45,101 nucleotides of DNA from positions 1-45,101 of the forward strand of contig JAKSTR010000014.1 of NCBI GenBank assembly GCA_024402495.1, read 5' to 3'. The position numbers and the translations under genes are program-made. The notes below the pieces were generated by a model. That model was not told where the DNA came from. It searched no databases and saw nothing but the letters and a program-made list of their open reading frames with translations. The DNA is from Treponemataceae bacterium (GTDB lineage Bacteria > Spirochaetota > Spirochaetia > Treponematales > Treponemataceae). Below are positions 1 through 45,101 of this stretch, piece by piece; position 1 is the first letter of the stretch, and each line of letters starts with the position of its first letter.

Positions 1-2334
1 TTAATATTCCGGTATTTTAAAAATTGAACCGCGGATGCGCTTTACAAGATTTGCCTTGCTGACCGAATATGTTTTTTCTTCGTTGGTGGGGGCAATGCGC
101 AGATGAATTATTGCATCTCCGTTTGCTTTTTCAATATTCAGCGGCTCGCCCACGATAGGCTGAACCATGCCGTCGTACAAAAGTTCAATCAGGCTTCCGC
201 TGCTTATTGCGTGTTCAATCACGTGTACCTTGCCCGAATAATCCATTCCGCTGGCTTCAACCCGTTCAAACCGCACCGATTCGGCGCGCAGCTGGCTTGG
301 GTTTACCACGATTTTGCGTTTTACGCGCAGGGCAAGCCCGTCTTTTTGTTCTGCGGAAAAATCTGAATTTTCAATTGCTTCTAAAAAACCCTGCAAAACT
401 TCGTCGCGTTCTTCTTTTGTGCAAACAGCCTGAACTTGATTCGTGCCGCTGCCGCCGGGTTCTGCCTTTTTTTCAATTGGGCTTGGCGCATAAGGCGCAT
501 AAATTGAATTAGCCTCGTGCGCCCGATTTGAAGAAAGCGAATTCCGCATCGGTCTTGCACTTTCTGCCGGCTGGTTTTGGGCTTTTGGCGAAAGCCTTGC
601 AAAACTTTTGCCCGGCGTATCGCTGTTAACGGTTTTAATCGCTCCAACAAAATCCAGACCGCTTTCGCCGATAATTTTTTTCGCTTCTTCGTCGTCAAAA
701 AAATCCAGCAGATAAATGCCGTCGCCCAAAACCGCGTTAATATACGGCTTAAGTTTTTCGTTGTTTTCAATGAAAACTTTTTTTTCGCTTGCTGCTTTTA
801 AAACGTAGCCGCGGTACAAAAAGGCGCTGCTGTAATTTTCAAACCACTGGTTCAGGCTAAAATCAAGGCTCTGGCTTATTTTGTGGCTGGCGCAGTCTTC
901 AATTTGGGTTTTTATGGTTGCGGCGTTAAAACCGCTGTCAAAGGCGCGGCTGCAACTTTTTTTGCTGATTTCAAAATGCGGAACGGCGTCGTAATTTTCA
1001 ATTTTCAAAAAGCGCATTAAAGGTAAAAGCTGCGCCAGGCTCGGCGTATTCAAAATGCACGCCGAAAAATCTGCGTCAATTGTTAAAGCCGGTTTTGCGC
1101 TTTGCAGGCTTGCGCCTTGTACAAAATTGCCCGCACCTCCAAAACCGGCAGCGCCGGAATTGCAGAACGATTTTTTGTAATTTTCTGCCAGCGGCGAACA
1201 GACCCACGCGCCGTTTTCTTCTATTAAAAGACCGCTTTTTGTAAGCTGTTCTACAATTCTGGCTGCGCTAATTTCACTTTCAGTTGAAGAAGTGATGCCG
1301 CTCGTATTTTTAGCCGGTTCCTGCAAAAGTTCTGCAAGGCGGCTTTTTTTAAGGACTACATCGCCGTCTTCCTGTGCGTTTTCGCGGTTTAAAACCACGC
1401 TGCGGTTCAGTACGCGTCTGGAAAAACCTTCGTCCGGGATTTGCATCAGAATTGTCATTATAAGCTGGGCATTGCGCTGCAAAACCGCCGGACTGCACGC
1501 GCCGCAGCTTGCTGCAACCACGTAGCAAATCTGGCTGAAGTCGTCCAGCCGGCAGAAATTTTCCCAGCGCAAAAGCCTGCACGAAATTTCCGTCAAATTC
1601 TGCCTTATAAGCTGCAAATTTTTTAAGCCTTCAAATAAAAGCATGAAAAACGCAAAGCCTTCTTTTGTGGCGGTAAAACTGAAAGTGCTGTTCAAAAGGG
1701 TGGTGCAGCGTTTTTTAAAAGTACCGTCTGCCTTGCAAAGGTCGTCTTCGTGGAAAAAAAACGAAAAAATTGATGCCAGAAGCATTGACGTGGGCTGGGG
1801 CAGAATATTTTGAGCCTGCCGGAATGGTTCAGGGCTGTTGGGGCTGGTGTTTTCGCTGGCGGCGGATTTTTTGGCATTTTCTTCTGCAAAATTTGGCAAA
1901 AGGGCTGAAAAACTTAAAAAAGGCTCTAAATGGGCTTTCAGCTGGGGCGTAATTGCAAAAAAACTTTTGCGGTTTTCAATTTTTCTGTAAATCAAAAGCC
2001 GTTCTTCAAGGTTCAAAAGCCGCTCGTAAAGGTCTGCAAACGTAAAATCTGCCATAAAAAAATGCGAAAGTTTTTCCTGCGTTGGCTTTGCCAGATATTT
2101 TACCGCGCTTAAAATCAGAATGTCGTTTGGCGAAAGCAGTTTTAAAATATTCTGCACGTTTTCGCCCTTGCGCAAAAAGGCGCTTAATTCTTCCAGAAGT
2201 TTCTGCTTGTTGTATGGCGTTTTTATTTCGCCCAGATACATTCGTATAAGCTCAAAAAAATGGTTGTCGTTCATCAGCGTAAGCGATTCGCGCCAGGCTA
2301 TAATTTCTTGAACTTGCTGGTTGTTTCTTTCCAT
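1..2334 (-). CDS. Helicase-associated protein, XPB partner (PF13625-like)
   Basis: A 777-residue protein whose stop codon is the first three bases of the window, so it is complete. The ATG is preceded by AAGGA, and the gene starts 15 bp after the XPB helicase stop, so the two are an operon. The N-terminal ~130 residues are helical and leucine-rich. The middle contains low-complexity Ser/Ala/Pro linkers. The last ~110 residues (ending in a segment reading LLYDGMVQPIVGEPL and a basic KANLVKRIRGS stretch) resemble the C-terminal part of the 'helicase C-terminal / XPB-Ssl2 N-terminal' family that accompanies bacterial XPB. I see no Walker motifs or catalytic residues. By analogy with archaeal XPB-Bax1 it may assist the helicase in DNA repair, which is inference. 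The family assignment comes from general resemblance and context. Confidence 0.6.
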   Translation of the reverse strand: MERNNQQVQEIIAWRESLTLMNDNHFFELIRMYLGEIKTPYNKQKLLEELSAFLRKGENVQNILKLLSPNDILILSAVKYLAKPTQEKLSHFFMADFTFADLYERLLNLEERLLIYRKIENRKSFFAITPQLKAHLEPFLSFSALLPNFAEENAKKSAASENTSPNSPEPFRQAQNILPQPTSMLLASIFSFFFHEDDLCKADGTFKKRCTTLLNSTFSFTATKEGFAFFMLLFEGLKNLQLIRQNLTEISCRLLRWENFCRLDDFSQICYVVAASCGACSPAVLQRNAQLIMTILMQIPDEGFSRRVLNRSVVLNRENAQEDGDVVLKKSRLAELLQEPAKNTSGITSSTESEISAARIVEQLTKSGLLIEENGAWVCSPLAENYKKSFCNSGAAGFGGAGNFVQGASLQSAKPALTIDADFSACILNTPSLAQLLPLMRFLKIENYDAVPHFEISKKSCSRAFDSGFNAATIKTQIEDCASHKISQSLDFSLNQWFENYSSAFLYRGYVLKAASEKKVFIENNEKLKPYINAVLGDGIYLLDFFDDEEAKKIIGESGLDFVGAIKTVNSDTPGKSFARLSPKAQNQPAESARPMRNSLSSNRAHEANSIYAPYAPSPIEKKAEPGGSGTNQVQAVCTKEERDEVLQGFLEAIENSDFSAEQKDGLALRVKRKIVVNPSQLRAESVRFERVEASGMDYSGKVHVIEHAISSGSLIELLYDGMVQPIVGEPLNIEKANGDAIIHLRIAPTNEEKTYSVSKANLVKRIRGSIFKIPEY

Positions 2335-2349
2335 GTTTTCCTTTTAAGC

Positions 2350-4149
2350 TTAGTTTTCTTCCAGAATATCCGTTTTTAGCTGTTCGTCGTCGGTATATTT
2401 TAAAATGCGGTAGTCGTAGCCTTGTTCTGCAAGAAATTTCTGGCGGTGGCTTCCAAATTCTTCTTCAACGGTGTTTGCCGTAATCAGGGTAAAAAAGCGT
2501 GCCTTGCGCTGTTTGGGGCGTAAAATGCGTCCCAGCCGCTGGGCTTCTTCCTGTCGGCTGCCGAAAGTACCGGAAATTTGTATGGCAATCGAAGCATCCG
2601 GCAAGTCGATGGCGAAGTTTGCAACTTTGCTTACAACGATTACGCGGTTTTCGCCGCTTTTAAAGGCTGCGTAAATGCGGTCGCGTTCGGCGTTGGGTGT
2701 TTTGCCGGTAATGAGTGGCACGTTAAGGTCTTTTGCAATTTTTTCCAGCTGCTCAATGTACTGCCCGATTATTAAAATTTTGTCTTCCGGGAATATCGAA
2801 CAGATTGTTTTTGCAATCGGCAGTTTGTCGGCGTTGTCGCTGGCTATTTTGTGTTTTTGCCGCTGGTTTGCAACGGCGTATTCTATTTCCTTGTTTTCCG
2901 GCAAATTTATGCGAAGCTCCACGCATTCCGCTTCTGCAATCCAGCCGGAACATTCCAGTTCTTTCCATGGTACATCGAAGCGTTTTGGCCCTACCAGGCT
3001 GAAAACGTGACCTTCGCAGCCGTCTTCGCGTACCAGGGTTGCGGTTAAGCCAACCCGGCGGACGGTTTGCAGTTCGGCGGTAATTCTAAAAACCGGCGCC
3101 GGCAAAAGGTGAACTTCGTCGTAAATTATCAGACCCCAGGCTCTTTCCCGGAATATTTTGAAATGCGGATAATTGTCTTCCTGTCCGGCGCGCCATGTTA
3201 AAACCTGATATGTTGCTACGGTAACAGGTTTTATAATTTTCTGTTCGCCGGTATATTCGCCAATCTGTTCCGGCAAAAGGCTGGTTTTATCCAGAAGTTC
3301 TGCAATCCACTGGTGCACCGCGGAAATATTTGTTGTAACAATCAGGGTACTGGTCTGCAAAAGGCTCATTATCTGCATTCCCACTATGGTTTTGCCTGCG
3401 CCGCAGGGCAGCACTATTGTACCGAATCCTGTACCCGGTCCTTTGTCGCCAACCAGTGCGGCGGCGGCATTTTTCTGATAATCGCGCACGGCAAATTCTT
3501 TTCCGCTCTGGCACATGGTTCGCAATTCAAATTCCAGTTTTTCGCCGTCTTTCAGCGGTACTTCGTCTTTTACAGGCCAGCCAAGCTGCAAAAGCTTCTG
3601 CTTTACAGTTCCGCGGTCAATAAGGCGAACCCAAAAAGTATTTTTAAAGGCTTTGTTTACAAAAAGCAAATCCGTAAGCTGTTTTGCGGCGGCAAGTTCC
3701 TTAAAAATTGCTTCGCTGGCGCATTCCAGACACAGATAATCTGCAAAATCGTCGTTCTGTTTATTTGATGCCGCTTCCTGAGCAGTTGCGGCGCTTTCAT
3801 TATTTTCTTCTGCCGGCAAAATCTGGTAAAGGCGCAGTTTGCCGAATTTGCCGCAGGTATCTTTAATCCAGAAACTTACGGCTTGCGGCACCGGAAATCG
3901 CGAAAAACTGTTCAGTACATTCAGCGCATCGTCGCCGGTAAAGCCAGCGCTTGCGGCGTTCCAAAGCGAAAGGGGCGTAATGCGGTAAGTGTGCAAATGT
4001 TCCGGCGAACGTTCAAGTTCCGCAAATGGAATAAGGGCGTTGCGGCAGTCTTCGGCTAAGGGCGCGTGTACGTCCAGCAAAAGGGTGCGGTCACTTTGAA
4101 CGATAAGTGGATTAAAAGGGTTTGGCTGGGCAGAAGTTTGATTTTGCAT
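2350..4149 (-). CDS. XPB/ERCC3-type DNA repair helicase
   Basis: Superfamily 2 DNA helicase of 599 residues. An N-terminal ~200-residue domain precedes the motor, as in bacterial XPB. Helicase motifs are all present: Walker A CGAGKT (about 249-254), DEVH box (344-347), TAT motif III (369-371) followed by the XPB-specific RED triplet (374-376), and motif VI QRLGRILRPK near residue 540. XPB enzymes unwind or remodel DNA during repair. The bacterial role is less defined than in eukaryotic TFIIH. First gene of a two-gene operon with the 777-residue partner. A TATAAT-like -10 lies about 20 bp upstream of the ATG (minus strand), with no convincing -35 and no strong ribosome site, so the leader may be very short. 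Length and motif order are normal for the family. Confidence 0.92.
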   Translation of the reverse strand: MQNQTSAQPNPFNPLIVQSDRTLLLDVHAPLAEDCRNALIPFAELERSPEHLHTYRITPLSLWNAASAGFTGDDALNVLNSFSRFPVPQAVSFWIKDTCGKFGKLRLYQILPAEENNESAATAQEAASNKQNDDFADYLCLECASEAIFKELAAAKQLTDLLFVNKAFKNTFWVRLIDRGTVKQKLLQLGWPVKDEVPLKDGEKLEFELRTMCQSGKEFAVRDYQKNAAAALVGDKGPGTGFGTIVLPCGAGKTIVGMQIMSLLQTSTLIVTTNISAVHQWIAELLDKTSLLPEQIGEYTGEQKIIKPVTVATYQVLTWRAGQEDNYPHFKIFRERAWGLIIYDEVHLLPAPVFRITAELQTVRRVGLTATLVREDGCEGHVFSLVGPKRFDVPWKELECSGWIAEAECVELRINLPENKEIEYAVANQRQKHKIASDNADKLPIAKTICSIFPEDKILIIGQYIEQLEKIAKDLNVPLITGKTPNAERDRIYAAFKSGENRVIVVSKVANFAIDLPDASIAIQISGTFGSRQEEAQRLGRILRPKQRKARFFTLITANTVEEEFGSHRQKFLAEQGYDYRILKYTDDEQLKTDILEEN

Positions 4150-4771
4150 AACAGATTATTTTATCGAATTATAGTTGAAATGTCATCGCAAAAATTATTG
4201 ATTACAGAAAAATTATTATGGAAGAAAATCCGGTAAATACGGTGTGGCGGTTTTAAAACAAAAAGCAGCAGTTCTGCACGCCGGTTTTTATCGCGGCAAT
4301 CTAAATGCTGCCTTTTTCTGGTAAAAATCAATTTTTATACAGCGAATTTACTAAAATATTTAATTACCGAAAATGCCGTACTTCAAATATTCGTCATTCC
4401 GAATTTATTTCGGAATCCGAAGCTTTTGCTATTTTCTTTTTCTCTAACCATTGTTTGGTATAGGCAAAAGCCCCCAGTTTTGCCGGTGGCAAAACTGCGC
4501 CTATTTTTATAAAAGCTTGAGTTTGCTTTTTTGTTAACATATCAGATGCTGAATCGAGTTCAGCATGACAAAAGCTGTGCGCAGCCGCCGCAGGCTAACG
4601 AGTTCAGCATGATTTGCTTTTGCTGTTTGCTTTGTTTCTAACTATTGCTTTGAGCAGGCAAAAGCCCACAGTTTTTGTCTGCTCAAAAAACTGGGACTAT
4701 TTTTACAGAAGTTTCATTTGATAAAAACGATTTTTATTTGTCAATTTCTAAAAACTCGGTATTCGGGCTGA
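4150..4771. repeat. Intergenic cluster of dispersed palindromic repeats
   Basis: No gene is visible here. The stretch carries modules that recur elsewhere in the window. There is an ATTCCGAA...TTCGGAAT palindrome (4396-4416) and an ATGCTGAA...TTCAGCAT palindrome (4546-4566), plus a half-site TTCAGCATGA near 4603. Two ~70-bp elements starting TTTCTAAC (about 4441-4507 and 4636-4707) each contain a hairpin built on CAGTTTT...AAAACTG. The same modules occur at 35525-35705 and partly in the 216-bp tandem repeat at 9034-9580. Confidence 0.75.
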
Positions 4772-5158
4772 TTATTCTGTCAAAGTATTTTTTACTCTTT
4801 GCGATTTTACAAAATACGTGATTATTGCAAAATCGAAAATAATCTTTAGGCAGAAAGGGAAAGGCATGTAAAAGTCGCCGCCGGCAATTTTTTGCATAAC
4901 CATAAAAGAATTTGAAAGTATTTGCAGACCAGAAAGGATTATTACCATGTTTTTGGCAATTTTCTTTTTTCTTTTGATGCAAACAGCTGCTGTAAGGCAA
5001 AAAGCGGCAAACAGACCTACAGCAATTCCTGTAGCAAGCCCATAATTATTTATTGCAACAATAACTGCCAGCAGATTAACAAAAAAATTCAATATAAGAA
5101 TTATTTCTATAAAAAGAAGAAATCCTCCGACGCCTGTTTTTATTTCGTTTTCATTCAT
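4772..5158 (-). CDS. DUF2569-like small membrane protein
   Basis: 128 residues with about four hydrophobic segments (around 11-36, 43-60, 67-90, 100-118). The N-terminal GVGGFLLF and the C-terminal YFVKSQRVKNT resemble the conserved ends of DUF2569 membrane proteins (GIGGWLLLF ... YFxxSxRVKxTF). The function of that family is unknown. The ATG has only a weak upstream G-rich sequence (GGGGCAC). It is the last gene before the repeat cluster at 4150-4771 and has no obvious functional link to the TPR protein upstream. Confidence 0.65.
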   Translation of the reverse strand: MNENEIKTGVGGFLLFIEIILILNFFVNLLAVIVAINNYGLATGIAVGLFAAFCLTAAVCIKRKKKIAKNMVIILSGLQILSNSFMVMQKIAGGDFYMPFPFCLKIIFDFAIITYFVKSQRVKNTLTE

Positions 5159-5215
5159 TTTGTGCCCCGTTTTTATAAAGCTGCGGTTCGGTGTAAGATT
5201 TCTGTGTCTTTTGTT

Positions 5216-5860
5216 TCAGCTTAAGCGGTTAAGCGCCTGCTGTGCCTCGGTATAATTGGCACGCAGCTTTATCGCAGTCTGAAAGGCTGCCTTTGCGCTT
5301 TCTTTATTGCCGGCTTTTTCCCGGGCTAAACCGCAGCGGTACCACCACAGCGCGTTGGAAGGTTCTTTTTTTACGGCGTGGGTATAGGCAATGTCTGCGT
5401 GGTGCGGCTTGCCGGTTATGCGGTAAATTTCGCCCAAAAAGAAATATGCGGTGCCTGTGCGGTCGCCGTTTGGCATTGTATCAACGTATTTTTCCAGATT
5501 GCGGATAGATTCTGAATAATTTTCAAGATAAAAATATGTTTCGCCCAGATTTTCTATAATGCGCATTTCGTTCGGGCTTATTTTTAATGCTTTCAGCGAT
5601 TCTGTAACAACGTCGTTGTATTTGCCCATGCGGTACAGTGACCAGCACATTACCACGTAAGATTCTATATTCCGCGGATTTAAGGCGAGTTCGGCGCGGC
5701 AGGTGTCTACGGCGCTGCTAAAAGCTGTGTTTGCAGATTCGGTAAGTCCTGCGTTTTCAAATGTGCGCCCGTTGCGGTACATGGAAAGGGCGTCCTGACA
5801 AAAGCCAATGCCCAGAATAGAAAGCAATGCAAGTATTACGATGATTTTTTTTGTTTTCAT
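5216..5860 (-). CDS. Exported tetratricopeptide-repeat protein
   Basis: 214 residues from the ATG at 5860. The frame stays open upstream to a TTG at 5911, but the ATG puts a signal peptide (MKTKK, then ~14 hydrophobic residues ending GIGFC) at the very N terminus, so it is preferred. The mature part is TPR units of 34 residues, recognisable from patterns such as NLGETYFYLENYSESIRNLE, AYFFLGEIYRITGKPHHADIAY and WWYRCGLAREKAGNKESAKAAF, each with the usual small residues at turn positions. TPRs mediate protein-protein contacts, and this one probably acts in the periplasm. The residue before the signal-peptide Cys is Phe, so it is not a clear lipoprotein. The specific partner is unknown. Confidence 0.8.
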   Translation of the reverse strand: MKTKKIIVILALLSILGIGFCQDALSMYRNGRTFENAGLTESANTAFSSAVDTCRAELALNPRNIESYVVMCWSLYRMGKYNDVVTESLKALKISPNEMRIIENLGETYFYLENYSESIRNLEKYVDTMPNGDRTGTAYFFLGEIYRITGKPHHADIAYTHAVKKEPSNALWWYRCGLAREKAGNKESAKAAFQTAIKLRANYTEAQQALNRLS

Positions 5861-5958
5861 GCTGTAAACAATAGCATAAAGCAGCCAAAAGCCGCAACCG
5901 CCTTTCTTCAATTGAAAGCCGAATGCAGATTTTGCCCGTTTGTTTGTGCAGCGCCCGG

Positions 5959-6363
5959 TTATTTTTCTGCAATTTTCTGCTTTAAAAGAAAAGTTATAAA
6001 ATAAAAGGCTGAAACTGTTGCGGTTGCTCCGGCGATAAAAAGCGTGTTTTTTAAGTTTCCGCCGCCAAAATAATTTACAAAGCTTGCAAGTGCGCCAGTT
6101 TCCAGAACAAGCAGCATGTAATGCGGAAAATTAATGCGTTTTCTGCCTGCAAAGGTTTTTGCATAAATTATAAAAAAAACTGCAATTTCCGCAGCGGCGG
6201 CGGCAGTTAAAAAAACTGCAAAAAATGCAGTCTGTATTTTGTTTTTGCAGTAAAACAAAAAGGCTAAAGTGCATATTGCCGCAAGGCGAAAAACTGCAAA
6301 ATACAAATGCGTTTTTGCAAGCTGAAAAACGGACGTTTTTTCCTGTTGGTTTGTATTTTTCAT
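5959..6363 (-). CDS. Small integral membrane protein, unknown
   Basis: 134 residues with four predicted membrane helices (about 18-39, 45-68, 81-98, 105-126) and short Lys-rich loops. There is no recognisable motif. The ATG lacks a strong ribosome-binding sequence. It lies downstream of the terminator that ends the NfnAB operon, so it is probably expressed on its own or with the TPR gene ~100 bp further on. The coding call rests on continuous hydrophobic-segment logic and lack of a competing frame. Confidence 0.55.
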   Translation of the reverse strand: MKNTNQQEKTSVFQLAKTHLYFAVFRLAAICTLAFLFYCKNKIQTAFFAVFLTAAAAAEIAVFFIIYAKTFAGRKRINFPHYMLLVLETGALASFVNYFGGGNLKNTLFIAGATATVSAFYFITFLLKQKIAEK

Positions 6364-6395
6364 TTTGTAAAATTAACGGCTGTAAAACCTGAAAA

Positions 6396-6430
6396 AATTA
6401 AAAAGGCTGCCTGTAAAAGACAGCCTTTAG
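6396..6430 (-). terminator. Rho-independent terminator of the NfnAB operon
   Basis: Arms AAAGGCTG (6402-6409) and CAGCCTTT (6421-6428). Read on the minus strand the stem is followed by TTTTTAATTTTTT. It lies 60 bp beyond the stop of the 6489-7979 gene. Confidence 0.85.
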
Positions 6431-6488
6431 CAAATTTAACCGGAAAAAGCTTTATAAAAAGCGGTTTTACCGGCTTATAAAAAACAAA

Positions 6489-7979
6489 TTATTTGTTTTT
6501 CAAATATTCGTTAATGCTTGCTGCTGCGGTGCGGCCTTCGCCCATAGCAAGAATAACTGTTGCAGCGCCCAGAACAATGTCACCGCCAGCCCAAACGCCT
6601 TCAATGCTTGTCTGTGCTGTTTCGTTAACTGTAATGTGGCCTTTTGCGTCTGCGTTCAAGCCCGGTGTGGTTTTTACCATAAGCGGGTTAGAACCGTTAC
6701 CCAAAGCAACAATTACTGCATCGCAGTCAATTACGTGTTCGCTGCCGGCAACTGCAACCGGGCTGCGGCGTCCAGAAGCATCAGGTTCGCCAAGTTCGTA
6801 GCTTAATACTTCTACGCCTTTTACGTGACCTGTTTCGTCGCCCAGAATTTTTACCGGGTTTTCAAGGAATCTGAAGTTTACGCCTTCTTCTTCTGCGTGT
6901 GCAATTTCTTCGCGGCGTGCAGGCATTTCGTTGCGTGTACGGCGGTAAACAACGTCAACCTGTTCTGCGCCCAAACGGTAACCCATACGTGCTGCGTCCA
7001 TGGCAACGTTTCCGCCGCCAACAACTACAACGTGTTTTGCCTTGTACAGTGGTGTGCAGGCTTTTTCGGTGTCGTAGGCTTTCATAAGGTTTGCGCGTGT
7101 CAAATATTCGTTTGCACTGAATACACCGATGAAGTTTTCCCCTTCGATGCCCATGAATTTTGGAAGACCTGCACCGGTACCGATAAAGGCGGCATCGTAG
7201 CCCTGTTCTTTCAAAAGCTGCGGCAAAGTTCCTGTGCGTCCAACCAGGAAGTTTGTTTTGAATTCAACGCCCATCTGTTTGAGCATGTCAATTTCTTTTG
7301 CAACAATGGCTTTTGGCAGACGGAATTCAGGAATACCGTAAATCATAACGCCGCCGGCTTTGTGGAATGCTTCAAAAATTGTTACTGAATGTCCGGCGCG
7401 GCGAACATCGGCAGCAACTGTTAAACCGGCAGGACCAGAACCGATGATGGCAACTTTTTTGCCTGTTTCGGCGGCTACAGCCGGTACGGTCTGAAGATTA
7501 TTTTCGCGTTCATAGTCTGCAACAAAGCGTTCCAGGCGACCGATTGAAACGGCTTTTTCTGCATCTTTGTAAGTTTTTCCTACTGTACAAAGACCCTGGC
7601 ACTGTTTTTCCTGCGGACAAACACGACCGCAGATTGCAGGCAGAAGGTTTGTTGTCTTGATGATGTCAACGGCTTTTTTGAATTCGCCTTTGGCAACTTC
7701 GGCAATGAACTGCGGAATCGGAACGTTTACAGGACAGCCGTTAACACACGGCTGGTTCTTGCACTGCAAACAGCGGTTTGCTTCTACAATTGCCTGTTCT
7801 TTTGTATAGCCCAAAGCAACTTCGCTCATCTGGCGTGCGCGTGCCTTTGGTTCGCCGGTAGGCATAATCTGCTGAGGAATTGCCATGCGGTCTTTTGGGC
7901 TTAAAGTTTTTCCATTGATTTTGGCAAATTCTTCATTTGCACTTTTTGCAAGTTGTTCAAAAGAAATATATTCAGACAT
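6489..7979 (-). CDS. gltA: GltA-type glutamate synthase small subunit / NfnB-SudA flavoprotein
   Basis: 496 residues of the homotetrameric NADPH-dependent glutamate-synthase-small-subunit family, which includes NfnB of NADH-dependent ferredoxin:NADP oxidoreductase. Eight N-terminal cysteines bind two [4Fe-4S] clusters: C70, C73, C78, C82 and C117, C121, C127, C131. An FAD site GSGPAG follows at 180-185, then a second dinucleotide motif VVGGGNVAMDAAR for NADPH. A C-terminal GGDIVLGAATVILAMGEG closes the FAD fold. The start ATG overlaps the stop of the upstream subunit by one base (TAATG), so the two are translationally coupled. The pair likely moves electrons between NADH, ferredoxin and NADP. 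Genes of this family are often annotated as glutamate synthase, but no large glutamate synthase subunit is present here, so the Nfn role is better supported. Confidence 0.9.
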   Translation of the reverse strand: MSEYISFEQLAKSANEEFAKINGKTLSPKDRMAIPQQIMPTGEPKARARQMSEVALGYTKEQAIVEANRCLQCKNQPCVNGCPVNVPIPQFIAEVAKGEFKKAVDIIKTTNLLPAICGRVCPQEKQCQGLCTVGKTYKDAEKAVSIGRLERFVADYERENNLQTVPAVAAETGKKVAIIGSGPAGLTVAADVRRAGHSVTIFEAFHKAGGVMIYGIPEFRLPKAIVAKEIDMLKQMGVEFKTNFLVGRTGTLPQLLKEQGYDAAFIGTGAGLPKFMGIEGENFIGVFSANEYLTRANLMKAYDTEKACTPLYKAKHVVVVGGGNVAMDAARMGYRLGAEQVDVVYRRTRNEMPARREEIAHAEEEGVNFRFLENPVKILGDETGHVKGVEVLSYELGEPDASGRRSPVAVAGSEHVIDCDAVIVALGNGSNPLMVKTTPGLNADAKGHITVNETAQTSIEGVWAGGDIVLGAATVILAMGEGRTAAASINEYLKNK

Positions 7980-8842
7980 TATTTTGCTCCTGTTGCAAGG
8001 GCATCAGCTTGTGCCTGCATTTTGCATTTATGGAAATCTTCTGTTTCGCGTTCTTTGAAAGATTTCATGCGCATCATCATGTTGTCCCAGTCTACTGCGT
8101 GACCGTCAAATTCAGGACCGTCTACGCATACAAACTTGGTCTGTCCGCCAACTGAAACACGGCATCCGCCGCACATTCCTGTTCCGTCAATCATGATGGT
8201 GTTGAGCGAAACTGTGGTTGGAACTTTGTATTCTTTTGTTGTCAGTGCGCAGAATTTCATCATGATTGGCGGGCCGATTGCTACAACTTCTGCAGGCGGG
8301 CACTGTGATTCGCAGGCTTCTTTTAACGGAACGGTAGAAACGCCCTGACGGCCTGCTGAACCGTCGTCTGTCATGATGATAACTTCGTCGGCAACAGCTT
8401 TCATTTCGTCAACGAAGATTAAAAGATCTTTTGTGCGGGCAGCAATAATCATGATGACTTTGTTGCCTAATTCTTTGTGTGCTTTTACGATAGGATAACA
8501 AGGTGCTACACCAATACCACCGCCAACAACTACAACCGGGCCGTCTTTCTTTTCAATGTGGGTCGGGTTACCCAGCGGTCCAAGAATTGCTGCGATAGAA
8601 TCGCCTTTGTTTTTCTGTGAAAGTTTGAATGTTGTGGCGCCAACTGCCTGAAAAACCAGGGCAATCCAGCCTTCCTGTGCGTTTGCGTCAGCAATTGTTA
8701 AAGGAACGCGTTCGCCATATTCGATATCAAGCTGCACCAGTACGAACTGACCTGCTTTGCGGTTGCGGGCGATGTCCGGTGCATTTACCTTGAAATAATA
8801 AACGTCGGCAGAAAGTTGCCGTTTTTCAAGAATGGTATACAT
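7979..8842 (-). CDS. NfnA-like FAD/NAD-binding, [2Fe-2S] oxidoreductase subunit
   Basis: 287 residues of the dihydroorotate-dehydrogenase electron-transfer / sulfide dehydrogenase beta / NfnA family. An N-terminal FAD-binding barrel has RVPLTIAD (45-52). The NAD-binding half begins with GGGIGVAP (107-114). The C-terminal cluster site has D219, C224, C227 and C239, matching the unusual one-Asp three-Cys [2Fe-2S] site known in NfnA. The ATG follows a GGAG ribosome site. It is the first gene of the operon and is coupled to the 496-residue subunit. Known complexes of this type bifurcate electrons between ferredoxin and NADPH/NADH in the cytoplasm. Assigning Nfn rather than sulfide dehydrogenase activity is inference. 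Confidence 0.88.
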   Translation of the reverse strand: MYTILEKRQLSADVYYFKVNAPDIARNRKAGQFVLVQLDIEYGERVPLTIADANAQEGWIALVFQAVGATTFKLSQKNKGDSIAAILGPLGNPTHIEKKDGPVVVVGGGIGVAPCYPIVKAHKELGNKVIMIIAARTKDLLIFVDEMKAVADEVIIMTDDGSAGRQGVSTVPLKEACESQCPPAEVVAIGPPIMMKFCALTTKEYKVPTTVSLNTIMIDGTGMCGGCRVSVGGQTKFVCVDGPEFDGHAVDWDNMMMRMKSFKERETEDFHKCKMQAQADALATGAK

Positions 8843-8866
8843 GCTATTTCTCCATGTGAAATATGG

Positions 8867-8921
8867 GCTGAGTTCTCAGCGGGGATTATTTTAGTATAGC
8901 AATTTATTAGCCTAAAAACAA
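8867..8921 (-). promoter_or_regulatory. nfnA promoter with inverted repeat in the 5' leader
   Basis: On the minus strand TTGTTT (8916-8921), a 17-bp spacer and TATACT (8893-8898) make a sigma70-like promoter. Just downstream of the predicted start is the inverted repeat GCTGAG-TT-CTCAGC (8867-8880), a possible operator or small RNA hairpin. Confidence 0.6.
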
Positions 8922-9033
8922 CAATTTGTAAGCCGCCGCCGCTTATTTTGGTACAAAATTAACAGAAAAATATTAGCGCCCTTTGTTCCAAACAAAAACG
9001 CCGAACGCCCGAATATCAGATTGCTAAATTCAA

Positions 9034-9580
9034 GACAGGAAAATATTTTTAAATACTGCGAATGCCGGGCTTTAAGAAATTGGCAACCAAAAGTTGCCTT
9101 TATGAAATGCAATTCTATTTTGCCATGCTGAATTTTGTTCAGCATCTGATTTGTTGCCAAAAGAAGATTCCGAAACGGGTTCGGAATGACGCGTGTTCAT
9201 TCTGGGATGGCAAAGCTTTAAAATCCGACATTTGACCTGCTGATTTTACGACAGGGAAAATATTTTAGATACTGCGAATGCCGGGCTTTAAGAAATTGGC
9301 AACCAAAAATTGCTTTTATGAAATGCAACTTCATTTTGTCATGCTGAATTTAGTTCAGCATCTGATTTGTTGCCAAAAGAAGATTCCGAAACGGGTTCGG
9401 AATGACGCGTGTTCATTCTGGGATGGCAAAGCTTTAAAATCCGACATTTGACCTGCTGATTTTACGACAGGGAAAATATTTTAGATACTGCGAATGCCGG
9501 GCTTTAAGAAATTGGCAACCAAAAATTGCTTTTATGAAATGCAACTTCATTTTGTCATGCTGAAATTAGTTCATCATCCG
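9034..9580. repeat. 216-bp direct tandem repeat, about 2.5 copies
   Basis: Unit starts at 9034, 9250 and 9466 (shared GACAGG(G)AAAATATTT), with an exact 216-bp period. Copies 2 and 3 are nearly identical, while copy 1 has several changes. The third copy breaks off inside the ATGCTGAA palindrome near 9565. Each full unit contains two palindromes also found elsewhere in the window: ATGCTGAA...TTCAGCAT (9125-9145, 9341-9361) and ATTCCGAA...TTCGGAAT (9167-9187, 9383-9403). No gene is seen in 8922-9656. Confidence 0.92.
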
Positions 9581-9656
9581 GTGGCTGCAATGCTTTTATA
9601 TGCTTCAAAATATGCCATGTTGCGCGGTGCAGATTTTATTCCGGACAAAAATCGTA

Positions 9657-9701
9657 AAAAACCGCGCCGCGTACATATTTGCGTCTGCCGGCGCCGTTTT
9701 T
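9657..9701 (-). terminator. Terminator of the glnA-ANTAR operon
   Basis: Arms AAAACCGCGCCG and CGGCGCCGTTTT pair with one mismatch. On the minus strand the stem runs into TTTTTT. It lies about 10 bp after the ANTAR gene stop. Confidence 0.65.
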
Positions 9702-9710
9702 CTGTATGCG

Positions 9711-10295
9711 TCAGTCCGAATACGAGCGTATTATTTCTTCTGCAACTTCTTTCCGGCTTATGCGTGCGTCCATGGCGCGTTTTTCAATATAGCGATGGGC
9801 ATCGGCTTCGGTCATTTTCAGGTTTTCAATTAAAACCCATTTTGCCTTGTTTACCGAACGGATGTCTGCCATTTTTTCCTGCAAGGTTTTGTTCTGGGTT
9901 TCAAGCTTTTGCAGGCGGAATGTCATAGCCGAAAGCATGCGCACCGCGGTATAAAACATTTCCGGCGAATTGGGCTTGGGCAAAGTTACGATACCGTCTT
10001 CTTCAACCTGGCAGGCGACGCTGTCGTACATATCTGCCTTTACCAGAAGCAGAATGCCCATATTGCTTGCGGCAAAACTCTGGGCAAAAATCGTACCGTG
10101 TTCGTCGCTTAAAGGCGAATCAACAATCAAAATGTCAACGGGCAGTTCCAGCAGCTTGCGCCTTGCGTCGCCGCCCGATGTTGCATGAAAAATCGGAAAG
10201 AAATCGCTTTTAGGCAGAATTCCTGTAACATTGTCAAAAAAACTCTGGCTTTCGGTAACGACCATAATTTTTCTGCGGCTTTTTAATGGTGTCAT
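9711..10295 (-). CDS. ANTAR-domain response regulator (antiterminator)
   Basis: 194 residues from the ATG at 10295, which has AGGAAA about 9 bp upstream. An in-frame TTG at 10328 lies inside glnA and is less likely. The N-terminal ~110 residues form a receiver-like domain with a divergent acidic pocket, including VDILIVDSPLSDEHG. A short coiled coil (LQKLETQNKTLQEKMADI) leads into a C-terminal ANTAR domain (about 140-190, AKWVLIENLKMTEADAHRYI). ANTAR proteins bind paired hairpins in RNA and prevent transcription termination. It starts 13 bp after the glnA stop. An ANTAR regulator directly downstream of glnA is known in clostridia (NitR), where it acts in nitrogen control, so a similar role is inferred. 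No sensor kinase is nearby. Confidence 0.85.
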   Translation of the reverse strand: MTPLKSRRKIMVVTESQSFFDNVTGILPKSDFFPIFHATSGGDARRKLLELPVDILIVDSPLSDEHGTIFAQSFAASNMGILLLVKADMYDSVACQVEEDGIVTLPKPNSPEMFYTAVRMLSAMTFRLQKLETQNKTLQEKMADIRSVNKAKWVLIENLKMTEADAHRYIEKRAMDARISRKEVAEEIIRSYSD

Positions 10296-10308
10296 TTTTG
10301 ATTGTTTC

Positions 10309-11517
10309 CTAAACTTCCAGCAATTCAATCCAAGATTTTGGCAAAACTTCGTTTACAAACGGACTTTGCTTTGCAATTTCTACGGCTTCCTTTAAGCTTT
10401 GCGGCAATGTTTCCAGCTTGCTGGTTACTTTTACGGAAGCGATGTGCAGGTTTTCTTCAACGCTTTCCGGCAGCTGAATTTTGTTCTTTATTCCGTCCAG
10501 ACCCGCATAAATTAAAAGTGCAAATGCAAGATACGGGTTTGTGCTTGGATCCGGCGAGCGCAGTTCAAAGCGTTCGCGGTTTTTTGAGGAAGAAGGAATG
10601 CGGATAAGGGTAGAACGGTTTTCGTGCCCCCAGCTGATGTAAAAAAGCGAATCCACGCTGCGGAGGCGCTTGTAGGAATCTTCGGTCGGGTTCAGGAATG
10701 CGGTAATTTCCTTTATGTGGTGCAAAATACCAGCCATAAAATATTTCTGGCATTCAACTTCGCCCGACTGTTTTACGGACATATTTATGTGGAAATTGTT
10801 TCCGTTCTGTTTTTCCAGCGGTTTTGGCGAAAAATCAGCATACAGACCGTTGCGGCTGGCAATGGCGTTTACAACCGTCATAAAATTCATGGTATTGTCG
10901 GCGGCTAAAATTGCACTTGAATGCTTAAAGTCTATGCCGTTCTGCCCCGGTCCTTTGTCGTGGTGCGAACTTTCGGGGTAAATATCCATTTCTTTTAAGG
11001 TCAGCGTAATTTCGCGGCGGATATTTTCGCCTTTGTCGGCAGGGGCAACGTCCAGATATCCTGCGGTGTCAAAAGGTATGCGGGTCGGCTGTCCTTTTTC
11101 GTCAGTTTGAAAAAGATAAAAGCAGCATTCTACGCCGAAATCTACAGAAATCCCCATTTCTTTTGCTTTAGCCACGGCTTTTTCCAGAATATAGCGGCTT
11201 GATTTTTCAAACGGCGTTCCGTCGCTGTTTTTAATGTCGCAAAACATGCGCACAACCTTCCCCGAAGTTGAACGCCAGGGCAGGGTGGTTAAGGTTGAAG
11301 GAATCGGAAACAGAAAAAGGTCTGAATTGCATTCATCGGTAAAGCCTCTTACAGAAGATCCGTCAAACGGAATGCCTTCTTCAAATGCGCGCTGCAATTG
11401 TTCCGGCACAATGGCTATGTTTTTCTGGTTTCCGTAAACGTCGCAAAAAGCAAGGCGGATAAAACGCACGCCTTCAGATTCGATAAAGTCGATAACTTCT
11501 TCTTTTGTATATTGCAC
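10309..11517 (-). CDS. glnA: Glutamine synthetase (GSI family, short form)
   Basis: 402 residues, shorter than the usual ~440-470 of GSI. It makes glutamine from glutamate, ammonia and ATP. Recognisable motifs are DGSSVRGF near residue 52, HHDKGPGQN, the metal/ATP segment FSPKPLEKQNGNNFHINMS (a divergent form of MPKPxxxxNGSGMHxHxS), NRSTLIRIP, and the C-terminal FELRSPDPSTNPYLAFA. The adenylylation segment (NLYDLPPE-like) is replaced by NLHIAS, so the Tyr used for adenylylation is absent. The start is GTG, preceded by a run of seven G that serves as the ribosome site. It forms an operon with the ANTAR gene. Confidence 0.93.
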   Translation of the reverse strand: MQYTKEEVIDFIESEGVRFIRLAFCDVYGNQKNIAIVPEQLQRAFEEGIPFDGSSVRGFTDECNSDLFLFPIPSTLTTLPWRSTSGKVVRMFCDIKNSDGTPFEKSSRYILEKAVAKAKEMGISVDFGVECCFYLFQTDEKGQPTRIPFDTAGYLDVAPADKGENIRREITLTLKEMDIYPESSHHDKGPGQNGIDFKHSSAILAADNTMNFMTVVNAIASRNGLYADFSPKPLEKQNGNNFHINMSVKQSGEVECQKYFMAGILHHIKEITAFLNPTEDSYKRLRSVDSLFYISWGHENRSTLIRIPSSSKNRERFELRSPDPSTNPYLAFALLIYAGLDGIKNKIQLPESVEENLHIASVKVTSKLETLPQSLKEAVEIAKQSPFVNEVLPKSWIELLEV

Positions 11518-11886
11518 AACTGCCCCCCCAAAAAAGCAAAAATCTCTATATTTTATTGAAGATAAAACAATTTTTCAATTATTTAATCATATTTTTATAT
11601 AGTATTATAAGAAAATATTTTAATATTTTTGCTTTTTGTCTGGTAATGCAAAAAATCTTTTAAAAAGGCTTTTAGCGGCAGTTCTGGTTTTGCAATATTT
11701 GTGGCGCGTTTTTATATAAAGCGTTGCGCTGTAACGAATTGCATGAACGATATTCCGGTTTTTGCACAAGGCTTTTTTATATGGCAGGTCTTAAAGCTCA
11801 AAAAGCCGGCGTTTTCTGGTTGCCGCGTATCAGCGCCCGGCTGCGCCCGGTATTTTTTGCCGCGCACTGCACCCATAAGCACAAAA
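11518..11886. other. Intergenic region upstream of glnA
   Basis: It holds the glnA leader on the minus strand: seven consecutive G at 11523-11529, an A/T-rich leader, and a TATAAT-like -10 (11604-11609) without a recognisable -35. The rest (11640-11886) shows no gene, repeat or site that I can support. Confidence 0.5.
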
Positions 11887-11912
11887 AAGCCCCGATTCAT
11901 TATCCGGGGCTT
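11887..11912 (-). terminator. Rho-independent terminator
   Basis: Arms AAGCCCCG (11887-11894) and CGGGGCTT (11905-11912). The minus strand continues TTTTTTG. It ends transcription of the gene at 11940-12974. Confidence 0.88.
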
Positions 11913-11939
11913 CTGTTTTTCTTCTAAAATAAACAAAAA

Positions 11940-12974
11940 TTACTGAATCATTATGAAAACCGGGCGCGGTTCAAGTGCCAGAACTTCTTCCGGCGTCATC
12001 ATCGGGGTGTCGTAACCGGCACCTGCAATTGCCGGCTTGCTGAACAGCTTGAACGATTTTAGCGGAATGTTGGTTGCTTCGGCATTTGCGCTGTAAGAAC
12101 CTTTTTTCTGACCCGGCGTACCAAAGCCGTCTGCACAGTGTACAAGGTTTACGCGTTCAAAATTGCTTCGTACCTTCGGGCGGTTGCTTATCATCCACGG
12201 CTTAAACTGATGAATGACCAGCATTCTTTTTCCGGGCAGATTGTTTTCTATAATGTAGTCTTCAATCATCTGCTGTGCCATGTTTACTTCGTCTGCCGTA
12301 ACCCAGCCGATTTCCTGCATTGGTTTTGTCGTACGCCATTCCGGGTCCAGGGCAAGATGAACATTGTCGTATTTCAGCCACGGCAAAAGGCGTTTTACCG
12401 CATAATCAACGGAATATTTACCAATCTGGTGGTCTAAAAATACCAGCCAGCCTCGTTCGGCGGCAAAATCAATGTATTTTTCAATTATTGAAGAATTTAA
12501 ATAGCCTATTTCGCCTTCAGGCCAGCATGTACCGAAAATCAGATAAAGGGCAGGCACCGTTCCGCGGCTTCCGTTAACGGCATCGTATTCAGCCGCCCAG
12601 TCCAGCAGAAGCGGTTCAAGGTCTTCCAGCGAGTGCTGCCCGATAATGCCCATGGATTTTGCATTAGGATGACCGTAAAAAGCCATGATGTCGTTATTCA
12701 TCATGACAGGGTTGTAGTTGTTTACGATACGGGCAGTCAGTTCGTCATCGGGCAAAACGGAATCAAGTTCGCGCTGCTGTTCTTCGCGCGCAAAAATAAC
12801 CATAGCTTCCTGTTCGGTAATAGGACCAAAAGCCTGTTCTGTCTGGTCTGCGGAATGCGGATTGTCAAAGTCGGCAGGCGACGCAAAAAGATCCTGTACG
12901 CCGACAATCATAAACATTACTGTAATCAGCAAAACTAAAACAAACAAAACTAGAACATGCGGAAGCTTTTTCAT
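11940..12974 (-). CDS. Exported protein of unknown function, possible TIM-barrel fold
   Basis: 344 residues from the ATG at 12974. In-frame alternatives are an ATG at 13013 and a TTG at 13037. The chosen start places MKKLP and a ~20-residue hydrophobic segment at the N terminus, an export signal or membrane anchor. The rest is soluble. It contains strands ending in acidic or His residues typical of a barrel: DIMAFYGHP, ALYLIFGTCWPEGE, GWLVFLDHQIG, NVHLALDPEWRT, KRMLVIHQFKPWMI and VNLVHCADGFGTPG. The order of these strand-loop units suggests a carbohydrate-active or related hydrolase fold, but I recognise no catalytic signature. It stands alone, with its own terminator. Function unknown. Confidence 0.65.
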   Translation of the reverse strand: MKKLPHVLVLFVLVLLITVMFMIVGVQDLFASPADFDNPHSADQTEQAFGPITEQEAMVIFAREEQQRELDSVLPDDELTARIVNNYNPVMMNNDIMAFYGHPNAKSMGIIGQHSLEDLEPLLLDWAAEYDAVNGSRGTVPALYLIFGTCWPEGEIGYLNSSIIEKYIDFAAERGWLVFLDHQIGKYSVDYAVKRLLPWLKYDNVHLALDPEWRTTKPMQEIGWVTADEVNMAQQMIEDYIIENNLPGKRMLVIHQFKPWMISNRPKVRSNFERVNLVHCADGFGTPGQKKGSYSANAEATNIPLKSFKLFSKPAIAGAGYDTPMMTPEEVLALEPRPVFIMIQ

Positions 12975-13112
12975 GGTATTTTGTTTATCGGCAAAAGTGG
13001 CAAAAAAGCGCATTGCCCTTCGGCGTAAAATTAACAAATATTAGCAGTTTTTTAAAGTTTTTCGCCTGTTGAAAACTTTATGCAATTTGTTGTCTGTAAA
13101 TGAATTGTACGT

Positions 13113-13163
13113 TTTTCCACAGTCTGCGCTGCTGTTGTGGAAAACTTTTCTTCCTGTGGAAAA
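13113..13163. promoter_or_regulatory. Three DnaA-box-like 9-mers
   Basis: TTTTCCACA (13113-13121), and its complement TGTGGAAAA at 13136-13144 and 13155-13163. Each fits the relaxed DnaA-box consensus TTWTNCACA. The cluster is within the intergenic region 13038-13288. Confidence 0.4.
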
Positions 13164-13241
13164 GTATATTTTTTCAGTTTGAATGCGCAGGAAGCGCCTT
13201 TTGTGCGCACGCTTATTTTACAAAATTAACTTTATAAAAAG

Positions 13242-13271
13242 TTGAAAGCTTTAATGTTTCGCCCCTATACT
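13242..13271 (+). promoter_or_regulatory. Promoter of the SDR gene
   Basis: TTGAAA (13242-13247), an 18-bp spacer, then TATACT (13266-13271). It is followed by a GGAGG ribosome site and the ATG at 13289. Confidence 0.6.
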
Positions 13272-13288
13272 TTAAGGCGGAGGCGCTT

Positions 13289-14308
13289 ATGAAAGCTTTA
13301 TTTATTGGCGGTACGGGCACAATCAGTTCCGCCATTACCAGACTTGTTTCCGCAACCCCTGAATGGCAGCTTACCGTGCTTAACCGCGGCAACCGCAACC
13401 AGAGTTTGCCAAAAAACGTTGCAAGTCTTTGCCTTGACATTAACGACGAAACCGCGGCAAAAAGTGCGCTTGCCGGTTTGGATTTTGACGTCGTGTGCGA
13501 TTTTATTGCGTTTACGCCAAATCAGGTGGAACGGGATTTCAGGCTTTTCAGCGGTCACTGCCGCCAGTTTATGTATATCAGTTCGGCTTCGGCTTACCAA
13601 AAACCGCTTTCTAACTATTTGATTAACGAAGCTACGCCTTTGGCAAACCCTTTCTGGGAATACAGCCGGAATAAAATTGAATGCGAAAACTTTTTAATGC
13701 AGAAATACCGTCAGGAAGGTTTTCCGGTAACAGTCATTCGCCCAAGCCACACCTACGACGAGCGTTCCGTTCCGCTGGGCGTGCACGGTGCAAACGGCAG
13801 TTTCAGCGTAATAAAGCGAATGCTTGAAGGCAAGGAAGTAATTATCCACGGCGACGGCAACAGCCTGTGGACGATGACCCACAACAGCGATTTTGCAAAG
13901 GCTTTTGTAGGCTTAATGGCGAATGCCCACGCAATCGGCGAAAGTTTCAATATTACTTCTGATGAAACATTAACATGGAACCAGATTTACAGCTGCATTG
14001 CCGCCGCGCTTAACGTGGAATTAAAGCCCATTTACGTGGCTTCAAGTTTTTTAGCCGCCTGCAGCGACTACGATTTTACCGGCAGTCTTTTGGGCGACAA
14101 GGCTTGTTCCGTTGTGTTTGACAACGCCAAGCTTAAACGTGCCGTGCCGGGCTTTGCGGCAACTACGCGCTTTGATCAGGGCGTAAGGCGAACGATAGAA
14201 TACGTGCTTAGCCACCCGGAATGCCAGAAAGAAGATCCGGAGTTTGATTCATGGTGCGACAAGGTTATTGCCGCCCAAAAAGCCGCGCTAAAAGCCGTAA
14301 TCAGCTGA
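13289..14308 (+). CDS. NAD(P)-dependent epimerase/dehydratase (atypical SDR)
   Basis: 339 residues with an N-terminal Rossmann motif GGTGTIS (residues 7-13). An active-site region follows with YISSASAY and then YSRNKIECE, the YxxxK pair of extended short-chain dehydrogenases. GDGNSLWTMTHNSDFAKA in the second half is typical of sugar-nucleotide epimerase-like proteins that bind a substrate in the C-terminal domain. The ATG has a good GGAGG ribosome site 5-9 bp upstream. The substrate cannot be read from the sequence. The glycine pattern GGTGxIS rather than GxxGxxG places it with atypical SDRs related to CSP41/isoflavone-reductase-like proteins. A separate membrane reductase-like gene follows ~230 bp downstream. 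Confidence 0.85.
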   Translation: MKALFIGGTGTISSAITRLVSATPEWQLTVLNRGNRNQSLPKNVASLCLDINDETAAKSALAGLDFDVVCDFIAFTPNQVERDFRLFSGHCRQFMYISSASAYQKPLSNYLINEATPLANPFWEYSRNKIECENFLMQKYRQEGFPVTVIRPSHTYDERSVPLGVHGANGSFSVIKRMLEGKEVIIHGDGNSLWTMTHNSDFAKAFVGLMANAHAIGESFNITSDETLTWNQIYSCIAAALNVELKPIYVASSFLAACSDYDFTGSLLGDKACSVVFDNAKLKRAVPGFAATTRFDQGVRRTIEYVLSHPECQKEDPEFDSWCDKVIAAQKAALKAVIS

Positions 14309-14535
14309 AAAATAAAGGTTTCTGCGGATTTTTTTTGAAATTTGCTGAAAAATATAAAACTGCAAAACCCGGCAATTGCCGAATGGCGGAAAGATTTCTG
14401 TTAGTTTTTTTCTGCTTGTTCTGCAAGGCAAAGCCGGGGTTTTTCTTTTTACGGCTTACGGCGGCTGATAGCGTGCTGTTTTGTTTCCAGCACAAAATAT
14501 TGAAAAAGCCCAATATACAATGTAAAATTATCTTT

Positions 14536-15360
14536 ATGACTTTTACATTAAATTTTGCTTTGCTATTTGTTGTAGCGCTGACAGTTAGCGCATTGGGCTT
14601 TATAAAATACGTTTATTTTATTTCTCTGGGCTATGGTTTTTCTATTGCGGCGCAGGGAATTTTCATGCTTTTTGCATTCCGTCACCGGCTGAACGTCTGG
14701 GTAATTATTCCCTGTGTGCTTTTAATTGTGTACGGCTTGCGCCTTAGCCTTTTTCTTCTTATCCGCGAGCTTAAAAGTTCCGCCTACAATTCGGTAATGA
14801 AAAAAGAAATAAAGCAGAACGAAGACGTTTCTTTCGGCGTAAAAATTGCCATCTGGATAACCTGCGTTCTGCTTTACGGCTGTCAGGTTGCGCCGGTATT
14901 TTTCAGGCTGCAAAATATTCTGCTTGCGCAAAATGCCGAACTTACAGGCGGCGCGGTTTTTACCGCCGGAATGATTGTAGCTTTTGCAGGGCTGATTTTG
15001 GAAAGCGCCGCCGACATACAGAAAAATCATTACAAAAAAATTAACCCAAAACGGTTCTGCGACAAAGGTCTGTTCAAAATTGTGCGCTGCCCCAATTATC
15101 TGGGCGAAGTTTTATTCTGGACGGGCGTTTTTGTAAGCGGCGCAAATGCCATAAACGGCGCGGCGCAGTGGATAATCGTTGTTTCGGGCTATCTGGGCAT
15201 TATTTACGTAATGTTCAGCGGTGCGCGCCGCCTTGAAATACGCCAGAACAAAAACTACGGCACCGACCCGGACTATGCCGAATACGTAAAGCGCACGCCG
15301 ATTCTTCTGCCGTTCATTCCGCTTTACAGCGTAGAAAAATACAAGTGGCTTGTAGGCTGA
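14536..15360 (+). CDS. DUF1295 / steroid 5-alpha-reductase-like membrane protein
   Basis: 274 residues from the ATG at 14536. The frame is open further upstream, but that part overlaps the SDR gene and lacks coding character. Six or seven hydrophobic segments are visible. The C-terminal half has GLFKIVRCPNYLGEVLFWTG and RRLEIRQNKNYG...DYAEYVKRTPILLPFIP, the signature of the DUF1295/isoprenylcysteine methyltransferase-like superfamily, which includes steroid reductases. The substrate is unknown. Enzymes of this fold act on lipids in the membrane. There is no ribosome site of note. A TATACAAT-like sequence about 14 bp upstream may be the -10 of a short-leader promoter. Confidence 0.8.
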   Translation: MTFTLNFALLFVVALTVSALGFIKYVYFISLGYGFSIAAQGIFMLFAFRHRLNVWVIIPCVLLIVYGLRLSLFLLIRELKSSAYNSVMKKEIKQNEDVSFGVKIAIWITCVLLYGCQVAPVFFRLQNILLAQNAELTGGAVFTAGMIVAFAGLILESAADIQKNHYKKINPKRFCDKGLFKIVRCPNYLGEVLFWTGVFVSGANAINGAAQWIIVVSGYLGIIYVMFSGARRLEIRQNKNYGTDPDYAEYVKRTPILLPFIPLYSVEKYKWLVG

Positions 15361-15370
15361 AAAAATGAAA

Positions 15371-15420
15371 AAGGTGCAGTCCTTAAACCGAATGCGGCGA
15401 AGAACTGCACCTTTTTTGTT
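15371..15420. terminator. Bidirectional terminator
   Basis: Perfect arms AAGGTGCAGT (15371-15380) and ACTGCACCTT (15404-15413), with TTTTTTG on the plus side and TTTTTCATTTTT on the minus side. It serves both the membrane reductase gene and the converging carB fusion. Confidence 0.9.
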
Positions 15421-15450
15421 ATCTTGATTTTTTATGCTTCAGCAATTTGA

Positions 15451-18400
15451 CTAAATTTCTACGTTGCCGCTGTAGCACAGGTTTGTTGTGCCGGTAAGGT
15501 AAACGGTGTCGCCGGTGTATTTTACGATAAGTTCACCGCCGCGCACTTTTACGGTAATGCTCTGGTTCATCGGGCAGTGACCGTTTAGTACGGCTGCAAC
15601 AACCGCGGCACAGGCGCCGGTTCCGCAGGCAAGGGTTTCTCCGTTTCCGCGTTCCCATGTGCGCATTTTCAATTCAGTCGGGCCAACCACGCGGACAAAT
15701 TCGGTATTTATTCTTTTCGGGAATGCTTCGTGATGTTCAAAAAGCGGTCCGATGTGTTCCAGCGGTACTTTGTCTACAAAATCGCAGAAAACAACGCAGT
15801 GCGGGTTACCGAAACTTACGAGGGAAACCTTATAGTTCGTTCCGTCTACTTTAAGGTTCTGGCTGATTACGCCCTGATAGGTTTTGCCTGCAACGCTGAT
15901 TGCATTTGCTTTCAGTGTCGTAGGAATTTTTTCTGGTTCAAAATCTGCATAGCCCATGTTTACGGTTACGGTGTTCGTTTTGCCTGCAAGTTTGTAAATC
16001 GTAATGTTCTTTACGCCAGCCTGAGTTTTTATGGAAATCTGCGCCGTGGTTTCGTGCTTGTTGTGCTTGTCGGCTATTCCTTCTATGTTAAAGTCATACA
16101 GATATTTGGCAACGGCGCGCAAGGCGTTGCCTGCCATCTGTCCTTCCGTACCGTCCTGGTTGAAAAAGCGCATGCTTGCGTCGGCTTTGTCTGTTTTGCC
16201 AACCAGAACAAGGCTGTCTGCACCGATACCGTCGCGGCGGTTGCACAGGCGCACGGCAAGACCGCCTGGGTTGTTTATGTACTGTTCGCGAGTATCAACG
16301 ATTATGAAGTCGTTGCCGGTTGCTGACATTTTTGTAAACTTAACCGTCTGTTTTGCGGTACGCAGCTTGTTGATGTCAATCAGTTCAATGTTCTTGGCAC
16401 TGTATTTGCTCATCAGGCAGTCGGCAATTGCGTTTGCAGTATCAATTGCGGTCAGGCACGGAATGTCGCGTTCTACTGCGTGGCGGCGCATGCGTACGCT
16501 GTCTGCGTGCGGGTCGCGGCCTTTTGCAGAAGTTGAAATTACGTAATCAATCTTTCCGCTGTCCAGAAGTGTCAGGATATTGTCTTTTTCGTTTTCGCGT
16601 ATTTTGTTGACAATTTCAACTTCCATACCGAAATCGCGCAGGGTTTCTGCGTTGCCTTCTGTTGCGTAAAGCTTAAAGCCCATATCGTAAAACTTTCTGG
16701 CAAGGTCAGGTATTTCGTAGCGGTCTGTTTTGCGCACGCTGAACAGTACGCCGCCGCTTCTCTTCATGTTGTAGCCCGCGCCGATAAGACCCTTGAAAAT
16801 TGCTTCTTCCCGGGTGGCGGCAATGCCCAGAACTTCGCCGGTAGATTTCATTTCCGGACCTAAATGGGTGTCTACGTCCATCAGTTTTTCAAAGCTGAAA
16901 ACCGGAACTTTTACGGCAAAATACGGCGGCAGCTTGTAAAGTCCTGTGCCGTAGCCCATGTCGCGCACGTTTTCGCCAAGCATTGCACGCACGGCAAGTT
17001 CTACCATCGGTACGTTCGTTACCTTGCTTATGTACGGCACGGTGCGGCTTGAACGCGGGTTTACTTCAATAATGTAAAGGTCGTTGTTGTAAATCAGGTA
17101 CTGAATGTTTACAAGGCCTTTTGTACCCAGTGCAAGGGCAAGTTCGCGGCTTTGGTTTACGATTTTTTCGCGCAGAATGTCGTTCAGGTTCCAGCTCGGG
17201 TAAACGGCAATACTGTCGCCTGAGTGAATGCCGGTTCTTTCTATATGTTCCATGATTCCCGGTATGAGAATGTCCTTGCCGTCGCAGATTGCGTCTACTT
17301 CAAGTTCCGTACCCATTTTGTACTGGTCTATCAGAATTGGGTTTGCAATGCCCTGGGCAAGAATGATTTTCATGTATTCTTTTACGTCGTCGTCGTTAAA
17401 GGCAATAATCATGTTCTGTCCGCCCAGAACGTAGCTTGGACGTAGCAGAACCGGATAGCCCAGTTTTGAAGTTGCTTCAAGGGCTTCGGCTTCGGTAAGC
17501 ACGGTAAGTCCCTGCGGGCGAAGTATATGGAGTTTTTCACACAGTGCATCAAAACGTTCGCGGTCTTCGGCAAGGTCAATTGCGTCGGCACTGGTACCAA
17601 GAATGCGGATGCCCTGTTCTGCAAGGAAGTTTGCAAGCTTAATCGCCGTACCGCCGCCGAAAGCGACTACAACGCCAATCGGGTTTTCGGTGTGGATTAC
17701 GCTCATTACGTCTTCCGGCGTAAGCGGTTCAAAATAAAGGCGGTCGGAAGTATCAAAGTCGGTAGAAACGGTTTCAGGGTTGTTGTTGATTGTTACAACT
17801 TCGTAGCCGAGTTTTTTAAGCGCCCAGACGCACTGAACCGAAGCGTAGTCAAACTCGATGCCCTGACCGATGCGGATTGGACCAGAGCCTAAAACTATAA
17901 TCGTTCCCTTTGATTTTACGTTTTCTTTTTTTGAAGCAATTTTCAGAATGCTGTTTGCGGCGTCTTTTAATTCAGCATTGCCGGTTTCTTTTGCAAGCTT
18001 TGCAAGGGTATCGGCGGCGCTGTTTATTGAAGCCCCGAGGTCAACGGAATTTTTCTGGTCGAGGAACAGGCGGGCTTCGTTTTCTTTATCGTAGCTTGAA
18101 TAAAAATACGGTGTTTCGGCATTGAATTCGCCTGCGCAGGTATCTACCATTTTGAAGCCTGCATTTATATGGGCAGCTTTTCCCTGCGCCAGAAGCCGGG
18201 CTGCCTGTTCGGCTTCTTTTAAAATGCCTGCCGCGCCTGCAATTTTCTGCCCGGTAAGTTTTTCAATTACTTTGTCCGGGTAGCCGTATGATTTTGCTTC
18301 TTTATAAAGGTCAAGGCTAAGTTCCTTAGATTCGGTCTTTAATGCTGCAAGGCGTTTTTCCATTTCGGCAAGGTTTTGCAGTTTTGCCAGAAACCAGAGG

Positions 18401-19770
18401 TCGATTTTTGTAATTTCGTGTATCTGTTCAATTGAAAGTATGCTGCGTTTTATTGCCTGAAAAATTGCAAAAATGCGCTGGTCCGTACACTGCCCGACGC
18501 GTTTTTCTATTTCTGCGTCGTCCAGTTCTTCAAAAACCGGCAGGTTAAGCGACTGCACGCCAACTTCTGCACCGCGCGCCGCCTTCATGATTGCGGTTTC
18601 AAAATTGTGGCCTATTGCCATAACTTCGCCGGTTGCCTTCATCTGCGTACCAAGGTCGCGCTTTGCATAAACGAATTTTTCAAACGGGAATTTTGGCATT
18701 TTTACGACAACGTAGTCTAAAACCGGCTCAAAGCAGGCGGCGGTTTTTTTGGTAACTGCGTTAGGAATTTCGTCCAGCGTATAACCGATGGCGATGAGCG
18801 TAGCAACTTTTGCAATCGGGTAGCCGGTTGCTTTAGATGCCAGTGCCGAAGAACGGCTTACGCGCGGGTTAACTTCAATTACGGCGTATTCAAATGTATT
18901 TGGGTTAAGTGCAAACTGGCAGTTACAGCCGCCTTCCATTCCAAGTGAAGAAATAATGTTAAGCGCGGCGGAGCGCAGCATCTGGTATTCTTTGTCGCTT
19001 AATGTAACTGTAGGCGCAATAACGATGCTGTCGCCGGTGTGCACGCCAACCGGGTCAAAGTTTTCCATTGAACAGACGGTAAGAACGTTGCCGGCGCTGT
19101 CGCGCATTACTTCAAACTCAACTTCTTTCCAGCCGCTTATGCATTTTTCTACAAGAATCTGGTGAATCGGCGAACGGTGCAGACCGTTGTGGGCGATTTC
19201 GTCCATTTCTTCGTCGTTGTGCACAATGCCGCCGCCGGTGCCGCCCAGAGTAAACGCCGGGCGTATGATTGCCGGATAGCCAATCTGGTTCTTTACAAAA
19301 TCGTAGGCGTCTTCGTAAGTTGTAACAACTTTTGAAGGAATGCATGGTTCGCCGATGCTTTCCATTGTATCTTTGAACATCTGGCGGTCTTCGGCTTTGT
19401 CGATTGTTTCAGGATTTGCGCCCAAAAGCTTTACGCCGTGTTCCTTCAAAAAGCCGCTTTTTGCAAGTTCCATACAAAGGGTCAGCCCGGTCTGTCCACC
19501 CAGGGAAGAAAGGATTGAATCCGGTTTTTCCTTTATGATAATGCGTTCGATTGTTTCAATATTTAATGGTTCAATGTAAATCTGGTCTGCCATTGCGTGG
19601 TCAGTCATAAGGGTTGCCGGGTTTGAGTTTACCAGAACGACTTCAAGTCCCTGTTCTTTCAGCGCCTTGCATGCCTGGCTTCCTGCGTAGTCAAATTCTG
19701 CCGCCTGCCCGATGATGATTGGACCCGAACCGATAACCATAACTTTATGAATATTTTTGTTAAGTGGCAT
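15451..19770 (-). CDS. carB: Carbamoyl-phosphate synthase large subunit fused to a DapF-like domain
   Basis: 1439 residues. Residues 1-~1135 are CarB, which makes carbamoyl phosphate from bicarbonate, ammonia/glutamine and ATP for arginine and pyrimidines. Both duplicated halves are present, starting GSGPIIIGQAAEFDYAG (14-30) and GSGPIRIGQGIEFDYASVQ (628-646), with ATP-grasp motifs such as EVNPRVSRSSALASKATG and EVNPRSSRTVPYISKV, and a C-terminal MGS-like allosteric domain. About 50 extra Ala/Lys-rich residues (568-617) lie between the halves. Residues ~1142-1439 match diaminopimelate epimerase: KMSATGNDFIIVD, GNPHCVVF, RINTEFV, ERGNGETLACGTGACAA. The second catalytic Cys (C1382) is kept, but the first is Ala1213 in QMAGNALRA, where DapF has MCGNG. 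The ATG has a GGAG site. One continuous frame is seen, so this is a real fusion unless the assembly is wrong. carA is not in the window. Confidence 0.93.
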   Translation of the reverse strand: MPLNKNIHKVMVIGSGPIIIGQAAEFDYAGSQACKALKEQGLEVVLVNSNPATLMTDHAMADQIYIEPLNIETIERIIIKEKPDSILSSLGGQTGLTLCMELAKSGFLKEHGVKLLGANPETIDKAEDRQMFKDTMESIGEPCIPSKVVTTYEDAYDFVKNQIGYPAIIRPAFTLGGTGGGIVHNDEEMDEIAHNGLHRSPIHQILVEKCISGWKEVEFEVMRDSAGNVLTVCSMENFDPVGVHTGDSIVIAPTVTLSDKEYQMLRSAALNIISSLGMEGGCNCQFALNPNTFEYAVIEVNPRVSRSSALASKATGYPIAKVATLIAIGYTLDEIPNAVTKKTAACFEPVLDYVVVKMPKFPFEKFVYAKRDLGTQMKATGEVMAIGHNFETAIMKAARGAEVGVQSLNLPVFEELDDAEIEKRVGQCTDQRIFAIFQAIKRSILSIEQIHEITKIDLWFLAKLQNLAEMEKRLAALKTESKELSLDLYKEAKSYGYPDKVIEKLTGQKIAGAAGILKEAEQAARLLAQGKAAHINAGFKMVDTCAGEFNAETPYFYSSYDKENEARLFLDQKNSVDLGASINSAADTLAKLAKETGNAELKDAANSILKIASKKENVKSKGTIIVLGSGPIRIGQGIEFDYASVQCVWALKKLGYEVVTINNNPETVSTDFDTSDRLYFEPLTPEDVMSVIHTENPIGVVVAFGGGTAIKLANFLAEQGIRILGTSADAIDLAEDRERFDALCEKLHILRPQGLTVLTEAEALEATSKLGYPVLLRPSYVLGGQNMIIAFNDDDVKEYMKIILAQGIANPILIDQYKMGTELEVDAICDGKDILIPGIMEHIERTGIHSGDSIAVYPSWNLNDILREKIVNQSRELALALGTKGLVNIQYLIYNNDLYIIEVNPRSSRTVPYISKVTNVPMVELAVRAMLGENVRDMGYGTGLYKLPPYFAVKVPVFSFEKLMDVDTHLGPEMKSTGEVLGIAATREEAIFKGLIGAGYNMKRSGGVLFSVRKTDRYEIPDLARKFYDMGFKLYATEGNAETLRDFGMEVEIVNKIRENEKDNILTLLDSGKIDYVISTSAKGRDPHADSVRMRRHAVERDIPCLTAIDTANAIADCLMSKYSAKNIELIDINKLRTAKQTVKFTKMSATGNDFIIVDTREQYINNPGGLAVRLCNRRDGIGADSLVLVGKTDKADASMRFFNQDGTEGQMAGNALRAVAKYLYDFNIEGIADKHNKHETTAQISIKTQAGVKNITIYKLAGKTNTVTVNMGYADFEPEKIPTTLKANAISVAGKTYQGVISQNLKVDGTNYKVSLVSFGNPHCVVFCDFVDKVPLEHIGPLFEHHEAFPKRINTEFVRVVGPTELKMRTWERGNGETLACGTGACAAVVAAVLNGHCPMNQSITVKVRGGELIVKYTGDTVYLTGTTNLCYSGNVEI

Positions 19771-19864
19771 TTTTTTCTCCTAATAAATATAAAAACTCGC
19801 ATCTGCGAAGTGAATTTTCGTATGCTTTCCGCCTGTTTTTGCAAAACCGGCAAAACTGAAAAGT

Positions 19865-19907
19865 TTAAAAAAAATGGAGACCTACTAAAAATTAGTAAAT
19901 CTCCATT
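19865..19907 (-). terminator. Attenuator-like terminator in the carB leader
   Basis: Outer arms AATGGAGA (19873-19880) and TCTCCATT (19900-19907) enclose inner arms TACTAA/TTAGTA (19883-19888, 19892-19897). On the minus strand the stem is followed by eight T. It sits about 100 nt before the carB ATG, in the direction of carB transcription, so it would stop transcription before the gene. Confidence 0.7.
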
Positions 19908-19953
19908 GATTTAACGCATAATAAAATATTTTTTGTTCAGTAAGGCTTTTCAT
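19885..19953 (-). CDS. Possible 22-codon leader peptide before carB
   Basis: An ATG at 19953 opens a 22-codon frame (starts MKSLTEQ, contains YY and QWR, ends TNF) whose stop falls inside the loop-side arm of the terminator at 19865-19907. Translation to the end would cover the 5' arm of that hairpin. There is no clear ribosome site, so it may be chance. No run of a single regulatory amino acid is seen. Confidence 0.2.
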   Translation of the reverse strand: MKSLTEQKIFYYALNQWRFTNF

Positions 19954-20118
19954 ACTGAGATTTTATTTTATTGAAAAAGCCTGTTTTGTTCAATGTATTA
20001 CGCTGAATTCCGGGGCTGTTTTTTGCAGAAATTGAAAAGACAGGCTTGTGCATTTATTTTAAGGAAGTTTTTATTGGTGAATATTTTTCATGATAGCACG
20101 GAAATTTGCAATTGTGTA

Positions 20119-20130
20119 CTAGTATACTAG
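20119..20130 (-). promoter_or_regulatory. Palindrome with embedded -10, possible carB promoter
   Basis: CTAGTATACTAG is a perfect 12-bp palindrome that includes TATACT on both strands. It is placed to serve as the -10 region for the ~350-nt carB leader, and no good -35 is visible. Confidence 0.35.
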
Positions 20131-20212
20131 ATTTTGTCCGAAAAAAGGTGCAATTTTAAATCGGTTTACATTAAAAATATTAAAAAAAGATTAAAAATTT
20201 TTAAAAAAAAGT

Positions 20213-20265
20213 TTGACAAATATCCCAAACCAACTTATTCTAATTCTTGGCAACCGGTTGCCAAG
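20213..20265 (+). promoter_or_regulatory. Sugar ABC operon promoter and LacI-family operator
   Basis: TTGACA (20213-20218), a 17-bp spacer, TATTCT (20236-20241), then the perfect 20-bp palindrome CTTGGCAACCGGTTGCCAAG (20246-20265) covering the expected transcription start. The central CCGG with flanking TTGGCAA is typical of LacI/GalR operators. The likely ligand protein is the LacI regulator encoded at 23893-24912. Confidence 0.85.
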
Positions 20266-20382
20266 ATGTTTCAAACACCTTAAAAGCCAGTTGCGGATTC
20301 TAAGGCTGATTTTTGCTGTTTTTCGTGAAAGCAGTTTAAGAATTATAAAAAATTTTCATATGTAAATTGTAAGGAGGTTCGT

Positions 20383-21681
20383 ATGAAAAAAATTATTTCA
20401 GTGGTAGCAGCAGTTGCGTTGTTATCAATGGCATTTACAGGTTGTGCAAAAAAAGATGCACCAGCAGCTAAAGGCGGCGCTGACAAAGACAACAAAATTG
20501 TTGTATGGTCTTTCACCGACGAATTGGACGGAATGATTAAAAATTATTTCGAAAAAGATCCACGTTTTGCTGGTAAATATGAAATTTCATATTCAATGAC
20601 ACCAACCGATCAGTTTCCTAACAAACTTGACCCGGTATTGGCTTCAGGTTCAGGTTGTCCTGACGTTTTCGCTCTTGAAGATGCATTCGTTCGCAAATAC
20701 GTTGAATCTGGTCTTTTGCTTGACTTGACAGACGTTTACAACGAAGTTAAAGACAAAATGTATGCTTACCCAGCAGAAGTTGGTACATACAATGGTAAAG
20801 TTTACGGACTTTCTTGGCAGGTAACACCAGGTGCTTTGTTCTACAACCGCGACGTTGCTAAAAAGTACCTCGGAACAGACGATCCTGCAAAAGTTCAGGA
20901 ATACGTAAAAGACTGGAATGCTTGTCTTGATACAGCTGCTCTTCTTAAATCAAAATCAAACGGAAACTGCTACTTCGTATCTACAACTGGTGACCTTTTC
21001 AAACCATATGCTTCTTCTCGCAAAGATCCTTGGGTTGTAAACGGTAAATTGGTTATCGATCCAGTTATGGAAGATTACCTTGATATGTGTAAAACATTCC
21101 ACGACAAAGGTTACGAAGGTCGTGTAGGTCAGTGGTCAGAAGGTTGGTACGCTGGTATGAAAGGCGACTTCCGTGATGAATCAGGTAACTTGAAAGAAGT
21201 ATTTGCTTACTTCTTGCCAACTTGGGGTCTCCACTACGTTCTTAAAACAAACGCTCCAGACGCTGCTGGTAAATGGGCAATGTGTGCTGGTCCTATCGGA
21301 TACCGCTGGGGTGGTACATGGGTAGGTGCATACAAAGGAACAAAAAATCCTAGCGCTGCAAAAGAACTCATCAAATACCTTTCATCAGATGACACATTCC
21401 TTGAACAGTATGTTAAAGATTCTGGTGACGTTGTTTCTAACAAAAACGTTGTAAACAAAGTTAAAGATGCTTACAGCGAACCATACTTGGCTGGACAGAA
21501 CCACTATGCTGAATTTGCTTCAATGGCTGAAAATGTTAACGGTAAACTTACACAGGGAACTGACCAGGCAATTGAAAGCTTGTGGAACGAAGCAACAACT
21601 GCTTACATGAACGGTGAAAAATCAAAAGATCAGGCTATTGCTGACTTCAAAACTCAGGTTAGCTCACAGCTTGGTTTCTAA
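20383..21681 (+). CDS. Sugar ABC transporter substrate-binding lipoprotein
   Basis: 432 residues of the family 1 extracellular solute-binding proteins. The signal peptide MKKIISVVAAVALLSMAFTGC ends in a lipobox with the lipid-modified Cys at residue 21, relaxed as in spirochaetes. The mature protein has the expected features: KIVVWSFTDE near the start, a middle LDPVLASGSGCPDVFALE, and VYGLSWQVTPGALFYNRDVA. It captures a sugar or oligosaccharide outside the inner membrane for the two permeases downstream. An ideal AAGGAGG ribosome site and a codon choice that differs from neighbouring genes (frequent GGT, GTT, ACA) suggest high expression. The transcript likely stops in part at the hairpin at 21714-21752, giving excess binding protein. 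The substrate is not evident. Confidence 0.93.
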   Translation: MKKIISVVAAVALLSMAFTGCAKKDAPAAKGGADKDNKIVVWSFTDELDGMIKNYFEKDPRFAGKYEISYSMTPTDQFPNKLDPVLASGSGCPDVFALEDAFVRKYVESGLLLDLTDVYNEVKDKMYAYPAEVGTYNGKVYGLSWQVTPGALFYNRDVAKKYLGTDDPAKVQEYVKDWNACLDTAALLKSKSNGNCYFVSTTGDLFKPYASSRKDPWVVNGKLVIDPVMEDYLDMCKTFHDKGYEGRVGQWSEGWYAGMKGDFRDESGNLKEVFAYFLPTWGLHYVLKTNAPDAAGKWAMCAGPIGYRWGGTWVGAYKGTKNPSAAKELIKYLSSDDTFLEQYVKDSGDVVSNKNVVNKVKDAYSEPYLAGQNHYAEFASMAENVNGKLTQGTDQAIESLWNEATTAYMNGEKSKDQAIADFKTQVSSQLGF

Positions 21682-21713
21682 TTCATTCACTGAATCAGTT
21701 TGATTGATTAGAC

Positions 21714-21752
21714 AAAAAGTGCAGCTAAGATTTATTCTTGCTGCACTTTTTT
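21714..21752 (+). terminator. Intra-operon terminator after the binding-protein gene
   Basis: Arms AAAAAGTGCAGC (21714-21725) and GCTGCACTTTTTT (21740-21752) give a strong stem ending in T6. It lies between the lipoprotein and the first permease, so it probably reduces permease expression relative to the binding protein. Confidence 0.85.
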
Positions 21753-21778
21753 ATTGTACTTTTTCCTTTGGAGGAAAC

Positions 21779-22741
21779 ATGAAAAAAGCGTCAGCAATTG
21801 AGGCCAAAACAAACCGCGCCGGACTTTATTTTGTTCTGCCGTTTGTCATCATATATGCGTTGTTTCAGTTATGGCCAATTATTTATACCTTTTCCCTTGC
21901 TTTTGGAAACTTGCAGGGACTGAAAACAGATTTTGATTTTGTAGGTCTTACTAACTTTAAAAAGCTTCTTACAGACAACTTCTTCTGGGGTTCTGTTGGA
22001 AACACTTTCATCATGTGGGGTTTCAACTTTGCACCTCAGCTTGGAATTGCTCTTTTGTTTGCAATTTGGTTTACAGATATTCGTCTTAAAATCAAAGGAA
22101 AAGGCATATTCAGAGCTATTTTCTACATGCCTAACTTGTTAACAACAGCTTCTATTGCTGTTTTGTTCCGCAGTTTGTTTGCTTATCCAATTGGTCCTGT
22201 TAACCAGTTCCTTACACAAACATTGAACATCTGGAATACAGTAGAACTTGACGGTCAGATGGTTCAGCAGGGATTTAACTTCTTCCGTATGCCGAACGTA
22301 TCACGCGGTATCGTTTCTTTCATTCAGTGGTGGATGTGGTGTGGACATACTTTGATTATGCTTATGGCTGGTATCACAAGTATTTCACCTTCTTTGTACG
22401 AAGCTGCTGTTGTTGACGGTGCAAACGCAAGTCAGCAGACACGCTATGTTACATTGCCATTGCTTCGCCCAATGATGTGGTATCTTTTGACTACATCAAT
22501 GATTGGTGGTATGCAGTTGTTCGAAATTCCGTTCCTGCTGACCGGTATGCACGGTGAACCGGACTTCAAGATTCGCTCAATGGCACTTTATTTGTACAAT
22601 ATGGGCTTCCAGGGCGTAACTAACTATTCTTATGCTGCTGCGGTTGCTATTGCAATGTTTATTATTACAATTGGTCTTGCAACTTTCATCAACTGGCTTG
22701 TAAAAGAACGCGAACCAAGACGCAAGTACGTGGAGGGATAA
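21779..22741 (+). CDS. Sugar ABC transporter permease (MalF type)
   Basis: 320 residues from the ATG at 21779, which has GGAGG 6 bp upstream. The frame runs further upstream, but that part is the terminator hairpin. Six membrane helices are visible, with the binding-protein-dependent permease EAA loop near the C terminus (YEAAVVDGANASQQTRYVTLPLLRP), which contacts the ATPase. It forms the membrane channel with the next gene. No ATPase gene is in the cluster, so a shared MsmK/UgpC-type ATPase encoded elsewhere is expected. Confidence 0.92.
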   Translation: MKKASAIEAKTNRAGLYFVLPFVIIYALFQLWPIIYTFSLAFGNLQGLKTDFDFVGLTNFKKLLTDNFFWGSVGNTFIMWGFNFAPQLGIALLFAIWFTDIRLKIKGKGIFRAIFYMPNLLTTASIAVLFRSLFAYPIGPVNQFLTQTLNIWNTVELDGQMVQQGFNFFRMPNVSRGIVSFIQWWMWCGHTLIMLMAGITSISPSLYEAAVVDGANASQQTRYVTLPLLRPMMWYLLTTSMIGGMQLFEIPFLLTGMHGEPDFKIRSMALYLYNMGFQGVTNYSYAAAVAIAMFIITIGLATFINWLVKEREPRRKYVEG

Positions 22742-22742
22742 A

Positions 22743-23582
22743 ATGGAATATAAGATGTCAATGACTCTTAAAAGAGCCGTAGTATATATTTTGATGGTGT
22801 TTTTTGCACTTTTGGCTATTGTTCCAATTTATTTGATGCTTATCAACGCCACACGTACAAACGCACAGATTAACGAAGGTATTTCATTAATCCCTGGTAC
22901 AAACACATTGCAGAACTGGAAAAACCTTACAAACAGAAACTTCCAGATCTGGCAGGGTTTTGGTAACAGTGCCGTTATTGCGTTTTTCTCTACAATTTTT
23001 AGCGTTTACTTTTCTTCTTTAACTGCTTATGCAATCCACGTATACAAGTTTAAGGGAAGAAAGTTCCTGTGGGCATTTATTCTTACTGTAATTATGCTCC
23101 CTGGTACTTTGTCATTCATCGGTTTCTACCAGTTTATGGCAAGACTTCACCTTACAAACAGCTTCATTCCGTTGATTGTTCCTTCAATCGCTTCGGCTGG
23201 TTCTGTTCTGTTTATGAAGCAGTATATGGAATCAATTCTTTCGTTTGAATTGATTGACGCAGGTCGTATCGACGGTGCAGGTGAATTCCGTATTTTTAAC
23301 ACTGTTATCATGCCAATCATGATTCCGGCTGTTGCAACTCAGTCAATCTTTGCATTCGTTGGTTCTTGGAACAACTTCATGACACCGTTTGTATTGCTCT
23401 CTGACCAGAAGAAATACACATTGCCTATGTTGGTTCAGACATTGCGTGGTGATATTTACCGCACAGAATACGGTTCAATCTATCTTGGTGTTGCAATTTC
23501 ATTGCTCCCAATTTTGGTTTTCTACGCATTCATGTCACGCTTCATCATTAGTGGTATCACAATGGGTGGTGTTAAAGAATAA
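22743..23582 (+). CDS. Sugar ABC transporter permease (MalG type)
   Basis: 279 residues beginning one base after the MalF-type stop, with GGAGGG immediately before. Six hydrophobic segments and the EAA-like loop ELIDAGRIDGAGEFRIFNTVIMP mark it as the partner permease. It is the last gene before the strong terminator at 23610-23660. As for its partner, it requires an ATPase from elsewhere. Confidence 0.92.
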   Translation: MEYKMSMTLKRAVVYILMVFFALLAIVPIYLMLINATRTNAQINEGISLIPGTNTLQNWKNLTNRNFQIWQGFGNSAVIAFFSTIFSVYFSSLTAYAIHVYKFKGRKFLWAFILTVIMLPGTLSFIGFYQFMARLHLTNSFIPLIVPSIASAGSVLFMKQYMESILSFELIDAGRIDGAGEFRIFNTVIMPIMIPAVATQSIFAFVGSWNNFMTPFVLLSDQKKYTLPMLVQTLRGDIYRTEYGSIYLGVAISLLPILVFYAFMSRFIISGITMGGVKE

Positions 23583-23609
23583 TTTGAAACTCTGTTTCAG
23601 TTAATCTTG

Positions 23610-23660
23610 CAATTTGGGCTGTCTGAAAACATTGGACAGCCCCAAATTGTGTTTTTTCTT
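23610..23660 (+). terminator. Terminator of the sugar ABC operon
   Basis: Long arms CAATTTGGG-CTGTC and GACAGCCCCAAATTG pair with one bulged base, followed by TGTGTTTTTTC. The remaining ~230 bp to the LacI gene hold no other gene. Confidence 0.85.
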
Positions 23661-23892
23661 CTATATAAATAGCTTTTTCTTTCTTTTTAGCAATTTGAAA
23701 AAAAGAAACCAGATAAGATAATAATATGAAACTATATAACCCTATTTTCAGAGCTTTTTCTCAAAAGCCGTTAAATTTCTCTTCTGTTACAATTTTTTTA
23801 TAAACAGCAAATAGTTTTTAGTTTTTATAATTATCGCAAGCCGGCATTTGAATGCCCGTTAATTGTTTTTTCTCTTTTTTAAGGTAATGCCA

Positions 23893-24912
23893 ATGATAAC
23901 CATTTATGACATTGCAAAAAAAACCGGGTACAGCGCCCCAACTGTTTCCAAAGCGCTGAACGGCACCGGCGGTTTAAGCCCCGAAACCCGCAGAAAAATA
24001 TTAAAATCAGCAGAAGAAATGGGGTACAGCCCGAATATGACGGCGCGGGCTCTCAGTACAAAAAAATCCTATCTGATAGGAATAATTTTTGAAGACCTTT
24101 ATATGCAGCGCGGTTTTGAACACCCTTTGTTCGGCGGCGTTTTAACAAAGTTCCGTTCCGAAGTTGAAGCTTCGGGCTACGATTTGATTTTTATTTCTAC
24201 TTCTTTTGGTGATACAAAAGTGAATTCTTACGTGGAACATTGCAAATTGCGCAATGTTGACGCGGTTGTAATAATAAATCCTCTGGATGATTATTCTAAA
24301 ATCATTGAACTTGCAAAATCGGATATTCCGTGTGTTTCTACCAACGATTTGGTACCCGGCATACCGGCTGTTATTACGGACAACGAAAGCGCAGGTTTTG
24401 ATGCCGGCGAGTTTTTAATAAAGAACGGGCATACCAAAATTGCCTATATTGCAGGTTCTTCCAACGAATACAGCCAGGCGGCAGACGAGCGTTTAACCGG
24501 ATTGCGTCGGGCGCTGACAAAACACAATCTGCAATTAGAAGACAAAAATATTGAACGCTGTTCTCTGTGGACACGCGAAGCCGGCGAAAGTGCAATGAAA
24601 AATATTTTAAGCCGCAATACCGATATTACCGCGGTTTTTGCCGCCAACGATAACATGGCAATTGGTGCAATGAATTACTGCAAGCAGTTCGGGCTTAAAG
24701 TGCCGGAAGACATTTCGTTTGTTGGTTTTGATGATGAAAATTTTTCAGAATTTTACCAGCCGGCACTGACTACATTCAGCCAGAACCGCAAGCTTATTGC
24801 AGAACTTTCTGAAGAAATATTGATGAATCAGCTGATTGGCGTGCCGGTAAAAGACTGTATCCGCGTGCCTGCCGATTTTATCGTCCGCGATTCTGTAAGA
24901 AAAATCTGCTAG
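23893..24912 (+). CDS. LacI-family transcriptional regulator
   Basis: 339 residues from the ATG at 23893. Earlier in-frame starts (TTG 23863, ATG 23887) are possible, but AAGG at 23881-23884 is best spaced for 23893 and this start gives the canonical N terminus. Residues 1-60 are a LacI helix-turn-helix with hinge: TIYDIAKKTGYSAPTVSKALNG, then SPETRRKILKSAEEMGY and NMTARALST. Residues ~65-330 are a periplasmic-binding-protein-like effector domain. It lies just downstream of the sugar ABC operon on the same strand and very likely controls it through the palindrome at 20246-20265. The effector sugar is unknown. An obvious copy of that palindrome is not seen before this gene. Confidence 0.93.
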   Translation: MITIYDIAKKTGYSAPTVSKALNGTGGLSPETRRKILKSAEEMGYSPNMTARALSTKKSYLIGIIFEDLYMQRGFEHPLFGGVLTKFRSEVEASGYDLIFISTSFGDTKVNSYVEHCKLRNVDAVVIINPLDDYSKIIELAKSDIPCVSTNDLVPGIPAVITDNESAGFDAGEFLIKNGHTKIAYIAGSSNEYSQAADERLTGLRRALTKHNLQLEDKNIERCSLWTREAGESAMKNILSRNTDITAVFAANDNMAIGAMNYCKQFGLKVPEDISFVGFDDENFSEFYQPALTTFSQNRKLIAELSEEILMNQLIGVPVKDCIRVPADFIVRDSVRKIC

Positions 24913-25038
24913 TTCGCCGTAGGCAGGCAATACTTGTCTTGTGCGAACAGATTCAAGTCTGGCAAATTTTGCTGATTTGCATAAAACCTGTTTTTTTATC
25001 AATTTTTTAAACACAGCTTTGGAGCTGGAAAATAAATT

Positions 25039-25767
25039 ATGGAAAATATTGAAAATATTTTTGACCGCACGGCGCTTTTGCTTGGCAGCGACGCTATGGA
25101 AAAACTTCATGATTCAACTGTTGCAATTTTTGGCGTTGGCGGCGTTGGCGGTTATGTTGCCGAAGCCTTGGCGCGCAGCGGAATTGGTAATTTTGTGCTG
25201 GTTGATAACGATGTTGTAAGTTTCAGCAATATTAACCGCCAGATAATTGCCACAACCCAAACCGTTGGCAAGCAAAAAGTTGAAGTTATGAAAGAACGCA
25301 TTCTTTCAATTAACCCGAACGCAAATGTAACGGCAAAAAAATGTTTTTATCTGCCGCAAACCAGCGGCGAATTTGATTTTACCCAGTACGACTATGTTGT
25401 TGACGCGGTTGATACCGTTACCGCAAAAATTGAAATTATTGTTCAGGCGAAAAAATGCGGCAAAATGGTGATAAGCAGCATGGGCGCAGGCAACAAATTA
25501 GACCCCACAAAATTTGCCGTTGCCGATATTTCCAAAACCAGCGTTTGCCCTTTGGCGCGGGTTATGCGCCGCGAACTTAAAAAGCGCAGAATTACCGGCG
25601 TAAAATGCGTTTATTCAACAGAAGAACCAAAATTATCCCAAAAAGCAATCCCAGACCCAAAAACCGGCAAAGTTCCGCCAGCAAGCATAGCTTTTGTGCC
25701 GTCGGTGGCGGGCTTAATTATAGCAAGTCAGGTAATCCGCGATTTGTGCCAGCTTAATCAGGTTTGA
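25039..25767 (+). CDS. tcdA: tRNA threonylcarbamoyladenosine dehydratase (TcdA/CsdL)
   Basis: 242 residues of the ThiF/MoeB/HesA E1-like family. ATP-dependent cyclisation of t6A to ct6A in tRNAs decoding ANN codons is the known role of TcdA. Diagnostic features are the nucleotide-binding GVGGVGGYVAEALARSG near residue 31, the Asp/Arg pair in LVDNDVVSFSNINRQ, the MGAGNKLDPTKFAVADISKT block, and SVCPLARVMRRELKKR, which separates TcdA from MoeB/ThiF. There are no CXXC zinc pairs, as expected for TcdA. Its last 10 bp overlap the convergent AraC gene. The ribosome site is weak. Confidence 0.92.
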   Translation: MENIENIFDRTALLLGSDAMEKLHDSTVAIFGVGGVGGYVAEALARSGIGNFVLVDNDVVSFSNINRQIIATTQTVGKQKVEVMKERILSINPNANVTAKKCFYLPQTSGEFDFTQYDYVVDAVDTVTAKIEIIVQAKKCGKMVISSMGAGNKLDPTKFAVADISKTSVCPLARVMRRELKKRRITGVKCVYSTEEPKLSQKAIPDPKTGKVPPASIAFVPSVAGLIIASQVIRDLCQLNQV

Positions 25768-26549
25768 TTATCGAATTTTTTACCGTAATAGGTTTCGCGG
25801 TATTCTTTCGGGGTTAAGCCGGTGTGTTTTTTAAAAACCGCAATAAAATGCGAATGGGAACAAAAGCACAGACTGTTGCTTATATCAATAAAACTCTGGT
25901 CAGAAAACCGCAGAAGGTCTTTTGCTTCTTCAATTTTCTTGTTGTTGATATATTCTTTCAGGCTTTGCCCGGTTTGTTTTTTAAAAAGCGTAGAAAGGTA
26001 AGGGCTGCTGACCTTTGCGTAAGCCGCCACATCTTTTTCGCTAAAATTGGTATGCAGTTTTTTTTGAATGTATTCAATTGCAAGGCTTAAGGTTTTGGAA
26101 GTTTTTATCGGCTTAATCTGCTGCATTCGCCGGGTAAAATCAAAAACCGCGCGTTCGTGCAGTTCCAGAATCCCTTCCAGATTGTGGCATTTATCTGCTT
26201 TTTGAATGTACAAGTCGCTTAAAGTATAGGCGGTTTCAAAGGGCAGCCCGGCTTCAAGGCAAAAGCGGGTAATAAGCGCAACCGAAATTATAAAATGATA
26301 GCGCATATTGTTTACCGGCCGGTCTGAAAGCTGCCCCATATTTTTGGCTTCGTTAAGCGGCGTCATGTATTTTTTTACAAGTTCTTCGTCGCCGTTTTTA
26401 ATTGCGGCGTAAAAAAACAGTTCATTGTTATACCGGGCATGAAAAAATTCTTCTTCTTTCTGCTTGAACAGGGTTTGCGTAAGTTCGGTTTTTACGCCGT
26501 TCTGGGCTTTTTTTTCGTTTTCACCTTTGCTGCCGTTTGCATCGCTCAT
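25758..26549 (-). CDS. AraC-family transcriptional regulator
   Basis: 263 residues. The C-terminal ~100 residues are an AraC/XylS double helix-turn-helix (SLAIEYIQKKLHTNFSEKDVAAY, then SPYLSTLFKKQTGQSLKEYI, and ISNSLCFCSHSHFIAVFKKHTGLTPKEYR). The N-terminal ~160 residues are a helical ligand or signal domain without a cupin signature, similar to regulators common in Firmicutes and spirochaetes. It is divergent from the GH16 glucanase gene with 115 bp between, so control of that gene is plausible but inferred. The 3' end overlaps tcdA by 10 bp with no terminator between them. Confidence 0.9.
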   Translation of the reverse strand: MSDANGSKGENEKKAQNGVKTELTQTLFKQKEEEFFHARYNNELFFYAAIKNGDEELVKKYMTPLNEAKNMGQLSDRPVNNMRYHFIISVALITRFCLEAGLPFETAYTLSDLYIQKADKCHNLEGILELHERAVFDFTRRMQQIKPIKTSKTLSLAIEYIQKKLHTNFSEKDVAAYAKVSSPYLSTLFKKQTGQSLKEYINNKKIEEAKDLLRFSDQSFIDISNSLCFCSHSHFIAVFKKHTGLTPKEYRETYYGKKFDNQT

Positions 26550-26589
26550 TCTTCCATTTTACCTCAACTTTCAAAAAAATCCAAAATAT

Positions 26590-26619
26590 TTGATACAAAT
26601 ATAAAAAAAACGATATATC
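26590..26619 (+). promoter_or_regulatory. GH16 gene promoter
   Basis: TTGATA (26590-26595), an 18-bp spacer, TATATC (26614-26619). It lies in the divergent interval between the AraC gene and the glucanase. No clear AraC half-sites were recognised. Confidence 0.45.
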
Positions 26620-26664
26620 TTCCAGTTTTTCCAAATTAAAATTAGCCCCAATGGAGGAAAAACT

Positions 26665-28941
26665 TTGAAAAAATCACGTTTTTTTATTCTTTCTGCTATG
26701 TTTTTAGCCAGTCTTTCTGTTTGTTTTGGTCAAAAACTTAGCTACGAAGGTTACGAATTAAAATTTGAAGACAATTTTGACCAGAAACATCTGGATAAAT
26801 CAAACTGGAGCTTTGAAATTCACGAACCGGGCTGGGTAAACAACGAATTGCAGGAATATATTGCAAGCGACAAGGCTGCTTACGTTAAAAACGGCAATCT
26901 GGTAATTCAGGCAAGCAAAAACGGCTCAAAATATACTTCTGGCCGCATCAATACATTGGGCAAGCACGGCTTTAAATACGGAATTGTAGAAGCCCGCATC
27001 AAGGTTCCAAAAGGCAAGGGCTTTTTGCCGGCTTTCTGGATGATGCCTGTAAACGAAAATCTGTACGGTCAGTGGCCAAAATGCGGCGAAATTGACATTA
27101 TGGAAGTTCTGGGCGACGCAATTGATACCAACTACGGTACTTTGCACTATGGCGAACCGCATACGCAGACCCAGTTTTCTGCAAAATCAAAGGCAAAATC
27201 GAATTATGCAGACGAATTTCATACTTTTGCAGTTGAATGGCTGCCGGGAAAAATAAACTTTTTTGTTGACGGAGAACAGTATGGCAGTGCCGACGACTGG
27301 TTTACAAAAAAAGGCAGCGAAGATCCTATAACTTTCCCGGCACCTTACGACCAGGAATTTTATATTATTCTTAACGTGGCTGTTGGCGGCGACTGGCCGG
27401 GAAATCCGGACAAAAACACCAAGTTTGACAAAGATGCACAGATGCTGGTTGATTATGTGCGCGTTTACCAGAAAAGCGCCTACAACGAAAACGTTACCAA
27501 AACTGAAAAAGCCGAAACTTTCAGACCGGCAGAAAGCGACGGAAACTATTTTAGAAACGGCGATTTTTCTAAGGCTGAAAAACTGGACGACAGCACCGGC
27601 TGGATTTTTATGACCCAGGGCGGCGGAAACGGCAGTGCCAAAATTCAGAATAATCAGGTTGTAATCAGCACCAAAAGCGCCGGTACTCAGGAATATTCAA
27701 TTCAGCTGGTGCAGGCAGATGTGCCGGTTGAAAACGGCTATAAATACCGTTTAAGCTTTGACGCTTTTGCAGAAAAACCGCGTACCATGAAAGTGGGCTT
27801 AACCGCTCCAGACCGCGGCTGGATTCGCTATTTTGGCGATACTGCCGTTAACCTGACGGAAAAAAAGCAGAATTTTGCCTACGAATTTGTAATGAGCGAA
27901 AAATCTGATAAAAATGCCCGCATCGATTTTAATATGGGTGCAACAAATTCTACCGCGCAAATTACGCTGGCAAATATTCGCCTTGAAAAACTTGGCAAGG
28001 CTGAAAATACCGGCAAAATGCGCAGCGCATTAAGCGACGGCAACTATGTTTATAACGGAACTTTTGACCGCGGCAACGACCGCATGAAATATTGGGAAGT
28101 TGAAAAAGGCGCAAAATCTAAGGCAACCGTTACAAACGAAAAAAACATCCGCCAGCTGAAAGTTGATGTAAGCGATAATCTGACGCTTGTTCAAAGCGGA
28201 ATTGCCCTTGCACCAGACAGCAATTACCGCTTTGCCTTTGACTGCCCAAGCGGAAACGGCGACAAGGTTTCTGTAAATGTTGCCGGAATTGAAGTGCCGA
28301 TTAAAAAGCAGGGCAGTCAGTATACCGGTAAATTTTCTACCAGAAAACTTACCGGCGCGGCAACCTTAAAAATGACCTTTGCGCAAAAAGGCACTTACAT
28401 AATTGATAACGTTGTTATTGGCGAAGATGCTCTTGTTCAGAATGGAAAATTTTCTGCGGGCAGCGCCGGCTGGGAATTGTACACTTACAATCCGGGCAAC
28501 GAACTTGGCATTGACAGTCTTGGCAGCGACAAGGCAGGCAGAAAAAACGATAACGCCGCCGCAGTTTCCATCAGCGATACAACCACCGATGACTGGAAAA
28601 TTCAGCTGAAGCAGAACAATGTTTATTTGCAGAAAGGCAAAAAATACCGACTGTCTTTTGACGTAAAGAGCGATATTAAGCGCGAAATTAAATATGCTTT
28701 GCAGCGTGACGGCGCTTTGTGGCAGGCAAAGCACGGTAAAGAAGACTGGACGCCATACAACGATGCGCCGACTGTTGAAATTAACGAAAATTATCAGACC
28801 GTTGTCTGCGATTTTGAAATGACATATCCGGACGACCCGAATACGATTTTAACTTTTTCCATGGGCGCAGTTAACGGCAAGCGCATAAACAAACCGCATC
28901 AGGTTTGCATTGATAACGTTGTGCTTGAAGTTATTGAATAA
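26665..28941 (+). CDS. Secreted GH16 beta-glucanase with three CBM4/9-like modules
   Basis: 758 residues. It starts with TTG, supported by GGAGG 7 bp upstream and by the signal peptide it creates (MKKSRFFILSAMFLASLSVCFG). Residues ~28-272 are glycoside hydrolase family 16 with the catalytic motif GEIDIMEVLG: nucleophile E142, D144, acid/base E147. This form is typical of endo-beta-1,3- or 1,3-1,4-glucanases (laminarinase/lichenase). Three carbohydrate-binding-like domains follow, at about 288-450, 453-580 and 590-758. The first two open with DGNYFRNGDF and DGNYVYNGTF and the third with ALVQNGKFS, the N-terminal pattern of CBM4/9 modules. The first and third end in near-identical GxxNxxxxItLxNIxLE-type strands. 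The enzyme likely works outside the cell on beta-glucan. The exact specificity is not evident. Confidence 0.92.
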   Translation: MKKSRFFILSAMFLASLSVCFGQKLSYEGYELKFEDNFDQKHLDKSNWSFEIHEPGWVNNELQEYIASDKAAYVKNGNLVIQASKNGSKYTSGRINTLGKHGFKYGIVEARIKVPKGKGFLPAFWMMPVNENLYGQWPKCGEIDIMEVLGDAIDTNYGTLHYGEPHTQTQFSAKSKAKSNYADEFHTFAVEWLPGKINFFVDGEQYGSADDWFTKKGSEDPITFPAPYDQEFYIILNVAVGGDWPGNPDKNTKFDKDAQMLVDYVRVYQKSAYNENVTKTEKAETFRPAESDGNYFRNGDFSKAEKLDDSTGWIFMTQGGGNGSAKIQNNQVVISTKSAGTQEYSIQLVQADVPVENGYKYRLSFDAFAEKPRTMKVGLTAPDRGWIRYFGDTAVNLTEKKQNFAYEFVMSEKSDKNARIDFNMGATNSTAQITLANIRLEKLGKAENTGKMRSALSDGNYVYNGTFDRGNDRMKYWEVEKGAKSKATVTNEKNIRQLKVDVSDNLTLVQSGIALAPDSNYRFAFDCPSGNGDKVSVNVAGIEVPIKKQGSQYTGKFSTRKLTGAATLKMTFAQKGTYIIDNVVIGEDALVQNGKFSAGSAGWELYTYNPGNELGIDSLGSDKAGRKNDNAAAVSISDTTTDDWKIQLKQNNVYLQKGKKYRLSFDVKSDIKREIKYALQRDGALWQAKHGKEDWTPYNDAPTVEINENYQTVVCDFEMTYPDDPNTILTFSMGAVNGKRINKPHQVCIDNVVLEVIE

Positions 28942-29353
28942 AACCAAACTGCCTTATATGGCGCGCGTCCGGTATGAAAATTGCCGGACGCAGATAAAGC
29001 AGGCTTTTGCAAACTCCAAATAGAAGGCAAATGTAATAAAGTAATTCTCAGGGCAGCAAATTCATAACCCAGATTTGCTGCTTTTTTATTTTGCGGCAGT
29101 TTTAATACCCCGACGTTCGCGGCGAGGTTGTTGATTTTACGGCAGTTTTGGAAAGCTGAAAATTTTTCAATTGAGAAGCGGAAAGTTGTTTTTTTTATTC
29201 AGTTCGCCCTATCTTTCTGATAGGGCCGCTATTTGGGCGATAAAATTGCCTTTTAAATACTGAAAAGCTGTGTTATCATGGTTTCATTATTCGTTCAGCT
29301 TTGTGCTGAATATTGCTTTGCGCAGCAGAAATGCAAAGTTTTATGGAGGATTT
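28942..29353. other. Intergenic region with terminator and hairpins
   Basis: No gene. It holds GCGTCCGG/CCGGACGC (28965-28991) without a T-tract, then a strong terminator (29053-29087). A short motif GCGGCGAGGTTGTTGATT (29119-29136) recurs at 42834-42851. A perfect hairpin GCCCTATC-TTTCT-GATAGGGC (29206-29226) lies about 130 bp before the next gene. Confidence 0.6.
29053..29087 (+). terminator. Terminator after the GH16 gene
   Basis: Arms GCAGCAAAT (29053-29061) and ATTTGCTGC (29073-29081), then T6. Strong rho-independent form. Confidence 0.85.
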
Positions 29354-29851
29354 ATGAAGAAATTGATTGTAATGCTTTGTGCATTAGTTTTGTCTGCCGG
29401 CGTTTGCTTTGCTGCTGACCCGTGCGAAGGTTACTGGTTGAGCGTTGACGAAGAATCGGGAAAAACTACCGCAATCTGGAATATTTACGTTGAAAACGAT
29501 GTTTTGTACGGAAAAATTATTCATGTGCCGGGACAGGACGATGCAACAATTGCAAAAGACTGCAAGGACAGCTACAAGGGTTTCCCGGTTTCCGGCAAAG
29601 TAAACCAGATGACTGTTGTAAACACGCCGTTCATTTTCAACCTTAAAAATCTTGGTACAGGCAAATGGGGCAAAGGCAACATCATCGATCCGGGCAACGG
29701 TTCAATGTATACCTGCACAATGACTTTTCATGCGGCAGACGGCGGAAAATACAAAAAAGACACCCTTGAAATGAAAGGTTCAATCGGACCTATCGGGCGC
29801 AGCCAGTACTGGCTTAAAACTTCAAAAGAAGAAGCTGAAACTTTGAAATAA
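29354..29851 (+). CDS. DUF2147 exported protein
   Basis: 165 residues from the ATG at 29354, with GGAGG 5 bp upstream. The frame is open earlier, but the chosen start gives a clean signal peptide MKKLIVMLCALVLSAGVCFA. The mature part matches DUF2147: EGYWLSVDEESGKTTAIWNIYVENDVLYGKI, GKGNIIDPGNGSMYTC and the ending GRSQYWLKT. Known members are small periplasmic beta-barrel proteins of unknown function. A weak hairpin with GCGCGCC/GGTGCGC follows at 29869-29890. Confidence 0.85.
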   Translation: MKKLIVMLCALVLSAGVCFAADPCEGYWLSVDEESGKTTAIWNIYVENDVLYGKIIHVPGQDDATIAKDCKDSYKGFPVSGKVNQMTVVNTPFIFNLKNLGTGKWGKGNIIDPGNGSMYTCTMTFHAADGGKYKKDTLEMKGSIGPIGRSQYWLKTSKEEAETLK

Positions 29852-29966
29852 TTTTTCATTCTGCAAAAAAGCGCGCCAGACGGTGCGCTTAATTTTGTAA
29901 ACTTGAAAAAATCACGATTTTAGCCCATACTTACAGAACGAAATCTCAAAAGGATAATTTTTCAAT

Positions 29967-30875
29967 TTGAATAACCTGCAAAAAGACAAAAATAAACAGC
30001 CTGAAATATACGATCTTACAAAACTTTCCGTAGCACCGCCGTATTTTTTTGTACTTTTTCACCCAAGTACATGGCATCACCTTTTCAGGTATTTGCGCAC
30101 GGTTATTAAAGATTTTTTCTGGTTGCAGTTTAAACGCAAATTGGGCTTAAGCAAAACAAAAATCATCAGCGTTGACCACCCTTTAGACGACAAAGTGCCT
30201 TTCTGTCCGGAAAAAATTGACGTTTATCTTGATTTCATCAACTTTTGGGTTCGCCCGCTGACCCTTGTTACCAGGCGCTGCAAAAAAGATGCGGTGAAAA
30301 TTTTCAACGATTATTTTGATCTTATAAACGAATGCTACAGGCAGGCAGCCGAATTTTACCGTTTCAGAATGTCTACAACCCGGCGCCCCCAAGGTCTTGC
30401 CAATAGAAAGTTTTTCTGGCTTAAAACGCTTGATCCGCATTTTTTGTGTGTGCCAAGCCTGCACGTCAGCATTATGGTTTTAACCTGCACGTATTTTAAG
30501 CGCATTTTTAACCAGCAGGGTTTCAGCGAAGAAGAAAAAGCCCTTTATAACGGCGTGCTTTACAAAGGCGCAATTGAAATTGCGGAAACCGTGCTTTATA
30601 TCAAGCAGCACAGCGTAAACTGCATTGCTTCGGCGCTTTATATGATGCAGTTTGTTCTTGCCGGCGAGTTTTCGGTGCAGGATTCGGTGAATTTTATAAA
30701 CGCAATGTTCAGTCACGCGCCTAAAATTGCAGACGCAGACCGCAGGGCAATAAACGAGCATTTGAATTATTTGTTTGAACAGCTTTTGCTTGAAGGCGTA
30801 AACGATTACGACTGGCTTGATCCGCTGAAACGCTGGATTTTAAACTACGAAGCTGCCCAGACAGAAGAAAAATAA
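29967..30875 (+). CDS. Conserved protein with degenerate PAP2-phosphatase-like motifs
   Basis: 302 residues starting with TTG at 29967. AAAAGGA lies 13 bp upstream, which is loose spacing, but no in-frame ATG occurs for the first third of the protein. Two segments recall the PAP2/inositol-phosphorylceramide-synthase family: CVPSLHVSIMVL, like the PSLHVA motif, and ETVLYIKQHSVNCIASALYM, like the SRxxxxxHxxxD motif but with Cys at the Asp position and Lys for Arg. Several hydrophobic stretches are present, although it is not clearly a classical six-helix protein. If the resemblance is real, a catalytic residue is missing, so it may be a non-enzymatic relative. Function unknown. Confidence 0.6.
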   Translation: MNNLQKDKNKQPEIYDLTKLSVAPPYFFVLFHPSTWHHLFRYLRTVIKDFFWLQFKRKLGLSKTKIISVDHPLDDKVPFCPEKIDVYLDFINFWVRPLTLVTRRCKKDAVKIFNDYFDLINECYRQAAEFYRFRMSTTRRPQGLANRKFFWLKTLDPHFLCVPSLHVSIMVLTCTYFKRIFNQQGFSEEEKALYNGVLYKGAIEIAETVLYIKQHSVNCIASALYMMQFVLAGEFSVQDSVNFINAMFSHAPKIADADRRAINEHLNYLFEQLLLEGVNDYDWLDPLKRWILNYEAAQTEEK

Positions 30876-30915
30876 TCCGCCCGCATATTTTTACATTTTA
30901 TAATTGAAAACTGAA

Positions 30916-30948
30916 AAAATGACGATTTTTAGAATCGCCATTTTTTTA
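30916..30948 (+). terminator. Terminator after the PAP2-like gene
   Basis: AAATGACGATT and AATCGCCATTT form a stem with one mismatch, followed by a run of T. Confidence 0.7.
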
Positions 30949-30990
30949 TCTGATTTTTGAAAATTTTTAACTTTCTGTAATAACAGAAAA

Positions 30991-31025
30991 AAAGCCTTTC
31001 GCTTTTGCATGCGAAAGGCTTTTTT
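30991..31025. terminator. Bidirectional terminator
   Basis: Perfect arms AAAGCCTTTCGC (30991-31002) and GCGAAAGGCTTT (31011-31022), with T-tracts on both sides. It ends the his fusion on the minus strand and backs up the previous hairpin on the plus strand. Confidence 0.9.
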
Positions 31026-31039
31026 GTTCTTAAAATATT

Positions 31040-32353
31040 TTATTTTTTATGGCGTTTATCCAGTTCGTCTAAAATATCCTGCCAGGTTATTTTTTCCTGA
31101 TACATCAAGACTGAAAGGAAATAGAACAGGTCGGCAAATTCCCAGATAACGTCTTCGCGGGTTTCGGCTTCGTCTGTTAATTCTTCAGCTTCTTCCATAA
31201 TTTTTTCGCGTACGCGTTCCGGGGTAAGGGTTGCCGTATACGAACCCGGGCGTGGATTTGCAAAGCGTTCGCTGATAATTTCGTACAAAAATTCCATGGA
31301 ATACGGACGGTCGCTGTTGGTCTGGAAACAAGACCATGCGCCTGTATGGCAGGTCGGCCCGTGCGGAACAACGGTTGCCAGAACGGCATCGCGGTCGCAG
31401 TCTACACGCAGTTTTTTTACTTCCAGATAATTGCCCGAAGTTTCGCCTTTTGTCCACAAAACATTCCGGCTGCGGCTGTAAAATGTAAGTTTTTTTGTAT
31501 CGATGGTTTTTTCAAAAGCTTCTTTGTTTGCAAAACCTGTCATTAAAACTTCGCCGCTTGCTGCCTGCGCAATAACCGGCATTAAGCCTTTGCTTTCTTC
31601 GGCAACTTTCTGCCAGTTAAGGCAGCTTATAAAAGAATCTTTTAATGCAACTTTGCCTGTGTACAAAGCCATGCCCAGCTGAACGTCGCAGCCTATTTTT
31701 TCAATCTGCGTAATTTCTTCAACTGTACTTACGCCGCCTGCAACAACGATGCGGCATTTTACGGCTTCGCGCAGAGCCTTTACCTGTTCCATGTCGGTGC
31801 CCTGCATGCAGCCTTCTTTTTCTACGCAGGTAAAAAGCAGTTCGCTTGCATATTTTTCAGCGGCTTTTGCGCCGTCCAGAAGACTGATGCCGGCGGTTTC
31901 CGTCCAGCCTTTAACGGCAATAACGCCCTTTATTGCATCAACAGAAATTATAATGCGTTCCTTGCCGATTGCCGCAGCAAGTTCATCCAGAAAAGCTGTA
32001 TTCAGAATTGCGCCGCTTTTTTGTTCTTCGGCACTTGCCCATGCAGAAGAACCGATAATTACTTTTTCTGCACCCAGGCTGATAAGTTCTTTGGCGCGCT
32101 TTACGCTGCGTACGCCACCGCCGGTGCGCACGTTGCCTTTGCGCAGCAGGCTTTTTAAAAGCGCGGTGTTTGCAGTTTCGCCTTTTTCGTTTATGTTTCC
32201 CAGTGCGGCGTCAAGGTCAATAATTGCAACTTCGCCGTAAAAGTTAAAATCTGTAATCAATGCGTCAGCATCTTCACGTTCCAGAACCAGGTCTTTGCCG
32301 TTTTTAAGCTGAACAACTTTACCGTTTTTTAAGTCAATAGAAGAAATAACCAT
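31040..32353 (-). CDS. hisA: HisA-HisI-HisE trifunctional histidine biosynthesis fusion
   Basis: 437 residues from the ATG at 32353 (MVISSIDLKNGKVVQL matches the HisA N terminus). An upstream in-frame GTG at 32380 is the alternative, and neither has a ribosome site. Residues 1-~250 are HisA, the ProFAR isomerase barrel, with catalytic D7, NVRTGGGVRS (74-83), D139 in ISVDAIKG, and VVAGGVST. Residues ~255-345 are HisI, phosphoribosyl-AMP cyclohydrolase, with zinc/metal ligands C319 (DCDRDAVL), C335 and C342 (CHTGAWSC). Residues ~355-437 are HisE, the phosphoribosyl-ATP pyrophosphatase, with EKIMEEAEELTDEA and EFADLFYFLSVLM. The fusion covers consecutive steps 2, 3 and 4 of the pathway. It stands alone with its own terminator, and no other his gene is in the window. 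Confidence 0.93.
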   Translation of the reverse strand: MVISSIDLKNGKVVQLKNGKDLVLEREDADALITDFNFYGEVAIIDLDAALGNINEKGETANTALLKSLLRKGNVRTGGGVRSVKRAKELISLGAEKVIIGSSAWASAEEQKSGAILNTAFLDELAAAIGKERIIISVDAIKGVIAVKGWTETAGISLLDGAKAAEKYASELLFTCVEKEGCMQGTDMEQVKALREAVKCRIVVAGGVSTVEEITQIEKIGCDVQLGMALYTGKVALKDSFISCLNWQKVAEESKGLMPVIAQAASGEVLMTGFANKEAFEKTIDTKKLTFYSRSRNVLWTKGETSGNYLEVKKLRVDCDRDAVLATVVPHGPTCHTGAWSCFQTNSDRPYSMEFLYEIISERFANPRPGSYTATLTPERVREKIMEEAEELTDEAETREDVIWEFADLFYFLSVLMYQEKITWQDILDELDKRHKK

Positions 32354-32500
32354 AATGCAAGAATTTATCAAATTATGCACATTTTTTCAATGCGGCTTTT
32401 TTTGGGGCAAATGTCCGGCAAAGATTTTAAAATGTAAAAGGTTAGTTTGACCTGTAAACGAACTTGCAAAATTCTGTTACTTTTTCTGAACCAGTGTGTT

Positions 32501-32506
32501 TATAAT
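32501..32506 (+). promoter_or_regulatory. Candidate -10 of the SYLF gene
   Basis: TATAAT about 85 bp before the ATG, without a convincing -35. A short direct repeat CTGCAAGT occurs twice between it and the gene. Confidence 0.3.
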
Positions 32507-32590
32507 TTGCCTACTTGCTATTATGCTAAAGCTGCAAGTAACTGCAAGTTTTGAATAAAACGAAATTTTCATAAAACAAAGGAGATTTTT

Positions 32591-33151
32591 ATGACATTTT
32601 GCAAAACAAACAAAGCTAAAAAAGTATTTTTGATTGCCTGCGTATTGATTTTGGTAAGCGCATCAAGCCAGCTTTTTGCTAAATCGGCAGAAGCTATTGA
32701 TACAGGTGTAAAAGTTGCTTTGGAAACCTTGAAGGCTAAAGTTGGCGCAGACAAAGTAAAAAGAGCTTACGGTATTTTGGTATTTCCGGAAGTTTATAAG
32801 GCAGGCGTTGGTGTTGGCGGCGAATACGGCGAAGGTGCTCTTTTGCGCGGCGGCAAAACTGTTGGTTATTACAGTACAGTTTCTGCTTCTGTTGGCTGGC
32901 AGCTTGGCGGACAGAAAAAATCTGTTATTTATCTTTTCAACACAAAAGAAGCTTACAACAAATTTGTAAACAGTGACGGCTGGAAAGCCGGTGTAGATGC
33001 AAGCGTTGCCGTTCTTGCTTTTGGTGTTGGTGCAGAAGTTGATACAAACTACCAGAACGACCAGCCGGTTGAAGCTTTCATCTTAGACCAGAAAGGCTTG
33101 ATGTACGACCTTTCTCTGGAAGGAACAAAAATTTCGACAATTAAACGCTAG
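32591..33151 (+). CDS. SYLF/Ysc84-domain exported protein
   Basis: 186 residues. The ATG has AAAGGAG at 8 bp. The signal peptide covers ~30 residues (basic NKAKK, hydrophobic FLIACVLILVSA, ending QLFA). The mature region is a SYLF (Ysc84-like) domain: RAYGILVFPEVYKAGVGVGGEYGEGALL, then YYSTVSASVGWQLGGQKKSVIYLF, and ending with a GLMYDLSLEGTKIS strand. SYLF domains bind lipids, and the bacterial versions are exported and poorly characterised. Monocistronic with its own terminator. Confidence 0.9.
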   Translation: MTFCKTNKAKKVFLIACVLILVSASSQLFAKSAEAIDTGVKVALETLKAKVGADKVKRAYGILVFPEVYKAGVGVGGEYGEGALLRGGKTVGYYSTVSASVGWQLGGQKKSVIYLFNTKEAYNKFVNSDGWKAGVDASVAVLAFGVGAEVDTNYQNDQPVEAFILDQKGLMYDLSLEGTKISTIKR

Positions 33152-33207
33152 TTTTGGATTGTTTCTATAGCAGATAAAAAAAACAATCGTATTGCAATCA
33201 TTTTTAG

Positions 33208-33241
33208 CCTAAAAGCAGAATACGCTTTTAGGTTTTTTTTT
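33208..33241 (+). terminator. Terminator after the SYLF gene
   Basis: Arms CCTAAAAGC (33208-33216) and GCTTTTAGG (33224-33232), followed by nine T. Confidence 0.9.
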
Positions 33242-33299
33242 GCGTCCAAAAATATTCCGGAAATTTTTCCCTTTATTGAAAATCTTTTATTTTTCTTAC

Positions 33300-33328
33300 T
33301 TGACTTTATATACCGGTAGGTATATAAA
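33300..33328 (+). promoter_or_regulatory. tetR promoter with overlapping operator palindrome
   Basis: TTGACT (33300-33305), a 17-bp spacer and TATAAA (33323-33328). The inverted repeat TATATACC-GGTA-GGTATATA (33307-33326) fills the spacer and overlaps the -10, the position expected for an autorepressor site. The ATG is only 8 bp after the -10. Confidence 0.75.
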
Positions 33329-33335
33329 TACAGCC

Positions 33336-33932
33336 ATGGAAAAGACGACCAGCAAAGAAACAATTTTACAAAATGCCTTAACGCTTTTTGCCGAAAAAGG
33401 CTTCGATTCTGTTGGCATTGCAGAAATTTGCGAAAGTGCCCAGATTACCAAACCCACGCTTTATTATTTTTTCAAAAGCAAAGACGGGCTGCTGGAAGAA
33501 ATATTGAAAAACTTTTTAGTTCCGCTGAACCAGAACCTGCGCCAGTGGGGCGCTTACGAACCCGTTCCGGACGAATACGAAAAAGACGTTTATGCGCTTT
33601 TAACCCGAATTTGTAACGGGCTTTTTGAATATATGATGCAGAACCGGGATTTTGCCCTGCTGTTTGTAAGCGTTTTAATTGCACCGCCGGATTCTAAAAC
33701 GGCGCAAATTGCCCAGCCGCTTGCAGGCGATTTTAACGAATTTTTTACCGAAGTTTTCTATAAAATTTCTTCGGTGCATAAAAACGTAAAAAACAAGGAA
33801 CTGCTTTTAGGCTGGCTTTTCAGCACACAGCTGATGGCAGCGGTTAATTTATGGCTGAAAGGCAGCCTTGAGCTGAACCCGGATTTTAGCCACGCGCTTG
33901 TGCATCAGTTTATGCACGGCATTTACGCATAA
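33336..33932 (+). CDS. TetR-family transcriptional repressor
   Basis: 198 residues from the ATG at 33336. Residues ~8-54 are a TetR helix-turn-helix: KETILQNALTLFAEKGFDSVGIAEIC, then ITKPTLYYFFKSKDGLLEEIL. The remaining ~145 residues are the helical ligand domain, with no recognised ligand signature. There is no ribosome-binding sequence, and the predicted transcription start coincides with the ATG, so the mRNA may be leaderless. It likely represses itself through the palindrome in its promoter. No efflux pump or obvious target is next to it. The GH13 enzyme follows ~170 bp downstream and may or may not be co-transcribed. Confidence 0.9.
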   Translation: MEKTTSKETILQNALTLFAEKGFDSVGIAEICESAQITKPTLYYFFKSKDGLLEEILKNFLVPLNQNLRQWGAYEPVPDEYEKDVYALLTRICNGLFEYMMQNRDFALLFVSVLIAPPDSKTAQIAQPLAGDFNEFFTEVFYKISSVHKNVKNKELLLGWLFSTQLMAAVNLWLKGSLELNPDFSHALVHQFMHGIYA

Positions 33933-34105
33933 AAACGGCGTAACCAATTCAACTTACAGGCGAATTTTTTCTCTTATCGCGCAAAACGATTTTTGCAGGC
34001 AGCGGGGGAAAATTTGCCTTGATAAAAAACTAAAAGATTTTTTGAAAAAACAAACCAAATGCGCGCCTGGTTCAATTTTCAAAAATCAGCAAAAAGGAAA
34101 CTGCG

Positions 34106-35485
34106 ATGACAAATACTGATAATTTCAACGAAGCTTTTTTTTATTCAATTTACCCGCTTGGTTTTTGCGGCGCCTTGTACGCCAACCCAAACCCCGGCAG
34201 GCACGACTTTTTTACCCGGAATCCGCCGCAAAACCGCCTTGCCGCAATCAGCGACAGCTGGCTTGACCACATTTGCAGTCTTGGAGCAAACGCGGTGTAT
34301 TTTGGGCCTCTTTTTGAATCAACTTACCACGGCTACGATACCGCCGATTACTTTTGGGTAGATCGCCGTCTGGGTACAAACGGCGATTTTGCCCGGCTGG
34401 TAGAAAAAATGCACCGCCGCGGCATAAAAGTTGTGGTGGACGGCGTGTTCAATCACGTGGGGCGGAACTTTTGGGCGTTTGCCGACGTGCAGAAAAACGG
34501 TCAAAACTCGCCGTACAAAGACTGGTTTTACCTTGATTTTAGCCGGAACAATCATTTTAACGACGGCTTCTGCTATCGCGGCTGGGAAGGCTGCCTTGAT
34601 CTGGTTCAGCTTAATTTGCAGAACCCGGCGGTAAAACAGCATTTAATCGATGCGGCGCTGTACTGGATTGAAAATTTCAAAATCGACGGCATCCGTTTTG
34701 ACGTTGCCTACATGATTGACCGCCAGTTCCTTGCCGAAATCAGCGCCGCCTGCCGCCGCGCAAAAAGCGACATCTGGCTTTTGGGCGAAATGATTCACGG
34801 CACGTATACCGAAATTGCAAACGGCGCAATGCTTGACAGCGCAACAAATTACGAATGCTACAAAGGGCTTTATTCCAGCCTGAACGACAAAAATTATTTT
34901 GAAATTGCATACGCTTTCAAGCGCCAAAGTGCAAACGGCGGCATTTACCAGCATTTGCATCTTTTCAATTTTGCCGACAACCACGACGTAGACCGAGTTG
35001 CGTCTAAAATCGGCAAAAAAGCCCATCTTTTTCCGCTTTATTTGATGCTTTTTACAATGCCGGGCATTCCGTCCGTTTATTACGGCAGCGAATTTGGCAT
35101 TGAAGGCGTAAAAACCGGCGCCAAAGACGAGAATGTCCGACCGGCGATTGACCTTGCCCAAATCAGCGCAAATCCGCCGGTAGCGGGGCTTGCGGAAAAT
35201 ATAAAGCGTTTTGCGCAAATCCGCAAAAATACGCCGGCGCTGGTAAACGGAAATTATGAAGAACTTCTGGTAAAAAACGAACAGTTTGCGTATAAGCGCC
35301 AGCTTGGTGACAAATGCGCGATAGCGGTTTTTAACCTGAATGATAATTTTGCAGAAATTACCGTGCCTGCACACGGCGCAAACGGCACTTTGCACGACCA
35401 GCTTGGCGGCAAAAACTATACCGTGCAAAACGGCATGCTGACTTTGCAGGTTCCGCCAAACTGGGGCATGGTTTTAACAAATTAG
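34106..35485 (+). CDS. Cytoplasmic GH13 alpha-amylase-family enzyme
   Basis: 459 residues without a signal peptide. Family 13 motifs are complete: region I DGVFNHVG (112-119), region II GIRFDVAYM with nucleophile D199, region III LLGEM with acid/base E228, and region IV FADNHD with transition-state stabiliser D294. The short length, the intracellular location and the early Tyr/His in FESTYHGYDTADYF fit the maltodextrin-degrading or cyclomaltodextrinase-like group. The ATG follows AAGGAAA. The likely role is breakdown of imported or stored alpha-glucans. The exact product is not determinable from sequence alone. Confidence 0.9.
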   Translation: MTNTDNFNEAFFYSIYPLGFCGALYANPNPGRHDFFTRNPPQNRLAAISDSWLDHICSLGANAVYFGPLFESTYHGYDTADYFWVDRRLGTNGDFARLVEKMHRRGIKVVVDGVFNHVGRNFWAFADVQKNGQNSPYKDWFYLDFSRNNHFNDGFCYRGWEGCLDLVQLNLQNPAVKQHLIDAALYWIENFKIDGIRFDVAYMIDRQFLAEISAACRRAKSDIWLLGEMIHGTYTEIANGAMLDSATNYECYKGLYSSLNDKNYFEIAYAFKRQSANGGIYQHLHLFNFADNHDVDRVASKIGKKAHLFPLYLMLFTMPGIPSVYYGSEFGIEGVKTGAKDENVRPAIDLAQISANPPVAGLAENIKRFAQIRKNTPALVNGNYEELLVKNEQFAYKRQLGDKCAIAVFNLNDNFAEITVPAHGANGTLHDQLGGKNYTVQNGMLTLQVPPNWGMVLTN

Positions 35486-35837
35486 GGTTCTGTTGAAAAA
35501 TAGAAATTTTCGCATATCCAGCCTGAATGCCGTGCTTTTAAAGTATTGTCATTCCGAACTAGTTTCGGAATCCGATTTTGGGTAACAAATCAGATGCTGA
35601 ACTAAATTCAGCATGACGTGCTTTTGCTGTTTGCTTTGTTTCTAACCATATCTTGGTGTACGCAAAAGCCCCCAGTTTTTGCTTTGCAAAAAACTGGGAC
35701 TATTTAAGGAAGTTCAGCATGACGGAATGTTGTGCGCTGATACTGAAGTTTTTAACTCGAACCGCGTGCGATAAAAAAAACGGCGGCGCGGCAATCGTTA
35801 TTTTACGGTGCGGAACAGGCGCGGCTGGTAAACTGTG
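35486..35837. repeat. Dispersed palindromic repeat copy
   Basis: No gene. It has the same modules as 4150-4771 in the same order: GAATGCCG head (about 35525), ATTCCGAA...TTCGGAAT (35551-35571), ATGCTGAA...TTCAGCAT (35594-35614), the TTTCTAACC element with a CCCAGTTTTTGC/GCAAAAAACTGGG hairpin (about 35638-35705), and a final half-site TTCAGCATGACG near 35711. Confidence 0.8.
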
Positions 35838-36839
35838 CTAAAAATAAAAAATGTTGAACTTGCCGGTAAATACAAAACCGGCTTTTAAGTAGGCTTTTTG
35901 CGCCGGCAGATTATGGGTTTTTACAAAAAGCACGGGCTTTTTATTCTGTTCTTTTAGCACCGAACAAAGCCTGCAAATGCCAAAACCGGCAAGCCCTTTG
36001 CCGCGGTAATTTGGCAAAGTATAAACGCCGCCAATCTGGCAGTGATTAAACCCCTGCGCATTTGTGCCGGTTTTTGCAACAGCCGCCCCTGCAACATAAA
36101 TTGCAAAAACCTGCTGCTTTTTTAAAGCAATTTCAAGATTTTTCAGGCAGCTTTCCGGGTCGTGCTCAGAACCCGGCGGCAAAACTTCTTCTATTTCGTA
36201 GCCCTGCTGCAAAAGATAAAGTTTTTCCTTGTCTTTTGGGGCGCAGGGGCAAAACTGAACTGCATTTTGCAGCTTTTGGTCTAAAAAACTGTTTTCGTCG
36301 CTGCTATTTAATTGTTCCATAAAAAAATAAGTGCGCTGACAGCTTGGTTTTCTGCCAAAAATTGCCGCAAACATAGCGGTGCTTCTGGCTTCTCCAATCA
36401 TGCCGTAAACCTGATTTTGCACAAAAAGCGGCTGCAAAAGTTTTTTCAGCGGCAAAAAATATTTTTCGTCGGCAAAACCGGCATTTTCGTAAAAATCTTC
36501 GTTGTCGGGGGCGCTTGTGCCTGCACCAAAATTGCAAGCCTGCCATAAAGACGGAAAGCAGTGAAAAAGCGTGCCGCCGGTACTTAATGCAAAAAGCCCG
36601 AAAATTTCTTCATTTTGGCGCACCATGTACAGAGTGCCCATTATGCGCTTTGCAGAAATTACGCGCCCTTTTTTTAAAAGCGTCAGGGCTTCTACAAACT
36701 GGCTGGATAAGCCCATCGCCATTTTTTCGTAGCGCTTTATAAAGGCGGCGGCGTTTTTTATGTTTCTTTCGTTTATGTTTTCTAAATAAAAGTCTGAGCC
36801 TGCGTTTCTTGCAGCGCTCAAATTGTCTGTTTCATTCAT
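35838..36839 (-). CDS. GNAT-family acetyltransferase-like protein
   Basis: 333 residues from the ATG at 36839. The frame continues upstream, but only into the GH3 gene. The C-terminal ~80 residues carry GNAT motif A: IGGVYTLPNYRGKGLAGFGICRL, with the acetyl-CoA-binding YRGKGLAG, and then a THNLPAQKAYLKAGFVFTG motif B. The N-terminal ~200 residues are a less conserved domain, which may be a second degenerate GNAT fold. It starts 10 bp after the stop of the NagZ-like gene, so it is the third gene of that operon. The acceptor substrate is unknown. Confidence 0.8.
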   Translation of the reverse strand: MNETDNLSAARNAGSDFYLENINERNIKNAAAFIKRYEKMAMGLSSQFVEALTLLKKGRVISAKRIMGTLYMVRQNEEIFGLFALSTGGTLFHCFPSLWQACNFGAGTSAPDNEDFYENAGFADEKYFLPLKKLLQPLFVQNQVYGMIGEARSTAMFAAIFGRKPSCQRTYFFMEQLNSSDENSFLDQKLQNAVQFCPCAPKDKEKLYLLQQGYEIEEVLPPGSEHDPESCLKNLEIALKKQQVFAIYVAGAAVAKTGTNAQGFNHCQIGGVYTLPNYRGKGLAGFGICRLCSVLKEQNKKPVLFVKTHNLPAQKAYLKAGFVFTGKFNIFYF

Positions 36840-36849
36840 TTTGCTGGTT

Positions 36850-38652
36850 TCAGTTGAAATTTTGTAAGTTTTGCGTCTGGTAAAAAAGCGGCAAAACGCC
36901 CTGCGGCGCGTAATCGCCTGCAATTGCCGCAAACGCCGCCCTAAAAGAAAAATCCGAATAGCTGTAGCACATCAAAATTGAATTTGCCCATTCAAAACCC
37001 TGCATAACCGGCACCGGCGACAAAGCCGAAACCACCACAACTTTCGCCTTTGTGCCTTTCAGGGCTTTTGCAATTTCTGCCGAAGCCTGATTTGGTACAA
37101 GATAAATTATTGTATCGTAATTATTTGCAATATTCAGCAGCCGTGTCTGGGCGGCAAGGCGTTCGGCGGCGTTCGGCGTGTATTTTACGTACATCAGTTC
37201 TGCGCCGGGATATTTTTTTATGCCTTCGTCAAAAAATTCCTGAAACTGTGCCACAAAAAGCACTTTGCCGGCATCGTTTGGCAAAATCGGAAAATTGCCT
37301 TTTTTGTACAGCGTCATGGAACGGCAAGCCTGTTCCATGAAAAACTTCGTGCCGTCTTTATCCGGCACAAGGTCGGCAATTTTTTCAATTTCCGGCAGAA
37401 TGGGCACAAAATTGTCGCCCTTAAAATATTCCATTTTTGTGCGCAAAACCAGTTCCGCAGACCGCAAGACCGTGCGCCGGAATGCCGGGGTAGTGCGCAT
37501 TTTCTCAAGATTGCTTGTCCACAAGGCAGCGTTTATCTGGGGCGTTGTGCTGGAACACAGAATATTGTTTCCGGCATCAATTGCCAGCGTAAAAGCTTCG
37601 GACAGACCGCCTGCAAAAGTCGTTGCGCCGTTCATCATCATGTCGTCGCTGATTACCAGACCTTCAAAGCCAAGATTCTGGCGCAGAATGGTTTTTATAA
37701 AAGTTTTAGAAAGAGAAGCCGGTTCTTCGTTGTGGGTAATCTGGGGAAAAGCGAGATGCCCGGTCATGATTGCCGGAATGCCGCCTTTTATAAGCTGTTC
37801 AAACGGAAAAAGTTCCCGGTTGAACAGGGTTTCGCGGTCAATGTCAATAACCGGCAGCTTACCGTGAGAATCCAGATCCGTATCGCCGTGACCGGGGAAA
37901 TGCTTTGCCGTTGGCAGAACGCCTGCTTTCAGGCTTCCTGCCGCAAAAGCATTTGCCAGAATTGCAACCTGTTCCGCATTTTCGCCAAAAGAACGCGGAC
38001 CTATAACCGAAGAATCGTGATTTGTGTAAAGGTCTACCGCCGGCGCAAAATTCATGTTTATGCCAAGCGCCCGCAGTTCTTTGGAAATATAATAGCCGGT
38101 GTAAAAAGCGTCCTGCGGATAAGCGGCGGCACCGATGGCAAGGTTTCCTGGCGTGTCGCTGGTTGTGCCTTTTACGTGCCTAATCCAGCCGCCTTCCTGA
38201 TCGGTTGCAACGTAAAGCGGAATGTGAAAACGGCCGTTCATGGATTTTTTCTGCAAGGTTGTAATGTTTTTTGCAACCAGTTCTACGTCGTCCGTGTTCC
38301 AGCCGAAAATTTTTATGCTGCCGATATTGCGCTGTTCAACCCAGTACGTTACCAGCTTGCTTGGTTCTGCGCCCGCCCACCCAAACATAAACATCTGCGC
38401 CAAAAGTTCTTCGTCGCTCATCCGGCTGGCAATTTCGGTGGCTAAAATTTCTGCCGGATAATCGCTCCAAAAGTCCAGATTCTGGTCTTCACGGGCTTTC
38501 TGCGCCAGTTCTTCAAAACCGGGCGTTTCGTTTTCTTCATTCAGTTGAAAGGTAGAGGCTTCTGCGGTATTTTTGCCAGACCGGGCTTTGCAGCCAAAAA
38601 CTGAAAAACAAAAAAGGCACAAAATAAAAGCTAAAAACTGGGTCTTTTTCAT
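36850..38652 (-). CDS. GH3 beta-N-acetylhexosaminidase-like lipoprotein (NagZ type)
   Basis: 600 residues from the ATG at 38652, two bases after the trxB stop (TAGC-ATG). The start gives a lipoprotein signal, MKKTQFLAFILCLFCFSVFGC, with Cys21 as lipid anchor. Residues ~75-430 are glycoside hydrolase family 3 of the NagZ class: DQEGGWIRHV, the His-Asp catalytic loop KHFPGHGDTDLDSH (250-263, H255 and D257), and the nucleophile region VISDDMMM (D336). A C-terminal ~170-residue domain follows (YKKGNFPIL ... YDTIIYLVPNQASAEIAKAL), as in longer GH3 proteins. Known NagZ enzymes remove GlcNAc from muropeptides in the cytoplasm. This one is exported and membrane-anchored, so it may act on cell-wall fragments or host/dietary glycans. 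Confidence 0.9.
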   Translation of the reverse strand: MKKTQFLAFILCLFCFSVFGCKARSGKNTAEASTFQLNEENETPGFEELAQKAREDQNLDFWSDYPAEILATEIASRMSDEELLAQMFMFGWAGAEPSKLVTYWVEQRNIGSIKIFGWNTDDVELVAKNITTLQKKSMNGRFHIPLYVATDQEGGWIRHVKGTTSDTPGNLAIGAAAYPQDAFYTGYYISKELRALGINMNFAPAVDLYTNHDSSVIGPRSFGENAEQVAILANAFAAGSLKAGVLPTAKHFPGHGDTDLDSHGKLPVIDIDRETLFNRELFPFEQLIKGGIPAIMTGHLAFPQITHNEEPASLSKTFIKTILRQNLGFEGLVISDDMMMNGATTFAGGLSEAFTLAIDAGNNILCSSTTPQINAALWTSNLEKMRTTPAFRRTVLRSAELVLRTKMEYFKGDNFVPILPEIEKIADLVPDKDGTKFFMEQACRSMTLYKKGNFPILPNDAGKVLFVAQFQEFFDEGIKKYPGAELMYVKYTPNAAERLAAQTRLLNIANNYDTIIYLVPNQASAEIAKALKGTKAKVVVVSALSPVPVMQGFEWANSILMCYSYSDFSFRAAFAAIAGDYAPQGVLPLFYQTQNLQNFN

Positions 38653-38653
38653 G

Positions 38654-39574
38654 CTACTTGGTCTGCTGAATGTAAAGTTCTGCACCGTGGGCGGCGTAAG
38701 CACCGTCTGCGGCGGCGGTAACAACCTGCCGGAATGGTTTGGCGCGCAAATCGCCTGCGCAAAACAGTCCTGCAATCGAAGTCATCATATTTTCATCGGT
38801 GATGATATATCCGTTTGCATCCCGGTGCGCCATTTCTATCAGTTCGTTTTGCGGTTCCATGCCCACAAAAATAAAAACGGCAGCGGTTTCCAGACGGGTT
38901 TCTTCGCCGGTCTGCGTATCTTTCAGCAGAATTGCTTCAACTTTACTGGTTCCTTCTATTTTAACAGGAATTTTATTGAGCATTGGCTTTATGTGCGGAT
39001 TTTTCAGGGCGCGTTCTGCAACTGCGGCCTGGGCGCGCAAAGTTTCCCGGCGGTGAACCAGATAAACGCAGTCGCTTAAATTTGCCAGAAAATTGGCTTC
39101 GTCGCACGCCGCATCACCGCCGCCGATTACAACCATCGGTTTGTTCTTAAAAAAAGGACCGTCGCAGGTGGCGCAATAACTTACGCCGCGCCCGGCAAGT
39201 TCTGATTCGCCGGGTATGCCCAGACTGCGGTGTTTGGCACCGGTGGCAAGCAGCAGCGCCTTTGCCGTAAACTGGTCTTTTTCGGTTTTTATTACAAAAA
39301 GCCCCTTGCATTTATCAACAGACTGAACTTTGCCCGAAAAAAACTGTGCGCCGAAAGTCTGTGCCTGATTCTGCATTGTCTGGGCAAATTCAAAGCCGTT
39401 TACTGCCGGAAAAATTCCGGGATAATTTTCTAGTTCATTTATTAAAAGAGCCTGACCGCCTTTTGTGCCAGATTCGATGACTGCGGTTTTCAGGTTTGCG
39501 CGTGCGCCGTATTGTGCAGCGGTTAAACCAGCCGCTCCGGCGCCAATAATTACAAAGTCAAAATCTTGTTGCAT
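38654..39574 (-). CDS. trxB: Thioredoxin reductase
   Basis: 306 residues, normal for TrxB. FAD-binding GAGAAGL (11-17), the redox-active CATC (134-137), an NADPH site GGGDAACDEANFL, and the C-terminal GLFCAGDLRAKPFRQVVTAAADGAYAA are all present. It reduces thioredoxin with NADPH in the cytoplasm. It is the first gene of an operon with the NagZ-like lipoprotein and the GNAT protein, which is an unusual combination. No ribosome site is evident before the ATG. No thioredoxin gene is adjacent. Confidence 0.95.
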   Translation of the reverse strand: MQQDFDFVIIGAGAAGLTAAQYGARANLKTAVIESGTKGGQALLINELENYPGIFPAVNGFEFAQTMQNQAQTFGAQFFSGKVQSVDKCKGLFVIKTEKDQFTAKALLLATGAKHRSLGIPGESELAGRGVSYCATCDGPFFKNKPMVVIGGGDAACDEANFLANLSDCVYLVHRRETLRAQAAVAERALKNPHIKPMLNKIPVKIEGTSKVEAILLKDTQTGEETRLETAAVFIFVGMEPQNELIEMAHRDANGYIITDENMMTSIAGLFCAGDLRAKPFRQVVTAAADGAYAAHGAELYIQQTK

Positions 39575-39616
39575 AACGCTTTAGCATATAAAATTTTCGC
39601 CTTTCGCTCAACATCT

Positions 39617-39803
39617 TGTGCTGCTTGAATTGTCTGTAACCGGCATTTGATGTAAGCACAAGGCATAGTTTTGCTTTGTCAAAACTATGGTGGTTGTCTG
39701 CAATTGCCTGTGCTACTTGAATTGTCTGTAACTGGCATTTGATGTAGGCACAAGGCATAGTTTTTGCTTTGGCAAAACTACGGTGGTTGTCTGCAATTGC
39801 CTG
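39617..39803. repeat. 92-bp tandem repeat, two copies
   Basis: Copies begin GTGCTGCTTGAATTGTCTG (39619) and GTGCTACTTGAATTGTCTG (39711), 92 bp apart. They differ at a few positions, and the second has one inserted T. Each holds a hairpin CATAGTTTTGCTTTG-CAAAACTATG-like (about 39664-39690 and 39756-39783) between the conserved blocks TGTCTGTAAC and GGTGGTTGTCTGCAATTGCC. Confidence 0.85.
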
Positions 39804-39871
39804 TGCTGGTAATTAGCAGTTTTTGCTGGCGGTGTTTGCAATAAAGCCGCGCAAAGGTTAAAATTGCTTTT

Positions 39872-40396
39872 ATGAATCAAGAAACTATGTATATTTTAAT
39901 TCCGGTTTGCGCATATGTGCTGGCGGCGGTTTTTGCTTTTAGCGGTTTTAAGCAAATTAAAAAACAGCTTGCGGTTTTGGGCAACTGCGAAAAGCCTTTG
40001 ACCCAAACGGCAAGCAAAAAATTCATTCTGCTGCTGGTTTTGTGCGTAATTATTATTGGTCTTTTGTTTTTTGTGCGCTTTGAAATTATGGTGCAGGCAA
40101 TTTTGGGCGCGTGTGCCGCGCTGGCGGTAAAAATTGTCGTGCAGGATACGCTTTTGCAGCGGCGCAACGGCGTTTACCAGAACGGTCTGGTGGCGTGCGG
40201 CAATTTGTATTTAAAAGAAGATTTTGTGTTTTTTCCGTCATTCAATTACGAAAAAAGCGACGATGACGAAGCAAGCTACGTGCCGGACAATATGCTGAAA
40301 GCCGTTACCAACAGCAAGGGCGTAATTTATCTGGAATTTGCCAGTGCCGCAGACTGTAACGCTGCCTGCGAATTGCTCAAAAAGTGGAAATTGTAA
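39872..40396 (+). CDS. Small membrane protein of unknown function
   Basis: 174 residues. Three membrane helices (about 5-26, 50-69, 72-92) are followed by a soluble C-terminal ~75 residues with a Tyr/Phe-rich strand pattern (NGVYQNGLVACGNLYLKEDFVFFPSF) and an acidic loop EKSDDDEA. This resembles membrane-anchored DUF proteins of bacteria with a PH-like cytoplasmic tail, but no family is assigned. Monocistronic, ended by the hairpin at 40494-40525. The start lacks a strong ribosome site. Confidence 0.65.
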   Translation: MNQETMYILIPVCAYVLAAVFAFSGFKQIKKQLAVLGNCEKPLTQTASKKFILLLVLCVIIIGLLFFVRFEIMVQAILGACAALAVKIVVQDTLLQRRNGVYQNGLVACGNLYLKEDFVFFPSFNYEKSDDDEASYVPDNMLKAVTNSKGVIYLEFASAADCNAACELLKKWKL

Positions 40397-40493
40397 AAAA
40401 TCCTAGTCTTTTGCGGTTTTACAGCCTTTGTGCTTAAAGCCGCGGATTTACTGAATTTTTCAGGCAGATTCTGTACCGGATGTTGCCGCTGTA

Positions 40494-40525
40494 AACGCTG
40501 CGCCATAATACGCGGCGTTTTTTTT
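40494..40525 (+). terminator. Rho-independent terminator
   Basis: Arms AACGCTGCG (40494-40502) and CGCGGCGTT (40511-40519), with one wobble pair, followed by T8. Confidence 0.8.
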
Positions 40526-40647
40526 ATGTTGCAGAACATATTTTGCAGATTTTACAAGCTTCATTGTATTTTTTCCATTCATAAACGATGCCGCAAAATT
40601 TATTATTTATTCATCTTAACGATAACTTAAAAAAAAGGCGGTATTTT

Positions 40648-41514
40648 ATGAAAATTATTAAATTTGGCTTTTATTCTGTACTTGTATCTGCGGTTTTGCT
40701 CCTGGCTTCATGCGGCGGCAAAGTTAACCATGCTTTTGCAACTGCAAAAACCGACGATTTGATTTACACGGGCGCAATGGCGGATTCTGTTTACGGCTAT
40801 GCGGTGGGCGAAGACGGGCTGGCTTTTTACACGCAGGACGGCGGCAAAAACTGGCAGCGCAGCCAGAACAAATGTTCGCCGCTGTTCAGCCTTAGCCCGA
40901 TAAACGAAACCGTTTGTTTTGCAACCGGCGAACATAAAACTTTCCTTAAAACAACAGACGGTGGAAAAACATGGACTGGTCTTGCAAATCATCCGGGAAA
41001 AAGGTCTAAAGGAAGCAGCTTTAAAAACGAAGATTTTGGAACTGTATGGACAACCAGCGATGCTTTTGAATATTTAGCTGCCACTGACGAATGGGAAAAA
41101 ATTGCAAAACCGGAAGGCTGCGGTCTGGTAGAATCGGTTTTCAGCATTGAACCGGGTAAAATTTTTCTTTGCGACAGCAACGGAATTATTTACAGTACCG
41201 GCGATTACGGCAAAAACTGGGAAACCTGCCAGAAGATTTTTGATAAACAAGACGAAATAAAACCTGTTACCGGGCAATGGGTAAAAACCAGTGAATTTGA
41301 TGTAAGTGGTGAAAATCTCCGTTTCGCCTATCTTGCAGAAAAAAATTACGAATATTCAATGTTTGTTTATGTAAGCAAAGACGGCGGCAAAAGCTGGAAT
41401 ATTGAATCGCAGACCAAACTGCCGAACCTTGCAAAAACGATTTGCTTTAACTGCGGCAACGGCGTTACCGTTTTTAATACGGACTGCACGATGGATTTTT
41501 ACAAACTGAAATAA
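40648..41514 (+). CDS. Lipoprotein with Asp-box (BNR) repeats
   Basis: 288 residues from the ATG at 40648, with AAAGGCGG upstream. The lipoprotein signal MKIIKFGFYSVLVSAVLLLASC has the lipobox LASC with Cys22. The mature part holds four Asp-box motifs: TQDGGKNW, TTDGGKTW, TGDYGKNW and SKDGGKSW. They alternate with strands of the kind found in beta-propellers of the sialidase/Ycf48/photosystem-assembly-like group. It probably forms a surface- or periplasm-exposed propeller that binds a ligand or partner. There is no catalytic sialidase signature, so enzyme activity is not implied. Confidence 0.8.
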   Translation: MKIIKFGFYSVLVSAVLLLASCGGKVNHAFATAKTDDLIYTGAMADSVYGYAVGEDGLAFYTQDGGKNWQRSQNKCSPLFSLSPINETVCFATGEHKTFLKTTDGGKTWTGLANHPGKRSKGSSFKNEDFGTVWTTSDAFEYLAATDEWEKIAKPEGCGLVESVFSIEPGKIFLCDSNGIIYSTGDYGKNWETCQKIFDKQDEIKPVTGQWVKTSEFDVSGENLRFAYLAEKNYEYSMFVYVSKDGGKSWNIESQTKLPNLAKTICFNCGNGVTVFNTDCTMDFYKLK

Positions 41515-41603
41515 TCTGTTTTCGGTTTCAAAATATTTCAGCGTTCATGTTTCAGCCAGACACTTAGCCGGGTGTGGCAATTAAGCCGGGCTGAAATGTC
41601 AGT

Positions 41604-41645
41604 AAAAAATCTCTGTTGCCGCAGAAAACGGCGCAGGGATTTTTT
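41604..41645 (+). terminator. Terminator-like hairpin
   Basis: Stem of AAAAATC...CTG..GCCG and CGGC.CAG.GATTTTTT with mismatches. The upstream 41550-41600 also contains TTTCAGCC/GGCTGAAA. Probably ends the Asp-box lipoprotein transcript. Confidence 0.55.
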
Positions 41646-41770
41646 ATTCGTGCGCCGGGGTATTAAACCCGACTGCAACCACTTGTTAAGAACAGCATAT
41701 TTCGCTGCTTGCGGCGGGGTTGTTGTTCAGTTTGAATTGAAAAAAAGCCGCGATTTTTATATAAGTAAAT

Positions 41771-42691
41771 ATGCGTTATTTAACCGGCGAAAAAATACCC
41801 TTCATGGGCTTTCAAATGGAAGTTCAGATGAAAAATGAACTTTTTTTGCCCCAAATCACTCAGGATTTTTATACAATCATTTTGTTTACAGGCAGCGTTT
41901 TGCAGATTGAAAATTTTCCGGATTTTAAGAATGCGGAAAATCTTTCGCCTGCCGAATATTCCGGCTGCGGGCTTTTGGTGCTTGCACCAGACCACGGCAT
42001 AAAAAATATTGCCGTAAAAGAAAAAAGCCCCGGTTCCATTTTTCAGACGCTGATTTTTTCACCTTTCGGGCTTAACGTAAACAATAAAAAATTCCCCGAA
42101 ACCTACGAATACGAATTTCTGAACAACTTAAAATCCGGCTATGTTTATGTTGCGCTTGGGCAGAAACTGCTGGAAACTTTTATAAGCAATTTTGAAAACA
42201 TCAATTTTCAGATGAACGTGGAGCAGGGGCATTTGTGGCCGTGCATTGCGCGTTCTTATATTTCGGAAATGGTGATTCTTCTTACAAGAAACCAGATGCT
42301 GAACGATGCGAGCCAAAAAGAAGGCAAGGCTGACAGCAAAATTAATCAGATTGTTGAATTTTTTCAGTATTCGTACAGCCAGAAAATTACGCTGGACGAT
42401 GTTTCTAAAAAATTTGCCACCAACAGAACCACGCTGAATTCAATGTTCAATCAGGTTTACGGAGTAAGCGCCATTGCGTTTTTAAACAAAATGCGCATAC
42501 AGAACGCTTCGCTGATGCTGACAAATACGGCGATGCCCATAAGCGATATTGCAGAACGTACAGGTTTTGCCGATGAAGCATATTTTTCCCGGGCGTATAA
42601 AAAAATGACTGGCAAATCGCCGTCCGAATACCGGCTTTCCATTCCACATCCTCAGGGCTTAACCTGGCCGGATTTCGCTATTTCTGTCTGA
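41771..42691 (+). CDS. AraC-family transcriptional regulator
   Basis: 306 residues from the ATG at 41771. An ATG at 41828, with GGAAG a few bases upstream, is a good alternative. The C-terminal ~100 residues are AraC/XylS helix-turn-helix: KITLDDVSKKFATNRTTLNSMFNQVYGVSAIAFLNKM, then MPISDIAERTGFADEAYFSRAYKKMTGKSPSEYR, both HTHs intact. The N-terminal ~190 residues resemble a cupin-like sensing domain (LLVLAPDHGIKNIAV). No neighbouring target operon is obvious. Confidence 0.88.
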   Translation: MRYLTGEKIPFMGFQMEVQMKNELFLPQITQDFYTIILFTGSVLQIENFPDFKNAENLSPAEYSGCGLLVLAPDHGIKNIAVKEKSPGSIFQTLIFSPFGLNVNNKKFPETYEYEFLNNLKSGYVYVALGQKLLETFISNFENINFQMNVEQGHLWPCIARSYISEMVILLTRNQMLNDASQKEGKADSKINQIVEFFQYSYSQKITLDDVSKKFATNRTTLNSMFNQVYGVSAIAFLNKMRIQNASLMLTNTAMPISDIAERTGFADEAYFSRAYKKMTGKSPSEYRLSIPHPQGLTWPDFAISV

Positions 42692-42868
42692 AAAATCGGG
42701 CATCGGCAAACTTTGATCCTTAAGTGCACCCCTAAAGCTGGCTGAATGAAGTTCACTTTTAGGCGGTGCTTTTTTTACCGTGAATGCCGAGTTATAAAGT
42801 TTTGTCATCTCGAAAACTGCGCTTTTGCTGCTTGCGGCGAGGTCGTTGATTCTGGTGGTTTAAAAAAG

Positions 42869-42900
42869 AAAAAGCACAAAGTTTTTGGCTTTGTGCTTTT
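42869..42900 (-). terminator. Terminator of the tRNA-Cys gene
   Basis: Arms AAAAGCACAAAG (42870-42881) and CTTTGTGCTTTT (42889-42900). On the minus strand the stem is followed by TTTTTCTTTTTT. Confidence 0.85.
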
Positions 42901-42901
42901 A

Positions 42902-42973
42902 AGGCGTCGAGCAGATTCGAACTGCTGCATGACGGTTTTGCAGACCGGTCCCTTACCACTTGGGTACGACGCC
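42902..42973 (-). tRNA. tRNA-Cys (anticodon GCA)
   Basis: The minus strand folds as a cloverleaf. The acceptor stem is GGCGTCG/CGACGCC, and the three-bp D stem is CCC/GGG with AAGTGGTAA loop. The anticodon stem is CCGGT/ACCGT (one end mismatch) around CTGCAAA, anticodon at 42939-42941. The T arm is AGCAG-TTCGAAT-CTGCT. The discriminator base is U, as in tRNA-Cys. CCA is not encoded. Confidence 0.95.
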
Positions 42974-42986
42974 AATTGATGTAGAA

Positions 42987-43015
42987 ATACTATCAAAAAT
43001 GCGTTTTTATGTCTA
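42987..43015 (-). promoter_or_regulatory. tRNA-Cys promoter
   Basis: On the minus strand TAGACA, a 17-bp spacer and TAGTAT, ending about 14 bp before the tRNA 5' end. Confidence 0.65.
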
Positions 43016-43062
43016 GTAGCAAAGTGGGTAAAACAAAAAAATCCGCGCTATATTTTCAAAAA

Positions 43063-43108
43063 AAAATACCGCACGGCGACCAGATTTTTTTCTGTTTGTG
43101 CCCGTGCG
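43063..43108 (-). terminator. Terminator of the EcfAT-Nudix operon
   Basis: CGCACGG and CCGTGCG arms flank a ~27-nt loop region. The minus strand continues GTATTTTTTTTT. It is just beyond the Nudix stop. Confidence 0.75.
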
Positions 43109-43114
43109 TTTTTC

Positions 43115-43645
43115 TTATTTTTTCAGGTTTGCCTTAAACAGCGCAAAGGCTTTTTTGTGCGATTCAAAGGCAAAATTTTCAATATCTACGTTTTCAATTT
43201 CAATCAGGCGGCAGTTTTCTGCTTCTCCGTCTATGGTTTTTGTTTTTGCCAAAAGTTCTTCGGCGGTGCCTGAAAAACTGGCTGTATAAAAGGCATCGCA
43301 GGTGTTGTAAATTATGCCCTTGTACGGGTAAACGTTTGGAAAACTTGCCAGATATTGAAAATTTTCAGGTTCAATGCCCACTTCTTCAAAACATTCGCGT
43401 TTGCAGGCTTCTTCTAAACTTTCTGCCGGGTTTACAAAGCCGCCGGGAATGCCGTATTTGCCTTTGCCAGGTTCTTTGGTGCGGGTAAAAGTTAGCAGCT
43501 TGCCCTGACAGTGCAGAAAAAGAGCCACGGCGGCGGCGGTATTGTGATAAAGCTTGTAGCCGCATTCATCGCACTGCCATTTTATGCCTTCAATTGTTTT
43601 AATTTTTTGGCTGCCGCAATTTGGGCAAAATTTAAACTCGTTCAT
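43115..43645 (-). CDS. Nudix hydrolase with zinc ribbon
   Basis: 176 residues from the ATG at 43645, with GGAGGAG 7 bp upstream. The N terminus is a zinc ribbon, CPNCG and CDECGY (residues ~7-10 and 25-28). The central Nudix box GGFVNPAESLEEACKRECFEEVGI fits Gx5Ex7REUXEEXGU and binds the metal for hydrolysis of a nucleoside-diphosphate-linked substrate. This arrangement is that of NUDIX proteins with NADH-pyrophosphatase-type zinc ribbons (NudC-like), though shorter. It starts 13 bp after the EcfAT fusion, in the same operon. The substrate is unknown. Confidence 0.9.
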   Translation of the reverse strand: MNEFKFCPNCGSQKIKTIEGIKWQCDECGYKLYHNTAAAVALFLHCQGKLLTFTRTKEPGKGKYGIPGGFVNPAESLEEACKRECFEEVGIEPENFQYLASFPNVYPYKGIIYNTCDAFYTASFSGTAEELLAKTKTIDGEAENCRLIEIENVDIENFAFESHKKAFALFKANLKK

Positions 43646-43658
43646 AACTCCTCCAGTC

Positions 43659-45101
43659 TTAGTGATAATATCGAGCTTCAAGGGCTTCTGCAAAAGTTTC
43701 GGCACGTTTTAAGGTGCGGATAATTAACGGCACAAAAATAGGGATAAGGCTTTTTACTTTTGCCAGAAAGCTGGGCTTTCGTTTTTTGCCGGCTTTTTTT
43801 GCCTTTTTTTCTTTTTCCGCCGGTTTAAAATCGCCGCCGCTTCGCACAAGCTGTGGTTTTATAATCGAAGCGGCTTCTTCCATTAAAAGCGGCACAAACC
43901 TGAAAATCGTACTCATTCCAAGCGAAACGTGCTGAACCGGCAGCCCGAAAAGCGAAAAAGGTTTTAAAAGCGCGTTCATTCCGTCCAGAATATCCGGCTC
44001 GTCGGCAGAATACATAAAAACTGAAAGGCAGAACAGGGCGGTTAAAAAGTGCAGGATTGTGCGGAGGCTTAATTCTATTTTTGTGTTTGTTACGCATATA
44101 AAGGCTTTTTGCCACAAAATTGTGTCGCTTTGGGCGGCAGGAAAAAATGCCAGCTGAAAAAGAAAGAAAAAGCACAGCCACGGCAAAACAGCAAAAAAAC
44201 TTTTTATAAGCTTTTTAGCCGGAAATTTTGCAAGGCACGCGTATAAAAGTGCAAAAGCACAGATAACGCTTAAAACCTGAAGATTTTTGAATACAAGGTT
44301 GCACGTCATAAAGCCAAGCATTATAAGCCATTTTGCAAGTGGCGGCAGTTTGTGTACCGGGGTTTCTTTTTTGCAGTAAAAGCCCATGCCGCTGGTAGAA
44401 AAATTCTGCAAAATTGCAGCTTCTTCAAACGGCTGCTGAACTGTCAAGTTTTCGCCGCCGGCATTTTGTGCTGTTTTTTCTTCTGCAATTTCTGCGCAAG
44501 CTTCAGTTTGTGCGTCTGGTGCGTTTGCGCAATTTTTTGCTGCTGTGCTTTGTGCCGCGCCTGTGCTGCCAGAACCGGCTGCAAAATTGAAAGAATCTTC
44601 TATAATACTGCCGTTGCTTATAACAATCTTGCGGTCGGCGGCGGCAGCTTCTTCGCTGCGATGGGTAGAGAAAACCACGGTTTTGCCCTGTGCGCACAAA
44701 ATCCTGAACATTTTAAAAACCGCGCTGCAGCTTTGCGGATCAAGCCCGGCAGTCGGTTCGTCAAACAAAAAAATGTCTGCGTTCAGGGCAATAATTCCGG
44801 CAAGCGCAACCTTGCGTTTTTGACCGCCGCTTAAAGTTCTAATCGGTTTGTCGGCAAAAGTTTCAAATGGAATTGCCGCGCTTTCCATGGCATTTTTTAC
44901 GCAGTTTTTAAGAGCCTTGCCTTTTAAGCCCTGCTTTCGCGGACCATACGCCACATCGTCGGCGGCAAATTCTTCAAAAAGCGCGTTTACGCAGTCCTGC
45001 AAAGCCAAAACCGGGCGGCTTTTTGCCAAAACATCGCCGCCGGCTGCCTGCAAAAGACCGCAGGCTATTTCAAACAGCGTACTTTTGCCGCAGCCGGATT
45101 G
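43659..45101 (-). CDS. ECF transporter ATPase-transmembrane fusion (EcfA-EcfT), partial
   Basis: At least 480 residues, open at the right edge of the window. The visible N-terminal end reads QSGCGKST, a Walker A motif, so the true start lies beyond 45101. The ATPase domain continues with ABC signature LSGGQKRKVALAG, Walker B IFLFDEPTAGLDP and H-loop STHR. An Ala/Ser-rich linker of ~90 residues follows, then an EcfT-like membrane domain with about five helices starting PPLAKWLIMLGF and ending with the coupling-helix segment RAETFAEALEARYYH (usual EcfT: ARxxAxAxxARG). ECF transporters import vitamins or metals, with an S-component giving specificity. That component is not in the window. The usual architecture is separate A, A' and T proteins, so the A-T fusion is noteworthy. 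In operon with the Nudix gene. Confidence 0.88.
   Translation of the reverse strand, partial: QSGCGKSTLFEIACGLLQAAGGDVLAKSRPVLALQDCVNALFEEFAADDVAYGPRKQGLKGKALKNCVKNAMESAAIPFETFADKPIRTLSGGQKRKVALAGIIALNADIFLFDEPTAGLDPQSCSAVFKMFRILCAQGKTVVFSTHRSEEAAAADRKIVISNGSIIEDSFNFAAGSGSTGAAQSTAAKNCANAPDAQTEACAEIAEEKTAQNAGGENLTVQQPFEEAAILQNFSTSGMGFYCKKETPVHKLPPLAKWLIMLGFMTCNLVFKNLQVLSVICAFALLYACLAKFPAKKLIKSFFAVLPWLCFFFLFQLAFFPAAQSDTILWQKAFICVTNTKIELSLRTILHFLTALFCLSVFMYSADEPDILDGMNALLKPFSLFGLPVQHVSLGMSTIFRFVPLLMEEAASIIKPQLVRSGGDFKPAEKEKKAKKAGKKRKPSFLAKVKSLIPIFVPLIIRTLKRAETFAEALEARYYH

Follow-up and report, generated by a model that had tools for sequence, protein, structure and literature searches.

The repeats between genes analysed here probably form a mosaic of CGTC-tagged REPs and a REP-like selfish DNA element that is non-autonomous and is recognised as folded DNA. 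The element is a two-hairpin unit of about 78 nt, made of a stem A of about 8 bp around a loop of about 34 nt, with hairpin B behind it. Copy number, architecture and compensatory changes were observed directly: the stems covary, and the loop and hairpin architecture is kept while the letters change. From these repeats we infer recognition at the DNA level, mobility and an enzyme. The unit constitutes a separate REP-like family, present singly, in arrays or, in relatives, in convergent pairs, and the two palindromes accompanying it, P1 and P2, are assigned to the CGTC-tagged REP heterodimers, a kind already described.

Modules of the window and their order

The window (the whole stretch of 45,101 nucleotides that was analysed, contig C46) belongs to a 2.97-Mb draft genome of 202 contigs, referred to as the own genome (G000). 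Its features are listed in Table 1.

Table 1. Repeat modules located in the window, with the basis of each call.
Feature	Position	Strand	Basis or remark
Head (T module), degenerate, AAATGCCGTAC...	4371..4384	+	Read from sequence; missed by 2-mismatch T scan
P1, CGTC-type REP palindrome GTCATTCCGAA..TTCGGAATC	4393..4417	+	Sequence and pattern scan
Two-hairpin unit, copy 1 (stem A, loop, hairpin B)	4422..4499	+	R1 covariance model, 75 bits; DNA fold z -5.8
P2, inverted CGTC-type REP palindrome	4545..4569	+	Sequence and pattern scan
Two-hairpin unit, copy 2	4616..4695	+	R1, 64 bits; in isolation another long hairpin preferred
T module, inverted, at end of cluster	4751..4764	-	T pattern scan
216-bp direct repeats, third truncated	9022..9578	+	Each with head T and inverted P2
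Head T in 216-bp repeats	9060, 9276, 9492
Inverted P2 in 216-bp repeats	9122, 9338, 9554
Inverted P1 in 216-bp repeats	9166, 9382		First two repeats only
Head (T module)	35525..35538	+	Sequence and T pattern scan
P1, TCATTCCGAA palindrome	35548..35572	+	Pattern scan and fold
P2, GATGCTGAA palindrome	35593..35617	+	Pattern scan and fold
Two-hairpin unit, TTTCTAACC/CCCAGTTTTTGC element	35620..35698	+	R1, 87.4 bits; DNA fold z -4.4
Divergent two-hairpin unit, tandem copy 1, stem A CTTGTGC/GCACAAG	39615..39689	+	R1, 65.8 bits
Divergent two-hairpin unit, tandem copy 2	39706..39782	+	R1, 58.5 bits
Decayed cluster: head T, P remnant (GTCATCTCGAA), two-hairpin-unit remnant (GCTTTTGCTGCTTGC)	42782..42870	+	E 0.54 only

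The loci listed in the initial annotation of this DNA are real, but the two tandem divergent units at 39615-39782 had been overlooked; R1 gave five strong matches in the window. Partial copies do lie in the 216-bp repeats, as had been described (three heads, three inverted P2, the last of them degenerate, and two inverted P1), and the degenerate copy reported near 42780 was recovered as a head with degenerate P and unit remnants, decayed too far for a good model score. A tRNA on the minus strand (42902-42973) directly adjoins this decayed cluster. Two helicase-domain ORFs at 1-4149, the second with an XPB/Rad25-type C-terminal domain, adjoin the first repeat cluster.

The same modules were said to recur in fixed order at the clusters beginning near 4371 and 35525. 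The modules occur at both, but the order differs: the cluster at 4371-4764 runs degenerate head, P1, unit, P2, a longer-loop P2 remnant and unit, with a second, inverted head at its far end. Genome-wide, P1 is followed by P2 or the unit and P2 by the unit, a rule that is not strict. In the 211 kb of own-genome loci fetched for matches (96 units after removal of overlaps; these are not genome totals), P1 preceded P2 35 times at a distance of 20-22 nt and preceded the unit 28 times with a median gap of 5, P2 preceded the unit 15 times with a median gap of 3, and only 3 P and unit neighbours stood in opposite orientation. The proposal of a REP/MITE-like modular family holds, and the modules are clearly not single-copy outside the window, genome-wide searches giving about 100 copies. 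A search of the own genome with 35525-35715 returned 97 matching BLAST pieces, and R1 matched 96 places at E<=1e-4 and 135 at E<=1.

Both palindromes of the earlier module list are present, but P1 and P2 turned out to be a single type in opposite orientation, with a GTC tag, an 8-bp stem beginning with AT and a 5-nt loop. A CGTC/TGTC tag stands at the hairpin foot (CGTCATTCC at 4392, TGTCATTCC at 35547), the stems (ATTCCGAA-5 nt-TTCGGAAT and ATGCTGAA-5 nt-TTCAGCAT) fall within 8-9 bp starting with AT around a loop of 4-5 nt, and the 35 P1-P2 pairs are heterodimers. The P pattern occurred at 117 forward and 111 reverse places of the own genome (228; reversed-pattern control 0) and in 40 of 118 family genomes, with 0 in the reversed controls among the matches listed. 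CGTC-tagged REPs, as the main text of PMC3733652 (Di Nocera et al. 2013) presents them, are a superfamily with a YGTC tag, an 8-bp stem starting with AT and a 5-nt loop, often arranged as heterodimers, said to have no dedicated transposase and found in Spirochaetes among other phyla; the word Treponema is absent from that main text. Since P1 and P2 have this published form and the pattern is found genome-wide, they are new members of the known kind, which they resemble in tag, stem, loop, heterodimers with a structured spacer and the lack of a dedicated transposase. Their unpaired tails, CCGA or CTGA, were compared with the CCA-type tail of CGTC REPs. The two-hairpin unit, in contrast, lacks the tag-stem-loop form described there, and its length is roughly threefold. 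In the Neisseria dRS3 mosaics (cited in PMC3733652), CGTC REPs alternate with repeats of other families between genes; the mosaics studied here are alike in combining CGTC REPs with other intergenic repeats, but the partner is a structured two-hairpin family.

Structure of the two-hairpin unit and its covarying stems

The third module had been listed correctly, but not the much larger family to which it belongs, in which the structure is conserved and the stem letters vary freely. BLAST in the own genome had already shown divergent copies whose stem letters differ. The R1 covariance model was seeded from 15 own copies picked for complementary arms. Own copies were read at 99 of these 135 R1 places, reaching an E of about 1e-3, and one antisense overlap was excluded. 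Alignment A2 comprised 93 hits at 65 loci, A3 31 hand-picked copies and A4 130 hits, or 122 after removal of overlaps for the gene-orientation and T-run counts.

Among the 93 aligned own matches 90.6% of cells were paired, with two-sided change in 15 of 17 pairs and in 232 cells (shuffled mean 63.5), and in relatives, whose letters differ widely from those of the own copies, 95.3% were paired, with two-sided change in 17 of 20 pairs and in 405 cells (99.5 when shuffled); these counts are inflated, because the R1 seed was selected on pairing and covariance models reward pairing. Slid and shuffled controls were far lower in both sets. With a loop-only profile at E<1, its loops taken from the same copies as the R1 set, the arms of 57 of 80 matches were at least 7/8 complementary, as against 5.6% at random places. 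G-T pairs occupied 73 of 3852 cells (1.9%), and A-C pairs (53) were about as rare in the summed counts. RNA helices usually carry more G-T wobbles.

Within the loop, a double RTCT motif spaced by 14-24 nt was present in 20 of 88 own loops (shuffled mean 2.8) and in 38 of 122 loops of relatives (shuffled mean 1.1), and no extra pairing beyond that of shuffles was detected in six genomes (mean z -0.60 to 0.09). Folding of six two-hairpin units as single-stranded DNA gave z values of -2.5 to -6.6, the copy at 4616-4695 preferring another fold, and a convergent pair in G005 folded into five hairpins (z -8.7). Unusually fast stem turnover was considered and rejected, as stems change in step with loops, with one striking exception: in two adjacent units at L045 (G000:C173) the loops differ at 1 of 35 sites and three stem A pairs are changed on both sides. 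A short T run comes after hairpin B in the main own subfamily and is missing from many copies of relatives. In some divergent own copies GGTAGAA-like letters after hairpin B, seen by eye and uncounted, were set beside GTAG/GGAG tags. The motif GGGGAAGGGAAACCCC...GCGG stands directly before stem A in one subfamily (G005, G006, G007; L308, L199, L338, L346), again by eye.

Distribution among relatives

R1 matched in 7 of 8 genus genomes at E<=1e-4, and R2 in all 8. The R2 survey scored the best 19 candidates per genus genome and the best 16 per genome in the phylum, so that copy counts are lower bounds: at least 19 in five genomes (the own included), 17 in G006, and one each in G002 and G004, both single and unconvincing. 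Head-to-tail tandem arrays with a period of about 86-102 bp were found in the window (39615-39782) and at L032, L041, L136 and L152, and convergent pairs with a gap of at most 60 nt, comparable to BIME-like dimers, at nine loci of relatives (L182, L188, L309, L308, L189, L314, L346, L344, L193); we regard such arrays and pairs as typical of REP-like elements.

Convincing copies outside the genus were found in few genomes. A second genus, g4, gave weak matches in ten genomes; on reading, nine loci kept the architecture (L207, L209, L210, L213, L214, L216, L217, L221, L224), and the matches at L208, L211, L215, L367, L371 and L372, short or odd, were not counted as convincing. Across the phylum 8 of 296 genomes matched at E<=1e-3. 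Among these, G288 (L366/L373) alone lies outside the family, and its two hits were set aside as terminator-like by eye, with hairpin B only. As a control, 80 loci totalling 810 kb (two Treponema, the rest from other groups) gave nothing better than E 0.08.

Proposed mode of spread and competing explanations

In the favoured reading, the unit would be a selfish element, non-autonomous and recognised when its single-stranded DNA is folded, on the lagging-strand template or in a cruciform. A putative structure-specific enzyme would tolerate any stem A with the proper shape and read the loop and hairpin B; copies would settle between genes, often beside REP tails, and some clusters may be bounded by inward-facing T modules. 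Several points tell against this reading: neither a transposition event nor an empty site was observed, template switching at inverted repeats could by itself keep the stem arms complementary with no recognition involved, the double motif in its simple form is present in only 20/88 and 38/122 loops, and no enzyme or recurrent neighbour gene family was found. A recurrent partner gene was rejected, the 422 ORFs beside units yielding only two small clusters, by eye a chemotaxis receptor and a response regulator. Short inverted repeats are a known substrate for template-switch correction, and the arms are such repeats; nevertheless, it is improbable that the units are neutral relics whose arms template switching keeps complementary and whose copies recombination has spread, no dedicated recognition being involved, as this leaves the constant order of A then B and the loop motifs across species unexplained. 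A bolder account, which we hold to be possible though rather unlikely, is a new class of mobile DNA addressed by structure and spread by an enzyme that processes single-stranded DNA and is unrelated to Y1 transposases; with fold and loop motifs as the address, the stem would be free to drift through compensatory changes, both inside a species and from one species to another. Covarying stems also offer a natural record of the letters to which a recognising factor would be indifferent. CGTC REPs were described in PMC3733652 as having no dedicated transposase, and a repeat family that joins them at near-fixed spacing and keeps its fold under changing letters provides a tractable case for studying the spread of REPs of this kind.

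The initial annotation had also pointed to hairpins in RNA, a suggestion that found no support. A role at the RNA level, with transcribed units serving as terminators, mRNA stabilisers or binding sites for proteins, is unlikely: the hairpins are stable and a T run follows hairpin B in the main own subfamily, but that run is missing from many copies of relatives, G-T pairs are scarce, and orientation to genes showed no bias. Units had the same sense as both tandem neighbour genes in 16 cases and the opposite in 13, of 51, in the own genome, and in 26 and 23, of 93, in relatives, counted on simple ORF calls with ORF-overlapping units omitted (16/92 own, 17/122 relatives). Rfam recognised only a tRNA in the window and gave no match near the gathering score in 7 loci, and a known structured RNA family was thus rejected. 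At the ends of clusters the GAATGCCG head, or T module, mostly faces inward, as a terminal inverted repeat would. Terminal inverted repeats, a target site duplication and a parent transposase are the hallmarks of MITEs. As T faced inward in 26 of 29 adjacencies to other modules (summed by hand), a carrier bounded by terminal inverted repeats can be considered, in which T would form the ends of a DDE-type element that carries P and the unit as cargo. The T pattern also exceeded its reversed control (75+72 against 26+25 matches). Such a MITE is nonetheless quite unlikely: T is absent next to most copies of P and of the unit (32 T against 96 units, 80 P1 and 47 P2, in loci chosen chiefly for their units and P palindromes), no T-bounded element of 1-2 kb stood out by eye among the matches listed, and the likeness to MITEs ends at the inward-facing T modules, no parent transposon having been found here.

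No transposase was seen beside the repeats, in agreement with the first description. The REP-associated tyrosine transposase for which that description had suggested a search did not emerge: PF01797 (Y1_Tnp) matched one gene in each of 2 of the 8 genus genomes and none in the other six. The own genome's single such gene (L110, G000:C186:8801-9157) is IS200-type by eye, with a 12-bp perfect hairpin downstream. Copy number, intergenic location and convergent dimers are REP-like, yet it is very improbable that these are classical REPs moved by a RAYT, and mobilisation by RAYT was rejected, because G003 and G005, 97% and 95% complete and with at least 19 scored copies each, have no Y1_Tnp; a RAYT is evidently not needed. 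GTAG REPs, BIMEs and RAYTs (PMC2817692) are similar in high copy number, intergenic location and dimers of opposite orientation; they differ from the present family, which has no Y1 transposase in copy-rich genomes and consists of a stem, a large loop and a stem followed by a second hairpin. The least probable account is that of integron attC sites, which likewise fold as single strands and vary in their arms. Integrons with attC sites are reported from treponemes (PMC3607928), and an integrase above the curated cut-off was found in 2 of 8 genus genomes (L374, G005:C28; L375, G007:C95). A further integrase match, in G004, lies in two pieces and looks broken. However, neither the own genome nor G003 has an integrase above cut-off, R2 had no match at E<=1 in the stretches fetched around the two integrases, tandem units leave no space for an ORF between them, and the RYYYAAC and GTTRRRY core boxes occurred together in 0 of 92 own units and 0 of 127 units of relatives (GTT/AAC in the arms: 1 of 92 and 84 of 127). 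The attC reading was rejected on the boxes and on the distribution of integrases; unlike the attC sites of Treponema (PMC3607928), the units have no core boxes and no cassettes and do not need an integrase.

A literature search at the level of titles and abstracts did not find the two-hairpin unit, although such listings alone cannot prove absence in print. No usable empty site was found at the helicase or amylase neighbourhoods, the helicase neighbourhood not being syntenic in relatives. The own genome is probably that of a treponeme, since the closest named protein relatives of one of its amylases were from Treponema MAGs (63% and 58% identity).
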